From assembly GCA_945881835.1 (NCBI GenBank), contig CAMCVP010000011.1:1-64000 (forward strand): a stretch of 64,000 nucleotides of DNA, in the 5' to 3' direction. A program made the position numbers and the translations under genes. The notes under the pieces were generated by a model. It was not told the DNA's origin. It did not search any database and saw only the letters and a list, made by a program, of their open reading frames with translations. Below, piece after piece: positions 1 to 64,000 of the stretch. This stretch comes from Chryseobacterium gleum (GTDB lineage Bacteria > Bacteroidota > Bacteroidia > Flavobacteriales_D > Sanyastnellaceae). Positions within the stretch are counted from its first letter, which is position 1; each line of letters opens with the position of its first letter.

Positions 1-798
1 CTATAAGCCAATTCGTTTTCCCCGCCAATCAACAACCAATCTGTCTTTATCGTTATCTCTATTTCGTGCAGCGCGAAGGACACGCTTGACCTTCCGAAAC
101 TTCTCAATGCGTTCATCGATTTCTTGTGCAATCAATTCTCGAATGGTTAAATACTCTTTTGTATTTTCTTTCTGTTTGAATTGCTGAAGACTTGAATCGA
201 TTTTCGCAACCAGAAGAGAATCTTGATTGACTTCTATATTGATTTGATTCACTGTGGAATCCACCACTGGAATGTAAACTAGGTTCGACCAAGGAATGGT
301 TCCGTTTGGAAAACCGTATCCATATTCAGGATTCCACATGTTCGGAAAAACCGTTCCACCACAATAAAACGGGAAATTAATATCGTTCCAAGGGATGAGC
401 CATTCAGAGCTAATGAAAATAATTGAATCACGTTGTTCGAATTTCTGTTCAATCTTCTGTTCAATCTTCTTCTCTGGACGGTGATAAACATACTCCATCG
501 GAGCGGGCTCATCGGGAATGACAATGAATGTTCGAAGTACCAACGCTGCAATCCATGAGGCCGCCATGCCACTTATCCAGAAATAAACGCTTCGACTGTT
601 TTCTTCCTTCTTTAAATTTTGTTTCCGACTTTCATTCAATTGAACACCGGAAATTTCATATTGAAAATGACTCTGTACTTCCTCATCGGAAACAGCATAT
701 TGCTTCAAAGAATCCTTCTTATCGAACGAAACTTCTGTTCGTTCAACTTTCGGAAACTCATCTTCTATATGTTCATTCCATTCGTTCATGTTGTCCAA
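1..798 (-). CDS. single-pass membrane protein, putative anti-sigma partner
   Basis: Protein of 265 residues; the stop codon is the first three bases of the window. A soluble N-terminal part of about 70 residues precedes one hydrophobic segment (about residues 70-93) and a C-terminal domain with a short KIEQ/EQ repeat near 110. No known domain recognised. It overlaps the end of the upstream ECF sigma gene by 13 bp on the same strand, the usual arrangement of a sigma factor and its membrane regulator, so an anti-sigma role is inferred from position only. The segment after the membrane helix (VIPDEPAP, YHRPEKKIE, then a cysteine-glycine patch) is shared with the protein at 1328-1891, so the two are paralogues. 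Confidence 0.6.
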   Translation of the reverse strand: MDNMNEWNEHIEDEFPKVERTEVSFDKKDSLKQYAVSDEEVQSHFQYEISGVQLNESRKQNLKKEENSRSVYFWISGMAASWIAALVLRTFIVIPDEPAPMEYVYHRPEKKIEQKIEQKFEQRDSIIFISSEWLIPWNDINFPFYCGGTVFPNMWNPEYGYGFPNGTIPWSNLVYIPVVDSTVNQINIEVNQDSLLVAKIDSSLQQFKQKENTKEYLTIRELIAQEIDERIEKFRKVKRVLRAARNRDNDKDRLVVDWRGKRIGL

Positions 799-1262
799 TG
801 AAGGGTTATAAATTCTTTCAATTCTTTTCTCGCTCGGAAGAGTGTCACTTTCACCATGGATTCTGACAAACTCGTTATCTCTCCAATCTCTGCGTAGGAA
901 TAGTCTTCGTAATCGCGCAGTAATATCAATTGTTTTTGTTGAAGGCTCAACCGTTCCAATCCTTCGTCTATCAATGCCTTCAACTCACCACTGTGATCTT
1001 GCTCGGCAACTTCCATTGAAGCGGGAATGTTTTTCTTCAACTTATCTCTTCTCGACCAATCCACTACAGCGTTGTATGCCGAGGTGAACAAATAAGCCTT
1101 CGACTTACCTGCTTCAACAACGTCTTTCTTCTTCCACAATTTTTCATACACATCTTGCACAAGGTCTTCTGCCAATTCTTTGTCGCGCACCAACTTCAAT
1201 ACAAATCCAAAGATTCGATCAGACCACAGGTCAACTGCTTCATTGTATTCTCTTATGCTCAT
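786..1262 (-). CDS. ECF-type RNA polymerase sigma factor
   Basis: 158 residues, typical length for an extracytoplasmic-function sigma-70 factor. Region 2 is seen in the N-terminal third (AEDLVQDVYEKLWKKKD) and region 4 near the C-terminus (YSYAEIGEITSLSESMVKV, then FRARKEL), a helix-turn-helix for the -35 element. It should direct RNA polymerase to a small regulon under control of the overlapping downstream membrane protein. A TGgaTTTG box lies exactly 4 bases before the ATG, which fits a leaderless transcript and supports this start. Confidence 0.88.
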   Translation of the reverse strand: MSIREYNEAVDLWSDRIFGFVLKLVRDKELAEDLVQDVYEKLWKKKDVVEAGKSKAYLFTSAYNAVVDWSRRDKLKKNIPASMEVAEQDHSGELKALIDEGLERLSLQQKQLILLRDYEDYSYAEIGEITSLSESMVKVTLFRARKELKEFITLHWTT

Positions 1263-1266
1263 TCGA

Positions 1267-1274
1267 CAAATCCA
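1267..1274 (-). promoter_or_regulatory. -7 promoter box before ECF sigma gene
   Basis: TGgaTTTG on the minus strand, one mismatch from TAnnTTTG, ending four bases before the ATG at 1262. Same geometry as ten other genes in this window. Confidence 0.5.
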
Positions 1275-1327
1275 AGACGCAGCAAGATGCTAAAAGTTAC
1301 AAGACTTCAAGAAATAATTTGACATCT

Positions 1328-1891
1328 TCAATTTTCGCGACGCTCAGAACGACGCTCCTTGCGGTTTTTTCTATTGACCTTCATTTGACTCATTTTTTCA
1401 AGGAGCCTTTTGACTGCTCCCTTCTTCTTGGAAGAATTGATACTCGCTTGAGCCATTTGATTAACTGCATTGGAATCATTACTCGCATTGAATAATGAAT
1501 CTTGACTCCTTGTTTTCAATGAATCTGTGCTTGTTGAATCTGCGCCAGGCAATGTAACAACTCCCCCTAACGGATAGCCTCCCCAAGAAGGAAAACCATA
1601 ACCGGGGTAACCCCATTGATCCATATAAATGACTCCGCCACATCCATAGTAGGGGAAATTATAGATTTGGAAATTACAAGAGAAAAACCAATCTCCAGTT
1701 AATGTGTATATCGTATCGCGCTGCTCAACTTTCTTTTCAATCTTCTTTTCAGGACGGTGATACTCGTAAACAATGGAAGCAGGCTCTTCAGGAATAACAA
1801 TCATAGCACGAAGCGCAATCATGAATCCCCATGCTAGAAACATCAAGCCAATTCTCAAATAAGTTTTATTTAGTTCTTTCCGCTGCTCCAT
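1328..1891 (-). CDS. single-pass membrane protein, paralogue of the 1-798 product
   Basis: 187 residues. A short cytoplasmic N-terminus is followed by one membrane helix (about residues 12-32) and then the segment VIPEEPAS, YHRPEKKIE, EQRD and a tyrosine/glycine/cysteine-rich stretch (FPYYGCGG, YPGYGFPSW). The same order of motifs occurs in the protein at 1-798, which has a longer cytoplasmic part. The C-terminus is rich in Ser, Asn, Lys and Arg. It sits just upstream of the ECF sigma gene on the same strand, so the sigma factor is bracketed by two paralogous membrane proteins. Function unknown; it lacks the long cytoplasmic region that would bind sigma. Confidence 0.6.
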   Translation of the reverse strand: MEQRKELNKTYLRIGLMFLAWGFMIALRAMIVIPEEPASIVYEYHRPEKKIEKKVEQRDTIYTLTGDWFFSCNFQIYNFPYYGCGGVIYMDQWGYPGYGFPSWGGYPLGGVVTLPGADSTSTDSLKTRSQDSLFNASNDSNAVNQMAQASINSSKKKGAVKRLLEKMSQMKVNRKNRKERRSERREN

Positions 1892-1978
1892 TAGCAGATA
1901 GACTCACATTTCACCGAAATAGTTTCCTCGTTGCGAAAAATCGTGACTAACCTCACCCAATGATTTCGAATCCACTAC

Positions 1979-1986
1979 TACTTTCG
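1979..1986 (+). promoter_or_regulatory. -7 promoter box (TActTTCG), leaderless geometry
   Basis: TACTTTCG followed by four bases and the ATG at 1991. Variant of the Bacteroidota TAnnTTTG box with C for the third T. Confidence 0.5.
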
Positions 1987-1990
1987 CAAT

Positions 1991-3586
1991 ATGAGAATCA
2001 TGTCAGTATTCATTCTAACATTCTTAACGCTTCATTCAGCAGCGCAGGAATTTCCCTATACCGTTGTTTTAAATCCTGTGTATTCGAGTCCAGATATTGC
2101 CTTGCAATCATACGCCTACGGCGTTTGGGAAAACAGAGTATTACTCATTGGAGGAAGAAAAGATGGCCTTCATCAGCGTCAGCCATTCGCATCTTTCGCT
2201 GCGGAAGGAATGCCCGCCAATATTTCAATTCTCGACTTGAACAACTACACTTCAACTCCAGTTGAGTTCGATATTCTTGATACTCCGTTAGCAGAACAGT
2301 TCTCTTCCACCAACATTGAATTTTATCAGACCGATAGCATTCTTTGGCTAGTAGGTGGATATGGATACAGCCCGACTTCGCAAGACCACGTGACCTACCC
2401 CATGCTTACAGCCATTAACTTGAAGACCTTCTTTGAAGCACAAGACAACGGGACCTTCGCTTTTGAAAGTTTCGATTTCATTACCGACGAGCGCTTTGCT
2501 GTGACCGGGGGGGCTTTGAAAAAGTTGAATGGCGTTTATTACTTAGCGGGGGGACATCGATTCGATGGCCGCTACAATCCCATGAATAATCCGACATTCA
2601 CGCAGACTTATACTGAAAAAGTTTCTCGATTTATTCCATCACTCACTGCAAATGGAATTCAAGTGGAATGGCTCCCCGAATTCAGTGACCCAGCTTTGCT
2701 TCATCGAAGAGATTTAAATGTGATGGAAGGAATTGATTCGAATGGACAAATGAATTTTACGCTGTTTAGCGGCGTGTTTCAACAAGTGGCAGACTTGCCT
2801 TTCATGAACTGTGTTGCCGTGAATGAGCAAGGAGCAACTGAAATTCCTGAATTTCAACATTTATTGAATCAGTACCACACCGCCCATGTTTCCTTGTATG
2901 ACGAGGTACTTCAAAAGCAACACTATTTGTTTCTTGGTGGAATTTCAGAGTACTATTACGAAGGCGATGTTCTCACACAGAATGTCGATGTGCCCTTCAC
3001 GAAAAACATTGCCTGTGTTACGCGTAATGCGAACAATCAGTGGGTGGAAGAACTTAATCCTTCCGTCTTGCCTGCATTCTTGGGCTCGAGTTCCGAAATC
3101 ATTCTCAATCAAAACCTGCCATTCATTGAAGGAGATATTATAGACTTGAATTCAGCTTACGACGGCAGTGAAATTTTATTGGGACACATGCTCGGGGGAA
3201 TTCGTAGTACAGGTCAAAATATTTTCTGGACGAATAACGGCTCACAGAGCGCGCCAAACGATACATTGTATGAAGTTTGGCTGGTACCGAATTCAATCGA
3301 TGTTGCTTCAGCACATGCGCTTCCAAAAAATGTTTTTACCATTTACCCGAACCCTACTAACGGAAAATTCCGCATTGAATTTTCATGTTCTAAAAATTGC
3401 GATGTGGAATTAACAGCATTCGATTTGAATGGTAAGAAAGTGGCCTTTGATAAGCTTGGAAATTTCCCGTCAGGAAAACACAGCGAAGAAAATCGCTGGA
3501 GAATCTTCGAGCATCCAGGCACGTATGTTCTTCAACTAAAATTAGGAGAAGAAATCATTACTCAGAAATTATTGGTTGAACCTTAA
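1991..3586 (+). CDS. secreted Kelch-like protein with T9SS type A sorting domain
   Basis: 531 residues. The first 19 residues form a signal peptide ending SAAQ. The body contains repeated LLIGG/WLVGGYG/YYLAGGHR/LFLGG motifs spaced as in Kelch-type beta propellers. The last 75 or so residues start with FTIYPNPTNGKF and include VELTAFDLNGKKV and GTYVLQLKLGEE, a typical Por secretion system C-terminal sorting domain. The protein should cross the outer membrane through the type IX system and be released or anchored on the surface. Ligand unknown. Its stop codon overlaps that of the convergent transporter gene (shared TTAA at 3583-3586). Confidence 0.85.
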   Translation: MRIMSVFILTFLTLHSAAQEFPYTVVLNPVYSSPDIALQSYAYGVWENRVLLIGGRKDGLHQRQPFASFAAEGMPANISILDLNNYTSTPVEFDILDTPLAEQFSSTNIEFYQTDSILWLVGGYGYSPTSQDHVTYPMLTAINLKTFFEAQDNGTFAFESFDFITDERFAVTGGALKKLNGVYYLAGGHRFDGRYNPMNNPTFTQTYTEKVSRFIPSLTANGIQVEWLPEFSDPALLHRRDLNVMEGIDSNGQMNFTLFSGVFQQVADLPFMNCVAVNEQGATEIPEFQHLLNQYHTAHVSLYDEVLQKQHYLFLGGISEYYYEGDVLTQNVDVPFTKNIACVTRNANNQWVEELNPSVLPAFLGSSSEIILNQNLPFIEGDIIDLNSAYDGSEILLGHMLGGIRSTGQNIFWTNNGSQSAPNDTLYEVWLVPNSIDVASAHALPKNVFTIYPNPTNGKFRIEFSCSKNCDVELTAFDLNGKKVAFDKLGNFPSGKHSEENRWRIFEHPGTYVLQLKLGEEIITQKLLVEP

Positions 3587-4680
3587 CCCAAGGAAACGCC
3601 AATCAAAGATCCTATTCCGAAAGTTATTGCTGCTGCAATTAATCCGAATAAAACCTGACGAAATCCGCTAAACCAAACGTTTCTTCCAGTAAACAAGGTT
3701 ATAGCGGCACCAATTCCAAACAATCCGAAAGCACTGCATACAGCACTTAATATGATTGCTGTGAATCCTGTTGTGAAGAAGAACGGTACAACCGGAATAA
3801 TTGCTCCTGTTAGGAATAAGAAAAACGAAGAATAAGCCGCTTCCATCGCAGAACCTTTCATCTCTTCTGCGTTAATCCCCAATTCTTCCCTCACTAAAAT
3901 ATCCAAGGCTTGTTCTTTGTTCTGCATAATTGAAGCGGCCATTTCTTTCGCCTGTGTTTCTGGAATTCCCTTGGCCATGTAGATTAAGGCTATCTCTTGT
4001 TGTTCTCCTTCCGGGTTAATCTCTAACTCTTCGGCTTCCAATTCCATTTGATTTTCGGAAAGCTCTTGCGAAGACTTTACACTGATCCATTCGCCCAATG
4101 CCATGGACAACGCTCCTGCCAGCATTCCCGCCAATCCTGTCATGAGCACGGGGCCATTACCAGAACTAGCACCTGCCACGCCCATGACCAAACTGAAGTT
4201 TGAAACCAATCCATCATTACCGCCCAAAACCGCTGCGCGTATAGCATTTCCGCCAACATTTCTGTGACGTTTTTCAAAACGCGCCAAGGAAGAACCTGAA
4301 ATGTTTTTATTGGTGTGAAGAATATTTCGAAGAATAGATACGTGTGCAGTATCTGAAATCGAATTCTGCATGTTTTGCTTTTTGCGTGCGTTCAAAACTC
4401 CAGCAGACAAACCCTTCTCTGTATCTAACAAAACACCCAAGACATAATCATATCCGAATATCTTACCAATTCTTCTCAACGTCTTCGCTCTTCCCGAAGG
4501 ACCTGGCATATCGGATTCAGGAAGACCTTTACTCTTCAAAAAAGCCTTGGCGTGTCCCATTTCAATTTCACTCATCTCACGAAAAACATGAGCCACATTC
4601 GAATCTTCCTCGTGCTCGGCAAGCAAGGCATAAAGAAAAGAAGCGTCAACTTCGGTTTGAATACTCGTTAAGTTTTCCAT
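3583..4680 (-). CDS. ferritin-like/VIT1-CCC1 family metal transporter
   Basis: 365 residues from the ATG at 4680, chosen because it begins with the ferritin-like fold rather than a 23-residue unrelated extension. Residues 1-130 are rubrerythrin-like, with metal-ligand type Glu/His motifs (LLAEHEEDSN, EMSEIEMGHAKAF). Residues about 150-365 are a VIT1/CCC1 domain: GGNDGLVSNFSLVMGVAG, MALGEWISVKSSQE and three further hydrophobic helices. Family members move Fe2+ or Mn2+ out of the cytosol; the ferritin-like domain probably senses or delivers metal. This fusion is widespread in bacteria and called membrane-bound ferritin-like (Mbfa) in some. Confidence 0.85.
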   Translation of the reverse strand: MENLTSIQTEVDASFLYALLAEHEEDSNVAHVFREMSEIEMGHAKAFLKSKGLPESDMPGPSGRAKTLRRIGKIFGYDYVLGVLLDTEKGLSAGVLNARKKQNMQNSISDTAHVSILRNILHTNKNISGSSLARFEKRHRNVGGNAIRAAVLGGNDGLVSNFSLVMGVAGASSGNGPVLMTGLAGMLAGALSMALGEWISVKSSQELSENQMELEAEELEINPEGEQQEIALIYMAKGIPETQAKEMAASIMQNKEQALDILVREELGINAEEMKGSAMEAAYSSFFLFLTGAIIPVVPFFFTTGFTAIILSAVCSAFGLFGIGAAITLFTGRNVWFSGFRQVLFGLIAAAITFGIGSLIGVSLG

Positions 4681-4800
4681 AAAATGAATTTTCACGCAAG
4701 TTCGATGATAATTAAGGGAAATGCAAATAGGCAAGAAGTTCAAATCCATTCAACCTACGAGAAGTATCAAAAAATCTATTTTATTTTATATTTTTTCTTC

Positions 4801-5434
4801 ATGAATAAGCATATTTTAATCATACTATTATTTGCTACAATCTTAAGTTCATGTAGCATTGAAAAAAAGAGTTTATCAATCTGGGTATTACATTTCCGGT
4901 AGAAACTCTTCCCATGATGATTTAGATGTTCCCCAGGGAATAAAGCCTATTGCTTTTGAAGAGCCTAAGACCTTAGAAAAAGTATCTGAAGCAGTTATTG
5001 TCGCAACTGAGCAATATTCAACTTTGACGTCAAATTATTCTGATTCAATAATAAAAGACTACAATCTTTCAAATATTATTCAAACAAATAAAATTCTGAC
5101 AAATAAAATTCTGACCAAAACTTATTCCGACTCCATTCCAGACGATGGAAAAGTGCTTTTAGCTAACTATGAAAAAAACCATAAGACAAAAAAGAAAATT
5201 AAAAAAATTGGATCTTATCCTTTGGCTGTTGCAACGTACGGATTTTTCATGACTTGGATAATTTTACTTATTTACCTCTTTAGCTCAATGCCTGATATGG
5301 TCCTTACAGTCTCATTGTTAATCTTTGCAGCCGCCGTAATATTAGTAATTCCTTTCGCTATTATTTATCTCATTTTATCCATCATCACTAAAAAACAACG
5401 TCGAAAACTCAGGAGAATGGGGCTAGTCAAATGA
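4801..5434 (+). pseudogene. Bacteroidota lipoprotein gene interrupted by a frameshift in an A7 run
   Basis: The ATG at 4801 opens a lipoprotein signal peptide (MNKHILIILLFATILSSC, then SIEK). The frame ends early at about 4902. The +1 frame from base 4868 continues with RVYQSGYYISG and runs to 5434 with two membrane helices near the C-terminus (about 5221-5385). CSIEKR followed by a Tyr/Gly-rich stretch is a common opening of Bacteroidota lipoproteins, so the two pieces are one gene. Seven A residues at 4862-4868 would need to be six. This is either a sequencing or assembly error, a true lesion, or slippage. A 15-bp tandem duplication near 5090-5118 encodes NKILT twice. Confidence 0.7.
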
Positions 5435-5443
5435 GAATATCTT

Positions 5444-5497
5444 AGCGTTTAACCTTTTCTTACCTTCTCTTACCTCTTCATCCCCTCTCTTCCCTTA
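5444..5497 (+). repeat. polypyrimidine tandem repeat next to hairpin array
   Basis: Irregular CT-rich repeats of about 10 bp (CTTACCTCTT, CCCCTCTCTT forms). The same pyrimidine tract is found at 61856-61896 and 63908-63950, each time beside the GTCGAA/CATTC repeats. No function is evident. Confidence 0.6.
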
Positions 5498-5509
5498 TTC
5501 AAAGCCCTC

Positions 5510-5593
5510 GCCATCGGCATTCGTGCAAAGCACATTAGTCTGAAAGACATTCGCCATCGGCATTCGTCCGAAGGACATTCGTATCTTTGATAC
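5510..5593. repeat. ATTC-punctuated mini-hairpin array A
   Basis: Six tiny hairpins follow each other: GCC-ATC-GGC; GTGC-AAA-GCAC; GTCT-GAA-AGAC; GCC-ATC-GGC; GTCC-GAA-GGAC; GTATC-TTT-GATAC. Each is separated from the next by ATTC (once ATTA). Stems change but stay complementary. The last hairpin ends on the base before the ATG at 5594 and contains the promoter box of that gene. Confidence 0.85.
5582..5589 (+). promoter_or_regulatory. -7 promoter box (TAtcTTTG) inside the last array hairpin
   Basis: TATCTTTG matches TAnnTTTG exactly and is followed by four bases and the ATG at 5594. It forms the left arm and loop of hairpin six of array A, so repeat and promoter are the same sequence. Confidence 0.65.
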
Positions 5594-6214
5594 ATGAACC
5601 CTCAAGTAGACATCATACTCGAAGAAGGATGCGGCCGATGCAAACTAGTCGGCACACCGCAATGCCGAATCATCATACGCAATCTTGAAATGAACGCGCT
5701 CCGAGAAATCGCATTGGAGTCCGGTTTAGAAGAAGAAGTTAAATGGGGATTTCCCGCATATACCTTCAAGAAGAAAAATATCTTCATGTTGGGAAGTTTC
5801 AAAGAATATTCAAGCATCATGTTTTTCAAGGGAGCGTTGCTCAGCGATCCTGAAAACATTTTAGTTCAACCCACAGAGAATTCGAATTCAGGAAGACAGC
5901 TTCGATTTACCAATGCGAAAGACATTCTAAAAGCAAAGAAATCAATACTCGCATACATCTACGAAGCCACAGAACTTGAGAAGTCAGGAGCGAAGGTTGA
6001 AGCCAAGAAGACCTCTGAGTATCCCATGCCCGATGAGTTGAAAAACAAATTCAAAGAGCTCCCTGAATTGAAAGTGGCATTCGAGAACCTCACTCCTGGA
6101 AGACAACGCGGATACTTACTACATTTCTCTCAAGCCAAGCAATCTGCCACTCGCCTCTCTCGCATAGAAAAGTGCATGGAAGCAATTTTCAACGGCAAAG
6201 GCATGAACGAATAA
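5594..6214 (+). CDS. YdeI/OmdA-family (DUF1801-like) protein
   Basis: 206 residues. The N-terminal domain has the DUF1801-like pattern (LEEEVKWGFPAYTFKKKNIFML, with GSFKEYSSIMFFKGALL and GRQLRFTNAKDI). The C-terminal 60 residues carry the YdeI signature of a Pro-Leu-rich helix pair, LKNKFKELPELKVAFENL, then TPGRQRGYLLHFSQAKQSATR and RIEKCMEAI. Members are linked to stress and bacteriocin tolerance in some species, but the biochemical role is not settled. The start is fixed by the promoter box four bases upstream. It is closely followed by the nuclease gene (11 bp gap). Confidence 0.85.
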   Translation: MNPQVDIILEEGCGRCKLVGTPQCRIIIRNLEMNALREIALESGLEEEVKWGFPAYTFKKKNIFMLGSFKEYSSIMFFKGALLSDPENILVQPTENSNSGRQLRFTNAKDILKAKKSILAYIYEATELEKSGAKVEAKKTSEYPMPDELKNKFKELPELKVAFENLTPGRQRGYLLHFSQAKQSATRLSRIEKCMEAIFNGKGMNE

Positions 6215-6225
6215 ATCAAATTGAA

Positions 6226-7212
6226 ATGAGCAGTCCTAATCGATCTAGAAGAATTCTCATACTCATCGCCCTACTCTGCTTGGTCGTTGTGATTGTTTAT
6301 GCTTTTCAGTCGAGCAGTGCTTCAGTTGTTTCAAATTCGGAATCGAAAAAAGAAGAACAAAAGGAAGAAGTTATTCCAACAGAAAACATTACACATCTTG
6401 AGTATCCTGCTGTTCTTCCCAATGAGAAAATAATTTCTCATTCAGGTTATTCCTTTGTCTATTCGGAAGAACACGAGCAAGCGAAATGGATTGCTTATGA
6501 ATTGACGAAGGAAGAGACCAACAGTCTTTTCGAACGGACAGACAAGTTTCTCGTCGACCCCCTGGTTTCAACGGGCACGGCAGAGAATTCTGACTATGCG
6601 AATTCCGGATACGACAAAGGACACTTGGCTCCTGCTGCCGATATGGGATGGTCGGCCGTTTCAATGAAGGAAAGTTTTTACCTCAGCAATATGAGTCCGC
6701 AACTCCCGGGATTTAATCGTGGTGTTTGGAAAAGATTGGAAGAACTCATGCGCTCGTGGGCTTCAGATTACAGTTCGATATACATAGTTACTGGACCAGT
6801 CTTAAAATCAGGATTACCAACCATCGGGGGCAATCGCGTTTCTATTCCGCTCGAGTATTACAAAGTCATTTTAGATTACACACAACCGGAAATCCATGCA
6901 ATAGGGTTCATTCTTCCAAACGCTTCATCGAGCGCTTCGCTTAACACGTTCGCTGTGAGCATTGACGAAGTAGAGAGCAGAACAGGCATCGACTTCTTCC
7001 CTGCCCTTCCAGATGACCAAGAGACGAAACTTGAAAAAGCAGTTTGTCAAACCTGTTGGCATTGGCAAGCTTCTAAAACGAATAATGGTTCTGGATCAAA
7101 TCAAAAATCAGGAACTTCAGTTCAATGCTCTGGAATAACAAAAGCAGGGGCTCGTTGCAAGCGTATGACATTAAGCGAAAACGGAAGATGTTACCAGCAC
7201 GGCGGAAATTAA
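6226..7212 (+). CDS. exported or membrane-anchored DNA/RNA non-specific endonuclease (NucA/NucG type)
   Basis: 328 residues from the ATG at 6226; an upstream in-frame ATG lies inside the previous gene and is less likely. Residues about 10-27 form an N-terminal hydrophobic segment (signal anchor). The beta-beta-alpha metal nuclease core has YDKGHLAPAADM, where the family usually has DRGH; the His is the general base. Further family motifs are SNMSPQLPGFNRGVWKRLE and the WYIVTGPV-like IYIVTGPVLKSG. The last 30 residues hold a Cys/His motif (CSGITKAGARCKRM, then CYQHGG) common at the C-terminus of Bacteroidota nucleases. Likely degrades extracellular nucleic acid. Confidence 0.87.
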   Translation: MSSPNRSRRILILIALLCLVVVIVYAFQSSSASVVSNSESKKEEQKEEVIPTENITHLEYPAVLPNEKIISHSGYSFVYSEEHEQAKWIAYELTKEETNSLFERTDKFLVDPLVSTGTAENSDYANSGYDKGHLAPAADMGWSAVSMKESFYLSNMSPQLPGFNRGVWKRLEELMRSWASDYSSIYIVTGPVLKSGLPTIGGNRVSIPLEYYKVILDYTQPEIHAIGFILPNASSSASLNTFAVSIDEVESRTGIDFFPALPDDQETKLEKAVCQTCWHWQASKTNNGSGSNQKSGTSVQCSGITKAGARCKRMTLSENGRCYQHGGN

Positions 7213-7255
7213 CACCGCTTTTCTTTCATAAATAAAATCTATAATTTCATAAAAA

Positions 7256-7277
7256 CTATTGATAATCTGTATCATAG
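7256..7277. promoter_or_regulatory. imperfect inverted repeat upstream of katG
   Basis: CTATtGATA and TATCATAG arms separated by five bases, lying just upstream of the katG -7 box. The position suits an operator for a peroxide regulator such as OxyR or PerR, but the arms do not match either consensus closely. Confidence 0.4.
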
Positions 7278-7286
7278 GTTAGCATC

Positions 7287-7294
7287 TACATTTG
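7287..7294 (+). promoter_or_regulatory. katG -7 promoter box (TAcaTTTG)
   Basis: Exact TAnnTTTG match 35 bases upstream of the katG ATG. A TTG at 7259-7261 could be the -33 element, at slightly long spacing. Confidence 0.55.
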
Positions 7295-7314
7295 AGACAT
7301 CAAACTAGAAATAA

Positions 7315-9591
<2,277 letters not shown>

Positions 9592-9613
9592 TTCGTGAAG
9601 TTGAACGTGTTGA

Positions 9614-9646
9614 GGAAAAAAGGTCGGCGATTGTCGGCCTTTTTTA
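9614..9646. terminator. bidirectional rho-independent terminator after katG
   Basis: A run of A, the stem GGTCGGC paired with GTCGGCC around GATT (two G-T wobbles), then a T run. It serves katG and, read from the other side, the convergent SdpI-like gene whose stop codon lies in the T tract. Confidence 0.75.
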
Positions 9647-9961
9647 TTTCAATTTCTTTTCAGTTTGAACGAAAAGAACAATGACGCTAACAATCAATAA
9701 TGCAATTGAAATAACCGCAGACACTTCATCAGTTATAGGCAGTGCGAGCAGCATTCCTCCAATTGCAAGCATAACCAAACCTTGCTTCAGCATAAGCCGC
9801 GAAGAATAGCGCTGAGCTCTGTCCCAATTCTCCTGAGATTTCATGCTTCTTGAAGTTCGGTATCCGTAGATGCCATTAATTTTCTTTGGCGGAAACCTCA
9901 TAGAAATAAACGCCGCTAACGAGAAAACCAATCCGACCAAAAACAAAGGAAGTACACCCAT
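9644..9961 (-). CDS. SdpI-family membrane protein
   Basis: 105 residues with three hydrophobic helices (about 2-20, 55-75 and 80-98). The loop between the first two has the SdpI signature (INGIYGYRTSRSMKSQENW, followed by DRAQRYS). Bacillus SdpI is an immunity protein against the SdpC toxin, but this short form is widespread and usually of unknown role. It lies 2 bp downstream of the antitoxin gene on the same strand and may be cotranscribed with the toxin-antitoxin pair. Confidence 0.75.
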   Translation of the reverse strand: MGVLPLFLVGLVFSLAAFISMRFPPKKINGIYGYRTSRSMKSQENWDRAQRYSSRLMLKQGLVMLAIGGMLLALPITDEVSAVISIALLIVSVIVLFVQTEKKLK

Positions 9962-9963
9962 GA

Positions 9964-10272
9964 TTATTTAATTTCAATCGTAACCTTTTTTCCGAATCCA
10001 ACTTCGAATAATTCCAAGAGCGTTTTCAACGTCATATTACCCCCATCGTTTTCAATTCGAGAAATGTAGCTGCGCTTCTTATTTACTTTTTGCGCGAACT
10101 GTTCTTGAGTGAGGTTGGCTTGTTCACGAAGTTGTCTCAAATGCATTCCGATTACAAATGCAGTAGATTCCCTTTCAATTTCATCTCTTCGCGGAGTTCC
10201 CGTCACACCAAAGATCTCATCTTTTACTTCACTCCAACTTTTTAATTTTGGACCTTCACCTTTTTTCTTCAT
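9964..10272 (-). CDS. higA: HigA-like XRE-family antitoxin
   Basis: 102 residues. The C-terminal half is a Cro/C1-type helix-turn-helix (LREQANLTQEQFAQKVNKKR, SYISRIENDGGNMTLKTLLE). It overlaps the 3' end of the upstream toxin gene by 17 bp, the toxin-first order that characterises higBA. Antitoxins of this type neutralise the toxin and repress their own promoter. Assignment rests on the domain and the gene pair. Confidence 0.82.
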   Translation of the reverse strand: MKKKGEGPKLKSWSEVKDEIFGVTGTPRRDEIERESTAFVIGMHLRQLREQANLTQEQFAQKVNKKRSYISRIENDGGNMTLKTLLELFEVGFGKKVTIEIK

Positions 10273-10597
10273 AGTATTTTTTCATTAATTGAATTGCTTT
10301 CTTTATTTCTCTAGCGGATGTTTTATCCTCCTTCTTTACATATCCATTTAGAACCACAACTAACCTGTTAACTTCAAAAAAACAAAACACCCTCCATGTG
10401 TTAGACCCCAAAGAAACTCTCACCTCATAAAGTCCTTTGGCGTTTTGTATTTTCTTAAAATAGTTTATCGGTATACGTTCAATCTCCTCAATATATCGAA
10501 ATATTTTACCGAATTTGTCTTGAATCTCCTCGGATTGAGAATCAAGAAAAATTACAAAATCCTTATCATAAAAATATAGCTCCCGAATTTTCTGCAT
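10256..10597 (-). CDS. higB: HigB-like toxin (phage Gp49-like, RelE superfamily)
   Basis: 113 residues with the HigB/Gp49 pattern: KIRELYFYDKDFVIFLDSQ, IPINYFKKIQNAKGLYEVRV, NTWRVFCFFEVNRLVVVLNG, then YVKKEDKTSAREIKKAI. Such toxins cut mRNA on the ribosome. The conserved Arg in YEVRV and in TWRVFC and the Lys-rich loop KKEDKT are present, so it looks intact. The gene starts only two bases after a perfect TAcaTTTG box. Confidence 0.82.
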   Translation of the reverse strand: MQKIRELYFYDKDFVIFLDSQSEEIQDKFGKIFRYIEEIERIPINYFKKIQNAKGLYEVRVSLGSNTWRVFCFFEVNRLVVVLNGYVKKEDKTSAREIKKAIQLMKKYYEEKR

Positions 10598-10599
10598 AA

Positions 10600-10607
10600 C
10601 AAATGTA
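10600..10607 (-). promoter_or_regulatory. -7 promoter box (TAcaTTTG) of higBA
   Basis: Exact TAnnTTTG on the minus strand, two bases upstream of the higB ATG at 10597. Confidence 0.55.
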
Positions 10608-10749
10608 ACTTATAAGTATCATTACTCCAAATTGAGTTTTGAAATTTTACACTGAAAGTTCCCGAATCCTTATATGCTGGTTATGTCAATTCAAGAATGA
10701 ACTATTAATGGTTTGGCTTGTACAGCAAGACTTCTATACCTTTATAACG

Positions 10750-12897
10750 ATGAATAAACTTGTTCTAATTCTTAGTCTCTTCATTCTTGGACTACCTGTT
10801 TACAGTTCGGCACAAGAGGTACAATGCCTCTTCAATCCGTATAACAAAAAAGGAAGCAACTACTTCTTTTCTACCTACTGGGACGTTTCTCCAAGCAACC
10901 TAATGGATGGGACATGCATTCAGTACATGGCGAACACGAAAGACATTTACGAAAAGCGCGTCTTCAAAAACGGGATCATTCAATTGGAATTAACCAACCA
11001 CATAAACCCAACGCGAATTCGAACATCCTTCGAACGTGTGAAACGCGATAGCACAATAGCGGAATACAAACAATACCGAGAAGACGGAAAATTAGAACGC
11101 ACAACAAAGTACTATCACGACCAAACCGGCAGACGCTGCTGGCAAGATTCACATTATTATCCGAATGGGAAAGTGCAATCTGTTGAATCTTACGCCGCAC
11201 TTCGTGCTGAAGAACTCAAAGGATTTTCCTCTGATGTTATTCCAGAGCATACGATTGATTCAGAAGGATACGGCTGGCAAACTGTTCCGATTGGCGTGAG
11301 CAAAACCTATTTTCAAAATGGAAAATTGAATACGATTAGCACATACGGCTTCACAAAAAACGCATTGGCGGCTTATGACATTGGATTACATGGACCTTAT
11401 GAATCCTACAACGAAGAGGGAGTATTAATGTCAAAAGGACAATATGCCAACGGGCGAGCGAATGGTGAATGGCGCTATTATTTTTTCGATGGAAAACTTT
11501 CTGAAGTAAAGACTTTCAAAGATGATTTCGGAATTGGCACTTGGATCGGTTATCACTACTCAACAGGAAAAGTTGCCTACACCGAAGTGTATGACAACGA
11601 CAAGTACTTTTGGCCTGTGCCTAAAACCACTCGATACAACGAAAAGGGACAAGTAGTTTACGAAAAAGAAATATTACTCGATGGAAAAGGATACGTTAAA
11701 TCGTATTTCGACAATGGACTTCCGAATGACATTACTATTTACTACCACGGCCCGACGGAAATCTCGGAATACTATGCATACTTCGAAACTGGACAACTCA
11801 AAAGAAAAACCTATTACCGAGCCAAAAACGACACATTAAGCGCAGAGTATTTCGAGGACGGTAGCATGAAACACTTGAACCTAACTCCAAATATTGGAAG
11901 CGGGAATACAAAGCAGTATATGGCCACGTATTACTCTCCTGGCAAAATGCAATCTCAGTCTTACTACACCTACAAAGACGGCATTACAGATCAGCACATT
12001 GAGCAATTCTACGAAAACGGAAACTTCAAATACGAATTGGTTCTTCATGAAAAAGAACAAACCGAAAGAGATTTCTATCGTAATGGAAAATTAAAAACCG
12101 AGAAACATTATGTCAACGATTTACTGAATGGAAATTGGATTCAAAAAGATTCCTTGGGAAACACGTTACGCAATTGCTTTTATTCTTTCGGATTCAAACT
12201 CGGAAAATGCGAAACCTTAGAGCCTTTAAAAATCAATTCTGCACCTAAAGACGAGCTCAAGGTGTGGCGTGCTGCTGTTATTTCAACCTATATGAGACAG
12301 TTCTACAACAACAGTATTCAAGACCCTTCTCCGAGTTTCGTTGAAAAAGAAAAAATAGATAAAGAAGCCGAAATCATTTGGAAGGTAGTAGAGTATTGCA
12401 ATCAAAATGGATACACTTTCCTACCAAATGCATATGTTAAAGTTGATGGAGAAATTTCGTACACGTTTAATGCTCCAGTGAGCGCTTATGACCCGCATGA
12501 ACAACAGATAGACTCCATCTTAGTTTCAAGAGGATTCATCATTTCAAAAAAATCGAAGCAAGGGGGATACTGCACTTTCCAACTTACAACCGAAGACTAC
12601 CACGGCATAGCATCGTTCAATGAAATGCTTGTTAAGTTTTTTCCATTTAACAGCGGATATTTCTATGCGAACAGTCTTCAACCTGAAGTTGATTATGGAT
12701 TGAAAGGATACCGCAATTTCAGCAGTTTTTTATTCGAACGAAGAGAGAATGAGAAGGCATATATTGTCACGCTCAACAACTACGGCGCGTCTAAACTCTT
12801 TACACTCTACGACGATGGAGACATTGAGTTCTACAACGGTCGCGGCGATTGGAGTCAGCCTGACATGATGAATTACCAGCACATGTGGTGGGATTGA
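10750..12897 (+). CDS. exported MORN-variant repeat protein
   Basis: 715 residues from the ATG at 10750, which opens a signal peptide (MNKLVLILSLFILGLPVYSSAQ minus the last two residues). An upstream in-frame ATG would bury it. A TAccTTTA box ends five bases upstream. The body holds at least eight MORN_2/YwqK-type repeats of the form YYxNGKL-xxxxY, for example YYPNGKVQSVESY, YQ-type QYANGRANGEWRYYFFDGKL, YFDNGLPND and FYRNGKLKTEKHY. These fold as beta-hairpin ladders in secreted or surface proteins; specific function unknown. The last 200 residues lack the repeat and match nothing I recognise. Confidence 0.75.
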   Translation: MNKLVLILSLFILGLPVYSSAQEVQCLFNPYNKKGSNYFFSTYWDVSPSNLMDGTCIQYMANTKDIYEKRVFKNGIIQLELTNHINPTRIRTSFERVKRDSTIAEYKQYREDGKLERTTKYYHDQTGRRCWQDSHYYPNGKVQSVESYAALRAEELKGFSSDVIPEHTIDSEGYGWQTVPIGVSKTYFQNGKLNTISTYGFTKNALAAYDIGLHGPYESYNEEGVLMSKGQYANGRANGEWRYYFFDGKLSEVKTFKDDFGIGTWIGYHYSTGKVAYTEVYDNDKYFWPVPKTTRYNEKGQVVYEKEILLDGKGYVKSYFDNGLPNDITIYYHGPTEISEYYAYFETGQLKRKTYYRAKNDTLSAEYFEDGSMKHLNLTPNIGSGNTKQYMATYYSPGKMQSQSYYTYKDGITDQHIEQFYENGNFKYELVLHEKEQTERDFYRNGKLKTEKHYVNDLLNGNWIQKDSLGNTLRNCFYSFGFKLGKCETLEPLKINSAPKDELKVWRAAVISTYMRQFYNNSIQDPSPSFVEKEKIDKEAEIIWKVVEYCNQNGYTFLPNAYVKVDGEISYTFNAPVSAYDPHEQQIDSILVSRGFIISKKSKQGGYCTFQLTTEDYHGIASFNEMLVKFFPFNSGYFYANSLQPEVDYGLKGYRNFSSFLFERRENEKAYIVTLNNYGASKLFTLYDDGDIEFYNGRGDWSQPDMMNYQHMWWD

Positions 12898-12898
12898 G

Positions 12899-13525
12899 TT
12901 ACCTCACACTGTACTCGCCAAGCGTAGTAGCAATCTCATCGGCAAGCGGAAGAACTTCTTTCGTTCCTATACCCACACAATAGAATCCTCCGGTTTTAGC
13001 GGCTTGAACACCTGAAATAGCATCTTCGAAAACAATGCATTCACTTGGAGCTAATCCGAGTTTCTCTGCAGCAGTTAAAAAGACCGTTGGATCAGGTTTC
13101 GATTTAGAAACGACATTTCCGTCTACAATGGCATCGAACAAATGTGTTATTCCTAAGCGCTCTAAAATCATCGGAGCATTCTTCGAAGAAGAACCTAATG
13201 CAATCTTAATTCCTTTCGACTTACAAGATTCTAGGAAAGGAATGGCTCCGGGCAAAGCCTCATCTGGATTCATTTCAGCAGCCAATTCCAAATACCACTC
13301 ATTCTTAACGTCCATGAGTGCTTGCTTCTCCTCTGCTGATTTCTCGATGTTTCCTTTTTTCAAAATGATTTCCAAAGATTCAGCGCGACTCACACCTTTT
13401 AGTTGTTCGTTGTCGTCCAATGAAAATTCAACGCCAACAGAACTCGCTAATCGCTTCCATGCTTGAAAATGATATTTGGCGGTGTCAACAAGAACACCGT
13501 CTAAATCGAAAATGAATCCTTTCAT
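12899..13525 (-). CDS. pgmB: beta-phosphoglucomutase (HAD superfamily)
   Basis: 208 residues. HAD motif I is FDLDGVLVDT at residues 5-14, with D7 and D9 as nucleophile and acid/base. The cap domain carries the beta-PGM pattern YHFQAWKRLA and LKGVSRAESLEIIL. Motif II is GSSS at about 115 and motifs III/IV are KSKPDP and FEDAISGVQAA. It interconverts beta-glucose 1-phosphate and glucose 6-phosphate, feeding products of alpha-glucan phosphorolysis into glycolysis. It is last in the pfkA-gap-kinase run and overlaps the preceding gene by 4 bp, so translation is probably coupled. Confidence 0.9.
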   Translation of the reverse strand: MKGFIFDLDGVLVDTAKYHFQAWKRLASSVGVEFSLDDNEQLKGVSRAESLEIILKKGNIEKSAEEKQALMDVKNEWYLELAAEMNPDEALPGAIPFLESCKSKGIKIALGSSSKNAPMILERLGITHLFDAIVDGNVVSKSKPDPTVFLTAAEKLGLAPSECIVFEDAISGVQAAKTGGFYCVGIGTKEVLPLADEIATTLGEYSVR

Positions 13526-14385
13526 TCTGCGTGATGAAATACGTATTTCACATGAAAGTTCACGAGTCCGTCGATAGGCTTCTTAATGATGTTACCCAGG
13601 CGAACGCCTTCCAAACGACAAGCTTCTTCCAAACAATGTTTGAAATAGTGAGAGATCGAGCCAACGAAATGTACAGGTACTTTATCCCAATTTTCAAATG
13701 ACTTCACGTGGATATCAATAAACTCACGCATTCCGTTTACTACCCAGTTCATGACATGCGGATGATGAGCGAAATTCCCGATAAAACGGGTAAAGCTTGC
13801 GAGATAAACGTTTGCGTTCGGCTCTCTGTATATTTTCGAAATGAATTCGTCTTTGCTAAGTGGGAAACTATTCTCAAATGCTTCAGCAATTTCAGCAGGA
13901 AGTTTTTTGTAGAAGTACTCACGCAACAAAATCTTACCGAAGTAAGATCCACTTGCTTCATCTCCTAAGATATAAGCCAATGAAGGAACAGATTCATGAA
14001 TGTCTTTTCCATCGAAGAAACAAGAATTACTTCCAGTTCCAAGAATGCAAGAAATACAAGGCTCACCATCATACGTTGAATAAGCGCTACCTAATAAATC
14101 GTGTTCGATCAATAATTCCGCTTTCGGAAAAACAGCACGAAGACCACGCTCAATGATTGCACACATCGTTGGTGTGCTGCTTCCAGCACCGTAAAAATAA
14201 ATATGCGAAATAGCATCTGCTTGCAAAGCAAGAGGGGCATTGCCTCTTATTGCGCCTTCAACTACTTTTTCATCGTGAAAATATGGATTCAAACCCATGG
14301 TTTCAAAATTTCCCAATCGAGATCCTTTCTCGTCAATTAGAGCCCAATCACATTTAGTGGACCCGCTATCAGCTATAAGTATCAT
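13522..14385 (-). CDS. BadF/BadG-type sugar kinase (N-acetylglucosamine kinase-like)
   Basis: 287 residues of the ASKHA ATPase fold. Phosphate-1 motif DSGSTKCDWALID lies at residues 6-18; the second phosphate motif is CILGTGSNSCFFDG near 115; ILGDEASGSYFG follows near 140. This pattern is that of eukaryote-type N-acetylglucosamine kinases common in Bacteroidota. Likely phosphorylates an amino sugar or glucose; the substrate is not certain. It lies between gap and pgmB in one directon, consistent with a hexose-activation role. Confidence 0.82.
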   Translation of the reverse strand: MILIADSGSTKCDWALIDEKGSRLGNFETMGLNPYFHDEKVVEGAIRGNAPLALQADAISHIYFYGAGSSTPTMCAIIERGLRAVFPKAELLIEHDLLGSAYSTYDGEPCISCILGTGSNSCFFDGKDIHESVPSLAYILGDEASGSYFGKILLREYFYKKLPAEIAEAFENSFPLSKDEFISKIYREPNANVYLASFTRFIGNFAHHPHVMNWVVNGMREFIDIHVKSFENWDKVPVHFVGSISHYFKHCLEEACRLEGVRLGNIIKKPIDGLVNFHVKYVFHHAE

Positions 14386-14426
14386 TTGTTTTGTTTTCTA
14401 TTATTTCAATCTATTAACTACTTCAA

Positions 14427-16417
<1,991 letters not shown>

Positions 16418-16437
16418 GTTTCTAATCTTGAATGCTA

Positions 16438-16462
16438 ACTTAGTGTAAATTTTACACTAAGT
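16438..16462. promoter_or_regulatory. 25-bp perfect palindrome (operator) upstream of pfkA
   Basis: Twelve-base arms ACTTAGTGTAAA and TTTACACTAAGT flank a single T. It lies 20 bp before the pfkA ATG and about 70 bp before the divergent gene at 16535. The inner 21 bp (TTAGTGTA, five bases, TACACTAA) recur before pdhB at 47485. Almost certainly a binding site for a dimeric repressor or activator; the regulator is not in the window. Confidence 0.85.
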
Positions 16463-16494
16463 CCAAAAAAAAGTAATTTTCTTTCAAAAATCAT

Positions 16495-16519
16495 CTCGTA
16501 AATACATTACAACGTGAGG
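16495..16519. repeat. upstream motif shared with 38048-38072
   Basis: CTCGTAAAT, one variable base, CATTACAA, one variable base, GTGA. Twenty-two of twenty-five bases agree with the region upstream of the small gene at 38100, so both genes may share a regulator. Confidence 0.55.
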
Positions 16520-16522
16520 CAA

Positions 16523-16530
16523 AATATTTG
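16523..16530 (+). promoter_or_regulatory. -7 promoter box (AAtaTTTG), leaderless geometry
   Basis: One mismatch from TAnnTTTG, four bases before the ATG at 16535. Confidence 0.45.
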
Positions 16531-16534
16531 TCTC

Positions 16535-17011
16535 ATGAAAACACAAAACCCTTACTTCAGCGAAACCACATCGGATTTCTTGCCTTTATTTAATGCAGGA
16601 CCGAAGCTTTGGAAAATTTTTAATAATAACGGCTTCACGCAGCAAGCTGGATTCAGCACTAGTCATGCTTCTCGAATGGGATTCGAACCCGGAAAAATGA
16701 TTCACCTGCGCAAAAATGGTGATTGCATGATTGTCTTTTTGAAAGATGGAAGAGTGCATGTCATGAACGGTCCGCTTTCGCGCTGGCATTTATTCGACAA
16801 TTTGAATATTGCCACCTTAAGATGTTTGTTAGCGTTCGCTAGCCTGAATGAAAACGACCAATTCGCTTTTCGTTCATATATGAAGGAACAGTGCAAAGGA
16901 TTCCGCGATTTATTTCATCACTTACCTGCCAATAATGTTGGATGGAAGAATCGTTTCTTGAATTACTACAGCAGCTACTCTACCAAAGAGCTTTTCGAAT
17001 ACGCGCTTTAG
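16535..17011 (+). CDS. conserved-looking hypothetical protein
   Basis: 158 residues, no signal peptide or membrane segment. I recognise no domain. The ATG at 16535 is preferred to the in-frame GTG at 16514 because a promoter box ends four bases before it. The middle has MIHLRKNGDCMIVFLKDGRVHVMNG, a beta-hairpin-like stretch, followed by helical segments ending SSYSTKELFEYAL. It is divergent from pfkA and ends 1 bp before the end of the DnaB-like gene. The upstream region shares a 25-bp motif with the gene at 38100. Confidence 0.6.
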   Translation: MKTQNPYFSETTSDFLPLFNAGPKLWKIFNNNGFTQQAGFSTSHASRMGFEPGKMIHLRKNGDCMIVFLKDGRVHVMNGPLSRWHLFDNLNIATLRCLLAFASLNENDQFAFRSYMKEQCKGFRDLFHHLPANNVGWKNRFLNYYSSYSTKELFEYAL

Positions 17012-17012
17012 A

Positions 17013-17909
17013 TTAAAAAGGACTGTCGTCTTCGTCAAGTGGTTTTACAACAGGATTAGACTTGTTGTAAAACTGGCTGTGCGTTGAATGGTAGTACACC
17101 AAATCTTCCTCATCTCTCACTCTAGCGTCCGCGGTAATGGCTACTCCTGAAGCAAACAAAAAGTCTGGACGGAAATAATCGTTGTTCATCCAGGCATTAA
17201 TATCCTTTCGCAACATAAATACGCGTTGAGTATAATGCTCCATTAAATTCCAGTTGTACATACTGAGTAAGGAAGGGAATTTCCCGTATGAATAATCGAT
17301 CATATCACAAATTGTAGAAGCTACTATAAGCACTCCTCTTTCCTTCCCTAGCATATCGTCTTTTAGTCCACTTAAAAACATCTTAATCAACTCCGGCGAA
17401 AGCTTTCCCTCATTGAAATTGTATTTGATCTTATCGATGATAATTAGTCCTTTTGGATGCTTATCGCGAAACTTCACAATTCCCTCCATCGCGAAATGCA
17501 ACTCGGGCTCTTTAAATTCTTGAAAATACAAAGGCTTTTCGTGCAGATCTTCCAAATGCTTCAAGCATAGCGAATCCCAATACAAAACGTCGTTGGTTAC
17601 TTCGTAAAAGGAAGGCATTTCTTCCTTGGCTCGTTGAAGCATAATCTTATACATGAACAGCTCTGGCGAAATGTCTGAACTTATATAAAGCACGGGGGTT
17701 CCGGCATCGACATTCAACAAAGCAATTTGCAAAGCCATACTTGTACTGCCGGAATGTTTGTTGGCTACGAGCAATGAAATTTCTTGGGAACGAATGCCTC
17801 CGTTCTTATCCCACAAGTCTATTCCTGTTGGAAATGAAACGACATCATTGATTTCGTTTTGCTCAATTTTCCGCAACGAGTGCGTCATTAATTTCGACCA
17901 ATTCAACAT
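17013..17909 (-). CDS. DnaB-type RecA-fold protein with degenerate Walker A and SSB-like tail
   Basis: 298 residues that align by eye with the C-terminal ATPase domain of replicative helicase DnaB: FPTGIDLWDKNGGIRSQEIS (DnaB has TG-x-DLN-GG), a Walker A position reading ANKHSGST at residues 49-56 where DnaB has ARPSMGKT, VLYISSDIS (SLEM motif region), Walker B LIIIDKIKYN, then GVLIVAST and QRVFMLRKDI. The essential lysine of Walker A is gone, so ATP hydrolysis is unlikely. The N-terminal DnaB domain is absent. The C-terminus ends DEDDSPF, close to the acidic DDDIPF tip of single-strand binding protein. Inferred role: a regulatory or decoy paralogue at the replication fork. Confidence 0.6.
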   Translation of the reverse strand: MLNWSKLMTHSLRKIEQNEINDVVSFPTGIDLWDKNGGIRSQEISLLVANKHSGSTSMALQIALLNVDAGTPVLYISSDISPELFMYKIMLQRAKEEMPSFYEVTNDVLYWDSLCLKHLEDLHEKPLYFQEFKEPELHFAMEGIVKFRDKHPKGLIIIDKIKYNFNEGKLSPELIKMFLSGLKDDMLGKERGVLIVASTICDMIDYSYGKFPSLLSMYNWNLMEHYTQRVFMLRKDINAWMNNDYFRPDFLFASGVAITADARVRDEEDLVYYHSTHSQFYNKSNPVVKPLDEDDSPF

Positions 17910-17970
17910 GCAATTCTTTTTCGCAAATTGAAGGTCAAAATGGCTTCGAAATATAAATGTTGAAAACTAA

Positions 17971-17996
17971 AAAAAGGGAGCTTGCGCTCCCTTTTT
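17971..17996 (-). terminator. rho-independent terminator after TPR gene
   Basis: AAAAAGGGAGC and GCTCCCTTTTT arms around TTGC, directly downstream of the TPR gene on the minus strand; symmetric enough to work in both directions. Confidence 0.85.
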
Positions 17997-18013
17997 CATT
18001 CCAAATAAAAATC

Positions 18014-19123
18014 TTACTTCAATTCAGTCGCCTTTTCAGGTTGACCAGATTTTCTGTAACACTCTTGAAGTACTTTCTTCAAAGATGCTTGGGTTGGATC
18101 TTGCTCATAACAAACCTTAAAATGTTCTGCAGCCTTTGCAAAAACAACCTTCGATTCCGCTTTACACGCATCGAAACGAGCAGTTTCTCTTGGAGGAATG
18201 GCGTCACAAACTTTGAATTTCTCTACGCCTTGGTTGTAACTCATTACAGCCAAGTTATAATGCGCATCGAAGTATGTTGGATTTAATTCCAATGCTCTGT
18301 TGTAAACCTTTTCAGCTTCAACAGGATTGTTGTTCTTCTCATAGGTAACTCCTAATACGAATAACACACTTTCATTCTTCGGATCAGCCTCGACAAGAGC
18401 GATGAGCACATCGTGCGCTTTTTGGTAATCTTTGTCTTCAATATAAATATTCACCTCTGCTGTTAGAATGGAAGAATTCTTTGGGTATTTAGCGCGAGCC
18501 TCTGCCAAAATCTTAATCGCTTCTTCCTTTCTTCCTGCTTTCACAAGCATGTTACCAATACGTGAATAGCAATCTGCCGCTTGATAGTTCAAGTTCGCAC
18601 ACGTGGTGAACTTCGCAACAGCTTGATCTACATTACCACAAGCTTCATGACAAATACCTGCGTAGTACAAATAGATCGTATCGGTTACTCCGAAAAGCGT
18701 GCTGGTCGAAATCAGATTTTCATAATGCACCGAAGCTCCACATGTGTTGCTTGCTTTGTATGCAGCGATTGCCTTTCCTTCTTCAATGCGACGTGCGTTG
18801 TCTACAACAGCACCAATTTCCATTACATAATCCTTGCTCATATCAAGAGCTTTGCTATAGGATGCCACTGCTTCGTTGAACGAGTTCGCGTATTTCATGC
18901 TTAGAACACTGTCCATTGCAATGTTCATGTAGATATCACCTCTGAATCTCCAGTACTTTTCTTTTCCTGTAGCCTTTGGATTTGCTGAAGCTTCGTTGAT
19001 GTAACCCAATGCCTCTTCAAACTTCCCGTCTTTGTTGGCGTTGAAGGCACTTGTTACTTCAGGTTGTGCGAAGGCTGCAAACGATGACAGTACAGTCGCG
19101 AATAGGACAAACGTTTTTTTCAT
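18014..19123 (-). CDS. exported tetratricopeptide-repeat protein
   Basis: 369 residues with a signal peptide (MKKTFVLFATVLSSFAAFAQ). TPR motifs are visible across residues 30-330, for example AVAKFTTCANLNYQAADCYS, KILAEARAKYPKNSSILTAE, VLFVLGVTYEKNNNPVEAEK and VYNRALELNPTYFDAHYNLA. These helix pairs mediate protein contacts, here in the periplasm. A strong terminator follows. Partner unknown. Confidence 0.85.
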   Translation of the reverse strand: MKKTFVLFATVLSSFAAFAQPEVTSAFNANKDGKFEEALGYINEASANPKATGKEKYWRFRGDIYMNIAMDSVLSMKYANSFNEAVASYSKALDMSKDYVMEIGAVVDNARRIEEGKAIAAYKASNTCGASVHYENLISTSTLFGVTDTIYLYYAGICHEACGNVDQAVAKFTTCANLNYQAADCYSRIGNMLVKAGRKEEAIKILAEARAKYPKNSSILTAEVNIYIEDKDYQKAHDVLIALVEADPKNESVLFVLGVTYEKNNNPVEAEKVYNRALELNPTYFDAHYNLAVMSYNQGVEKFKVCDAIPPRETARFDACKAESKVVFAKAAEHFKVCYEQDPTQASLKKVLQECYRKSGQPEKATELK

Positions 19124-19183
19124 GATATAGGTTTTACATTTTCCCTCTTGACAACGTTAGTGCCAAAAGGATTTTATTGCAAT

Positions 19184-21703
19184 TTATTCTTCACCTCCTT
19201 CAGTTGGTGCTGTAGTTTCACCTTCGGCTGCGTTTTCCTCGCCTTCGGTAGCCTCGCCTTCATTTTCGTCGCGAATCACAGCACAAACAGCGGCAATCTC
19301 ATCGTTTCCACGAAGGTTAATCAACTTCACCCCTTGGGTATTTCTTCCCATCACACGAAGTTCATCAACACTCAAACGAATTGCAATTCCAGATTTATTA
19401 ATAATCATGAAATCGTATTCATTGTCTACAGCCAAGATCGCACACAACGGTCCAGTCTTGTCTGTAATGTTAATGGTCTTCACTCCTTTTCCTCCGCGAT
19501 TCGTTACACGGTAGTCTTCCAATGAAGAACGCTTACCGAATCCTTTGTCAGAAACAACTAAGATGTCGCTGTTCGGGTCATCTACGCATACCATTCCAAT
19601 TACTTCGTCTGTAGCGCTTCCAAGAGATACGGCTTTCACCCCTTGTGCTGTTCTTCCAACCGCACGAACTTTCACTTCTGGGAAACGAATGGCTTTTCCT
19701 TCTTTCGTACCCATAATGATCTCGCTCGCTCCAGTGGTCAAACGTGCTTGCAACAATTCGTCTCCGTCTACAATTGTAATTGCATTGATACCTGAAGAAC
19801 GAGGTCTGCTATATGCTTCTAATGATGTCTTCTTGATTAATCCTTGTCTTGTACAAAGAATAACGAAGTTCGATTTCAAATTCTCCGCGTTATTCAAATC
19901 CTTCACCGGGATGTAAGCCAAGACTTTGTCGTCCTGCTCAATTTGAATCATGTTTTGAATTGCACGTCCTTTCGCTGTTTTTCCTCCTTCCGGAATTTCA
20001 AATACACGCATCCAGAAACATCTTCCCTTCATCGTGAAAATGAGCAAGTAATCGTGGTTCGTTGCGGTGAAGATGTGTTCCACGAAATCTTCCTGACGTG
20101 CAGATGTTCCCTTCGCTCCTACTCCGCCGCGGCTTTGCGTGCGGTACTCGTTTAAGTTCGTACGCTTAATGTATCCTGCATGGGTAATGGTTACAACCAT
20201 TGCTTCATCAGGAATCATGTCTTCTATGCTCAAGTCTGCTGAAGAGAATTCAATGATCGAGCGACGCTCGTCTCCGAACTTCTCTTTCAAATGCGTTAAC
20301 TCATCTTTGATGATTTGCATACGCAACTCTTCGCTGTCCAAGATTGCACGAAGACGTGTAATCAACGCCATTAATTCAGCATGCTCGGCACGGATCTTAT
20401 CACGCTCCAATCCTGTAAGACGTTGTAAACGCATTTCAAGAATTGCTTTTGCTTGAATCTCCGACAATCCGAATTGTTGAATCAATCCGTCCTTCGCCTC
20501 ATCTGGCGTTTGAGATTTTCTAATCAATGCAATTACTGCATCAATGTTATCTAAGGCTATTAAATATCCTTCTAAGATGTGCGCACGCTCTTCAGCTTTG
20601 CGCAATTCGAATTTCGTTCTACGTGTAACAACTTCGTGGCGGTGTTCAACGTAGTGACGAATGATATCCTTCAGGTTTAAAACTTCAGGACGTCCGTTAA
20701 CCAACGCAATGTTATTTACTGAAAATGAGGTTTGAAGACCTGTGTATTTGTAAAGATTGTTCAATACAACGTTTGAAATCGCATCGCGCTTTAATTCATA
20801 AACAACTCGAACACCATTTCTATCTGACTCGTCGCGTATCTCAGCGATTCCTTCAATCTTTCCTTCTAGAACCAATTCCCACGTGCGCTTCACCATATCT
20901 GCTTTGTTGATCTGGTAAGGAACCTGTTCAACAATGATGCATTCGTGGTTAGCCACTTCCTCAATACGAGCCTTCGCACGAATAACTACGCGACCTCTTC
21001 CCGTTTCATAAGCAGACTTTACGCCTTCCAATCCGTGAATAACACCACCTGTTGGGAAATCCGGTGCTTTGATGTGTTGCATTAACTCTTCAGTCGTGAT
21101 GTCACGATTGTCGATGTAGGCTGCAATACCGTCACATACTTCTGTCAAATTGTGAGGAGCCATGTTCGTGGCCATACCCACCGCAATTCCACTTACACCG
21201 TTCAACAATAAGTTTGGAACTTTCGCTGGCATAACGCGAGGCTCTTCCAACGAATCGTCGAAGTTCGCTTGCCAGTCAACGGTGTCTTTATCTAAATCTT
21301 CAAGAAGCTCTTCAGCCAATTTTCTCAAACGTGCTTCCGTGTAACGCATTGCTGCTGCGTTATCACCATCCATCGAACCGAAGTTACCTTGTCCGTCTAC
21401 TAACGGGTAGCGCAAAGACCAAGGCTGCGCCATACGCACCATGGTTTCGTACACAGCCGAGTCACCGTGTGGGTGATACTTACCCAAAACCTCTCCGACA
21501 ATACGCGCTGATTTCTTGTATGGTCTATTCGACAACATTCCCAAATCGAGCATACCGTACAACACACGACGGTGAACTGGCTTCAGTCCATCGCGAACAT
21601 CTGGTAAAGCTCTACTCACAATCACCGACATCGAATAATCGATGTAGGCTGATTTCATTTCATCTTCAATGTTTATCTTAAGAATTCTTTCTCCTGATTC
21701 CAT
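19184..21703 (-). CDS. gyrA: DNA gyrase subunit A
   Basis: 839 residues from the ATG at 21703; an earlier in-frame ATG at 21781 is upstream of a TAttTTCG promoter box and adds 26 unconserved residues. The breakage-reunion domain includes [20 protein letters not shown], the quinolone-resistance region, with the usual Ser and a Glu at the E. coli Asp87 position, and the catalytic Tyr in [11 protein letters not shown]. The C-terminal DNA-wrapping propeller contains the GyrA-box-like RGGKGVKTI, and the protein ends in an acidic Glu/Gly tail. Introduces negative supercoils together with GyrB, which is not in the window. Confidence 0.97.
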
Positions 21704-21745
21704 AGTGGTTGTTCCCGCTTGAAAAATTGAACTGTCACGGGTACG

Positions 21746-21753
21746 CGAAAATA
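21746..21753 (-). promoter_or_regulatory. -7 promoter box (TAttTTCG) of gyrA
   Basis: TATTTTCG on the minus strand, 42 bases before the chosen gyrA ATG; argues against the longer start at 21781. Confidence 0.45.
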
Positions 21754-21865
21754 CTCCCGATTGATGCGAAAATTGACCCATTGTGGCGGTTATAGTTATT
21801 CACAAATGACAAAAAGGCTGTGGAAAATTCAATGGTATTAAGTTTATAGGAAGGGAAGTAAGGAA

Positions 21866-21873
21866 TACATTTG
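21866..21873 (+). promoter_or_regulatory. -7 promoter box (TAcaTTTG) of clpC
   Basis: Exact TAnnTTTG, 28 bases upstream of the clpC ATG; an A/G-rich stretch (AAGGTAAGGAAAG) lies just before the start. Confidence 0.6.
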
Positions 21874-21901
21874 AGGTTGACTAAATAAGGTAAGGAAAGA
21901 T

Positions 21902-24454
21902 ATGGACGCTAAGTTTTCAGAACAAGTACAAGAAGTCCTGCGATACAGCAGAGAGGAGGCATTGCGATTAGGTCACAACTACATCGGAATAGAACATTTT
22001 TTATTGGGAATTCTTCGCGAAGAAGATTGCACAGCTACGAAAGTATTAAAAAGCTTAGGCGTTGACCTTTCGTTTTTACGCAAAAGCGTTGAGGCCTCTG
22101 TGCGCAACGCAGGTTCATACGGATCTTCAACCGTTACAAGTTCAGGCATTTCCTTGGTGAAACAAGCTGAACGCGTATTAAAGCTTTCGTATATAGAAGC
22201 GAAATCGCACAAGAAGACCATGGTGAACACAGAGCACCTACTTCTAACTATTTTGAAAGACTCTGACAACGTCGTTACAAGAACGCTGGAGCCGATGGGC
22301 GTAGATTACAACGCGGTGAACCGCGAATTAGGTGACGGAGAAGATGAGAACGTTCGCAAGTCTGACTTGCCACGTGCAGAATTTCCAAATGCAGATGACG
22401 ACGATGAAGAAGATCGTCCGTTCACAGGTGGAAGCGGCGGAACAACTAAGAAGCCAGGCGATTCAAAAAGTAAAACTCCTGTTCTAGACAACTTCGGTCG
22501 CGACTTAACCAAGTATGCAACAGAAGGGAAATTAGATCCAATTGTTGGACGTGAGAAAGAGATTGAGCGCGTTTCTCAAATCCTTTCCAGAAGAAAGAAA
22601 AACAATCCAATTCTTATTGGTGAGCCAGGTGTTGGTAAATCAGCTATTGCTGAAGGACTTGCCCTTCGAATTATTCAGAAAAAAGTTTCTCGCGTTCTTT
22701 TCGATAAGCGCGTAGTAACGTTAGACATTGCCTCTTTGGTTGCAGGTACAAAGTATCGCGGACAATTCGAAGAGCGCATGAAAGCGGTGATGAATGAATT
22801 GGAAAAATCTCCAGATGTCATTCTATTCATCGATGAAATTCATACCATTGTTGGTGCAGGTGGCGCAAGCGGAAGCCTTGATGCAAGTAACATGTTCAAG
22901 CCTGCGTTAGCACGTGGAGAAATCCAATGCATTGGTGCTACGACACTTGACGAATACCGTCAGTACATTGAGAAAGACGGTGCTTTAGAACGTCGCTTCC
23001 AAAAGGTGGTGGTTGATCCAACTACTGTTGAAGAGACCATTCAAATTTTAAATAACATCAAAGACAAATACGAGTCTCACCACAGTGTTACCTACACCGA
23101 CGAGGCTTTGGAGGCTTGCGTGAAATTAACGGCACGTTACATTACAGACCGTCACCTTCCAGACAAGGCCATTGATGCGTTGGATGAAGTGGGATCTCGT
23201 GTTCACTTGCAGAACATTTCTGTTCCGCAAGAGATTATTGATATTGAAAAAGAAATTGAAGGAATTCAAGAAGAAAAACTTCGAGTGGTTCGCAGTGCGA
23301 AATACGAAGAAGCGGCTCAATTGCGCGACAGACAGAAGGCTTTAGAAACAAGTCTCGATGAAGCGAAGAAGAAATGGGAAGAGCAAACGCGCACGCAACG
23401 CACAACGGTAACAGCAGCAAATGTTGAAGAAGTTGTTGCAATGATGACGGGTATTCCTGTTCAAAAAGTAGCAGAGACTGAAAGCGGTCGTCTAGCGAAA
23501 ATGGACAAAGAACTAGAAGGAAAAGTTATTGGTCAAGAAGATGCGATTGTAAAAGTCGTAAAAGCAATCAAACGCAATCGCGCTGGATTGAAAGATCCAA
23601 ACCGTCCGATTGGTTCATTTATTTTCTTAGGCCCAACAGGAGTTGGTAAAACACAACTTGCGAAAGAATTGGCGCGTTACATGTTCGACTCTGATGATGC
23701 GCTCATACGTATTGACATGAGTGAATACATGGAGAAATTCGCTGTATCACGCTTGATTGGAGCGCCTCCGGGATATGTTGGTTATGAAGAAGGTGGACAG
23801 TTAACTGAAAAGGTACGTCGCAAGCCATACAGCATTATCTTATTAGACGAAATTGAAAAAGCCCATCCAGATGTTTTCAATCTATTGCTTCAAGCGTTAG
23901 ACGACGGACAAATGACGGATAGCATGGGACGTAAGATCGACTTCAAGAATACCGTTATCATTATGACTTCGAACATTGGAGCTCGTCAGCTTCAAGACTT
24001 CGGAACGGGCGTTGGATTTGGAACTACTTCTCGTGTTACACAAGAAGACGACAGCAAGAAAGGTGTGATTGAAGCAGCATTGAAAAAAGCATTCTCTCCG
24101 GAATTCTTAAATCGTGTTGATGATATCATTGTCTTCAACGCATTGAAGAAAGAAGACATCCATCAGATCATCGATATCGAGTTGAAGAAATTATTCTCTC
24201 GTATTACAGACCTTGGATACACCATTGCTCTTACCGAAACAGCGAAAGACTACATTGCAGATAAAGGATTCGATGAGAAATATGGCGCTCGTCCATTGCG
24301 CAGAGCCATTCAAAAATACTTGGAAGATCCATTGGCTGAAGAAATCATTAACAGTCAAATTAAACCTGGCGACACCCTTCACGTCGATTACGACACAGAG
24401 GCTCAAGAGGTGAAAATGCACGTGGAGAAAGGAACTCCACCGGCTGCAGAATAA
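21902..24454 (+). CDS. clpC: ATP-dependent Clp protease ATPase subunit ClpC
   Basis: 850 residues. Two Clp N-terminal repeats (residues 1-145, beginning [20 protein letters not shown]), first AAA+ domain with Walker [10 protein letters not shown] near 240 and Walker [11 protein letters not shown], a UvrB/UvrC-like motif in the linker near 462 ([13 protein letters not shown]), and a second AAA+ domain with GPTGVGKTQ near 577 and [14 protein letters not shown]. This is ClpC, not ClpB. It unfolds proteins for ClpP and manages stress-damaged proteins. Single gene, convergent with the next (adjacent stop codons). Confidence 0.95.
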
Positions 24455-26611
24455 TTATTCCACTATCGCTTCAACGGTAATGACCTTCATGGCGTTACCG
24501 TTGGAGAATAGTGTTACGAACTTAACTTCCTTCCCTATTCTATTCGGTGCTGAAAACGTAATTTTCAAGGTGGTCTTCTCACCCGGCGCCAACGTATCTT
24601 TCGTCAAAACAGGAACGGTGCATCCGCATGATGCTTCAACATTATCTATCTGAAGAATCGTGTTCCCTGAATTCGTAATTGTAATTTCCTTCGAAGTAAA
24701 ACTTCCTTGCTTCACTCTTCCGAGATAAAGTATTCCACTTCCTACATCGAGTTTCGCAGTGGCTTCTTCTTTTTTATTTATGGAAACACTTTCAATTTCT
24801 ATTCTTCTTTCAAGGCGAGCACCCTTACTATAAATACTTTTCTTTTCATTTTTAATGTCATCGCTCACGCCTGACTTCGATTGAATCTCGCCGAAAGGCA
24901 GTGGAATAATTTCAAGCGATTTCGATTCGAAGGCATTTCGAAAAACTTCTTCTTTACTCCATCTATTCTTCAAAGATGCAATGCGTCGCAAAGATAGCCT
25001 TCTGTTGTAATCGCTTGCTGCGCGTGGACTTGCGAAGCCACGCACCGTGACTTTAACGATATTTCCAGCCACCAATTCTTTCTTCAACAAGTCTTCAAAC
25101 AAGGTTAAGTCGTTCATGCCTTGCTGAACTTGATTTTCAAAAAACGCATCTACTTCTTCATCGGTGTAATCAGTAGATCCCTTCTCACTTACTAATTTCC
25201 GAGCATAGAGCTCTTGCATTTTCATGTAGTTCTCGAACGTCTCGGTGTAAGTGAAAACGGTTGTGGTATCGTTCGAATCCGGATTCGGTTCGTCGTTGTG
25301 GAAATACAATTTTACCGGAAGAACCTTATTCAATTCATACAACGAAGTATAAAGCGAATCAGTTTTAGTCTTCGTGATTTCCTCTTCTTTCAATTGCCAA
25401 GTAGCGGCGTATAAGTCGGTGCAACACGGTGGGAATTTCGAGCCGTCGTCAAGCGGACGATCGGAACTGAAGAACGCGATACCTCTTTTCGGATTGAAGC
25501 TCAATCCCCAATCATTGTAGTTCGAATTCAAACCACGACCTGCATTTTCCGGACGTTGGAAACTGCCTGGCTTTCCATTTGAATAATAGATGTCCCATCC
25601 GCCAAAGCCTTCGTACCACGTTGAAGTAAAATAAAGTTTATTGTTGAAATAGAATGGCGAGAGTTCGTCGTCAATGGTATTCACTCGGCTGCCCGCATTG
25701 AAGGGCTTTGCCCAAGCGCCTTTCGTTTCTCTGGCAATCCAGATGTCCTTTCCACCTTCACCACCTTCTCTATCTGAAACAAAGAACAAATGCAAGACGC
25801 CATTAATGCGCACCAAATGCGGCATGGAAGAATTCCCTTCGTTTAACTTTTCCAATTTACTTGTTACAACCCACGCTGAATCTTGACGAACAAGCATAAG
25901 CATGGCGCTTATTCCTTCCTTCGTTTCAACACACACAGCGGTATCTCCAAGAAATGTCATGTATCCAAATGCCATAGGCGTTTTCACCGTTACTGCAGCA
26001 TTATCAAGTGAACGAGTGACTTGATTCCACATCTTCTTCTCTTCCTCATAAAAATAATAATTCAACAAGGAATCATCCATGCGTGGAAATACATCTGCGC
26101 TTTCGTGTTGAATAATAGCGGGCAGCCGATAGATATGAAGCGAATCGTCGGTTAAGATGTTCTTCTGTGCCCACACACAGTTCTTTATCTCTTGCTCGGC
26201 TTTCTTTTTAAGCATCACGTTTTTCGTTCTGCTCTTCTTGACATACTTTCTAAAGAAAATTTCAGCGTCTTCATAAAACCCCAATTCCTTCAGCGCTCTT
26301 GCTAAATAATAATTTGCATCGGGCTGAAGTTTTCCAATATCCTTTTCTGAAATGCTTTCGAAAATGCGCTTACTCTCTTCATACTCCTTCATTTCATTGG
26401 CACACAAAGCGAGAAGGACTTGCGATTCGAAATTCGTTGAATCAATTAGATAAGCTTGCTTCGCCCAATCGTACGCAGCAGGCCAATTTCTGTCATCGAT
26501 TTCTTGCTTTGCCAACTCCTTCAGTTTAACAGGAGATTGCGCCTTTGAATATGCCGAGCATATGAAAGCGAAAAAGAAAAGAAAATGTATTTTGAAATAA
26601 CGTGTAGTCAC
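24455..26611 (-). CDS. TPR / PD40 propeller / OmpA-like / DUF1573 fusion protein
   Basis: 718 residues if it starts at the GTG at 26611. This start is preferred because a TAgtTTTG box ends five bases upstream and the product then begins with a signal peptide ending SAYSKAQ; the ATG at 26689 lies inside the divergent gene. Order of domains: TPR-like helices (about 30-150), WD40-like PD repeats (LHLFFVSDREGGEGGKDIW, KLYFTSTWYEGFGGWDIYYS, GIAFFSSDR), an OmpA-like peptidoglycan-binding region (VRGFASPRAASDYNRRLSLR and ARLERRIEIE), and a C-terminal DUF1573 domain (GSGILYLGRVKQGS, EASCGCTVPVLTKDTLAPGE). The first three are the common Bacteroidota envelope architecture; the DUF1573 addition is unusual. 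Confidence 0.8.
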   Translation of the reverse strand: MTTRYFKIHFLFFFAFICSAYSKAQSPVKLKELAKQEIDDRNWPAAYDWAKQAYLIDSTNFESQVLLALCANEMKEYEESKRIFESISEKDIGKLQPDANYYLARALKELGFYEDAEIFFRKYVKKSRTKNVMLKKKAEQEIKNCVWAQKNILTDDSLHIYRLPAIIQHESADVFPRMDDSLLNYYFYEEEKKMWNQVTRSLDNAAVTVKTPMAFGYMTFLGDTAVCVETKEGISAMLMLVRQDSAWVVTSKLEKLNEGNSSMPHLVRINGVLHLFFVSDREGGEGGKDIWIARETKGAWAKPFNAGSRVNTIDDELSPFYFNNKLYFTSTWYEGFGGWDIYYSNGKPGSFQRPENAGRGLNSNYNDWGLSFNPKRGIAFFSSDRPLDDGSKFPPCCTDLYAATWQLKEEEITKTKTDSLYTSLYELNKVLPVKLYFHNDEPNPDSNDTTTVFTYTETFENYMKMQELYARKLVSEKGSTDYTDEEVDAFFENQVQQGMNDLTLFEDLLKKELVAGNIVKVTVRGFASPRAASDYNRRLSLRRIASLKNRWSKEEVFRNAFESKSLEIIPLPFGEIQSKSGVSDDIKNEKKSIYSKGARLERRIEIESVSINKKEEATAKLDVGSGILYLGRVKQGSFTSKEITITNSGNTILQIDNVEASCGCTVPVLTKDTLAPGEKTTLKITFSAPNRIGKEVKFVTLFSNGNAMKVITVEAIVE

Positions 26612-26616
26612 TTCAC

Positions 26617-26624
26617 CAAAACTA
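26617..26624 (-). promoter_or_regulatory. -7 promoter box (TAgtTTTG)
   Basis: Exact TAnnTTTG on the minus strand, five bases before the GTG start at 26611. It overlaps the divergent promoter of the dehydrogenase gene (GAaaTTTG at 26627-26634). Confidence 0.5.
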
Positions 26625-26638
26625 ACGAAATTTGCAAC

Positions 26639-27769
26639 ATGAAAATAGGAATTATTGGATCGGGTGCTATGGGCACTGGTATTGCGCAAGTGGCTCTATT
26701 TGGTGGCGAGCGCGTTGCATTGTTCGACACTAATGAAGAAGCTTTGAATCGTGCGAAGAATAATTTGGACGCACAGTTCTCCAAGTTGGTAGAGAAAGGA
26801 AAACTTACAGAAGAAAGGAAAGCTGAACTTGCTTCGCAAGTGAGTTTTGTGCGTTACATGAATGACTTAGCCGATTGCGATTGGGTTATAGAAGCAATTG
26901 TGGAAGACCTTGCTGTGAAGAAAGCTGTATTTGCCGAACTCGATGCGTTGTTGCCGAAGACCAGTATTCTGGCAACCAATACTTCCAGTCTATCCGTTAC
27001 GGCTATTGCTTCGGCATGCAAGCACCCGGAGCGCGTTTGGGGGATTCACTTTTTCAACCCCGCATTTCTAATGCCTTTGGTTGAAATTATTCCTGCCCTT
27101 CAAACCGAAAAAGAAAGACTTTCAGAAATTCAATCGACAATTAACGCTTGGGGGAAAACAACGGTTGTGACAAAGGACTTACCTGGGTTCATTGTAAACC
27201 GCTTGGCTCGTCCGTTTTATTCGGAAGCCCTTCGCATTTATGATGAGGGAATGGCGACATTTTCAGAAATAGATGAGGCCATGCGAGCCTTGCACTTCAA
27301 GATGGGACCTTTCGAGTTAATGGATTTGATTGGGAACGACGTTAACTATGCCGTGACTGAAAGTGTCTTTGCCGCAAATTATTTCAACCCGAGATACACT
27401 CCAAGCACCACTCAGAAGCGTCATGTGGAAGCCGGTTGGTTAGGAAGAAAGAGCAAGCGCGGTTTTTATTCATATGCTGAAAATTCCGTAAACCAACATG
27501 CTTCTCTCAATATTTTAAGTCAAGAGGAAATTGGAAAACGTATTCTGTGCATGCTCATTAATGAAGCCTACGAGGCGTTACGCACTGGTCTCGCCAGTGC
27601 TGAAGACCTTGATCTAGCCATGACCAAAGGGGTGAACTATCCAATGGGACTAATTGCTTGGGGAAAGGAGCTTGGCTTGGACCAAGTGGCTTGGGAAATG
27701 ATGAAATTATCGAGCAAATACGGAGAAGACAGATACAGACTCTCTCCCGCTCTGAATGATTCGTTGTAA
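26639..27769 (+). CDS. 3-hydroxyacyl-CoA dehydrogenase family protein (3-hydroxybutyryl-CoA or 3-hydroxyadipyl-CoA)
   Basis: 376 residues. N-terminal Rossmann fold with GSGAMGTGIAQVALFGG and FDTNEEAL; catalytic His in WGIHFFNPAFLMPLVEII; first C-terminal 3HCDH domain with DLPGFIVNRLARPFYSEALR and a second one after residue 290 (GKRILCMLINEAYEALRTGL). The two C-terminal domains place it with PaaH/Hbd-type enzymes. NAD(P)-linked oxidation of 3-hydroxyacyl-CoA in butanoate or phenylacetate metabolism. The start is the ATG four bases after a GAaaTTTG box. Confidence 0.9.
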   Translation: MKIGIIGSGAMGTGIAQVALFGGERVALFDTNEEALNRAKNNLDAQFSKLVEKGKLTEERKAELASQVSFVRYMNDLADCDWVIEAIVEDLAVKKAVFAELDALLPKTSILATNTSSLSVTAIASACKHPERVWGIHFFNPAFLMPLVEIIPALQTEKERLSEIQSTINAWGKTTVVTKDLPGFIVNRLARPFYSEALRIYDEGMATFSEIDEAMRALHFKMGPFELMDLIGNDVNYAVTESVFAANYFNPRYTPSTTQKRHVEAGWLGRKSKRGFYSYAENSVNQHASLNILSQEEIGKRILCMLINEAYEALRTGLASAEDLDLAMTKGVNYPMGLIAWGKELGLDQVAWEMMKLSSKYGEDRYRLSPALNDSL

Positions 27770-27778
27770 AAAAATGCC

Positions 27779-27809
27779 GGAATACTTTGATATGTGAGTA
27801 TTTTTTTTA
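27779..27809 (+). terminator. weak terminator after dehydrogenase gene
   Basis: AATACT and AGTATT arms with a 10-base loop followed by eight T. Weak stem. Confidence 0.4.
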
Positions 27810-27811
27810 TT

Positions 27812-27830
27812 TTTGGTACACTTAACCAAA
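27812..27830. promoter_or_regulatory. inverted repeat upstream of PUR-like gene
   Basis: TTTGGT and ACCAAA arms separated by seven bases, 22 bp before the ATG at 27853. Possible operator or 5' leader hairpin. Confidence 0.35.
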
Positions 27831-27852
27831 TTGAACGAAAACTTTAACAGCT

Positions 27853-28254
27853 ATGGCAGAAGGAAGTAACTACCGTGACGATGTATTTTCAAGAGAGGTA
27901 CGCGCGGGAAAACGCAAGTATTTCTTCGATGTGAAAACGACGAGAGGCAATGATTTATTCATGACCATTACCGAGAGCAAACGCTCGGGCTTCTCAGACA
28001 GTGGCCAAGCGAGCTACGAGAAACACAAAATCTTTTTATACAAAGAAGACTTCGATAAGTTCATTGAAGGATTGGAAGACACCATTAATCACATTCGTCA
28101 ACTGCAAGACACCGGAGATTTTCGCTCATCTGAGTTTGAAACATCGGAAAACGAAAACTCAGAGTCAGTTCGTGAGCCAATTGCTCCAGCAGCCGAATCG
28201 AGTTCTGAGGAGCCTATCTCTTCTTCAAGCGATATTTCATTCGACGATTTATAA
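27853..28254 (+). CDS. PUR-domain nucleic-acid-binding protein (DUF3276)
   Basis: 133 residues. The first 90 match the bacterial PUR-alpha-like family: VFSREVRAGKRKYFFDVKTT, MTITESKRSGFSDSGQASYE, HKIFLYKEDFDKFIEGL. These proteins bind single-stranded DNA or RNA. The last 40 residues are an acidic Ser/Glu-rich tail. Short, highly expressed type of Bacteroidota gene with its own strong terminator. Confidence 0.88.
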   Translation: MAEGSNYRDDVFSREVRAGKRKYFFDVKTTRGNDLFMTITESKRSGFSDSGQASYEKHKIFLYKEDFDKFIEGLEDTINHIRQLQDTGDFRSSEFETSENENSESVREPIAPAAESSSEEPISSSSDISFDDL

Positions 28255-28269
28255 TTTTTTTTCGAATTG

Positions 28270-28296
28270 AAAAGACAGCTACGGCTGTCTTTTTTT
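28270..28296 (+). terminator. rho-independent terminator after PUR-like gene
   Basis: AAAGACAGC and GCTGTCTTT arms around TACG, followed by a T run. Confidence 0.85.
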
Positions 28297-28365
28297 GTTT
28301 GAAGGGACACACAATGTTGCAGTACCTTCACACTCGCAAAAAAATATCACTTCGATATACCGCTT

Positions 28366-29088
28366 ATGTCTAAAAAAAATCCGGGAACACTTTACCTTTT
28401 CCCCACACCTATTGGAGATCTTCATCAGATGGAACACCTTCCATTCAACAATGAATTATTGTTGGAACTGGACATCTTTTTTGTGGAAGAATTGAAAACA
28501 GCTCGACGCTATTTAAGAAAAAATGGCTACACCAAAGACTTCGAAGAAATTACGTTGAACGTAATAAACGAGCACAGTAAAGAGCTTGGATACGAGGATT
28601 GGTTAAAGCCAATTCTGGAAGGAAAAGACGGCGGACTCATGAGCGAGGCCGGTATGCCGTGCATTGCAGATCCTGGAGCAGTGATTGTTGCAGAAGCTCA
28701 TCGCATGGGCATTCCAGTGGTGCCATTAACTGGACCGTCATCGATTATGCTCACACTAGCGGCTTCTGGACTAAACGGACAATCTTTCACTTTTCACGGA
28801 TACCTTCCACGCGAGCGTGGTGAGCGTATGAAGAAAATTAAAATGCTGGAAAGACAATCTTCAGAGTTTAAGGTGACGCAATTATTTATGGATGCGCCTT
28901 ATCGCAGTCATCATGTTTACGATGATTTGCGCGAGCATCTTCAACCAACCACTCTCCTTTGTATTGGATGCGATGTGCACAGTCAGAATGGCTATGTGAT
29001 TACGAAAACCATTGCGCAATGGCGCGACATGAATTGGGACTTCAACAAACGAAATGTCATTTTTGCTATTGGAATTGAAAAGAAATGA
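28366..29088 (+). CDS. tetrapyrrole-methylase fold SAM-dependent methyltransferase (RsmI-like)
   Basis: 240 residues. TLYLFPTPIGDL opens the fold, followed by FFVEELKTARRYLRKNG, the SAM loop GLMSEAGMPCIADPGAVIV and PLTGPSSIMLTLAASGLNG, FTFHGYLPRERGE. This is the short RsmI-like group found in Bacteroidota beside true RsmI, which 2'-O-methylates 16S rRNA C1402. The rRNA target is inferred from family. It overlaps the phosphatase gene by 4 bp (ATGA). Confidence 0.83.
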   Translation: MSKKNPGTLYLFPTPIGDLHQMEHLPFNNELLLELDIFFVEELKTARRYLRKNGYTKDFEEITLNVINEHSKELGYEDWLKPILEGKDGGLMSEAGMPCIADPGAVIVAEAHRMGIPVVPLTGPSSIMLTLAASGLNGQSFTFHGYLPRERGERMKKIKMLERQSSEFKVTQLFMDAPYRSHHVYDDLREHLQPTTLLCIGCDVHSQNGYVITKTIAQWRDMNWDFNKRNVIFAIGIEKK

Positions 29089-29528
29089 AACGAGTTCTTT
29101 GCGTTTGTCTAGGTAATATTTGTCGCTCTCCCTTAGCCGAAGGAATTTTAAAGGCAAAGGCGCAAGAGCTTCAAGTTTCTGTTGGCATTGCTAGTGCAGG
29201 AACTGCTGGATATCACATTGGCAGTCGAGCAGACAAGCGTTCAGAGAAAGTTGGGAAACGATACAACGTAGACATTTCCAATCATAAGGCTCAGAAATTT
29301 AAGGCCGAGCATTTCGATGAGTTCGATATCATTTTGGTTATGGATCAAATGAACTACAACGATGTTTCCTCTTTGGCTCGAAACTCAGAGGATCTTAAGA
29401 AAATAAAATTATACCTCATTGAAGAGGATGTGGAAGATCCGTATTACGGCGAGGAAGACGGATTCGAAAAGATGTATCACATCTTAGAATCGAAAGCCGA
29501 ACATTGGATTAGAACAGCACTTCAATAA
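29085..29528 (+). CDS. low-molecular-weight protein tyrosine phosphatase
   Basis: 147 residues. The P-loop CLGNICRS at residues 8-15 supplies the nucleophile Cys8 and Arg14. The general-acid loop is VEDPYYGEEDGF near 125, with the Asp-Pro pair typical of the family. It dephosphorylates tyrosine (or arginine) phosphoproteins or small phosphoesters. Translationally coupled to the methyltransferase gene upstream. Confidence 0.93.
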   Translation: MKRVLCVCLGNICRSPLAEGILKAKAQELQVSVGIASAGTAGYHIGSRADKRSEKVGKRYNVDISNHKAQKFKAEHFDEFDIILVMDQMNYNDVSSLARNSEDLKKIKLYLIEEDVEDPYYGEEDGFEKMYHILESKAEHWIRTALQ

Positions 29529-29529
29529 C

Positions 29530-29537
29530 TATCTTTG
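29530..29537 (+). promoter_or_regulatory. -7 promoter box (TAtcTTTG), leaderless geometry
   Basis: Exact TAnnTTTG followed by four bases and the ATG of the arginase gene; it overlaps the phosphatase gene's stop region. Confidence 0.6.
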
Positions 29538-29541
29538 CATT

Positions 29542-30507
29542 ATGATTAACAAAAAAGCAAAAAACATTCGAATTATCGAAGTTCCGAGTGAAGTTGGAGC
29601 CGGAACACGCGGATCTAGTTTAGGCGTTGATGCATTAAAAATTGCAGCCCTTGACTTCCGTTCAGGCTTTTTCAAGAAATACAGAAGCATTGTCATTCCG
29701 AATGACAATGCCGCTTTGCATAACAACCCTGGAAGTCGCTACGCGAAGCATGTTCGTAGCGTTTTAAAAATGTACGAGCGCATTGGTGCTGCTGTGCGCG
29801 ACACCATTCGTGACAACCGATTCCCTCTTCTTTTGAGCGGAGACCACAGCAACGCTGGAGGAACCCTTGCCGGTATTCGCATGGCCTATCCTGAATCGCG
29901 CGTGGGTGTTATCTGGATCGATGCACATGCCGATCTGCACAGCCCTTATACAAGTCCAAGCGGAAACCTACACGGTATGCCATTGGCAACCGCTTTGAAT
30001 GAGGACAACATTGAAGAGAAAGTGAATGACCTCGACTACGAAACCATTGACTTGTGGGAAATGTTGAAGAATGTCGGCGATATCTGTCCGAAGATTGAAT
30101 ACCGCGACTTGGTGTACATCACCCTTCGCGATTTTGAAGAACAAGAGGCAGCGTTAATCAAGCAGAACAAAGTGAAAGTGGTTTCGACCAACGAGCTTCG
30201 TAAAACGGGTATCACCAAATTGAGCCGCGAAATTCTTCGCTACTTAAGTGCTTGTGACAAGATCTACATCAGTTTCGACGTAGACTCTATGGACCCTATT
30301 GTTTCAAGAGGAACTGGAACTCCGGTGAAAGGCGGAATCAACGAACGTGAGGCTGCTGATTTAATCTTAGAGTTACTTCAAAACGAGCGCATCTGCTGTT
30401 TAGAATTCACTGAAATTAATCCAACCCTCGACAGTGAAAACGTCATGGCGGAGACTGTTTTCGAGATTCTTCAAAAAGTCGCGCGTCAGTTGGAAATGAT
30501 TCAATAA
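29542..30507 (+). CDS. arginase-family ureohydrolase, probable arginase
   Basis: 321 residues. The binuclear Mn site is visible: GDHSNAGGTLAGIR (His), WIDAHADLHSPYTSPSGNLHG (Asp, His, Asp) and SFDVDSMDPIVSRGTGTP (Asp, Asp). SGNLHGMP is the arginase version of the substrate loop, favouring L-arginine over agmatine. Hydrolyses arginine to ornithine and urea. Insertions around residues 150-190 are typical of Bacteroidota members. Starts from its own promoter inside a tight directon. Confidence 0.88.
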   Translation: MINKKAKNIRIIEVPSEVGAGTRGSSLGVDALKIAALDFRSGFFKKYRSIVIPNDNAALHNNPGSRYAKHVRSVLKMYERIGAAVRDTIRDNRFPLLLSGDHSNAGGTLAGIRMAYPESRVGVIWIDAHADLHSPYTSPSGNLHGMPLATALNEDNIEEKVNDLDYETIDLWEMLKNVGDICPKIEYRDLVYITLRDFEEQEAALIKQNKVKVVSTNELRKTGITKLSREILRYLSACDKIYISFDVDSMDPIVSRGTGTPVKGGINEREAADLILELLQNERICCLEFTEINPTLDSENVMAETVFEILQKVARQLEMIQ

Positions 30508-30546
30508 ATCATCGATTGAAATTCGAAAGTTTCACCTATGCTTTCG

Positions 30547-30554
30547 TAACTTCG
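30547..30554 (+). promoter_or_regulatory. -7 promoter box (TAacTTCG) of etfBA
   Basis: TAnnTTCG variant, 18 bases before the etfB ATG, preceded by a small CGAAAG/CTTTCG inverted repeat. Confidence 0.45.
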
Positions 30555-30572
30555 CAGCCTTAAAACTGCAAC

Positions 30573-31313
30573 ATGAAAATTTTAGTCTGTGTGAGTAAGG
30601 CGCCCGACACTACGTCGAAGATTGCCTTCACCAACAACAACACTTCGTTCGATGAAGCTGGAGTAAACTTCATTGTTAATCCGTATGATGAATGGTACGC
30701 ACTTGTTCGTGCGTTGGAATTGAAAGAAGCACAAGGCGGGAACGTTACTGTATTGAGCGTTGGCGGTGCAGATTACGAACAAATTATTCGCAAGGCTTTG
30801 GCAATTGGTGCTGACGATGCTGTTCGCATAGACGCTCCAGAGTCTGACGCATTGAGTGTTTCTACGCACATTGCGAACTACGCGAAAGACAAAGGATTCG
30901 ATTTAATTTTATGTGGAAAGGAAACCATCAACTACAACGGTTCTGTTGTACCTGGAATGGTTGCTGAACTTTTAGATATGCCTTTAGTGGCACTTGCTGC
31001 TAAACTTGACGTTACCAATGGCGTTGCTACTTGCGAGCGTGAAGTAACTGGCGGAATGGAAGTGTTGGAAGTTAACCTTCCTGCAGTAATCAGCGCTGCA
31101 AAAGGAATGGCTGAGCAACGCATTCCAAACATGCGAGGAATTATGGCTGCACGTACCAAAGCTTTGGAAGTTGTAGCCGTTGAAAACGGTGCTTCGAGCA
31201 CTTCAGTAAACAATTACGAAATGCCTCCTGCAAAGAGCGCATGCAAATTCGTAGATCCAGCAAACGCTGCAGAATTAATCACATTGTTACATCAAGAGGC
31301 GAAAGTCATTTAA
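30573..31313 (+). CDS. etfB: electron transfer flavoprotein subunit beta
   Basis: 246 residues. Opens KILVCVSKAPDTTSKIAF, followed by NPYDEWYALVRALELKE, LSVGGADYEQIIRKALAIGA, CGKETINYNGSVVPGMVAE and LPAVISAAKGMAEQRIPNMR, the ETF-beta signature near 200. Together with EtfA it carries electrons from acyl-CoA dehydrogenases to the quinone pool through FAD and AMP. Thirteen bases separate it from etfA. Confidence 0.95.
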   Translation: MKILVCVSKAPDTTSKIAFTNNNTSFDEAGVNFIVNPYDEWYALVRALELKEAQGGNVTVLSVGGADYEQIIRKALAIGADDAVRIDAPESDALSVSTHIANYAKDKGFDLILCGKETINYNGSVVPGMVAELLDMPLVALAAKLDVTNGVATCEREVTGGMEVLEVNLPAVISAAKGMAEQRIPNMRGIMAARTKALEVVAVENGASSTSVNNYEMPPAKSACKFVDPANAAELITLLHQEAKVI

Positions 31314-31326
31314 TACCGCATTGAAC

Positions 31327-32274
31327 ATGAAAACTATTGTATTCGCAGAACACCACAACGGTAAATTCACGAAGTCTTCATTAGAAGCAGTTTCTTATGC
31401 TTCTGCATGGTCGGCTAGCGCAGGTGGAACTTGTATTGCCGTTACTTACGGAAACATTGACGCTTCAGTTTTAGGCACTGCTGGTGCTTCTGAAGTTTGG
31501 AAAATGGATGCATTGAATGCAGCAGACGGAGATCAAGTAACCAAGTTAATGTTGGCTGCTCAGAGAGAGTCTGGTGCAAACGCTATCATATTGTCTCACG
31601 ATTTAGTTGGGAAATCAGTTGCCCCTCGCCTATCTGTTCGTTTGAACGCTGGATTGGTTTCAGGTGCTACAGCAATTCCAGCTGGAAATACCGTGAAGAA
31701 AAATGTATTCTCTGGAAAAGCCATTGCACATGTAACCGTGAACTCTGAATTGAGCATTGTTACTGTCCTTCCAAATTCATACGGAGTAAATACTTCAGGA
31801 ACGGCGTGTGCTGTAAATGCATTCAGCGCCGAAGTTGGAACTGCACGCGTTCGTGTGAAAGAAGTTCGTGTTGAAGAAAGTGAATCTATTCCATTGCCAG
31901 AAGCAGATAAAGTTGTTTCAGCAGGTAGAGGAATGAAAGGCCCTGAGAATTGGGGAATGATTGAAGAATTAGCGAAGGAATTGAATGCTGCTACGGCGTG
32001 TTCACGTCCAGTTTCCGATATCGGGTGGCGCCCTCACCACGAGCACGTGGGACAAACAGGAATAGCTATTCGTCCGAACTTATACATTGCAGTTGGAATC
32101 AGCGGAGCTATTCAGCACTTGGCTGGAGTAAACGGATCGAAGGTTATTGTTGTCATTAACAAAGACCCTGAAGCACCGTTCTTCAAAGCAGCTGATTACG
32201 GAATTGTTGGAGATGCGTTCGAAGTGGTTCCACAATTAATAGCAGCGGCGAAAGCCTTCAACGCTACGAAATAA
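31327..32274 (+). CDS. etfA: electron transfer flavoprotein subunit alpha
   Basis: 315 residues from the ATG at 31327 (an in-frame TTG two codons earlier is less likely). N-terminal domain KTIVFAEHHNGKF; C-terminal FAD domain with VSAGRGMKGPENWGMIEELA, SRPVSDIGWRPHHEHVGQTG, YIAVGISGAIQHLAGVNGSK and VINKDPEAPFFKAADYGIVG, all hallmark ETF-alpha motifs. Partner of the preceding gene. Its stop codon overlaps the next start by one base. Confidence 0.95.
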   Translation: MKTIVFAEHHNGKFTKSSLEAVSYASAWSASAGGTCIAVTYGNIDASVLGTAGASEVWKMDALNAADGDQVTKLMLAAQRESGANAIILSHDLVGKSVAPRLSVRLNAGLVSGATAIPAGNTVKKNVFSGKAIAHVTVNSELSIVTVLPNSYGVNTSGTACAVNAFSAEVGTARVRVKEVRVEESESIPLPEADKVVSAGRGMKGPENWGMIEELAKELNAATACSRPVSDIGWRPHHEHVGQTGIAIRPNLYIAVGISGAIQHLAGVNGSKVIVVINKDPEAPFFKAADYGIVGDAFEVVPQLIAAAKAFNATK

Positions 32275-32858
32275 TGGCCGATAAGATTCAGCTAGACCTT
32301 GTAGATATTACCCCGAGCAGCAGCTCGAACGGGGCATATGTCATGGCTCTTACCGAAATAGCGGGTGCTCGAAGTTTGGCTATCGTTATAGGTCCGGCAG
32401 AAGCACACAGCATTGTTATCGTGATGGAAAAAATGCCCATCACCCGTCCGCTTACACACGACCTATTCGTTTCCCTTGCGGAAAATTTTGATATTCATGT
32501 GGAAGAAGTATTCATCTATCAGATGATTGACGGAATATTCTACGCACGCATCATTGTTCGTGGCAATGGAAAGACTATTGAGGTTGATTCACGCACGAGC
32601 GATGCAGTAGCTATAGCCATTCGCTTTGGCGCACCAATCTTTTGTGCGAAGGAAGTGATGGATGAAGTTGGAAGAGACATGCGTGCGTTAACGGAGGGAG
32701 ATGAGTTAAACTTCGATTTGGACATTACCGAAGAGGATCTAGAAGAAGAATTATCTCCGGAAGAAATCTCGAAGAAATTAGACGAAGCCCTGCTGAATGA
32801 AGATTATGAGTTGGCTTCGAAGCTTCGCGACGAGTTAGAAAAACGAAATAAAAAATAA
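32274..32858 (+). CDS. bifunctional nuclease family protein (DUF151) with UVR motif
   Basis: 194 residues. BFN/DUF151 domain at 1-140: VMALTEIAGARSLAIVIGPA, EAHSIVIVMEKMPITRPLTH, EVDSRTSDAVAIAIRFGAPI. A C-terminal UvrB/UvrC-like helix pair (about 165-190) reads LDEALLNEDYELASKLRDEL. Plant and thermophile members show both DNase and RNase activity; the UVR part may contact partner proteins. Its start shares a base with the etfA stop (TAATG), so translation is coupled. Confidence 0.87.
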   Translation: MADKIQLDLVDITPSSSSNGAYVMALTEIAGARSLAIVIGPAEAHSIVIVMEKMPITRPLTHDLFVSLAENFDIHVEEVFIYQMIDGIFYARIIVRGNGKTIEVDSRTSDAVAIAIRFGAPIFCAKEVMDEVGRDMRALTEGDELNFDLDITEEDLEEELSPEEISKKLDEALLNEDYELASKLRDELEKRNKK

Positions 32859-32876
32859 TGCTCCGATCCATAGGAT

Positions 32877-33395
32877 TTGAGTGATACCGAAACAATAAAG
32901 ACTATGGTTGGAATTATAATGGGAAGCAAGAGCGACTTGCGTATTATGCAAGAAGCTGCAGACGTCCTTTCGTTATTGAACGTCCCTTTTGAGATTAGTG
33001 TTGTCAGCGCGCATCGCACACCGGACCGCATGTTCGAGTATGCTAAGGGCGCCGCCAGTAGAGGTGTTCAGGTTATTATAGCCGGCGCCGGTGGGGCGGC
33101 GCATCTACCAGGAATGACAGCATCTTTGACTCCCCTTCCTGTTATTGGTGTTCCAATTAAATCTTCGAATAGTATCGACGGATGGGACAGTGTTCTCAGT
33201 ATTCTTCAAATGCCAGCCGGAGTTCCTGTTGCAACCGTTGCTCTCGATGGTGCGCGAAATGCTGGAATCTTGGCCGCGCAAATCGTTGCCGTTGCCGACG
33301 CGCAATTGATGCAACGCATCGCACAATTCAAAGATGAATTGAAGAAAAAAGTAATGGACTCGGTTTCCGAAGTGGAAGCCCTTTCAAAAAAATAA
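32877..33395 (+). CDS. purE: 5-(carboxyamino)imidazole ribonucleotide mutase (class I PurE)
   Basis: 172 residues from a TTG at 32877; the alternative ATG at 32904 would begin MVGIIMGSKSD and leave almost no N-terminus, while E. coli PurE has about ten residues before the core. Core motifs: GIIMGSKSDLRIMQEAA, VVSAHRTPDRMFEYAKGA, IAGAGGAAHLPGMTASLT, GVPIKSSNSIDGWDSVLSI. It converts N5-CAIR to CAIR in purine synthesis. A mini-frame of eight codons (ATG at 32858, TGA at 32882) links the previous stop to this start. purK is not adjacent. Confidence 0.92.
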   Translation: MSDTETIKTMVGIIMGSKSDLRIMQEAADVLSLLNVPFEISVVSAHRTPDRMFEYAKGAASRGVQVIIAGAGGAAHLPGMTASLTPLPVIGVPIKSSNSIDGWDSVLSILQMPAGVPVATVALDGARNAGILAAQIVAVADAQLMQRIAQFKDELKKKVMDSVSEVEALSKK

Positions 33396-33396
33396 T

Positions 33397-34287
33397 ATGG
33401 CTACTTTTATTCCTGGTGAAATTCCCGTTGGGAAATTACACCAATTGCTTTTAGGCAGTGTTGCTCCAAGACCCATTGCTTGGGTTAGCACCATTGACGA
33501 AAACGGAACTCCTAACCTCTCTCCGTTCAGTTTTTTCAACGTCTTTTCTGCCAATCCACCTATTGCTATTTTCTCTCCTGCACGCAGAGGACGTGACAAC
33601 ACGACCAAGCACACGTATGAAAATGTGAAGCTTGTTCCCGAATGCGTGATTAACATTGTGAATTACAACTTAGTTCAGCAATGCTCATTAAGTAGCGTTG
33701 AATATGCAGCTGGAGTAAATGAATTCATAAAGTCAGGTGTCACTGAATTAGCTTCAGAAGCCATTCGCGTTCCACGCGTTGCTGAATCGCCCATTCAATT
33801 GGAATGTAAGGTGAAGGAAGTTATTGAACTCGGAACTGAAGGAGGAGCAGGAAATCTTGTAGTCTGTGAAATTGTTCGTGTTCACATCAACGATTCCATT
33901 CTAGATGAAAACGGAAGAGTAGACATGTACAAAGCCGATCTTGTTGCGCGCGCCGGTGGAGACCTCTACGTGCGGGCAATTGACGGATTGTTCGAGGTAC
34001 CAAAGCCCAATGAAAAAATTGGAATTGGAATCGATGCATTGCCTGAAGACATTCGTCATTCGAATATCTTAACGGGAAACGATTTAGGCATGTTGGGCAA
34101 TTTGCAAGCCCTTCCAAATGAAACAGATGTAAATGAGTACAAGTTGCTAGAGCTTTCTGACTTATTTTTAGAACATGAAGGAAAAGCAGAGGCGTTGGAA
34201 CAAGCGCTTCATACCCGTGCAGCTGAATTATTAAAAAACAAAAATGTTATTGAAGCGGCATGTACGCTTCTTGCATTTAACAACTAA
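33397..34287 (+). CDS. flavin reductase-like FMN-binding protein
   Basis: 296 residues. The first 190 form the flavin reductase split-barrel: LLLGSVAPRPIAWVSTIDEN, NLSPFSFFNVFSANPPIAIF, the R-x-R segment ARRGRDNTTKHTYENV and IQLECKVKEVIELG. The last 90 residues, helical, are typical of the Bacteroidota members and of unknown role. Substrate unknown. One base separates it from the purE stop codon, so the two are cotranscribed. Confidence 0.87.
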   Translation: MATFIPGEIPVGKLHQLLLGSVAPRPIAWVSTIDENGTPNLSPFSFFNVFSANPPIAIFSPARRGRDNTTKHTYENVKLVPECVINIVNYNLVQQCSLSSVEYAAGVNEFIKSGVTELASEAIRVPRVAESPIQLECKVKEVIELGTEGGAGNLVVCEIVRVHINDSILDENGRVDMYKADLVARAGGDLYVRAIDGLFEVPKPNEKIGIGIDALPEDIRHSNILTGNDLGMLGNLQALPNETDVNEYKLLELSDLFLEHEGKAEALEQALHTRAAELLKNKNVIEAACTLLAFNN

Positions 34288-34298
34288 ATGCATTCCGC

Positions 34299-35564
34299 AT
34301 GATCAAGCAACGTCTAACCGCATTAAGTTTTCTTCAATTCTTTATTTGGGGATGTTGGCTCATTACAATAGGTGCCTTTTGGTTTGAAACCAAGCAATGG
34401 GGACCCGATCAGTTCGGAGTTATTTTCTCAACCATGGGAATCTCGGCTTTGTTCATGCCTGCGATTGCGGGTATTCTTTCAGACCGATTCATCAATGCTG
34501 AAAAGCTTTATGGTATTCTTCACATACTTGGTGGCGTTTGCTTGTTCTTCGTTCCAGCTTCGGCAACACCTGATGAAATGTTCTGGAGAATTTTGTTGAC
34601 CATGATTTTCTACATGCCTACTATTTCATTGTCGAACACAGTGGCTTATGCTATATTATCTAGAGAAGAAGGCATTGATGTCGTTAAGGCCTTCCCTCCT
34701 ATTCGTGTTTGGGGAACCGTTGGATTCATTGTCGCGCTATGGACTGTAAGTTTAACCGGAAATGAGACGCATGCCTTTCAATTTTATTTAGGTGGAATTG
34801 CCTCATTGATATTGGGTGTTTATTCATTCACATTACCCGCTTGTCCGCCTTTGGGGAAAAATATAGAGCGCAAAGGATTTATTCAAGCGTTTGGTCTACA
34901 TGCATTTTCTATGTTCAAAAATTATCGCTACGCGATTTTCTTTTTGTTTGCGATGCTGTTAGGAGCAGCGTTACAATTGACCAATGCATACGGAGATGTT
35001 TTCTTGCACAGTTTCGACAGTCTTTATTCCGATCCGAAACCTTTGGCGGTTCAATATCCGGCAATCATTTCAAGCATAGCACAAATCTCTGAAACCCTTT
35101 TCATTCTTGCCATTCCATTCTTCATGAAGAGATTTGGTATTAAGCAAATCATGATCATAAGCATGGTCGCGTGGGTTCTTCGTTTCGGATTGTTCGCGTT
35201 CGGTGATCCTGCAGGCGGATTGTGGATGATTGTGTTGTCTTGCATCATTTACGGAATGGCGTTCGATTTCTTCAACATTTCAGGATCGTTATTCATTGAG
35301 AAAAGTGTTGAACCGGGCATACGCTCTAGTGCGCAAGGACTATTCACCATGATGGTGAATGGCGTTGGCGCTGTTCTCGGAAGCCGCGCAAGCGGATGGG
35401 TAATGGAAAAATATTTCACGACCTACATCCCTGGTGAAAACGGAAAACAAATCGCACAAATCGATTGGCACAGCACTTGGCTTTGCTTCGCAGGCTATTC
35501 GTTGGTTGTGCTTGTCTTGTTTGTCCTTCTCTTCCGCGATCAAAAGCAGGTGCAATCCGCATAA
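34299..35564 (+). CDS. nupG: MFS nucleoside transporter (NupG/XapB type)
   Basis: 421 residues, about 12 membrane helices. Typical nucleoside:H+ symporter motifs: LSFLQFFIWGCWLITIGAFW at the start, GILSDRFINAEKL between helices 2 and 3, FPPIRVWGTVGFIVALW, and FNISGSLFIEKSVEPGIRSS near 325. It imports nucleosides by proton symport. It ends the plus-strand metabolic run and is followed by hairpin array R8. Confidence 0.88.
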   Translation: MIKQRLTALSFLQFFIWGCWLITIGAFWFETKQWGPDQFGVIFSTMGISALFMPAIAGILSDRFINAEKLYGILHILGGVCLFFVPASATPDEMFWRILLTMIFYMPTISLSNTVAYAILSREEGIDVVKAFPPIRVWGTVGFIVALWTVSLTGNETHAFQFYLGGIASLILGVYSFTLPACPPLGKNIERKGFIQAFGLHAFSMFKNYRYAIFFLFAMLLGAALQLTNAYGDVFLHSFDSLYSDPKPLAVQYPAIISSIAQISETLFILAIPFFMKRFGIKQIMIISMVAWVLRFGLFAFGDPAGGLWMIVLSCIIYGMAFDFFNISGSLFIEKSVEPGIRSSAQGLFTMMVNGVGAVLGSRASGWVMEKYFTTYIPGENGKQIAQIDWHSTWLCFAGYSLVVLVLFVLLFRDQKQVQSA

Positions 35565-35574
35565 CAGTCAATTC

Positions 35575-35732
35575 ACCAAAGGTGTCATCCGCAAAGCGGT
35601 CATCAATCGTAGATTGTCATCACAACGTGTTGTGTCATCCGCAAAGCGGTCATCAATCGTAGATTGTCATCACAACGTGTTTTGTCATCCGCAAAGCGGT
35701 CATCGCCTCTGGCGAATTGTTCATAACAATTG
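35575..35732. repeat. TCAT-punctuated mini-hairpin array (class 2)
   Basis: Nine hairpins joined by TCAT: CACC-AAA-GGTG; CCGC-AAA-GCGG; CAATC-GTA-GATTG; CACAAC-GT-GTTGTG; then CCGC, CAATC and CACAAC units again (the last with one mismatch); CCGC again; CGCC-TCT-GGCG. An AATTGTT-CAT-AACAATT hairpin follows without spacer. Three units form a 50-bp tandem repeat. It occupies most of the gap between the nupG stop and the DUF3127 gene. Confidence 0.85.
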
Positions 35733-35785
35733 CTTTCGAATCCTAACAAGACTTCCGATATTCGTAGTTCCTAAACAATTGTATT

Positions 35786-36172
35786 ATGTCATTAGAATTA
35801 ACAGGAACTTTAGTTAAGTTCTACGAAACAAAATCATTCCCTAGCGGATTCAGTATTCAAGAATTTGTGGTTCGCACAGACGAGCGTTACCCACAGGAAA
35901 TCCTTGTTCAAGCAGCAAAAGAAAAAATTGATGTGTTGAAGAATTTCAAGGAAAACGATGTGGTGAAAGTGAAATTCAATCTTCGTGGAAGAGAGTACAA
36001 CGGAAGACACTTCGTTTCTTTAGATATGTGGACAATGGATATTGCTGCTGCCGGAAATACTTCTGCAAGCAATCCTTCAACCATGGGCGGTTCATCTGCT
36101 CCAGTTTCTGCACCTGTAATGAACAACAATCCTGCAGACAACGGCGCTGACGGAGACGACTTGCCATTCTAA
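35786..36172 (+). CDS. DUF3127 protein with SSB-like acidic tip
   Basis: 128 residues. OB-fold-sized N-terminal domain of the Bacteroidota DUF3127 family: LELTGTLVKFYETKSFPSGF, REFVVRT-type QEFVVRTDERYPQEI, VKFNLRGREYNGRHFVSLDM. A flexible Ser/Pro/Asn linker leads to GDDLPF at the C-terminus, which resembles the DDDIPF tip of single-strand binding protein. Probably a single-strand nucleic-acid-binding protein that recruits partners through its tip. Seven bases separate it from the WYL regulator gene. Confidence 0.85.
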   Translation: MSLELTGTLVKFYETKSFPSGFSIQEFVVRTDERYPQEILVQAAKEKIDVLKNFKENDVVKVKFNLRGREYNGRHFVSLDMWTMDIAAAGNTSASNPSTMGGSSAPVSAPVMNNNPADNGADGDDLPF

Positions 36173-36179
36173 TTAAAAA

Positions 36180-37199
36180 ATGCCGGCCAATAAATACGCA
36201 CTTCTTCGCTACCGAATCATTGATCGTTGTTTAACGAACAAAGGGAAACCATTCCCCAGTAGAGAAGATTTGCGTGAGGCCTGTGCAGATGCATTATACG
36301 GCTCTGGAGCCGATCAGATTTCATTGAGCACCATAGACAAAGACATATGGGCCATGAAGAACGAAAGTGAGTTGGGCTATTACGCTCCTATCGAATATCA
36401 CAGAACTCACAAGGGGTATCATTATACCGAAGAAGACTATTCCATCAACGAATTAAACTTGGTTGAAGAAGACGTGGAGGCCATTCGCTTCGCTGCGGCT
36501 ATCTTGAATCAGTTTAGACATGTGCCTCTACTTTCTCAATACGAAAGCGCCGTTGACAAGATTATTCAACGCGTTAATTTGAATTCATCCATTGAAGAGG
36601 AAAAACACAAAGCGTTAATTCAATTTGAAACAAGTACGGTTAGTCAAGGAAACGAATTCCTTGGACCATTGCTTGAAGCCGCGAAATCGAAGATTGCTTG
36701 CACCTTGTTTTATCAGAGCTTCAAAGAGAATGAAGTGAAACAATATTCTATTCATCCTTTGTTGTTGAAGGAATATTTAAACCGTTGGTATCTCGTAGCG
36801 TTCGTTCCTGAGCGCGATAAAATTCTAACGTTCGGATTGGAGCGAATGATTTCCATTGAAACAAGTAAATCGAAGTTTACTGTTCCAAAAGAATTTTCTC
36901 CGGAAACGTTTTTTCAATACAGCATGGGAATCTCTGAAAGCACCGGTAAACCAGAGAAGATAGAACTACGGTTTTCTGCTGTAGCAGCAAAGTTGGTAGA
37001 GACCCAACCTCTTCATTCTTCACAAAAGAAATTAAAAGAATCGAAAGAAGGAACTGTTTTTCAATTTGAATTGCATCCGTGCCAAGAACTTTACAATTTC
37101 ATTCTCAGTTATGGAAATGAAGTAGAAGTGATGAAACCTTCTTCCCTTCGAAAAGAAATTTTACGTCGCCTCGATCTCGCGATGAAAAATTACAGTTGA
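36180..37199 (+). CDS. WYL-domain transcriptional regulator
   Basis: 339 residues. The N-terminal 75 residues resemble a winged helix (YRIIDRCLTNKGKPFPSRED, then ISLSTIDKDIWAMKNESE). The WYL domain at about 160-235 shows YSIHPLLLKEYLNRWYLVAF, with the Trp-Tyr-Leu signature, and KILTFGLERM. WYL proteins sense ligands or nucleic acid and often respond to DNA damage. Cotranscribed with the DUF3127 gene. The two together hint at single-strand DNA sensing, which is an inference. Confidence 0.87.
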   Translation: MPANKYALLRYRIIDRCLTNKGKPFPSREDLREACADALYGSGADQISLSTIDKDIWAMKNESELGYYAPIEYHRTHKGYHYTEEDYSINELNLVEEDVEAIRFAAAILNQFRHVPLLSQYESAVDKIIQRVNLNSSIEEEKHKALIQFETSTVSQGNEFLGPLLEAAKSKIACTLFYQSFKENEVKQYSIHPLLLKEYLNRWYLVAFVPERDKILTFGLERMISIETSKSKFTVPKEFSPETFFQYSMGISESTGKPEKIELRFSAVAAKLVETQPLHSSQKKLKESKEGTVFQFELHPCQELYNFILSYGNEVEVMKPSSLRKEILRRLDLAMKNYS

Positions 37200-37200
37200 A

Positions 37201-37737
37201 TTATCCCAGTCGTTTCAAATCAAAATACATTGCAATAGTTTCTGTATTTGATTGAATTGCATTCAGAAGAACAAAGTCATTCCGTTTATAGAAATTCAAC
37301 TGCTTTGTTTTATTGTAGGCGTCAATCAATAAAAGTCTCGATGCAGACTTCTGATTCAAACGAGTGAAACCTTTAATAAAGTCCATCATTGAATAGGCTA
37401 ATCCAGTACCTTGATACTTTTTGGTAATCCCTAAACGACCAATCTTAATTGCTGGATAATGTCTAATTCTCTTTTCATTTGGAATTTTATTGTGTCTGTG
37501 AAAACGATTCCAAATCGTGTTCTCATATCCTTTATCATTCAAACTGTCGTTTAATAGACTAAAGAATGCAACGACCTGATTGTCTTTGGTAAAAACATAA
37601 GTTACCGCGAATTGCTCCCTTTGAAAATTGAGTGCATCATTGATTAGAAAATCATTTATTTCATGTTCGTCACAATCGAAGTCTAACAAACAATGATTTT
37701 CATTCAAGGCCTCGAATGTAAAATCTTCAACAAGCAT
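37201..37737 (-). CDS. GNAT-family acetyltransferase, possible TacT-type toxin
   Basis: 178 residues of the GNAT fold. The acetyl-CoA loop is IGRLGITKKYQGTGLAYSMM (residues about 98-117, with Q-x-T-G). N-terminal segment FDCDEHEINDFLINDA and C-terminal LNFYKRNDFVLLN match the toxin-like group that acetylates aminoacyl-tRNA in TacAT/AtaRT systems. A 51-codon gene lies 5 bp upstream on the same strand, as expected for an antitoxin partner. Its 3' end abuts that of the WYL gene. Confidence 0.75.
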   Translation of the reverse strand: MLVEDFTFEALNENHCLLDFDCDEHEINDFLINDALNFQREQFAVTYVFTKDNQVVAFFSLLNDSLNDKGYENTIWNRFHRHNKIPNEKRIRHYPAIKIGRLGITKKYQGTGLAYSMMDFIKGFTRLNQKSASRLLLIDAYNKTKQLNFYKRNDFVLLNAIQSNTETIAMYFDLKRLG

Positions 37738-37742
37738 AATCG

Positions 37743-37898
37743 TTACTTAGACTTTGACAACACCCTTTCGACTAAAGAGAAAATCCTTTGCCTTTCAGCA
37801 TCTGAAACCTTATGCTTTTCAACATTTGAAATAGCTTGATTAAAAAGCCAAGAAGCTTTTCCTTCAATCGGTTCTGTTATTTTAATTGGCTTTGCCAT
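37743..37898 (-). CDS. small protein upstream of GNAT gene, putative antitoxin
   Basis: 51 residues: starts MAKPIKITEPIEGKASWLF and ends VERVLSKSK. Predicted helical and basic, no ribbon-helix-helix motif that I can identify with confidence. It has its own TAaaTTTG box seven bases before the ATG, and only 5 bp separate its stop from the GNAT start. Role as an antitoxin or transcriptional repressor is inferred from position and size. Confidence 0.6.
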   Translation of the reverse strand: MAKPIKITEPIEGKASWLFNQAISNVEKHKVSDAERQRIFSLVERVLSKSK

Positions 37899-37905
37899 GA
37901 CATTA

Positions 37906-37913
37906 CAAATTTA
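37906..37913 (-). promoter_or_regulatory. -7 promoter box (TAaaTTTG) of GNAT module
   Basis: Exact TAnnTTTG on the minus strand, seven bases before the ATG at 37898. Confidence 0.5.
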
Positions 37914-38047
37914 ATATTTTCTCGAAAGTAAAATCAAATTTTCATTTAGTATTTTTTCTCTTATGCCAGAAAATAGAATAAATCCGCTGTACCGATTATC
38001 ATTAATCAAATACAGCTCGCATAAAGATTCCTAAAAGAATTTTTCAC

Positions 38048-38072
38048 CTCGTAAATCCATTACAATGTGAAG
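38048..38072. repeat. upstream motif shared with 16495-16519
   Basis: CTCGTAAAT, variable base, CATTACAA, variable base, GTGA; 22 of 25 positions identical with the copy upstream of the gene at 16535. Here it is also flanked by TTCAC and GTGAA arms. Confidence 0.55.
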
Positions 38073-38099
38073 GGTGTGCTTTGAAGAAAATTCAAAGAC

Positions 38100-38342
38100 A
38101 TGCAAAACCTAACACAAATTCAAGACGTTAAAATGTACATCGAATCCTTTCTTCAACCACAAGGATTGAACACTTACGCTTGGGAGAACACCAAGCAAAC
38201 AGCGATGGAAGTATGGGAATGTCATTTAAAGAACAGACCGGTTCGTAGAAACTTAAACTTCTTGTGCAAAGAATTTTATCAAATGATTCGCAAACCCAAT
38301 GGAGAATACATTGTGCCGCGCAGTTCTTTTCGAACCATGTAA
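38100..38342 (+). CDS. small hypothetical protein
   Basis: 80 residues, soluble, mostly helical, with several Trp/Tyr/Phe residues and a basic patch (HLKNRPVRRNLNFLCKEFYQ). No family recognised. It precedes the ccm genes but has its own upstream region, which shares a 25-bp motif with that of the unrelated hypothetical gene at 16535. It ends 34 bp before the ccmB start and its 3' region contains the ccmB promoter box. Confidence 0.55.
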   Translation: MQNLTQIQDVKMYIESFLQPQGLNTYAWENTKQTAMEVWECHLKNRPVRRNLNFLCKEFYQMIRKPNGEYIVPRSSFRTM

Positions 38343-38364
38343 TCTGCTTTTAACGCGTTGCTCT

Positions 38365-38372
38365 TATCTTCG
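38365..38372 (+). promoter_or_regulatory. -7 promoter box (TAtcTTCG) of ccmB, leaderless geometry
   Basis: TAnnTTCG followed by four bases and the GTG start at 38377. Confidence 0.5.
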
Positions 38373-38376
38373 CGAA

Positions 38377-39039
38377 GTGAAAGCCGTTTATATCCTATTC
38401 AAAAAAGAGTTTCAACTTGACATGCGTAAAAAGCAATTGCTTTTTGGCATCTTACTCTTCGTGCTTTCTACCGTTTTCACTTGTTACCTTTCGCTTGAAA
38501 AAATTGAGGACTCGAAAGTCCTTGCGGCGTTGTTCTGGATTGTTGGACTCTTTGCGGCCTTCAACGCCATGCAGAAATCATTTCAACAAGAACAAAGCGG
38601 AACAGATAAGTTACTATACACCTTGGCTTCACCAAGACAAGTCTGGATAGCCAAAGCCACGTATTACTCGCTTCTCATTTTAGTTTTAAACCTTCTTTCA
38701 ATTTTACTCTTCTCCCTTTTCTTCGGTGCCAACATCTGGTCTCGAACTTCAATGGACTTGCTCCTTCTATCCGTGTTCTTAGGAAGTATTGGATTGGGAA
38801 CTGCACTTACTTTCCTATCTGCCCTATCGTTTAAAGCCAATGGTTCTGCCTCGCTTACTGTTGTGCTCGGATTTCCCGTATTGATGCCTTTTCTTTTCTC
38901 TTTGACTTCCGTTACCCTGAACATTCTAGACGGAGCCTCCTGGCAAGTGGCTTCCTTCGGAATTATGCTCTTAGCAGGGTTGTTTCTAACCACTACAATC
39001 ATGTCGTTATTCTTGGTTCCATTCTTTTGGAAGTCTTGA
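38377..39039 (+). CDS. ccmB: haem exporter subunit CcmB
   Basis: 220 residues from a GTG at 38377, giving the usual CcmB opening VKAVYILFKKEFQLDMRKKQ; a longer reading from 38299 lies over the preceding gene. Six hydrophobic helices. LFGILLFVLSTVFTCYLSL and LLYTLASPRQVWIAKATYYS match the family. CcmB is the membrane subunit of the CcmABCD complex that releases haem-loaded CcmE. ccmA is not in the window. First gene of a ccmB-C-D-E-F run. Confidence 0.88.
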   Translation: MKAVYILFKKEFQLDMRKKQLLFGILLFVLSTVFTCYLSLEKIEDSKVLAALFWIVGLFAAFNAMQKSFQQEQSGTDKLLYTLASPRQVWIAKATYYSLLILVLNLLSILLFSLFFGANIWSRTSMDLLLLSVFLGSIGLGTALTFLSALSFKANGSASLTVVLGFPVLMPFLFSLTSVTLNILDGASWQVASFGIMLLAGLFLTTTIMSLFLVPFFWKS

Positions 39040-39093
39040 TAATTCGCACCTTTTTTTTCATTTGTTTCGAAGCTTTCGTGCGTAATTTCGCCC

Positions 39094-39117
39094 GTGAACA
39101 ATTCCATTCTTGAATGA
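39094..39117 (+). other. possible leader mini-frame before ccmC
   Basis: A GTG three bases after a TAatTTCG box (39083-39090) opens a seven-codon frame whose TGA overlaps the ccmC ATG (ATGA at 39114-39117). It could couple ccmC translation to a leaderless start. Speculative. Confidence 0.25.
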
Positions 39118-40160
39118 AGCATTGGTATAAAATTTTAGGAAGTCTTTTTCTGATGTATGCATGTACCTTTTCGTTGTACCATGCCCTTGACCCAGCTTTG
39201 GTTGTAGCCGATACAACACAGCTGCGAGCGGGATACAATCGAATTGAACTTGCAGGACATTACACACATTTTCAAGACGCTCAGACCGTTGCAGGAATTC
39301 GCATCGGAGAATACTTTTTCCAAGGAGATGTTCAGCCCATTGACAATGGTAAGATTGCCATAACGCTTGACCTTCCTGACACCCTTCCCTCTAACGCTAT
39401 ACTTTTCAAAGCCTACAACAGCACCGACGGTGAGCTTATTTTGAATCAAGCGTGTTCGCTTGGAAACATTGCACTTGATACTGCTGCAACAGATTCGTCT
39501 TGGGTGAAGAATGTTAAGCAAGAGAAATACACGGGCTTTGGTTTTCCAAATCTTCCTGTGTTGAATGAAACCATTCGCAACCTCATGTGGCACGTGCCTA
39601 TGTGGTTCACGATGTTCTTCATCATGATTCTCTCTTTCGCGAATAGCCTACGACTATTGAACTTGAAGGAATCTCCAAACCGATTAGAGAAGATGTTAAA
39701 ATTCGATATGCGTTCGACCTTGTTGAATGAAGTCGGAATTCTTTTCTGCGTACTCGGATTATTAACCGGTTCGCTTTGGGCGCGCTATACCTGGGGAGAT
39801 TGGTGGACCAAAGACCCTCAACTGAACGGAGCGCTGGTGGTATTCTTGGTTTATGCTGGTTATTTCATTTTACGTGCATCCATTGACGATGAAGACAAGC
39901 GTGCAAGAATATCTGCCGTCTTCAACATCTTCGCATTTGTCTTGATGTTCATTTTATTGATGATCATGCCTCGCTTTGCAGCAGGGCTGCACCCTGGAAA
40001 AAGCGGTAATCCTGCATTCTCGCAATACGATCTCGATAGTACCCTGAGAACAGTATTCTATCCAGCAGTGTTCGGATGGATTTGTTTAGGCTATTGGTTA
40101 TACAATGTTCGCATTCGAGCGAAACGAATTAAAGAAGAACTAAAAATTACAGAAGATTAA
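39114..40160 (+). CDS. ccmC: haem-handling protein CcmC (CcsA-like)
   Basis: 348 residues, longer than E. coli CcmC by an N-terminal periplasmic segment (about residues 25-150) with few conserved motifs. The CcmC core follows with six helices; the tryptophan-rich haem loop appears as WARYTWGDWWTKDPQLNGAL, and NLMWHVPMWFTMFFIM provides a haem-ligand-type His. It presents haem to CcmE in cytochrome c maturation. The extension is typical of Bacteroidota. Confidence 0.88.
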   Translation: MKHWYKILGSLFLMYACTFSLYHALDPALVVADTTQLRAGYNRIELAGHYTHFQDAQTVAGIRIGEYFFQGDVQPIDNGKIAITLDLPDTLPSNAILFKAYNSTDGELILNQACSLGNIALDTAATDSSWVKNVKQEKYTGFGFPNLPVLNETIRNLMWHVPMWFTMFFIMILSFANSLRLLNLKESPNRLEKMLKFDMRSTLLNEVGILFCVLGLLTGSLWARYTWGDWWTKDPQLNGALVVFLVYAGYFILRASIDDEDKRARISAVFNIFAFVLMFILLMIMPRFAAGLHPGKSGNPAFSQYDLDSTLRTVFYPAVFGWICLGYWLYNVRIRAKRIKEELKITED

Positions 40161-40161
40161 T

Positions 40162-40308
40162 ATGGACTATTTTCAACATTTCGGAAAGATGCCTGTTGTG
40201 ATTGGTGTTGTTACATTAATCCTTGCGGGAATTATTGTCTACTTAGCTCGACTAGATATTAAAGTATCACGACTTGAGAAGAAAATGAAAGAACAAAATC
40301 AAAAGTAA
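40162..40308 (+). CDS. ccmD: CcmD-type small membrane protein
   Basis: 48 residues, below usual annotation limits. Reads MDYFQHFGKMPVV, then one hydrophobic helix (IGVVTLILAGIIVYLA) and a charged tail RLDIKVSRLEKKMKEQ. Size, topology and position between ccmC and ccmE identify it as CcmD, which stabilises the release complex. It starts one base after the ccmC stop and ends one base before ccmE. Confidence 0.8.
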   Translation: MDYFQHFGKMPVVIGVVTLILAGIIVYLARLDIKVSRLEKKMKEQNQK

Positions 40309-40309
40309 G

Positions 40310-40702
40310 ATGAGCAAACTTCAGATTGTTTTATTGATTTTAGTAGCGGTGGTATTTGGAATTATCATAGCCACTTATGCGCAGAGCACCAACTCGGCAA
40401 CCTTTGGTGAGGCTGCTGAACACGTGGGAGAGAAATACAAGATTGTTGGAACGTTGGACAAGAACATTGCTATTCAAAACGATCCCATGGTAGACGCGAA
40501 CTTAACCATTTTCAATGTCATTGATTCTGAAGGAAAATCTCAAGTCGTTCATCTGCACCAAGATTCAGGAAAACCTTTGGGATTGGAACGTTCTGAAAAT
40601 GTAACTCTGGAAGGAAAGATGTCGGCCGATGGAATTTTCCACAGCGATCACCTTCAAATGAAATGTCCAAGTAAATACAACGAAGAGAAGCACGAAATGT
40701 AA
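40310..40702 (+). CDS. ccmE: cytochrome c maturation haem chaperone CcmE, CxxxY type
   Basis: 130 residues: an N-terminal signal anchor (LQIVLLILVAVVFGIIIATY) and an OB-fold domain. E. coli CcmE binds haem through His in HDENY; here the corresponding C-terminal motif is CPSKY, with C119 and Y123. That is the CxxxY variant known from archaea and some delta-proteobacteria, so haem should be held through cysteine. It receives haem from CcmC and passes it to CcmF. Confidence 0.87.
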   Translation: MSKLQIVLLILVAVVFGIIIATYAQSTNSATFGEAAEHVGEKYKIVGTLDKNIAIQNDPMVDANLTIFNVIDSEGKSQVVHLHQDSGKPLGLERSENVTLEGKMSADGIFHSDHLQMKCPSKYNEEKHEM

Positions 40703-40709
40703 TTGGTGA

Positions 40710-43559
40710 ATGAAGAATATTGAATACCTGAACGAACATCTATTGCCCGGTCAAATCGGGCATTTTGCTGTAATCTTAGCCTTTGTTGCTGCTGCCTTTT
40801 CAGCATTAACTTATTTCCTATCTGTTCGAAAGAACGAAGACCCTGAATGGAAGAAATTCGGACGAATTGGTTTCTTCATCCATTCGGCTGCAGTAATGAC
40901 CGTTGTGTCAACGCTATTTTATATTCTCTTCAGTCATTATTTCGAATACAAGTACGCATTCGATCACCTGAACACGGAAATGCCTATGAAGTACATCTTC
41001 TCGTGCATGTGGGAAGGTCAAGAAGGTAGCTTTCTACTTTGGATATTTTGGCAAATGGTATTAGGACTTATCGTTCTGTTCACCGCGAAGAAATGGGAAG
41101 CCAGCGTTATGGCCATCATTGCACTCGTTCAAGTGTTCTTGGCTTCTATGTTGTTGGGGGTTTATTTCGGCGACTTCCAATTTGGTTCTTCTCCGTTCGG
41201 ACTGTTGCGCGAAGCAACGGTTAACATTGGACTTCCTTGGACACAAAAAGCAGATTACTTAAGCCTGCCCTTGTTTCAAAATGGAAAAGGATTAAATCCA
41301 TTGCTTCAAAATTATTGGATGACTATTCATCCGCCTACCCTATTCTTAGGCTTCGCTTCAACCCTTATTCCATTTGCGTATGCGCTTGCTGGATTGTGGA
41401 AAGGTGAGCGTTCTTCATGGATGAAACCGGCTGTGCCTTGGGCGTTTTTCGGTGTTATGATTTTGGGAACTGGAATTCTAATGGGTGGCGCTTGGGCTTA
41501 TGAAGCGCTTGGCTTTGGCGGATTCTGGGCATGGGATCCGGTTGAAAACGCGTCGCTTGTTCCATGGTTAACCTTGGTTGCAGCAGCTCACTTGTTGGTG
41601 ATTAACACGCGCAGAGAGACCTCTCTATTCAGCACATTAATTTTAACTTTAAGCAGCTTTGTTCTCGTTGTCTATTCTACTTTCTTAACACGAAGCGGAG
41701 TTTTAGGAGACAGCAGTGTTCACAGTTTCGTAGACAGCGGAATTCTTGCGCAGCTTTTGGTTTACTTGCTCGTATTCGTAGCCCTTTCAACATACATGAT
41801 TGAAAACACGAAGGTGTGGAAGAACATTTATGCGGCCGCTAGTGGTGTTCTATTACTTGTTGCCATTGGACATTTAGCAACAGGTACTTTCCCTGAGCCT
41901 GCTGAAGGCGAAAAAATATTACCGGGCGAAGGAACTTGGATTCCGGCTTTAACATTACTTTTCATTTTACTATCTGCTATATACCTTTTGGTAGCCTACA
42001 ACAAAAAGTACAAAACGAAAAAAGAAGACGAAGAAGAATTGTGGAGCCGCGAGTTCTGGATGTTCTTGGGAACATTGGTGCTTTCGCTTTCTGCTATTCA
42101 CATCACCTTCGTGACTTCCATTAACGTCTGGAATATCTTCCTTGTTCCTATGGAAGGCATGTTCAACTGGATGCACACGACATTCAATTGGGAATTCGCG
42201 AAATCATTGGCAGAGCATAACTTCTCTGCAGCTTCTGGCGATGATCGCTTCACGCAATTTCATCAGGTTCAAATTCCATTGACGATTGTATTGCTTTTGA
42301 TTATTGCAGTTGGACAGTGGTTGAAGTACAAGAATACCGAGACTAAGAAATTCATGCGTTCGTTGATTCTTTCTTTCGCGGCTGCTTTAATCTTAACCAT
42401 TGCATTCGTAATCTTCCAAGAAAAATATCCTTTGCCACTGGGCATTCTTTTCTTCTCTGCGCTTTGGGCCTTATTCGCCAACGCAGATTACGCTGTTCGA
42501 ATTATCAAAGGGAAATTGAATCACATTGGCGCAAGCGTCGCTCACATTGGATTTGCAATGCTCTTGTTAGGTGCATTGATTAGCACAGGGAACAGTTATT
42601 TCATTTCTCGAAATGTGAACGGCGATATTACCCAAGTGAACAAGGAATTCAAAAACAACGAAGACCTTTTAATCCTTCAAGGCGACACGTTGCGCATGGG
42701 TGAGTATTTCGTTTCATTTCGAAATAAATACAAGGAAGGTTCTCACATTTATGCAATTGTAGATTATTTCGAAGTCACTCCGGCTAACTACACCGAAGGC
42801 GCCAAAGTGAAAATGAACGGAGATATTTTCCGTTGTAAAAAATCACACACTGCGACCGACAACTTCTTGAAAGACTGGTCTGAAGATTCCTTATGGACAT
42901 TGGTGCCTGCTCCTACTCCAGATGAATTACTTTCTACAAGCAACTGGAATTCAGGAAAAGCTGGAAAGCTGATCTTCACGCAACAGCCAAGTGTGTTAAT
43001 GAGTCCGAAAGGAAACAGTCGTGAACCAGACGTGCGTCATGGCATTGGTCAGGATTTGTATTCCTACATCAAGTACATTGACATGGAAGAGAAGAAAGAT
43101 GAAGGCGAGTTCGGCGAAGCGAAAACAGGAACCATTCAAGTCGGAGAAGAAGTTCTTCTTACAGAATCCATCTCTTTGATTCTAGACACACTTGTTGAAG
43201 TAAAAGACTTACCTGCGAGCCTACCAGCAGGGACCAAAGCGAAAAAAGGAATGCTGTATTTGTCGGAAGGAAGCAAGCGCGACTCAATCGAAGTCATGAG
43301 TGTTTTGGTGAAAGACAGTCTTGCCTTCCCTGTTCCCGATGTGGAAAGCACTGTGTTCAATATGCGCTTTGCCATTCAAGAAACAAAAGAAGGAGTTGAT
43401 CTTTCTGTGAAAGAAGGCGGCAGCAACAAACGCGAAATGCTTATTCTTTCGGCAGAAGTCTTCCCAATGATAAACCTGCTTTGGTTGGGATGTATTGTTA
43501 TGGTTGCCGGAACTGTGTTAGCGATACGTCATCGGTATAATTTGATGAAGAAGAAGTAA
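40710..43559 (+). CDS. ccmF: cytochrome c haem lyase CcmF
   Basis: 949 residues, longer than E. coli CcmF, with about 15 membrane helices. The WWD domain near residues 270-290 reads GGFWAWDPVENASLVPWLTL, followed by LTRSGVLGDSSVHSF. A C-terminal soluble part of about 270 residues (from about 640) is larger than in Proteobacteria. It attaches haem to apocytochrome c in the periplasm, completing the ccm run. CcmG/CcmH are not adjacent. The stop codon is followed directly by a hairpin array. Confidence 0.93.
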   Translation: MKNIEYLNEHLLPGQIGHFAVILAFVAAAFSALTYFLSVRKNEDPEWKKFGRIGFFIHSAAVMTVVSTLFYILFSHYFEYKYAFDHLNTEMPMKYIFSCMWEGQEGSFLLWIFWQMVLGLIVLFTAKKWEASVMAIIALVQVFLASMLLGVYFGDFQFGSSPFGLLREATVNIGLPWTQKADYLSLPLFQNGKGLNPLLQNYWMTIHPPTLFLGFASTLIPFAYALAGLWKGERSSWMKPAVPWAFFGVMILGTGILMGGAWAYEALGFGGFWAWDPVENASLVPWLTLVAAAHLLVINTRRETSLFSTLILTLSSFVLVVYSTFLTRSGVLGDSSVHSFVDSGILAQLLVYLLVFVALSTYMIENTKVWKNIYAAASGVLLLVAIGHLATGTFPEPAEGEKILPGEGTWIPALTLLFILLSAIYLLVAYNKKYKTKKEDEEELWSREFWMFLGTLVLSLSAIHITFVTSINVWNIFLVPMEGMFNWMHTTFNWEFAKSLAEHNFSAASGDDRFTQFHQVQIPLTIVLLLIIAVGQWLKYKNTETKKFMRSLILSFAAALILTIAFVIFQEKYPLPLGILFFSALWALFANADYAVRIIKGKLNHIGASVAHIGFAMLLLGALISTGNSYFISRNVNGDITQVNKEFKNNEDLLILQGDTLRMGEYFVSFRNKYKEGSHIYAIVDYFEVTPANYTEGAKVKMNGDIFRCKKSHTATDNFLKDWSEDSLWTLVPAPTPDELLSTSNWNSGKAGKLIFTQQPSVLMSPKGNSREPDVRHGIGQDLYSYIKYIDMEEKKDEGEFGEAKTGTIQVGEEVLLTESISLILDTLVEVKDLPASLPAGTKAKKGMLYLSEGSKRDSIEVMSVLVKDSLAFPVPDVESTVFNMRFAIQETKEGVDLSVKEGGSNKREMLILSAEVFPMINLLWLGCIVMVAGTVLAIRHRYNLMKKK

Positions 43560-43608
43560 CCTTCTTCGAAGGATGACGGCGAAGCCGATGACCAGCGAAG
43601 CTGGATGA
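43560..43608. repeat. ATGA-punctuated mini-hairpin array (class 2, reverse orientation)
   Basis: CCTTC-TTC-GAAGG; CGGC-GAA-GCCG; CCAGC-GAA-GCTGG, separated by ATGA, the complement of the TCAT spacer at 35575. Begins on the base after the ccmF stop codon. Confidence 0.8.
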
Positions 43609-43626
43609 TACTGCGTGATAGAAATC

Positions 43627-43684
43627 GTCGAAGACATTCGTCTGAAAGACATTCGTGCAAAGCACATTCGCCCTTTGGGCATTC
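43627..43684. repeat. ATTC-punctuated mini-hairpin array (class 1)
   Basis: GTC-GAA-GAC; GTCT-GAA-AGAC; GTGC-AAA-GCAC; GCCC-TTT-GGGC, each followed by ATTC. The last spacer touches the stop codon of the convergent acyltransferase gene. Confidence 0.85.
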
Positions 43685-45429
43685 TATCCTCTGGCTATTT
43701 TATCCGCCTTTTCATTTGGTAAATTCTGGATATCCAAAATCATAAACGCATCAATTGCATCATTGAACTTCCGATCGCGATTAAAGGCCAAGATCTTAGC
43801 GTTTTGAGCGAGATACTTTTTGTACAAAATGGGCATTGTCTTTCCCATAGGCTCAATTTCGGCAAGCAATTTATCGAACCTTCGAATCTCGCCTTTCGCT
43901 GTTATGATGAGCGCTTCACGATCTTCTTGACTTACCGTATTTTTAATTTTCGTTCTTGGACGAACCAATTTCGACAATACGGGGTCTCCGAAATTTGATT
44001 GAACAAATTCAATAACCAATTCTTTCGAAAGCGTTTGATAATCGTTGCTCATGGAAACCGGACCAATAATGTATTTAGTTTCCTTGAAGTTGCTTAACAG
44101 TTGAATTATTCCTTCCCACAAAAGGAACAACGGCAAGCGTTGGCGCTGGTATTCCACCGATACGAAAGAACGACCCAATTCCATGCTTAAGGTTAAATAT
44201 GGGTTGAAATCATCTTTGAACTTGAAGAGCGTATGGGTATAAAAACCATGCTTACCATAGAATTCCATAATCTCAGCGCCTCTACCTACACGGTATGCAC
44301 CCGCCAATTTGCTGTTCGCATGATCCCACAAAACAAGGTGGTAGTAATAATAATCGAATTCGTCTATGTCGCGTGAGTTGTTACTTCCTTCACCAACATC
44401 GCGAAACGCGATTTCACGCTCACGCCCAATTTCCAACAATAAATTTGGTATAGAAGAGGCTTTCAAAGCATAGCACGAAAAGTTACTATTGTCGAACAAC
44501 TTCGAATCTTCATTAGCATCTATTTCACTCTGAAGAATTTTTGAATCAATTGGAATGGCTATGTCTTTTACATCTTTGAATTTCTCTCGAAGATTTTGAA
44601 ACAATTTTTTCTTCACTTGAAGGTCTGATCCTAGCGCATATACCTTAGCACGTAAGAATCGGCCCAGCAATTCCGCATCTGAAATCAAATGAATGTCTTC
44701 AGAAGAAATAGCTTTTCCAATACGCATTTTAATTTCATCGCCTTCCTTCTTGAATAACTCCGAAGGCAAAGCCATTGTGCGCAGTTGAGCATTGACTTTT
44801 CCTAACAAATGAAACATACGCGAATTCCTTCCATCAAAAAAGACAGGAACAACAGGACATTCCGCACGCTGAATGAGTTTCATTACTGAACGCTGCCATT
44901 TTTTATCAGAAACGTTACTCCATTTATTCTGAAACGTACTTACTTCGCCTGCTGGGAAAATTGCTAGGCATCCGCCTGCTGAAATATGTTCTATGCAACG
45001 CTTCAATCCACGTTCACTTTTCAATTGCACAACGTTACTGTCAAATGGATTCACACTGAAAAAGTATGGAGCTATTTCAGGAATTTCTTCCAACAGAAAA
45101 TTCGCCATGACCTTTAAATCTGGACGACGTTTTTCTATTTGTTGAATCAAAGCCAATCCGTCTATGGCACCGAAAGGATGGTTACAAACAATTACACACC
45201 CCCCCTCTACCGGAATATTTTCTAACTCCTGCTCATTCAACTGCACCGTTATTTGCAACTCATTGAAAAACGATTCGATAAAAGCGGTTCCCTTATTTGC
45301 GCGTATACGATCGTACAAATCATTTATTTTGTTCAGCTTCGTCACAGAACTAAGCAAGGTCAGCAAAGGATTGTTCTTGTTCAAACCAACTGCCTTTGCC
45401 AATGCCTCTTTTGGAACCAATTTTTTCAT
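43684..45429 (-). CDS. bifunctional PlsC-OlsB-type acyltransferase (OlsF-like)
   Basis: 581 residues. The N-terminal 290 are a PlsC/LPLAT domain with the acyltransferase box NHPFGAIDGLAL (HX4D), FFVSN-type FFSVNPFDSN and IFPAGEVSTF. The C-terminal 290 are an OlsB-type N-acyltransferase of the GNAT fold (YYHLVLWDHANSKLAGAYRV, LTLSMELGRSFVSVEYQRQR, IGPVSMSND). This order and length match OlsF of Flavobacterium and Serratia, which makes aminolipids (ornithine or glycine lipids) in two acylations. The amino acid used cannot be told from sequence. Confidence 0.8.
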   Translation of the reverse strand: MKKLVPKEALAKAVGLNKNNPLLTLLSSVTKLNKINDLYDRIRANKGTAFIESFFNELQITVQLNEQELENIPVEGGCVIVCNHPFGAIDGLALIQQIEKRRPDLKVMANFLLEEIPEIAPYFFSVNPFDSNVVQLKSERGLKRCIEHISAGGCLAIFPAGEVSTFQNKWSNVSDKKWQRSVMKLIQRAECPVVPVFFDGRNSRMFHLLGKVNAQLRTMALPSELFKKEGDEIKMRIGKAISSEDIHLISDAELLGRFLRAKVYALGSDLQVKKKLFQNLREKFKDVKDIAIPIDSKILQSEIDANEDSKLFDNSNFSCYALKASSIPNLLLEIGREREIAFRDVGEGSNNSRDIDEFDYYYYHLVLWDHANSKLAGAYRVGRGAEIMEFYGKHGFYTHTLFKFKDDFNPYLTLSMELGRSFVSVEYQRQRLPLFLLWEGIIQLLSNFKETKYIIGPVSMSNDYQTLSKELVIEFVQSNFGDPVLSKLVRPRTKIKNTVSQEDREALIITAKGEIRRFDKLLAEIEPMGKTMPILYKKYLAQNAKILAFNRDRKFNDAIDAFMILDIQNLPNEKADKIARG

Positions 45430-45532
45430 ACCCGAATAAAGGTTACTTAAGTTACTTCTACGTTTTGGTAAAGTTAATTTTTTAATTCAGAAAGTAAAAC
45501 TAGAGTTTCAAACAAAATGAATAGAAGACAAT

Positions 45533-45540
45533 TATATTTG
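45533..45540 (+). promoter_or_regulatory. -7 promoter box (TAtaTTTG), leaderless geometry
   Basis: Exact TAnnTTTG followed by four bases and the ATG at 45545. Confidence 0.6.
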
Positions 45541-45544
45541 ATTC

Positions 45545-46438
45545 ATGCTAAAACAATTTCCCTTTACTTCAATTCTAGGTTGGTCAGTTAGCCGATTCGA
45601 TACGTTTTCTTATTGCAAAAGAAAATATTTCTACTTCTATTATGGGAAATCTGATCGTGAATTTCCGTTTGCTAAAATCAGTGAATTAAAAGCGCTCACC
45701 TCTGAAGCCCTTACCATTGGAAGCCTTGCGCACGACGTGATTGAAGCCATTCTCAAGCGACTTCAAAAATCGACAGATCTCATAGACGCTGATCGAATGA
45801 AAATTTTCGTGAAACAACAGGTTCAGAAATACATGCTCGACAAAGTGTTTTCTGAAGTCTATTACAGGGAAAAAGAATCCATTAATGAAAATTATATCAT
45901 TGAAAGCGTTTTCAATGCCGTTATGATATTCGTGAATTCTGAGCGATTTGAATGGGTGAAGAATCTTCCCGAAAGCTCCAAACAACAATGGATCATTGAG
46001 CCTGGCGGATTCGGGGAAACGCGTATTCAAACCGACCGTGGTGAATTAAAGGCTTATTGCAAAGTAGACTTTATGCTTCCTGATGGGAAGGACATTTACA
46101 TCCTCGATTGGAAGACCGGCAAGGCCGACGAGTACAAACACCGCAAACAATTGATCGGTTATTCGCTTTTCGCTTCCTACCATTTCGAAAACAAATTCGA
46201 CCGAATCATTCCTATACTTGCCTATTTAAAGGACGGCTACCGCGAAGTCTTACCAGAAATTTCGAACGACGATATTGAGAATTTCAAAGATGAAATGTAC
46301 GCTGAAACTCGCGCAATGCAGCAATTAAATCGCGATATCGAAAACAATACACCTGTGGGCAAAGACGAATTCACTCAAACAGACAGCGAGAGCAAATGCA
46401 AGTATTGCGAGTTTAGAGAATTGTGCGGAAGGAACTAG
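45545..46438 (+). CDS. Cas4/RecB-like PD-(D/E)XK nuclease with four-cysteine cluster
   Basis: 297 residues. SVSRFDTFSYCKRKYFYFYY opens the domain and supplies the first Cys; GSLAHDVIEAIL gives the helix-1 His; active-site motifs are VDFMLPDGKDIYILDWKTGK (Asp, Asp-x-Lys) with Q/Y in KQLIGYSLF; three more Cys lie at the C-terminus in CKYCEFRELC. The 1+3 Cys spacing is that of Fe-S nucleases such as Cas4, AddB and Dna2. No cas genes, CRISPR or helicase neighbour is present, so it is a stand-alone DNA-processing nuclease. Start confirmed by a promoter box four bases upstream. Confidence 0.85.
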   Translation: MLKQFPFTSILGWSVSRFDTFSYCKRKYFYFYYGKSDREFPFAKISELKALTSEALTIGSLAHDVIEAILKRLQKSTDLIDADRMKIFVKQQVQKYMLDKVFSEVYYREKESINENYIIESVFNAVMIFVNSERFEWVKNLPESSKQQWIIEPGGFGETRIQTDRGELKAYCKVDFMLPDGKDIYILDWKTGKADEYKHRKQLIGYSLFASYHFENKFDRIIPILAYLKDGYREVLPEISNDDIENFKDEMYAETRAMQQLNRDIENNTPVGKDEFTQTDSESKCKYCEFRELCGRN

Positions 46439-46450
46439 CCTTCCTATAGA

Positions 46451-47431
46451 TTAAGCCTTGTAACAAACTTCTTTCGCAACGCGAACAACATCATTCACTC
46501 CAGGAAGAGCGGCATCGATAAGTGTTGTTGCAAATGCAAAAGGAGTATCTGTTTGTGTAATTCTGCGAATAGGCGCATCTAAATAATCGAATGCATGACG
46601 TTGAACGCGGTAAGTAATCTCGGTTGAGATACTCGCCACTGGCCAGCTCTCTTCAAGAATAATTAAACGGTTCGTTTTCTTTACGCTGTTTACAATGCTA
46701 TCAATGTCAAGCGGACGAATCGTGCGCAAGTCAATCACTTCAACAGAGATCCCTTCCTTCGCCAATTCTTCAGCCGCTAACAATGCGGTCTTCATGATCT
46801 TTCCGAAAGAAACCAACGTAACATCTGTTCCTTCGCGCTTGATATCTGCTACTCCAATAGGAATAATGTATTCTCCGTCTGGAACCATTCCTTTGTCGCC
46901 ATACATCTTCTCAGACTCCATGAAAACAACAGGGTCGTTATCGCGAATAGCAGCCTTCAACAAACCTTTCGCGTCGTATGGATTCGAAGGTGTGATTACT
47001 TTCAAACCTGGAACGTGTGCGTAAAAAGACTCAAAGCTTTGGCTGTGTGTTGCAGCTAACTGTCCGGCTTGTCCGTTTGGACCACGGAAAACGATTGGAA
47101 CATTGTACTGACCACCACTCATTTGTAACATCTTCGCTGCCGAGTTAATGATTTGGTCAGCCGCAAGAATAGCGAAGTTCCAAGTCATGAATTCAACAAT
47201 CGGACGAAGTCCATTCATTGCAGCACCAACTGCAATACCCGAGAATCCTAATTCAGCAATAGGTGTATCTATTACACGTTTTGCACCGAACTCATCAAGC
47301 ATACCTTTGGAAGCCTTGTAAGCCCCGTTGTACTCTGCTACTTCTTCCCCCAACAAAAGCACAGATTCATCTCTGCGCATTTCTTCTGACATGGCCTCAC
47401 AAATGGCCTCACGGAATTGAATTTCTCTCAT
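46451..47431 (-). CDS. pdhB: pyruvate dehydrogenase E1 component, beta subunit
   Basis: 326 residues. Transketolase-type pyrimidine domain opens MREIQFREAICEAMSEEMRR; VLLLGEEVAEYNGAYKASKG, GLRPIVEFMTWNFAILAADQ and FRGPNGQAGQLAATHSQSFE follow, and the C-terminal domain has VIDLRTIRPLDIDSIVNSVK. With PdhA (not adjacent) it decarboxylates pyruvate in the PDH complex. A 21-bp palindromic operator identical in its arms to that of pfkA lies 53 bp upstream, and a TAaaTTCG box about 20 bp upstream. Confidence 0.94.
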   Translation of the reverse strand: MREIQFREAICEAMSEEMRRDESVLLLGEEVAEYNGAYKASKGMLDEFGAKRVIDTPIAELGFSGIAVGAAMNGLRPIVEFMTWNFAILAADQIINSAAKMLQMSGGQYNVPIVFRGPNGQAGQLAATHSQSFESFYAHVPGLKVITPSNPYDAKGLLKAAIRDNDPVVFMESEKMYGDKGMVPDGEYIIPIGVADIKREGTDVTLVSFGKIMKTALLAAEELAKEGISVEVIDLRTIRPLDIDSIVNSVKKTNRLIILEESWPVASISTEITYRVQRHAFDYLDAPIRRITQTDTPFAFATTLIDAALPGVNDVVRVAKEVCYKA

Positions 47432-47484
47432 GGTTCGTTTTGTTACGATTGCGAATTTAACTATAAATGTGGTTTACAAAAATA

Positions 47485-47505
47485 TTAGTGTACTTTTTAC
47501 ACTAA
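47485..47505. promoter_or_regulatory. operator upstream of pdhB, same arms as at pfkA
   Basis: TTAGTGTA, five bases (CTTTT), TACACTAA. It lies between the gldF stop codon and the pdhB start. The pfkA copy has the same arms and the same five-base centre length. Confidence 0.85.
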
Positions 47506-47506
47506 C

Positions 47507-48238
47507 TCACCAATTTCTAGATTGAAGGCGCAAACGGGTTAATAAAATAAAAAATGCGCTTACCCCTACAAAGTAGAGAACATCGCGCGAGTCAATCAAT
47601 CCAATGCTCATGCCCGAATAATGGTCTTCCATTCCCAAGCGAATAATGAATCGGTCTAATGATCCAAACAAGTTGAATGTTCCCAAAGACTGAAATCCTG
47701 AATACATCACGAAGCTAATTAGCGCTGCAATCAAGAAAGCGACAATCTGATTTTTCGTCAAGCTTGAAGCAAAGATTCCAATGCTCACATAAACACTTGC
47801 CAAGAAAATCAATCCTAAGTACGATCCCCACGTTGCGCCTGCGTCAATGTTTCCAACTGGATTTCCCAAAAAATAAACTGAAAGGAAATAAACCAACGTT
47901 GGAAAAATTGCGATGACCACAACTAACAATCCCGCTAAGTACTTCGCTAAAATAATTTGTAGGTCTGTAATGGGTTTGGTCATGAGCAATTCCAATGTGC
48001 CTTCTTTCTGTTCTTCAGCAAGCGAGCGCATAGTAATGGCAGGAATTAAAAATAGAAACACCCAAGGTGCTATGTAGAACAAGGTGTCAAGTGTTGCGTA
48101 TTCCGCTTCCATGACATTCAAACTTCCTGGAAACACCCACATGAATAACGAGGTCACAATCAAGAACACTGCAATAACAATGTAACCGATTAACGAGGTT
48201 AAGAATGAGCGAATCTCTTTTTTTAATAATGCGATCAT
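47507..48238 (-). CDS. gldF: GldF-type ABC transporter permease
   Basis: 243 residues from the ATG at 48238, 4 bp after the ABC exporter stop; an earlier ATG at 48265 overlaps that gene. Six membrane helices. MIALLKKEIRSFLTSLIGYI, TMRSLAEEQKEGTLELLMTK and the late helix LYFVGVSAFFILLTRLRLQS match GldF, a permease required for gliding in Flavobacterium johnsoniae. GldG, which normally follows, is absent: the next gene on this strand is pdhB. An ABC-2 permease with another role is possible. Confidence 0.8.
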   Translation of the reverse strand: MIALLKKEIRSFLTSLIGYIVIAVFLIVTSLFMWVFPGSLNVMEAEYATLDTLFYIAPWVFLFLIPAITMRSLAEEQKEGTLELLMTKPITDLQIILAKYLAGLLVVVIAIFPTLVYFLSVYFLGNPVGNIDAGATWGSYLGLIFLASVYVSIGIFASSLTKNQIVAFLIAALISFVMYSGFQSLGTFNLFGSLDRFIIRLGMEDHYSGMSIGLIDSRDVLYFVGVSAFFILLTRLRLQSRNW

Positions 48239-48242
48239 AGTC

Positions 48243-50042
48243 TTATAATTCTTGCATTTCAACAAGGGTCTTGTACAACCCTTCTTGCGAAATTAGTTCT
48301 TTGTGTGTTCCGCGCTGCACAATTTCTCCAGCCTGCATCACCAAAATTAAATCGGCTTGCTGAATGGTGCTTAAGCGGTGCGCAATTACCAGCGCCGTTC
48401 TATTTTCCATCATGTTGGAAATGGCATCCTGAACATACTTCTCGCTTTGTGTATCTAACGCCGAAGTGGCTTCATCTAAAATTAAAATAGATGGATTCTT
48501 ATAAATCGCACGAGCAATAGACAAACGCTGACGCTGTCCACCCGACAAACGCATTCCTCCATCGCCAATATTCGTCTCGAATTTATTTTCCAACTCTTCA
48601 ATGAACTCCAACGCATTCGATACACGCGCTGCTTCAATCAACTTCTCGTTGGTATGCGATTCAGAAAGAACAATGTTGTTCGCAACGGTATCGTTGAACA
48701 ACAAAGCGTCTTGCGTAACCATGCCCATGTGCGCACGCACCGACTTCGTTTTCAAATGCGTGATTGCAACACCGTCTATATCGATGCTTCCTGAAGTGGG
48801 ATCATAGAAACGCGCAAGAAGCATTGCCAGTGTGGTCTTTCCACTTCCTGAAGAACCAACCAATGCAACTGTTTGTCCTTTTTCAATATTGAAGGAAATG
48901 TTCTTCAACACTTCTTCCTCTCCGTATTTGAAACTAACGTTTTTGAAAGCAATTTCATTTTCGAACGACTTCAATTCAACCGCATCTGATTTATCTAAAA
49001 CGGTTTCTTCCGCATTTAAAATCTCACGAATGCGCTCAAGACTGGCCATTCCTTTGTTCACCTTGAAAATGGCATCGCTGAATTGTTTTGCAGGTTGAAT
49101 GATTTGCGAGAACACCACCAAGTAACCGATGAGTAACTCTCCGCTTATTTCACCATTGAAAACGATAATTCCTCCAACGTAAAGAAGGACGCTGATTACC
49201 ATGAGCGAAATAAATTCCGACATGGGCGAAGCCAAATACTCACGCTTATACAACTTGTGCATGAGGCGAGAATACCCTTCGTTGGTCTCGTCGAATTTCT
49301 TCTCGAAATGATCTTCCGCATTGAAGACTTTAATGACACGAATCCCCGTCAAACTCTCGTCGAGTAAAGCAATCAAATCTCCAAGATTTGATTTGCTGCG
49401 CTTCGCTGCGTTCTTCAGACTTTTCGCAATGCGAGAGATTAAATAACCACTTACCGGAAGAAATATGAACGCGAACAACGTGAGCTTCCAACTCATTAAA
49501 ACCAAAGTCACCAATGAGAAGAAGATCATGACTGGCGATTTCAATAAGGCTTCTAACGCACCAATTACAGAGAATTCAATTTCATTCAAGTCGTTGGTCA
49601 TGCGTGAAATCAAATCGCCTTTTCTTTCATTCGAGAAAAACGCCAATTGAAGTCGAAGAACCTTTTGATACATCTTCTTCCGAATGTCTCTTGAGACGCC
49701 CGTTCTGATTTTCGCAATGCTCAAAAGCGAAACGTAGTTCACAGCGTTCTTCATTAAAGCCAAAACAACAATGAATAAACACATAAGCAAGAGAACTTGA
49801 GGTTTTCCTTGCTCAAGGATAGCACCGTTCAATTGGTCTTTGAACTGATCCCACAAACCTTTGGCTTGAGAGATCGGTGCACTTCCACCCTGATTCACAT
49901 CGAACAAAACATACAGAAACGGCACAACACTCAGGAAAGTGAACAACGAAAAAATAGCGTTGAGTATGTTGAATAAAAAATTCCACACCAACGACCCTTT
50001 GTAGTCGCCTAACAATCCGAATATGGCACGAAACGACTTCAT
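48243..50042 (-). CDS. ABC exporter, fused permease and ATPase (MsbA-like)
   Basis: 599 residues: six-helix exporter membrane domain (about 15-320) and ATPase domain with Walker A GSSGSGKTTLAMLLARFYDP, signature LSGGQRQRLSIARAIYKNP, Walker B ILILDEATSALD and the switch His in VIAHRLSTIQQADLI. Lipid or drug export across the inner membrane is the usual role; MsbA-like lipid flipping is plausible. It overlaps purB by 4 bp (ATGA) and is followed at 4 bp by gldF. Confidence 0.92.
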   Translation of the reverse strand: MKSFRAIFGLLGDYKGSLVWNFLFNILNAIFSLFTFLSVVPFLYVLFDVNQGGSAPISQAKGLWDQFKDQLNGAILEQGKPQVLLLMCLFIVVLALMKNAVNYVSLLSIAKIRTGVSRDIRKKMYQKVLRLQLAFFSNERKGDLISRMTNDLNEIEFSVIGALEALLKSPVMIFFSLVTLVLMSWKLTLFAFIFLPVSGYLISRIAKSLKNAAKRSKSNLGDLIALLDESLTGIRVIKVFNAEDHFEKKFDETNEGYSRLMHKLYKREYLASPMSEFISLMVISVLLYVGGIIVFNGEISGELLIGYLVVFSQIIQPAKQFSDAIFKVNKGMASLERIREILNAEETVLDKSDAVELKSFENEIAFKNVSFKYGEEEVLKNISFNIEKGQTVALVGSSGSGKTTLAMLLARFYDPTSGSIDIDGVAITHLKTKSVRAHMGMVTQDALLFNDTVANNIVLSESHTNEKLIEAARVSNALEFIEELENKFETNIGDGGMRLSGGQRQRLSIARAIYKNPSILILDEATSALDTQSEKYVQDAISNMMENRTALVIAHRLSTIQQADLILVMQAGEIVQRGTHKELISQEGLYKTLVEMQEL

Positions 50043-51403
50043 TCGTGATCAGACATTAAGTCTATTCCAGTATAATTTTCAGGACGAATGTTTTTCAATT
50101 CTGATTTAATGGCATCGGAAACCTCAAGAATATCAATGAATGCATGAATGTCTTGCTCTTCAACACGATCTTTTCCGCGCGTTAAATTCTTCAACGCTTC
50201 GTACGGCGCTTCGTATCCTTCTCTGCGAAGAACAGTTTGAATTCCTTCCGCAACAACCGCCCAGTTGTTTTCCAAATCAGCTGCTATCTTCGATTCGTTC
50301 AACTTCAACTTACCCAATCCCTTCAATATAGAATTCAACGCAATAACTGTGTGCGCCATAGGCACACCCACGTTGCGGAGAACAGTGCTGTCGGTTAGAT
50401 CGCGCTGAAGTCGGCTAACAGGAAGCTTCGCAGCCAAGTGTTCAAACAAGGCATTCGCGATTCCTAAATTTCCTTCGGCATTTTCAAAGTCAATCGGATT
50501 CACCTTGTGCGGCATTGCTGAAGAACCAACTTCTCCTTCCTTCACAATCTGACGGAAGTAATCCATGCTGATGTATGCCCAGATATCGCGACTTAAGTCG
50601 ATCAATATTGTATTCAATCTTTTCAATCCATCGAACGACGCGGCCATGTGGTCGTAGTGTTCAATTTGTGTGGTGTATTGCGAGCGCGACAAGCGAAGCT
50701 TTTCACCCAAAAATTCATTCGCAAATTCAACCCAATCAATATCCGGATAAGCTACGTGATGCGCGTTGAAGTTTCCTGTTGCGCCACCGAATTTCGCGGC
50801 CACTGGAATATTTTCCAATTGCTGCAACTGCTCTTCCAATCTTTCCACAAAAACAAAAAACTCTTTTCCTAAGCGGGTTGGAGAAGCAGGTTGACCGTGG
50901 GTTCTAGCCAACATTGGAACGTCTTTCCACTCCTTGCTTCTCTCAGCCAAGTGATGCATTACCTCGTCAATTTTCGGAATGTATACATTCTCTAACGAGT
51001 CGCGGAACGAAGCCGGAATAGCTGTGTTGTTGATGTCTTGAGAAGTCAAGCCGAAGTGAACGAATTCTTTCACTGCGCCCAACTGCATTTCATCCATTTT
51101 ATGTTTAATGAAATACTCAACGGCCTTTACGTCGTGATTCGTAATCTTCTCTTTGTCCTTAATCCATTGCGCATCTTCTTGCGAGAAGTTCGCGCAGATA
51201 TCGCGCAGGTGCACGAAAGTATCAGGTGTAACGCTGGTCAATTGCGGAAGAGGAAGTTCGCAAAGTGCAATGAAGTATTCCACTTCCACCCAAACTCTGT
51301 ATTTGATGAGGGCGAATTCTGAAAAGTATTGTTGCAGGTCTTCGGTCTGACGGCGGTATCTGCCATCGATAGGGGAAATACTGAATAACGACGAATGGTC
51401 CAT
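50039..51403 (-). CDS. purB: adenylosuccinate lyase
   Basis: 454 residues, the E. coli-type PurB length. Key motifs: LFSISPIDGRYRRQTEDLQQ, KITNHDVKAVEYFIKHKM, FVHFGLTSQDINNTA (catalytic His), LARTHGQPASPTRLGKE and the flexible signature loop EVGSSAMPHKVNPIDFENAE. It cleaves SAICAR and adenylosuccinate in purine synthesis. A TAccTTTG box lies 17 bases upstream of the ATG. The overlap with the exporter gene is presumably only operon economy. Confidence 0.96.
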   Translation of the reverse strand: MDHSSLFSISPIDGRYRRQTEDLQQYFSEFALIKYRVWVEVEYFIALCELPLPQLTSVTPDTFVHLRDICANFSQEDAQWIKDKEKITNHDVKAVEYFIKHKMDEMQLGAVKEFVHFGLTSQDINNTAIPASFRDSLENVYIPKIDEVMHHLAERSKEWKDVPMLARTHGQPASPTRLGKEFFVFVERLEEQLQQLENIPVAAKFGGATGNFNAHHVAYPDIDWVEFANEFLGEKLRLSRSQYTTQIEHYDHMAASFDGLKRLNTILIDLSRDIWAYISMDYFRQIVKEGEVGSSAMPHKVNPIDFENAEGNLGIANALFEHLAAKLPVSRLQRDLTDSTVLRNVGVPMAHTVIALNSILKGLGKLKLNESKIAADLENNWAVVAEGIQTVLRREGYEAPYEALKNLTRGKDRVEEQDIHAFIDILEVSDAIKSELKNIRPENYTGIDLMSDHE

Positions 51404-51420
51404 GTTTAATTTCTAAGGCG

Positions 51421-51428
51421 CAAAGGTA
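51421..51428 (-). promoter_or_regulatory. -7 promoter box (TAccTTTG) of purB
   Basis: Exact TAnnTTTG on the minus strand, 17 bases before the purB ATG; divergent from the box at 51455. Confidence 0.6.
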
Positions 51429-51454
51429 CAAACGGAAAGCGAGACAATCGCTAT

Positions 51455-51462
51455 TACATTTG
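51455..51462 (+). promoter_or_regulatory. -7 promoter box (TAcaTTTG), leaderless geometry
   Basis: Exact TAnnTTTG followed by four bases and the ATG at 51467. Confidence 0.65.
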
Positions 51463-51466
51463 CACC

Positions 51467-52327
51467 ATGAAACTACATGTTATAGACACTGGATTTTTCA
51501 AATTAGACGGCGGTGCCATGTTCGGCGTAGTTCCGAAACAGTTGTGGCAGAAGACCAATCCGGCCGACGAGCTAAACCTTTGCACTTGGGCCATGCGTTG
51601 TTTGTTGGTGGAAGACGGCGATCGTCTTACCCTCATAGACACGGGCATTGGCGGCAAGCAAAGTGAAAAATTCTTTTCGCACTATCATTTGCAAGACACC
51701 CTTACCATTGACCAATCGCTTGCCCTGAAAGGATTTCATAGAAACGATATTACCGATGTGCTGCTTACGCATTTGCACTTCGATCATTGCGGCGGAAGCA
51801 TTGAGTACAATGCTACTCGCGAACATTTTCAGCCTGCCTTCCCAAATGCGAAATTCTGGAGCAACGAAAACCACTGGAAGTGGGCAACAGAGCCTAATCC
51901 ACGTGAGAAAGCCAGTTTCCTTTCAGAAAACATCTTGCCTCTTCAAGAAAGCGGACAATTAAATTTCATTGAACGCGTGAACAACGTCTCGCCCACTCCG
52001 CTTGGCTTCGACGTCTTATTTGTAGACGGACATACCGACAGCATGATGATTCCGCATATTTCTTACATGGGAAAAACGGTGGTCTTCATGGCCGATCTTT
52101 TGCCGTCTGTCGGACACATTCCACTTCCTTACGTTATGGGCTACGACACCCGTCCGCTTTTAACCATGACTGAAAAAGAACTCTTCCTGAACACCGCTGC
52201 CGACAACGGTTATGTGCTCTTCTTCGAACACGACAGCGTGAATGAATGTTGTACGTTGCAGCATACGGAGAAAGGCGTTCGATTGAAAGAAGTGGGGAAA
52301 ATCGAAGATTTTATTCCTACTATGTAA
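51467..52327 (+). CDS. MBL-fold metallo-hydrolase
   Basis: 286 residues. Zinc-binding motif HLHFDHCGG at residues 102-110; other ligands are seen in VDGHTDSMMIPHISY and FFEHDSVNECC. The N-terminus (VIDTGFFKLDGGAMFGVVPK) resembles the AttM/AidC-type lactonase and related hydrolases. Quorum-quenching lactonase is possible, but many relatives have other substrates. Its last codons (FIPTM and stop) are written in a repeat sequence that recurs just downstream and at two other loci, so the C-terminus was probably formed by repeat insertion. Confidence 0.85.
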   Translation: MKLHVIDTGFFKLDGGAMFGVVPKQLWQKTNPADELNLCTWAMRCLLVEDGDRLTLIDTGIGGKQSEKFFSHYHLQDTLTIDQSLALKGFHRNDITDVLLTHLHFDHCGGSIEYNATREHFQPAFPNAKFWSNENHWKWATEPNPREKASFLSENILPLQESGQLNFIERVNNVSPTPLGFDVLFVDGHTDSMMIPHISYMGKTVVFMADLLPSVGHIPLPYVMGYDTRPLLTMTEKELFLNTAADNGYVLFFEHDSVNECCTLQHTEKGVRLKEVGKIEDFIPTM

Positions 52328-52366
52328 TTGGAAAACCGGAGGTTTTATTCCTACTTTGTAATTGGA
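52308..52366. repeat. two copies of the TTTTATTCCTACT-GTAATTGGAA repeat
   Basis: Copies at 52309-52331 and 52342-52366, with a GGAAAACC/GGTTTT hairpin between them. The first copy contains the stop codon of the metallo-hydrolase gene. Related copies lie at 61775-61830 and 63791-63850. Confidence 0.7.
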
Positions 52367-52386
52367 ACTAATGTTGTTGATTAACA

Positions 52387-52440
52387 GTCGAAGACATTCG
52401 CCGCAGGCATTCGTTGAAAACATTCGCCCGAAGGGCATTC
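52387..52440. repeat. ATTC-punctuated mini-hairpin array B
   Basis: GTC-GAA-GAC; GCC-GCA-GGC; GTT-GAA-AAC; GCCC-GAA-GGGC, each followed by ATTC. The first 40 bases recur with one mismatch on the far side of the Pycsar-like gene (array C). Confidence 0.87.
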
Positions 52441-52507
52441 TGACCTTTTGAAATGCCTTCAGCGTTATTTGAACTTCCTTGTTAACATTAAGTTCACTTT
52501 GAAAAGT

Positions 52508-52515
52508 TACATTCG
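52508..52515 (+). promoter_or_regulatory. -7 promoter box (TAcaTTCG)
   Basis: TAnnTTCG variant, five bases before the ATG at 52521. Confidence 0.45.
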
Positions 52516-52520
52516 CCGAT

Positions 52521-53048
52521 ATGAGTACTGAGAAACACGATAACACGAACTGGATGTACATGTTGCGAACGACGCAGCAGCACCATGTTCAGTTAAGTTC
52601 ATTTGCAGATCAAAAAGCGAACATCATTATCGCTAGTAATTGCATTATTTTCTCAATAACTCTCGCTCGTATTGAAACTGCAATGGGATATTGGGGTGTT
52701 TGGTCGTTACTAGCAACTTCGGTATTGTGCATTATTACAGCAGTAATGGTAGTAGCGCCGTTGTCGTTACCAAAACAACGCCCTTCCTTCGATTCGAAAA
52801 ATTTCAATCCGTTGTTCTTTATGCACTTCTGCGCCTATTCTCTAGAAGATTATGACAGTCGCATGAAACAGATTATGGAGACCAAAGAAGAAGTTCAAGA
52901 AGCCATGATTCGCGACATCTACCAAATAGGAAAAGTACTTTCAACGCGCAAATACCCCTTCCTGAAAATCAGTTCTGCCATCTTCATCGGCGGAATGCTC
53001 CTAAGCCTTGTGCTATTCTCTGTGCAAATTGCTTTAGACAAACTCTGA
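52521..53048 (+). CDS. Pycsar-effector-like membrane protein (PycTM, DUF5706)
   Basis: 175 residues. LRTTQQHHVQLSSFADQKAN followed by IIIASNCIIFSITLA is the N-terminal PycTM pattern: a helix ending in FADxKA, then the first membrane helix. Further membrane helices lie at about 62-80 and 148-170. In Pycsar immunity such proteins form membrane pores on binding cCMP or cUMP made by a partner cyclase. No cyclase gene is seen within the window. The gene stands alone between two near-identical hairpin arrays (B and C). Confidence 0.75.
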   Translation: MSTEKHDNTNWMYMLRTTQQHHVQLSSFADQKANIIIASNCIIFSITLARIETAMGYWGVWSLLATSVLCIITAVMVVAPLSLPKQRPSFDSKNFNPLFFMHFCAYSLEDYDSRMKQIMETKEEVQEAMIRDIYQIGKVLSTRKYPFLKISSAIFIGGMLLSLVLFSVQIALDKL

Positions 53049-53057
53049 TATAAAATC

Positions 53058-53120
53058 GTCGCAGACATTCGCCGCAGGCATTCGTTGAAAACATTCGCGC
53101 AGCATTCGTCATTGACATTC
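53058..53120. repeat. ATTC-punctuated mini-hairpin array C
   Basis: GTC-GCA-GAC; GCC-GCA-GGC; GTT-GAA-AAC; GC-GCA-GC; GTC-ATT-GAC, each followed by ATTC. Every unit is self-complementary. With array B it forms imperfect direct repeats around the Pycsar-like gene. Confidence 0.88.
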
Positions 53121-53128
53121 TTAAATAA

Positions 53129-54328
53129 TTATTCCGACTGTCCAACGAATACCCATTGGTAGGTTCCGTTTACATTTTCAAGACCCCAATAGTTAAAAGA
53201 TCCGCTTGAGCGATCTCCGTTTTCGTTCAATGAAATAACACCGGTTGCTCCTGAAAAACCATTCGATGCGCTAAGAAAAGTAGACTGTAAAGCTGTCGCA
53301 CTTGCTGGAATTCCTTCTTCATTTTCAATCAACTTAGAGATAACATACATGGCATCGTAAGCCGCTAACGTGTTGGCATCTGATTGAATCCCGGTCATCC
53401 CATCAATGGTGCTAATGATCGAAGACCACAAGTATTCAGTAGACAGGGGCAAACCAAAATCTGGACAAAAGAAGTTTGTAGCTATTGCGAATTGAGCTGC
53501 GGCAGGGTCTTGTAAGAGAGCTGAGTTTTTGACAAACCCATCTCCACCGTACCAATTCACTCCAGATAAGATTGGGTCTGAACTTGCTTGATTGAATAAC
53601 GCTACCGCTTCATCGAAAGATGCCAAATAAACTGCAATTTGGTCGTTGGTGTATGTTGAATTAAAACCAATAATCTGACTCTTCACGTCAGCCAAAACCG
53701 TTGTGAAATCTGTTGTCGTGGTTTCATAATTTCCAACAGAAATAACGTTACCTCCTAAGTTGGTGAAATTATTTCCAACTGAACTTTGCAGCCCCAAGTT
53801 TCCGGCATCATTTCTAGCTAAAGTCACAAGTGCTTGTTTGCCTGCGTTCTTGATTGAGTTCGCAAGTGCTGCTCCTTCTATCTGATCTCCAGGAACAAAG
53901 CGGAAAATCATATCGTTCGCAATAGCAAGACTACTTGCAGTGCTTCCTTGGCTTACCACTAAGATTCCTAAACTATCTGCAATTGGTTTGACCATAGCTA
54001 GTTCAGCACTTGACTGTGGACCTATGATAAACTTGTATCCGCTTGAAGAAATATTCTCAACTGTTTGTGCAGCAATAACAGGATCTAACTGCGTTTCAAA
54101 AACAGTTAACGCAAATCGAAAAGGAATATGTCGGCATTTAAAATCAGCATTTATTTTATCGACTGCAATTTCTAATGCAGCCTTGGAGGTAATTCCCAAA
54201 TTCGACCAATCGCCTGTTTGAGAGAGCAACGCTGCAACTTTAATTTCTTGAACTTCTTCGTGATCATGTTCTTTGCGACATGAGACAATTGTAACAACAC
54301 AGAAAAACAAAACTAATAACTTCTTCAT
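53129..54328 (-). CDS. lipoprotein periplasmic-binding protein (Peripla_BP_6, branched-chain amino acid type)
   Basis: 399 residues from the ATG at 54328, giving a lipoprotein signal (KKLLVLFFCVVTIVSC). The binding fold follows: IKVAALLSQTGDWSNLGITS, then AVDKINADF, ISSSGYKFIIGPQSSAELAM, VVSQGSTASSLAIANDMIFR and NDAGNLGLQSSVGNNFTNLG. This is the Leu/Ile/Val- and amide-binding family. No ABC permease or ATPase gene is near, so it may be a sensor or a stand-alone binding lipoprotein. A CAtcTTTG box lies 18 bases upstream. Confidence 0.85.
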   Translation of the reverse strand: MKKLLVLFFCVVTIVSCRKEHDHEEVQEIKVAALLSQTGDWSNLGITSKAALEIAVDKINADFKCRHIPFRFALTVFETQLDPVIAAQTVENISSSGYKFIIGPQSSAELAMVKPIADSLGILVVSQGSTASSLAIANDMIFRFVPGDQIEGAALANSIKNAGKQALVTLARNDAGNLGLQSSVGNNFTNLGGNVISVGNYETTTTDFTTVLADVKSQIIGFNSTYTNDQIAVYLASFDEAVALFNQASSDPILSGVNWYGGDGFVKNSALLQDPAAAQFAIATNFFCPDFGLPLSTEYLWSSIISTIDGMTGIQSDANTLAAYDAMYVISKLIENEEGIPASATALQSTFLSASNGFSGATGVISLNENGDRSSGSFNYWGLENVNGTYQWVFVGQSE

Positions 54329-54366
54329 AATCTTTTTCAATTGTGGCAAAGATGCACTCGTTTCTT

Positions 54367-55638
54367 CTAAAAATAATTTTGAAAATATTCATCCGTGAAA
54401 ATCTCGTAACTTAACTTTTGTCTTTTCACACCAAAGTCTATCTCAAGTTCACTCGTGCCTCTGCCTAGTCCTTCTGAAATTTTCAATCTAAAAAACGAAA
54501 TATACAAATCAATAAACTCTCTGTATCCATAGCGGATGTGACCTATTGCAATATTTTCTAGTATTGACTGAGCCTTTGCGTATTCCCTTTTCGAGATGAG
54601 AACCGAAACTTGAAAAACGTTCAAAATAGAAATTTGAGAGAGGTGGTACCATTGAGAAATATCTGTACTGTTAAGCAACTCATCATTAACAAATCGCACT
54701 AAGAACTTATTTCTAGTAACCAAAGCCTGAATTGCCGGTTCATGTAACAGCTCTGTTTTTGAATCTGGATTTTTTTTTAGTCTTGCTTTCATTCGACGAA
54801 TAATTGAATTCCGGCTATTTGCACTTTCCGCAGAGAGAAACTTCAAACCAAATAATCTCCCAAATAGAATAGGATGCTGTTCATTGATTAGTTCTGGTAA
54901 AATTGCAATTTCCTTTAAGAGAAATATCTGCGAATGCAGATACCTCTTCCAAATTGAAAGGCAACGAATAAATGTAACGGTCTCAAAATCGAGTCCTTTG
55001 GATTTCAAAAGCCAATCGATCCATTTCCCGTACTTTCTATTTAGTCTACCATAGTCGACAAAAATTTTCAGAATTAAATCTCGAAAATTCGGTTCTTTCA
55101 ATAATTTCTTTTCTAATTCATCATTGGAATACGTTCTAAATAGCAATCCCGTTAATACACCTATTTGCGCAACCTCATCGTAAGGCATTTTCGAAAACTG
55201 GAAGTATGGGCATCTGAATAACTCCACAAGCAACACACGATCATCTCGCAATAATAATTCTCTAGTTACTACTGTGAATGAAATAGCAAACTGAAGATTA
55301 TTCAACTGTCTATACCGAAGCATTTCAATTATTTCATGCATGCTCCCTGTTGAAAGAGTAACATACAATGTCTCCCAAGTGGGCCAAGCATCTACTTCCG
55401 CAAAACGTTGAGTAAAATCGTGATAAGACTGAAAGCCTATATAATTCGATAAAAGATTCAAGGTTGTCAGTCTAGGTTGTCGGTATTCTGCCAATCCGAA
55501 CATTCTTCTGATGGTGTTATAGGAAATGACCACTCCTGTTTTGCGGTATAAATCATCCGAAAGCAATTCACAATCACCTCGAGAGATGATCTTCCTTCCA
55601 AATGACTTTTCAATTTGACCCTTCAATTCTTCCACCAT
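54367..55638 (-). CDS. hypothetical protein with N-terminal regulator-like domain
   Basis: 423 residues from the ATG at 55638, fixed by a TAcaTTTG box four bases upstream; the longer reading from 55710 starts upstream of that promoter. The first 90 residues (SFGRKIISRGDCELLSDDLY, VISYNTIRRMFGLAEYRQPR, TLNLLSNYIGFQSYHDF) match a domain common at the N-terminus of Bacteroidota proteins and look like a small helical DNA- or protein-binding module. The rest is helical, without a known family. An inverted repeat over its promoter suggests autoregulation. Confidence 0.6.
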   Translation of the reverse strand: MVEELKGQIEKSFGRKIISRGDCELLSDDLYRKTGVVISYNTIRRMFGLAEYRQPRLTTLNLLSNYIGFQSYHDFTQRFAEVDAWPTWETLYVTLSTGSMHEIIEMLRYRQLNNLQFAISFTVVTRELLLRDDRVLLVELFRCPYFQFSKMPYDEVAQIGVLTGLLFRTYSNDELEKKLLKEPNFRDLILKIFVDYGRLNRKYGKWIDWLLKSKGLDFETVTFIRCLSIWKRYLHSQIFLLKEIAILPELINEQHPILFGRLFGLKFLSAESANSRNSIIRRMKARLKKNPDSKTELLHEPAIQALVTRNKFLVRFVNDELLNSTDISQWYHLSQISILNVFQVSVLISKREYAKAQSILENIAIGHIRYGYREFIDLYISFFRLKISEGLGRGTSELEIDFGVKRQKLSYEIFTDEYFQNYF

Positions 55639-55641
55639 TTT

Positions 55642-55658
55642 ACAAATGTACCATTTGT
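55642..55658. promoter_or_regulatory. inverted repeat over promoter of 54367 gene
   Basis: ACAAATG and CATTTGT arms around TAC. It contains the minus-strand TAcaTTTG box (55643-55650), so a protein bound here would block initiation. Confidence 0.6.
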
Positions 55659-55685
55659 GTATCAATTTTACACTCGTTACGAAAG

Positions 55686-55693
55686 TAGATTTG
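55686..55693 (+). promoter_or_regulatory. -7 promoter box (TAgaTTTG) of the AT-rich island
   Basis: Exact TAnnTTTG, 52 bases upstream of the ATG at 55746, divergent from the box at 55643. Confidence 0.5.
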
Positions 55694-55745
55694 TACATAG
55701 CGCATCTCATTAAAAGGCATACTTCTACTTACTTTAAAATTCATA

Positions 55746-56432
55746 ATGAACAGAATAAATGAGAAAATAGTTGAATTTTATATCAATAACAGTCATTTAA
55801 AAGGTGATAAGTACCTACCTATGTTTTATGATTCCCCATCAGAGAATCACACTGTTTTATCTATCGGACTCAATCCGTCCTTGACGAATGCTGCCAGTCT
55901 TAAATTGGACGATAAAGAACTTTGGCTAGAACATTTTATCAAATCAGATGACTCTACTAAAAATTTAAAAATCCAAGAAGTAGTGCGTCTACAAAAAGCA
56001 CTTAAATCCAGTGAAAAGAAGATTCCCTACTTCAAATATCTTGAAACATTTTTTGAGGAGGTTGGATATCCCAATTTTGAAGAATCCGTTTATCATTATG
56101 ATCTCTATCAAAAAAGAATCACCAATTCTAAGGATGTGATAAACGAATTTTCTGAGGAAAAACACCTGCTTCCGGAATTGATAAACCATCTGGAACTCGT
56201 GATTGACCAATTACAGCCTAAAATAATTTTTGTTTTCAACGCTACTGTTTCCAAGTTGTTGAAAGAAAATAGTTTTCTGTCATCCAACAATTTAGATGAT
56301 GAATTGGGATGTTATTTCAAAAAAAACATACCTGTAATTTTGGCTAACCAGCTTTCTGGCGGAGCAACTTCAACAATTTACAGAGATATCTTGATTTGGA
56401 ATACAAAAAGAATAATCAATAAAACAGCTTAA
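55746..56432 (+). CDS. uncharacterised protein, possibly uracil-DNA-glycosylase-like fold
   Basis: 228 residues. VLSIGLNPSLTNAASLKLDD near 40 and LVIDQLQPKIIFVFNATVSK near 150, with LANQLSGGATSTIYRD near 200, are placed like the three motifs of the uracil-DNA glycosylase-like superfamily (GxNP, central strand, C-terminal motif). Catalytic residues are not clear. First gene of an AT-rich group of three in which I recognise no firm function. Confidence 0.45.
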   Translation: MNRINEKIVEFYINNSHLKGDKYLPMFYDSPSENHTVLSIGLNPSLTNAASLKLDDKELWLEHFIKSDDSTKNLKIQEVVRLQKALKSSEKKIPYFKYLETFFEEVGYPNFEESVYHYDLYQKRITNSKDVINEFSEEKHLLPELINHLELVIDQLQPKIIFVFNATVSKLLKENSFLSSNNLDDELGCYFKKNIPVILANQLSGGATSTIYRDILIWNTKRIINKTA

Positions 56433-56471
56433 TAAAGACATCAAAGATCACTTGAATCAAAACACCAAATT

Positions 56472-57941
56472 ATGCCGAAAGATTTCACAAAGTACAATGT
56501 AGAAGGTTTAGGTGAAAACCTGAATAAACGAAAATTAATATTTACTGTAGTAAAAGATTGGATAGAAAAAAACAATCCTAGTTTTGAAGAGTTACAAAAA
56601 ACCTTTCCCGATGAAGTTCAAGGAAGCAAAGGATTTATTCGCATAGAAGCTGATGTAAAAACAGTGAAACACTTCAACATGCGTGAACCTCTTAAAATTA
56701 TGAATGACATCCATGTTGTAGTTTCTAATCAGTGGGGTGAAAACTGCAAAGATTTTATTGAATTAGCTTTATCTCTAGGTTATAAGATTAAGCCTGAAAA
56801 TAATGCGAATGCGGTCACAGATAAAGACATTACAACAGATGTAAATTTATTTGATGTCGATTGTTTGAAAGAGGCTTTTCCAGAATCAAAAGAATTTTGT
56901 GTTTACTTTAATACAGACCATTGGATACTTGCTGAAGAAGATTTTCAACCAGAAGCTGCCTTTTTGAAATTTACTGTAAATGAAAAAGGAGAACTTTTAG
57001 AATGGAACGTATACCATGACGATGTTATTCCTTATCTGGAATTACCCGAATCATGGCATGAAATGAAACGTGTTTTAAGTGGTTATATAGAAGTTAATAA
57101 TATTGAAAATTCGATTGAAAACGTTTCTTTTAATAATGACAGCGAATTCTATGAGCTCTGTTGCGACGTTCTAGAATATGTTAAAGAACAAAATTCAAAC
57201 ATCGAAACAGATGATGATATCTCAACTGAAGAAAATGACAATGCCATTTCTTTGATAAATGAGGACGTTGATTTCAACATAGAATTTGACAACAATTTCC
57301 CACGCAGCTTCATTAAGTTACTAAAAGAAAATCGTAAAAATGAAGGTAATTTAGACGCTATTGACACATTTATAGAACGTGGCTTAGCAGTTTCACATTT
57401 AAATTACGGAGCAGGAAAAATTTTCGAAGCTTTATCATCTCGAGGACACGCCGATCGTAATGAAGATTTTGTTTCGCCATATACATATTCGAAGGAAGAT
57501 TACGATGTTGCGTTTTCATTATCAGAAGACGTGTCGGAACTAAAGGAAAAACTTCAGGAACAAAATTTAATTGATATTATTCTCGAATATGAGGCAATTG
57601 AAAATATTGAATCATTAGAGTTTAAACTATTCTATCCAGCCTATTTAATATCAGTAGTAAACAAACTTGCTGAATTGGAAGACGGCGAAATGTTAGCAGA
57701 ATTTATAGCTTCACAATCATTAGGCTTTTCGCGTTTTGTTGATGATTCTGGATATGAATATGGTAGTGATTGGGTTCTTGAATTATGTGATGAATTAATT
57801 GGTGTTTTATATGGAATTGATAGTTCATCTGATGATTACAATAACGAAATCACATTAAGTGGAAATTATTTTGGAGTCTCGATGGATGCAGGAGTAGATT
57901 ACATTAAAATTTCAGAGGAAATTATTGCTCAAGTCATTTAA
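56472..57941 (+). CDS. uncharacterised acidic protein with small N-terminal domain found in defence-related proteins
   Basis: 489 residues. The first 115 (YNVEGLGENLNKRKLIFTVV, NPSFEELQKTFPDEVQGSKG, FNMREPLKIMNDIHVVVSNQ, WGENCKDFIELALSLGYKI) match a short domain I associate with C-termini of restriction-like proteins of Bacteroidota, here at the N-terminus. The rest is acidic, with no motif recognised. Codons are strongly A/T-ending compared with the flanking housekeeping genes, suggesting recent transfer. Six bases separate it from the next gene. Confidence 0.5.
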   Translation: MPKDFTKYNVEGLGENLNKRKLIFTVVKDWIEKNNPSFEELQKTFPDEVQGSKGFIRIEADVKTVKHFNMREPLKIMNDIHVVVSNQWGENCKDFIELALSLGYKIKPENNANAVTDKDITTDVNLFDVDCLKEAFPESKEFCVYFNTDHWILAEEDFQPEAAFLKFTVNEKGELLEWNVYHDDVIPYLELPESWHEMKRVLSGYIEVNNIENSIENVSFNNDSEFYELCCDVLEYVKEQNSNIETDDDISTEENDNAISLINEDVDFNIEFDNNFPRSFIKLLKENRKNEGNLDAIDTFIERGLAVSHLNYGAGKIFEALSSRGHADRNEDFVSPYTYSKEDYDVAFSLSEDVSELKEKLQEQNLIDIILEYEAIENIESLEFKLFYPAYLISVVNKLAELEDGEMLAEFIASQSLGFSRFVDDSGYEYGSDWVLELCDELIGVLYGIDSSSDDYNNEITLSGNYFGVSMDAGVDYIKISEEIIAQVI

Positions 57942-57947
57942 CCTCCA

Positions 57948-58826
57948 ATGAATAAGCCCGAAATTTCTGCAGACATGGATGATGTCCTTGACAACCTCTT
58001 TGTGAAATCTTTGAGCTATTTAGAAGGACTGCATGGTAAACTTTTTAGTATGCGATTCAGTCAAAGCGACTTTGAGCAACTCAATGCATCTTTCACATTT
58101 AATGATCTCGAAAAGAATTTAGAACTGGCACATATCTTTGAAAAAGTAGAGTCATTATCAATCCATATTACTCAAAACTTAGTTGATCAGGTTGAAAGAG
58201 AATCAAGTCAACTTATTAATGTCTATATGTTGCATCAGGAGTGCGTTTTTTTAGTAGATCAAGTGGCGCATTCACATCTTTCCTCTGCTGTAAAACAAGC
58301 ACTAGCCGTTTTTCATTTGTTACAGAATAAAAAAATAGACAATCACCTCTTTAAAAACTATCCTCAATTAAAAGGTATATTGTCTAAAGAAAAGCCAAGC
58401 GCCAGTATTATTGATGGGTGGTATTTTAACGATAATTTCTTTACTATTGACCACGGTCTATTTCATTATCTCGGCGTAGAGTTGGATATAATTCGACCTA
58501 CCGACAAGGAATTTTGTGTAAAGTCAATTAACTTTTTGGAAGAGGTCTCTCGATACACCCCCGGAGAATCAATAAACAAAATTGCTTCAGATTGGAAAAC
58601 TACAACGAAAGGAAACAAACGTTGGCAAGGGACTTTGTTAGAAAATATTGTGGAAGGAGAAAAGGGTAAATCAACCCACGGATTTGATTGGATTTCTGAA
58701 AACGAAGTGATATATCAAAAGGCCTATGGAGTCGGGTTGTCAGGTGGTAGTGAAACTTTTTTGTTTCAGAAAGATCCAAAAGGTAATTGGCAAAAAGTTA
58801 AACGATTACAAAAACTGATCCGGTAA
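57948..58826 (+). CDS. uncharacterised protein
   Basis: 292 residues, soluble, no family recognised. The N-terminal 130 residues are helical; the second half contains WYFNDNFFTIDHGLFHYLGV, GNKRWQGTLLENIVEGEKGK and a C-terminal beta-rich stretch (VIYQKAYGVGLSGGSETFLF). AT-rich like its upstream neighbour, with which it is cotranscribed (6 bp gap). Confidence 0.5.
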   Translation: MNKPEISADMDDVLDNLFVKSLSYLEGLHGKLFSMRFSQSDFEQLNASFTFNDLEKNLELAHIFEKVESLSIHITQNLVDQVERESSQLINVYMLHQECVFLVDQVAHSHLSSAVKQALAVFHLLQNKKIDNHLFKNYPQLKGILSKEKPSASIIDGWYFNDNFFTIDHGLFHYLGVELDIIRPTDKEFCVKSINFLEEVSRYTPGESINKIASDWKTTTKGNKRWQGTLLENIVEGEKGKSTHGFDWISENEVIYQKAYGVGLSGGSETFLFQKDPKGNWQKVKRLQKLIR

Positions 58827-58918
58827 CACAGGAATTTTAATCATCAGTGGCTTCGTGAATTTCTTATTCGATATTCAATACAAAAGCAACGTAGCGTTAG
58901 CCTTAAACAAACTTAGAC

Positions 58919-59824
58919 TTAAGATTTATCTGCGTCAATCTGCTTTTCGAATTTATTGTATACGTAGAACATAACCAACCCAAATACTACCGCCGCAACA
59001 ATAAGCACTGTATTCATAAGTCCCGTAACCGAAAATGACAACCGAATAAGAATTGTAGAGATAATAAATCCAGAATTACGAATGACCTTGTGAAACTCAT
59101 CGGTATGGAAAAAGGAGAATAACAAGAGAAAAACATCAACAATAATTAAGACCGTAAAGAACTGTTCGAAGAACACATTGTTCAAGTTCTGAAAGTCAAC
59201 ATCGGCATGGGCAGCAGGAGATAATACTCCGAACAACCACGTGGAAAATGAATAGATAGAAAGCGCTAATAGAATCGGCACAAGTGCTAAAGCCATAAGC
59301 TTCTTAATCTTAATGAAGCGCACAGTTCCATCTTGTTTATTTAAATCAGATTCATCTAACAAAACCCTCTTCTTGCTTTGTTTGTAAAACAAATAAATCA
59401 AGAAAAACATAATTACTGAAGCAAGAATATCATACGTGAATTGTAAATCATACTTCTGAGAAAACCAGTCTGGCGAGAGTGATAAGGCAGAAAGATCCTT
59501 AAATATTCTTCTAATAATAATTAGCGTTATAATCTCATACTGCTTGCCGATATAGGTTGTTATTGAGCGTGGCAAATAATAGATTAGTAAATACACCTCG
59601 TAAACTAGAATGAAAGAAAAAGGTGTGTAAATAGCTGCAATTGGATTTTCAAAAAGAGCTGTCCCACTGTCAATTTGAATTACACCTAAATCAACTAAAA
59701 AAATAAGTGTCAAGTGAACGAAGAAACTTGCAATAGCAATAATTAGAATGATTCGCTCACTCTTTTTTCTAGTTTCATTAGAGAGAAACTTTTGATAAAG
59801 TATCTGCGAAAATTTGTTACCCAT
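58919..59824 (-). CDS. polytopic membrane protein of unknown function
   Basis: 301 residues from the ATG at 59824. About seven hydrophobic helices. Between helices 2 and 3 is a segment with spaced positive charges (YEIITLIIIRRIFKDLSALS), reminiscent of voltage-sensor helices but too short to claim. The C-terminus is charged. Stands alone between the AT-rich island and the hybrid kinase. Confidence 0.5.
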   Translation of the reverse strand: MGNKFSQILYQKFLSNETRKKSERIILIIAIASFFVHLTLIFLVDLGVIQIDSGTALFENPIAAIYTPFSFILVYEVYLLIYYLPRSITTYIGKQYEIITLIIIRRIFKDLSALSLSPDWFSQKYDLQFTYDILASVIMFFLIYLFYKQSKKRVLLDESDLNKQDGTVRFIKIKKLMALALVPILLALSIYSFSTWLFGVLSPAAHADVDFQNLNNVFFEQFFTVLIIVDVFLLLFSFFHTDEFHKVIRNSGFIISTILIRLSFSVTGLMNTVLIVAAVVFGLVMFYVYNKFEKQIDADKS

Positions 59825-60021
59825 CAATTTCAAACAAAAAACCAATCCAAATGTTCAACTGTATGTTTCTCAGAATGAACAACTAACATATTGAACACAT
59901 CTTCCACCGCAGCTAACAGAAATTCCAAGTGTTCAAACTGAAAGTCAGAAAATAAGTTGTTTCTAAACACCTATTTTAAAAGAAAAAATTATACATTTAT
60001 AAAGCCTCGATAGAACCAACC

Positions 60022-61752
60022 ATGAAAAGAAATCACAACGACGTTTCGTACTTCAATGAATTCAGCAGCCTGCTAACTGCATGTACCTCAGAAATCATAA
60101 AGTCTAATTCGCAGAACCTTTCTCAAACATTGGATCAAGTTCTTCAAAAAATGGGTGTTTTCTCTGAAGTTGATCGCGTTTACTATTTTTCATTTGATTA
60201 CCAAGCTTCCACCTGTTCGAATACAAATGAATGGTGCAAACCAGGTGTTGTACCTCAAATTACAGAACTGCAAGATATTCCTATCGAAATCCTCCCGAAT
60301 TGGATGGACAAAATGCTAAAGGGGGAAGAGATTTATATCCGAGACCTAAACGATTTGGACGAATCTTGGGCACCCGAGAAAGAAATATTGGAGCCACAGG
60401 GAATTCAATCATTACTTGTTCTACCTGTTATTGAAGAAAACTTTCTTTTTGGTTTTATGGGATTCGATGCTGTTGAAGAAAAAATTGAATGGAACGACAA
60501 TGCTCGAAACCTTCTTCAAATTTTATCCAACAACATCGCCTCTGTTATTCGACGAAACAATCAAAATGTTGAACTCATTGAAAAAACAGAAGCCGCCAAC
60601 GCAGCTAGTCAAGCTAAATCTCAATTTCTCGCCAATATTTCCCATGAAATTAGAACACCTATAAACAGTGTCATTGGATTCAGTGAATTACTTAAAAGTA
60701 CTTCACTCGATGAAGACCAAAAAGTTTTTGTCAATGGTCTTAACGATTCTGCCAATTTTCTTTTTGAGCTTGTGAACCAAATTCTCGACTTCACCAAAAT
60801 TGAAGCTGGCAAAGTTGAACTTCTTCGCGAAAGAACAAATCTGCTTGAACTCTCGAATAACGTGCACAAGGCTCTCATGCCCCTTGCAAAGGCAAAGAAC
60901 ATAAACTTAGAATTAAGAGTAGACATTGGGGAGTCAGACTTCGTGTTAATTGACGAGACACGCATTCGTCAAGTGCTCGTGAACTTAGTGTCCAACGGCA
61001 TAAAATTTACTGAAAGTGGATTCGTTAGACTCTCAATGGAAAAACTTGGTGAGTTTGAAAATAAAGTTAACATACGTTTTTCTGTGCAAGACTCGGGAAT
61101 AGGTATTTCAGCTGAACAGCAAAAGAATCTATTCTCAGTGTTTAGTCAAGGTGACAATTCCACCTCTAAAAAATATGGCGGATCTGGACTTGGTCTCGTT
61201 ATATCAAGTGGTATTCTTGAACTTATGGACAGTAAAATCATCTGTGATTCGAGTCCAGAGAATGGAAGTCTATTTTATTTTGACATGGAGTTGGACACTT
61301 GTGAGTACGACACAAAGGAGTTGAAAATTGAAGAGATAACGATCCCAAAAGTTGAGTCAAGAACAAATGAAAAGTTGTGCACGCTAATCGTAGATGACAA
61401 TGTTCTTAATCTGCTGCTCTTGAAAGTTATGCTTCAACAAGTTTATCCTGATTTATATATCCATGAGGCTGCAGACGGATTCGCTGCACTGGAGTTAACG
61501 AAAAGCGTAAATCCTGATTTTATAATTATGGATATTCAGATGCCTGAAATGGACGGACGAGAAACAACTAAGAAAATTAGAGCGTTGAATTACGACCTTC
61601 CGATTATTGCTTGCACTGCCAGTGTTACAGTAGGTGAACGAGACCGATGCATAGAAGCTGGAATGAACGACTATATTGCTAAACCTATTTCAAAAGAACT
61701 CATCAGATCGATTTTAGAAAAGAATATACCTCAACTAAAATCTCTAATCTGA
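60022..61752 (+). CDS. GAF-domain hybrid sensor histidine kinase
   Basis: 576 residues, no membrane segment. GAF domain at about 15-180; HisKA with FLANISHEIRTPINSVIGFS, phosphorylated His at 208; HATPase with NLVSNGIKFTESG (N box), QDSGIGIS (G1) and YGGSGLGLVIS (G2); C-terminal receiver with IVDDNVLNLLLL, phospho-acceptor D504 in FIIMDIQMPEMDGRE, conserved Thr in ACTAS and Lys in DYIAKPIS. A cytosolic phosphorelay starter. No response regulator gene adjoins it, so the output partner is elsewhere. A TAcaTTTA box lies about 25 bases upstream. Confidence 0.93.
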   Translation: MKRNHNDVSYFNEFSSLLTACTSEIIKSNSQNLSQTLDQVLQKMGVFSEVDRVYYFSFDYQASTCSNTNEWCKPGVVPQITELQDIPIEILPNWMDKMLKGEEIYIRDLNDLDESWAPEKEILEPQGIQSLLVLPVIEENFLFGFMGFDAVEEKIEWNDNARNLLQILSNNIASVIRRNNQNVELIEKTEAANAASQAKSQFLANISHEIRTPINSVIGFSELLKSTSLDEDQKVFVNGLNDSANFLFELVNQILDFTKIEAGKVELLRERTNLLELSNNVHKALMPLAKAKNINLELRVDIGESDFVLIDETRIRQVLVNLVSNGIKFTESGFVRLSMEKLGEFENKVNIRFSVQDSGIGISAEQQKNLFSVFSQGDNSTSKKYGGSGLGLVISSGILELMDSKIICDSSPENGSLFYFDMELDTCEYDTKELKIEEITIPKVESRTNEKLCTLIVDDNVLNLLLLKVMLQQVYPDLYIHEAADGFAALELTKSVNPDFIIMDIQMPEMDGRETTKKIRALNYDLPIIACTASVTVGERDRCIEAGMNDYIAKPISKELIRSILEKNIPQLKSLI

Positions 61753-61774
61753 GTCATTGATCTGATGAAGAAGT

Positions 61775-61896
61775 GGGAAAACCTTCGGTTATATTCCTAT
61801 TTCATAATTCCTACTACGTAATTGGAACTGCGTTGCCAGAAACGTCGAAGTCATTCTTCCCCTCTCTTCCCTTTTCTTACCTCTCTTAACTTTTCA
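61775..61896. repeat. repeat cluster: AAAACC-TTC hairpin, GTAATTGGAA repeat, degenerate ATTC unit, polypyrimidine tract
   Basis: GGGAAAACCTTCGGTT, then CCTACTACGTAATTGGAACT, then GTCGAAGTCATTC (a one-base decay of GTC-GAA-GAC-ATTC) and a CT-rich tract. Same order of parts as at 63791-63950. Confidence 0.7.
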
Positions 61897-61897
61897 A

Positions 61898-62893
61898 TCA
61901 ATCCTTCAAAAACCCAAACTTACCCGCATTGTAGTCCTCAATGGCCTCACGAATTTCTTGTTCGGTGTTCATGACGAAAGGGCCATAGGCTACGTAAGGT
62001 TCGTTCAACGGTTCACCGCTGAGAACGAGGATGATTGATTTTTTCTTTGCTGAAATGTGAATGGCACCGGATTCGTTTTTGAATTGCAAATAATGGTTCT
62101 CAGTCACAGAAGTTCCATTCACTTCCAACTCTCCATCTACCAACAACAACCCTGAATTGTAATTCGCAGGCAATTCGAAATCTACAAATCCACCTTCGTT
62201 CAAATGCACGTCGTACATGTGAATGGGTGAAAAGGTAGAAGCAATTCCATTCACGCCTTTGTACTCTCCTGAAACGACATGCACTTCACCTCCGTTGTTA
62301 GCCAACGAAAATTTCGGTTTATCGGAATGAACAATGCTCTGGTATTTCGCTGGAGCAAACTTGTGTTTCTTCGGAAGGTTAATCCACAACTGAATCATTT
62401 CAAACGCACCACCAGAACGATTGAAGGTTTGTTCGTGATATTCTTTGTGAAGTACCCCTCCTCCTGCTGTCATCCATTGAATATCGCCTGGACCAATAAT
62501 ACCGTGATTGCCTTTGCTGTCGTGATGTTCAACCGATCCTTTGTATGCAAAAGTCACCGTCTCAATTCCTCTATGCGGATGAACACCTACTCCTTGTGAT
62601 ATTTCAGATGGAGGAAAATCAACTTCCGCGTTGAAGTCTAACAAAAAGAATGGAGACATGCGTTCTTCGAATCCCTTTCCATTCGGATAAAAATTCATAA
62701 CCTTAAATCCATTTCCAACCATATGTCGGTTTGTCGGAGAGAAAACTCCTTCGACACCTCTCATTCCCAAACCCTCATTCTCATTCTGTTTCCCATTCTC
62801 ACTCTTCTCACTATCGTTCCCACTAATCTTCGAAACAAAAAAAGCACCTACTGCTGCTAGCGCTGTGCTGACGATGAATTTCTTTCTGTCCAT
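61898..62893 (-). CDS. pirin-family protein with N-terminal export signal
   Basis: 331 residues from the ATG at 62893, which lies 15 bases after a TAaaTTCG box; an upstream ATG at 62920 precedes that box. Residues 3-21 (RKKFIVSTALAAVGAFFVSK) look like a signal peptide or anchor, unusual for pirins, which are mostly cytosolic. Double-cupin core: HPHRGIETVTFAYKGSVEHH (metal-binding His), GIIGPGDIQWMTAGGGVLHK, EYHEQ and FEMIQLWINLPKKHK. Relatives act as quercetinases or redox-linked regulators. Flanked on both sides by repeat clusters. Confidence 0.87.
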   Translation of the reverse strand: MDRKKFIVSTALAAVGAFFVSKISGNDSEKSENGKQNENEGLGMRGVEGVFSPTNRHMVGNGFKVMNFYPNGKGFEERMSPFFLLDFNAEVDFPPSEISQGVGVHPHRGIETVTFAYKGSVEHHDSKGNHGIIGPGDIQWMTAGGGVLHKEYHEQTFNRSGGAFEMIQLWINLPKKHKFAPAKYQSIVHSDKPKFSLANNGGEVHVVSGEYKGVNGIASTFSPIHMYDVHLNEGGFVDFELPANYNSGLLLVDGELEVNGTSVTENHYLQFKNESGAIHISAKKKSIILVLSGEPLNEPYVAYGPFVMNTEQEIREAIEDYNAGKFGFLKD

Positions 62894-62908
62894 TTTCTTG
62901 AGTTTAAG

Positions 62909-62916
62909 CGAATTTA
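62909..62916 (-). promoter_or_regulatory. -7 promoter box (TAaaTTCG) of pirin gene
   Basis: TAnnTTCG on the minus strand, 15 bases before the ATG at 62893. Confidence 0.4.
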
Positions 62917-62935
62917 ACAAGAATGTACATTCACA

Positions 62936-62998
62936 ATCGAAATTTCATTTCGATCAATCACTTCGTGATCAATTGCGCTGCAATCAATCGCTTTGCGA
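62936..62998. repeat. TCAA-punctuated mini-hairpin array (class 3)
   Basis: TCGAAAT-TTC-ATTTCGA; TCAC-TTC-GTGA; TTGC-GCT-GCAA; TCGC-TTT-GCGA, separated by TCAA. Same design as the other classes with another spacer and T...A closing pairs. Confidence 0.82.
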
Positions 62999-63010
62999 GA
63001 AAGTAAATCC

Positions 63011-63100
63011 GTCGAAGACATTCGCCTGAAAGGCATTCGTGCTTGCACATTCGCCTGCAAGGCATTCGTTGCTCCGCAACATTCGCCCTTAGGGCATTTG
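63011..63100. repeat. ATTC-punctuated mini-hairpin array D
   Basis: GTC-GAA-GAC; GCCT-GAA-AGGC; GTGC-TT-GCAC; GCCT-GCA-AGGC; GTTGC-TCC-GCAAC; GCCC-TTA-GGGC, each followed by ATTC (last ATTT). Lies 48 bp upstream of the MNT-HEPN gene and 13 bp from the class 3 array. Confidence 0.88.
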
Positions 63101-63135
63101 GCATAACATATTTTGAAATTTCTCTTTGGACTTCG

Positions 63136-63143
63136 TAATTTTA
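63136..63143 (+). promoter_or_regulatory. -7 promoter box (TAatTTTA), leaderless geometry
   Basis: One mismatch from TAnnTTTG, four bases before the ATG at 63148. Confidence 0.45.
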
Positions 63144-63147
63144 CACC

Positions 63148-63783
63148 ATGCCAATCGCATCTGAAATAGCGCAAAAAATGCCTCAAGTATATGACTTACT
63201 CGAAAAATTCGAGGTAAGCGATGCTTGGGTGTTTGGTTCTGCACAGTCGGAAAAATTCAGTCAGCGTAGTGATGTCGACATTATGGTTCAGTTCAAAGAG
63301 AAACTGACTCCGCTTCGACTTGGAATGAACATGAATGATCTGAACTTTTCACTTCAAAAACTATTTGAGCGAGAGGTCGATTTAGTTAGCTACAGTCATA
63401 TTAAAAACCCTGCATTCTTCTCTCAAGTAAGCGAGAACAGCACACGCATTTACGGAGAAGAAAATCCAAGACTTTATTTGAGACACATGATGAATTGCAT
63501 TGTGAAAATTCAAACATTCATGCGTCCTTGCAAATCATTTCACGCCTACAAAAAAGACTTTTTAATTCAAGCCGGTGTTGAATGGAATCTAACCATTCTC
63601 GGTGAAGCAGCCAAAAGATTAAAAAACGTTTCTCCAGATATCGCAATAACCGACATTGATAAAATCATTGGCACTCGCAACAAACTCATTCACGGTTACG
63701 ACGATATTTCGAATGAAGAAGTGTATGCAATCGTTCGTAAAAACCTACCCGAGTTGAAAAGGGAGTTGAAGAAACTGTTGTAG
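63148..63783 (+). CDS. fused MNT nucleotidyltransferase antitoxin and HEPN (HepT) toxin
   Basis: 211 residues. Residues 1-105 are a minimal nucleotidyltransferase: FGSAQSEKFSQRSDVDIMV gives G30-S31 and D42/D44; D78 in REVDLVSY is the third metal ligand. Residues 110-211 are a HEPN domain of the HepT type, with the RNase motif RNKLIHGY (R177, H182, Y184). In MntA-HepT systems these are two adjacent genes; the MntA part adds AMP to the toxin's tyrosine. Here both are in one frame without a stop, so toxin and its modifying antitoxin form a single chain. All key residues are present. Confidence 0.85.
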   Translation: MPIASEIAQKMPQVYDLLEKFEVSDAWVFGSAQSEKFSQRSDVDIMVQFKEKLTPLRLGMNMNDLNFSLQKLFEREVDLVSYSHIKNPAFFSQVSENSTRIYGEENPRLYLRHMMNCIVKIQTFMRPCKSFHAYKKDFLIQAGVEWNLTILGEAAKRLKNVSPDIAITDIDKIIGTRNKLIHGYDDISNEEVYAIVRKNLPELKRELKKLL

Positions 63784-63790
63784 AACTGCA

Positions 63791-63850
63791 TAATTGGAAA
63801 ACCTTCGGTTTTATTCCTATTCCATAATTCCTACTGTGTAATTGGAACTG
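63791..63850. repeat. AAAACC-TTC-GGTTTT hairpin and GTAATTGGAA repeat
   Basis: TAATTGGAAAACC, TTC, GGTTTTATTCC, then CCTACTGTGTAATTGGAACT. Copies at 52308-52366 and 61775-61830 have loop or arm changes. Confidence 0.7.
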
Positions 63851-63865
63851 TGTTGTGATTAACCA

Positions 63866-63907
63866 GTCGAAGACATTCGCCGAAAGAATTCGTCGAATCG
63901 CAACATT
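63866..63907. repeat. decayed ATTC mini-hairpin array E
   Basis: An intact GTC-GAA-GAC-ATTC unit followed by units that no longer pair fully (GCCGAAAGA-ATTC, GTCGAATCGCAAC-ATTC). Confidence 0.65.
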
Positions 63908-63950
63908 CTTCCCCTCTCTTCCCCTCTCTTCCCTTCTCTTCCCTTCTCTT
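63908..63950 (+). repeat. polypyrimidine tandem repeat
   Basis: Four units of about 10 bp of the form TTCCCCTCTC or TTCCCTTCTC. The rest of the window (63951-64000) shows no feature I can support. Confidence 0.7.
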
Positions 63951-64000
63951 AACTGTTACTGCATTTATCGCAAGTAGAACTTTTCTTACGCAAAAAGAAA

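What the first reader, a model, noticed from the sequence alone, without database searches (positions are those of the whole stretch)
35575..35732. Second class of hairpin array with TCAT spacer, including 50-bp tandem copies
Nine hairpins joined by TCAT follow the same design as the ATTC arrays but share neither spacer nor stems. Hairpins CCGC-AAA-GCGG, CAATC-GTA-GATTG and CACAAC-GT-GTTGTG occur as a tandem block. One later copy (GTTTTG) carries a stem mismatch, showing how a unit decays. The same class appears in reverse (ATGA) at 43560-43608, right next to an ATTC array, so the two classes target the same gaps.
Basis: seen in the sequence. Interest (0 to 1): 0.7.

Follow-up and report, generated by a model that had tools for sequence, protein, structure and literature searches.

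The report
Hairpin arrays with cognate S23 proteins
Runs of tiny DNA hairpins joined by a fixed short spacer are scattered through the genomes of an uncultured bacterial genus, and each spacer type also brackets its own lineage of a small four-helix protein of unknown function, which suggests an unrecognised kind of spreading repeat system.

Summary
In detail: nine hairpins joined by eight TCAT spacers at 35574-35714, with a 50-bp tandem block and one mismatched stem. It is one array of a family: TCAT arrays occur throughout this genome and in 8 of 9 genomes of its genus (uncultured Flavobacteriales). Stems vary but stay paired; spacer and closing pair are fixed. At least eight spacer classes exist. 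In fdhD, TCAT hairpins grow and shrink in frame inside the coding sequence.

The main finding is a cognate protein. S23/IVP four-helix genes (PF05635) of the genus sit between arrays, each protein clade with its own spacer class. For three of five classes counted, every genome with the matching gene holds more matching arrays than every genome without it; one class does not separate. The one genus member without arrays has no such gene. Many S23/IVP genes of other genera also sit between short inverted repeats, mostly without hairpins.

I read this as a REP/RAYT-like system built on an unrelated protein. Association is shown; binding and transposition are inferred. Recombination pads remain a serious rival.

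The parts
35574..35714 (+). TCAT (class A) array: nine hairpins, eight TCAT spacers, 50-bp tandem block at 35589-35638 and 35639-35688
   Evidence: orthologous gap in six species
35715..35731 (+). Abutting hairpin AATTGTT-CAT-AACAATT without TCAT spacer, present at the right edge of the gap in all six species
43560..43608 (-). TCAT array read as ATGA on the + strand, three hairpins directly after the stop codon of the upstream gene
   Evidence: nine class A/B units against three in the G001 orthologue
43627..43680 (+). ATTC (class B, CATTCG) array in the same gap
5548..5581 (+). ATTC (class B) array
52395..52426 (+). ATTC (class B) array upstream of a PycTM gene
53066..53097 (+). ATTC (class B) array with the same two inner units, downstream of the PycTM gene
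62953..62988 (+). ATCAAT (class D) array
63019..63085 (+). ATTC (class B) array

Best explanation
The TCAT array is a solitary, non-autonomous copy of a repeat system whose full form is array - S23/IVP gene - array. Each class has a fixed linker and closing pair (TCAT, ATTC, CCTC, CA/ATCAAT, AGA, AGG, CCAAC, ATTCC) with varying but paired stems, and each goes with one clade of S23/IVP four-helix proteins. Shown: the class-to-clade match; higher array numbers where the matching gene is present, for most classes; two copies of the TCAT-class gene with arrays in this genome; swaps of class, and of a whole class D element, at the same gap between species. Inferred: the protein, an Avd-like four-helix bundle, recognises linker plus hairpin of its own class in single-stranded RNA or DNA and favours the spread or retention of those arrays, which would explain why linker and pairing are conserved while stem letters are not. 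Also inferred: units are gained and lost by tandem duplication and deletion, and recombination between arrays swaps classes and neighbouring genes.
For: Named classes for 21 of 27 genes of one S23/IVP group, arrays on both sides of the gene in 18 of 20 loci given to the hairpin detector and by linker motif in 19 of 20 checked. Labels on the tree need 10 changes, least possible 9, shuffled mean 26.0, none of 200 as low. Sister clades carry like linkers (ATTC/CCTC, AGA/AGG). Dosage: complete separation for classes B, C and F, class A highest in the one genome with its gene; joint label permutation 5e-5, or 3.5e-4 without G007. G007, without class A to C and F arrays, has no PF05635 gene. In the gap where G000 and G004 have class A arrays, G001 has a full class D element with its gene. 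Stems pair far beyond shuffles. Fold close to S23 proteins and to Avd. 38 of 43 outside S23/IVP genes share at least three inverted 8-mers between flanks against 353 of 911 control ORFs.
Against: Class A arrays are common in seven genomes without the class A gene, and class D does not separate (G000 56 and G003 60 without the gene, G001 46 with it). Class F counts are mixed with a 15-bp tandem. Next to the gene the arrays are not always inverted: same orientation for both TCAT genes and one class D gene, mixed for AGG. Genes other than S23/IVP also lie between arrays (ORF6N, DinB, ParDE, PycTM). Most classes sit at syntenic places, so clear recent movement is rare. No catalytic site is known in the fold, and the statistics are not corrected for descent.
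Confidence: 0.5

Rival explanations
1. Recombination landing pads. Arrays arise and stay palindromic by mutation alone (slippage, template switching between arms, conversion between arrays), and S23/IVP genes, like other accessory genes, insert into them or are trapped by them.
For: ORF6N, DinB, ParDE and PycTM genes also sit between arrays; array numbers change freely; class B gene flanks are recombined; class A persists without its gene.
Against: A neutral pad does not predict one spacer class per protein clade, the dosage match, or repeats beside S23/IVP genes in other genera without such pads.
Confidence: 0.3
2. RNA elements: transcription terminators or mRNA 3'-end stabilisers selected at gene ends.
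For: Class A and B arrays in gaps lie in convergent gaps in 14 of 28 cases although 46 of 287 gaps are convergent; the array folds better than shuffles as RNA (z -3.79).
Against: Arrays occur in divergent and tandem gaps, on either strand and inside fdhD; many stems are A/T-rich; the fold signal is stronger with DNA parameters (z -5.49); several classes for one job is unexpected.
Confidence: 0.12
3. REP-like repeats moved by an IS200-type Y1 transposase.
For: Short tag beside a small hairpin; G000 has two Y1 genes, one near a class D array.
Against: No Y1 match in G003 (96% complete, 48 class A and 61 class B triples), nor in G002, G005 and G008; spacers are not GTAG or CGTC.
Confidence: 0.05

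Closest known systems
REP/REPIN elements with RAYT transposases (PMC3116915, PMC3733652: passages read)
   Same: Many dispersed small palindromes with a short tag, often in inverted pairs, flanking a cognate gene, each gene lineage with its own repeat; solitary copies elsewhere
   Different: Protein is a four-helix S23/IVP, not a Y1 transposase; stems vary while tag and pairing are fixed; long head-to-tail arrays; other tags
23S rRNA intervening sequences encoding S23p (PMC4990558: passages read)
   Same: Gene of the same family inside an element with complementary ends; described there as selfish and possibly once mobile; tandem heptamers upstream of the ORF
   Different: Here the elements lie between protein genes and outside rRNA (18 loci), with many arrays that lack the gene
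Avd of diversity-generating retroelements (PMC10053308: passages read)
   Same: Related fold (4dwl, 8ub7_E) and weak profile match
   Different: No template/variable repeat or reverse transcriptase was seen or searched for here
Rickettsia palindromic elements (recalled; one passage in PMC3733652 on their CGTC tag)
   Same: Palindromic repeats tolerated in frame inside protein genes, as in fdhD here
   Different: Much shorter units in arrays, other tags

Membership tests
REP/REPIN-RAYT | Palindrome tagged by GTAG or CGTC | tested here: not met
   Linkers are TCAT, ATTC, CCTC, CA, AGA, AGG, CCAAC, ATTCC
REP/REPIN-RAYT | Stem sequence conserved within a family | tested here: not met
   120 distinct class A units with several pair types at most inner positions
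REP/REPIN-RAYT | Cognate Y1 transposase gene | tested here: not met
   PF01797 matches in 4 of 9 genus genomes, none in G003, G002, G005, G008
REP/REPIN-RAYT | Dispersed, many copies, mostly extragenic | tested here: met
23S rRNA intervening sequence | Lies inside 23S rRNA | tested here: not met
   No Rfam match at gathering score in 18 of the S23/IVP loci
23S rRNA intervening sequence | S23/IVP open reading frame between complementary ends | tested here: inconclusive
   Gene present; array ends inverted in ATTC, CCTC, CCAAC, AGA and ATTCC classes, but not next to TCAT genes
23S rRNA intervening sequence | Excision by RNase III | not testable with these tools
   Needs RNA data
S23/IVP protein family (PF05635, TIGR02436) | Profile match over the curated cut-off and four-helix fold | tested here: met
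   28 genus genes; eight of eight scanned match TIGR02436; model pLDDT 93.5, best match 2rld
DGR Avd | Reverse transcriptase and template/variable repeats nearby | not tested
   Not searched

The most novel reading that the evidence does not exclude
S23/IVP four-helix proteins are the specificity factors of an unrecognised, order-wide system of self-propagating repeat arrays: each protein lineage makes or spreads its own arrays of short repeats around its gene and, in trans, at gene ends across the genome. In this genus the repeat unit has become linker plus hairpin, and several such systems coexist, compete for the same gaps and carry defence, toxin-antitoxin and phage-type genes with them.
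Probability: 0.4. Interest if true: 0.93.

Novelty: categorically new. Interest (0 to 1): 0.85.

Why it matters
PF05635/TIGR02436 proteins are widespread (matches in 41 of the 60 genomes searched) and had no known function in the papers I saw. A match between protein clade and flanking repeat class gives the family a first testable role and a code to break: which protein reads which linker. It would add a second, unrelated counterpart to REP-RAYT, and it makes palindrome maintenance measurable, since stems change while pairing persists, even inside a protein gene. If the arrays are only recombination pads, they still help explain fast exchange of gene ends and accessory genes between related species. 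Ten literature searches listed no paper whose title or abstract start reports S23/IVP-linked arrays; I opened passages of six papers only, and the library lacks most subscription papers and bioRxiv.

Tried and rejected
The exact class A centre is in 0 viral contigs.

Y1 transposase as driver: rejected on distribution.

Known RNA family: one Rfam match at E 0.33, far below its gathering score; none in 18 S23/IVP loci.

GTCATC triples outside the genus: in the six genomes looked at, five are aspartate-type coding repeats and one a lone match in ordinary sequence.

Hairpin arrays in other genera: background in 17 of 18 genomes sampled (20 to 100 kb each); G019 has a plain heptamer tandem. The detector missed the non-hairpin repeats beside S23/IVP genes, which I found by eye and then tested.

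Clean empty site for the PycTM gene at 52.5-53.0 kb: G001 and G004 differ there by several insertions, so none.

Corrections on the way: a first flank comparison hid one class of alignment and was redone; the protein taken from L389 was wrong and replaced; the N-free recount left the 8-mer counts unchanged but showed that the '27 genus genes' are 26 of the group plus the 28th gene, L389 having too short a flank; arrays next to the gene are not inverted in every class.

Full report
Observation. At 35574-35714 nine short hairpins are joined by eight TCAT spacers, with a 50-bp three-hairpin block in tandem (1 difference in 50) and one mismatched stem. The reverse array at 43560-43608 and the neighbouring ATTC array are as described. 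The fixed part is GTCATC, since the hairpins of this class start with C and end with G.

Genome-wide family. In the 2.53-Mb genome, TCAT triples at this spacing number 101 + 119 against 8 + 8 for the reversed pattern. A detector of hairpins joined by the same spacer finds 39.0 triples per 100 kb in 864 kb against 2.1 in resampled sequence. Besides TCAT (class A) and ATTC (B) it shows CCTC (C), CA/ATCAAT (D), AGA, CCAAC (F) and ATTCC classes, and AGG at S23/IVP loci. Class A is in 8 of 9 genomes of the genus, own included; G007 has none. In the six other genomes whose hits I read, the hits are not hairpin arrays. Class B is in 7 of 9 genus genomes. A scan for the exact class A centre returned seven stretches: six from four MAGs titled Flavobacteriales or Bacteroidetes (one titled Chryseobacterium gleum, whose contig has the length and array of G008:C82) and one Oscillospiraceae stretch in ordinary sequence. 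That the host lives in lakes is my guess from sample names.

Anatomy. Every unit between successive linkers in runs of three or more, with no palindrome filter, gives 361 class A units (some loci overlap) and 120 distinct ones. In the 35 distinct 11-nt units, inner positions 2, 3 and 4 pair in 34, 32 and 35 cases (shuffled 13.2, 12.7, 31.2), with three, three and two pair types. In 9 same-class pairs of class A arrays of opposite orientation within 80 nt the order is always minus then plus; 5 of the 9 centres are GATGAC-GCTCCGCGAAGCG-GTCATC, 2 differ from it by one or two bases and 2 are unlike it. Class D arrays flip around a different centre, AATCGGAACGATT. Units next to the class A centre recur between loci.

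Placement. Class A and B arrays in gaps lie in convergent gaps in 14 of 28 cases (46 of 287 gaps are convergent), but also in tandem and divergent gaps and on either strand. In fdhD (PF02634) the class A array lies inside the coding sequence, in frame, in all five species read, with open frames of 260 to 290 codons. CGAGC..GCTCG and CGAAC..GTTCG replace each other there as paired changes, both reading Glu-Arg-Ser-Ser.

Evolution at orthologous gaps. In the nupG-DUF3127 gap G000 and G002 have the TCAT array in the same unit order, G005 a near-empty gap, and G001, G004 and G006 two opposed ATTC arrays, with AATTGTTCATAACAATT at the right edge in all six. nupG identity to G000 is 98% in G001 and 94-95% in the others, so class does not follow that gene. 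At C9:60696 and C9:68638 G000 has class A but G001 class D; in the second gap G004 also has class A, while G001 holds a whole class D element with its S23/IVP gene. In 51 comparisons (some pairs counted both ways) 126 units align: 78 identical, 49 loop letters different, 17 stem pairs changed on both sides with pairing kept, 16 changed on one side. By eye these are about five and six separate changes.

Cognate protein. PF05635 (23S_rRNA_IVP) finds 28 genes in 8 of 9 genus genomes and none in G007. In the careful tree 27 form one group, apart from 15 outside proteins and the 28th gene (100/100). A named class lies beside 21 of the 27: TCAT 2, ATTC 5, CCTC 2, CA/ATCAAT 2, AGG 2, AGA 2, CCAAC/CAAAC 5, ATTCC 1. 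The hairpin detector sees arrays on both sides in 18 of 20 loci given to it; the linker motif lies within 350 nt on both sides in 19 of 20 loci checked. The other six have repeats by eye, purine-rich or TTAC-type; the 28th gene has an 18-bp repeat beside it. With outside and unlabelled genes as groups of their own, labels need 10 changes, 9 being the least possible; shuffles average 26.0 and none of 200 is as low. Near-copies help such a result. Orientation next to the gene is inverted for ATTC, CCTC, ATTCC and four of five CCAAC genes, mostly so for AGA, the same for both TCAT genes and one class D gene, and mixed for AGG.

Control. Of 588 called genes in the 864 kb, 3 have a same-class array (A to E) within 350 nt on both sides, one of them the window's PycTM gene. 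ORFs that my caller missed, two ORF6N, a DinB and a ParDE pair, also lie between arrays.

Dosage. Triples per genome, G000 to G008: A 153, 62, 51, 48, 102, 23, 71, 0, 10 (gene in G000 only; a 37-residue piece in G002); B 44, 46, 5, 61, 64, 12, 73, 0, 0 (gene in G000, G001, G003, G004, G006); C 18, 10, 63, 14, 10, 41, 11, 0, 10 (gene in G002, G005); D 56, 46, 7, 60, 38, 15, 118, 1, 3 (gene in G001, G006); F 33, 13, 60, 45, 48, 77, 86, 0, 8 (gene in G002 to G006). B, C and F separate completely, A is highest where its gene is, D does not separate. Arrays beside the gene are included: 32 of the 153 for class A and 1 to 8 per genome for B and C. F is mixed with a 15-bp tandem; in genomes listed in full the shorter, hairpin-type matches are 7 (G000), 0 (G001), 22 (G004), 2 (G008). 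A joint permutation of genome labels gives 5e-5, or 3.5e-4 without G007, uncorrected for descent, with genomes 71-99% complete.

Movement. The two class A genes of G000 share gene plus arrays (-290 to +504) but not their 5' outer flanks; one contig ends 241 nt after the gene, so the 3' side is untested. The class B gene has two kinds of 5' flank (G000, G001 against G003, G004, G006) and two of 3' flank (G000, G006 against G001, G004; G003 untested) in mixed combinations, as recombination through arrays would give. CCTC and class D elements are syntenic, CCAAC genes share the 5' flank but not always the 3' one, and the AGA pair shares almost nothing.

Beyond the genus. In a quick, poorly resolved tree with 45 outside proteins, four fall into the group. 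Their genes lie beside short repeats without clear hairpins, for example GTGAATG units in G016. Of 43 outside genes measured, 38 share at least three inverted 8-mers between flanks against 353 of 911 control ORFs (p 6e-11). Against 34 control ORFs with mostly ORF-free flanks it is 38 of 43 versus 16 of 34 at three (p 1e-4) and 31 of 43 versus 3 of 34 at six (p 1.2e-8). The threshold of six was chosen after seeing the data.

The protein. All eight members scanned match TIGR02436. AlphaFold2 gives a four-helix bundle at pLDDT 93.5, closest to S23 proteins 2rld and 2gsc; Avd 4dwl and the DGR ribonucleoprotein 8ub7 follow at weaker E-values.

Reading. The array is a solitary member of a repeat system whose complete form brackets an S23/IVP gene. 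In layout and cognate specificity it works like REP-RAYT, but it fails the tests of tag, stem conservation and Y1 gene, and it is not a 23S intervening sequence. The recombination rival keeps real weight, because other genes lie between arrays too and class A arrays persist in genomes without their gene.

Noticed in passing
window 52521-53048: A PycTM (Pycsar effector) gene lies between two ATTC arrays with identical inner units in the same orientation; G001 and G004 differ in gene content there.
   Followed up: partly
L250:16463-17254 and orthologues in four species: fdhD carries a TCAT hairpin array in frame inside its coding sequence, 3 to 9 inner units by species.
   Followed up: yes
G000:C1:268151-269014, 545562-546425, 467610-468125; G000:C6:68536-69156: ORF6N (two), DinB and ParDE genes lie between hairpin arrays of one class.
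   Followed up: partly
G000:C1:187470-187629, 165971-166163: AGA-class arrays have a 12-bp period and partly lie inside predicted open reading frames.
   Followed up: no
G000:C1:310356-311389, G004:C57:49728-50789: A 15-bp tandem (GTTGTTGGAACTTGC type) resembles the CCAAC class but has a different period.
   Followed up: no
flanks of L396, L397, L400; G000:C1 about 237700 and 238560: Purine-rich repeats (TTAAGAGAAGG type) flank one S23/IVP clade and lie beside some ATTC arrays.
   Followed up: no
G000:C12:37042 (L251): The one genus S23/IVP gene outside the main group also has a repeat beside it (GAAACAGAATGAG units).
   Followed up: no
L343, L344 (G019): Heptamer tandems TCACTAG/TCGTTAG at contig ends of another genus that has two S23/IVP genes elsewhere.
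   Followed up: no
G000:C1:448496-449264: An IS200-type transposase gene lies near a class D array.
   Followed up: no
L358: A MAG contig titled Chryseobacterium gleum has the length and array of G008:C82 of this genus; its name looks wrong.
   Followed up: no
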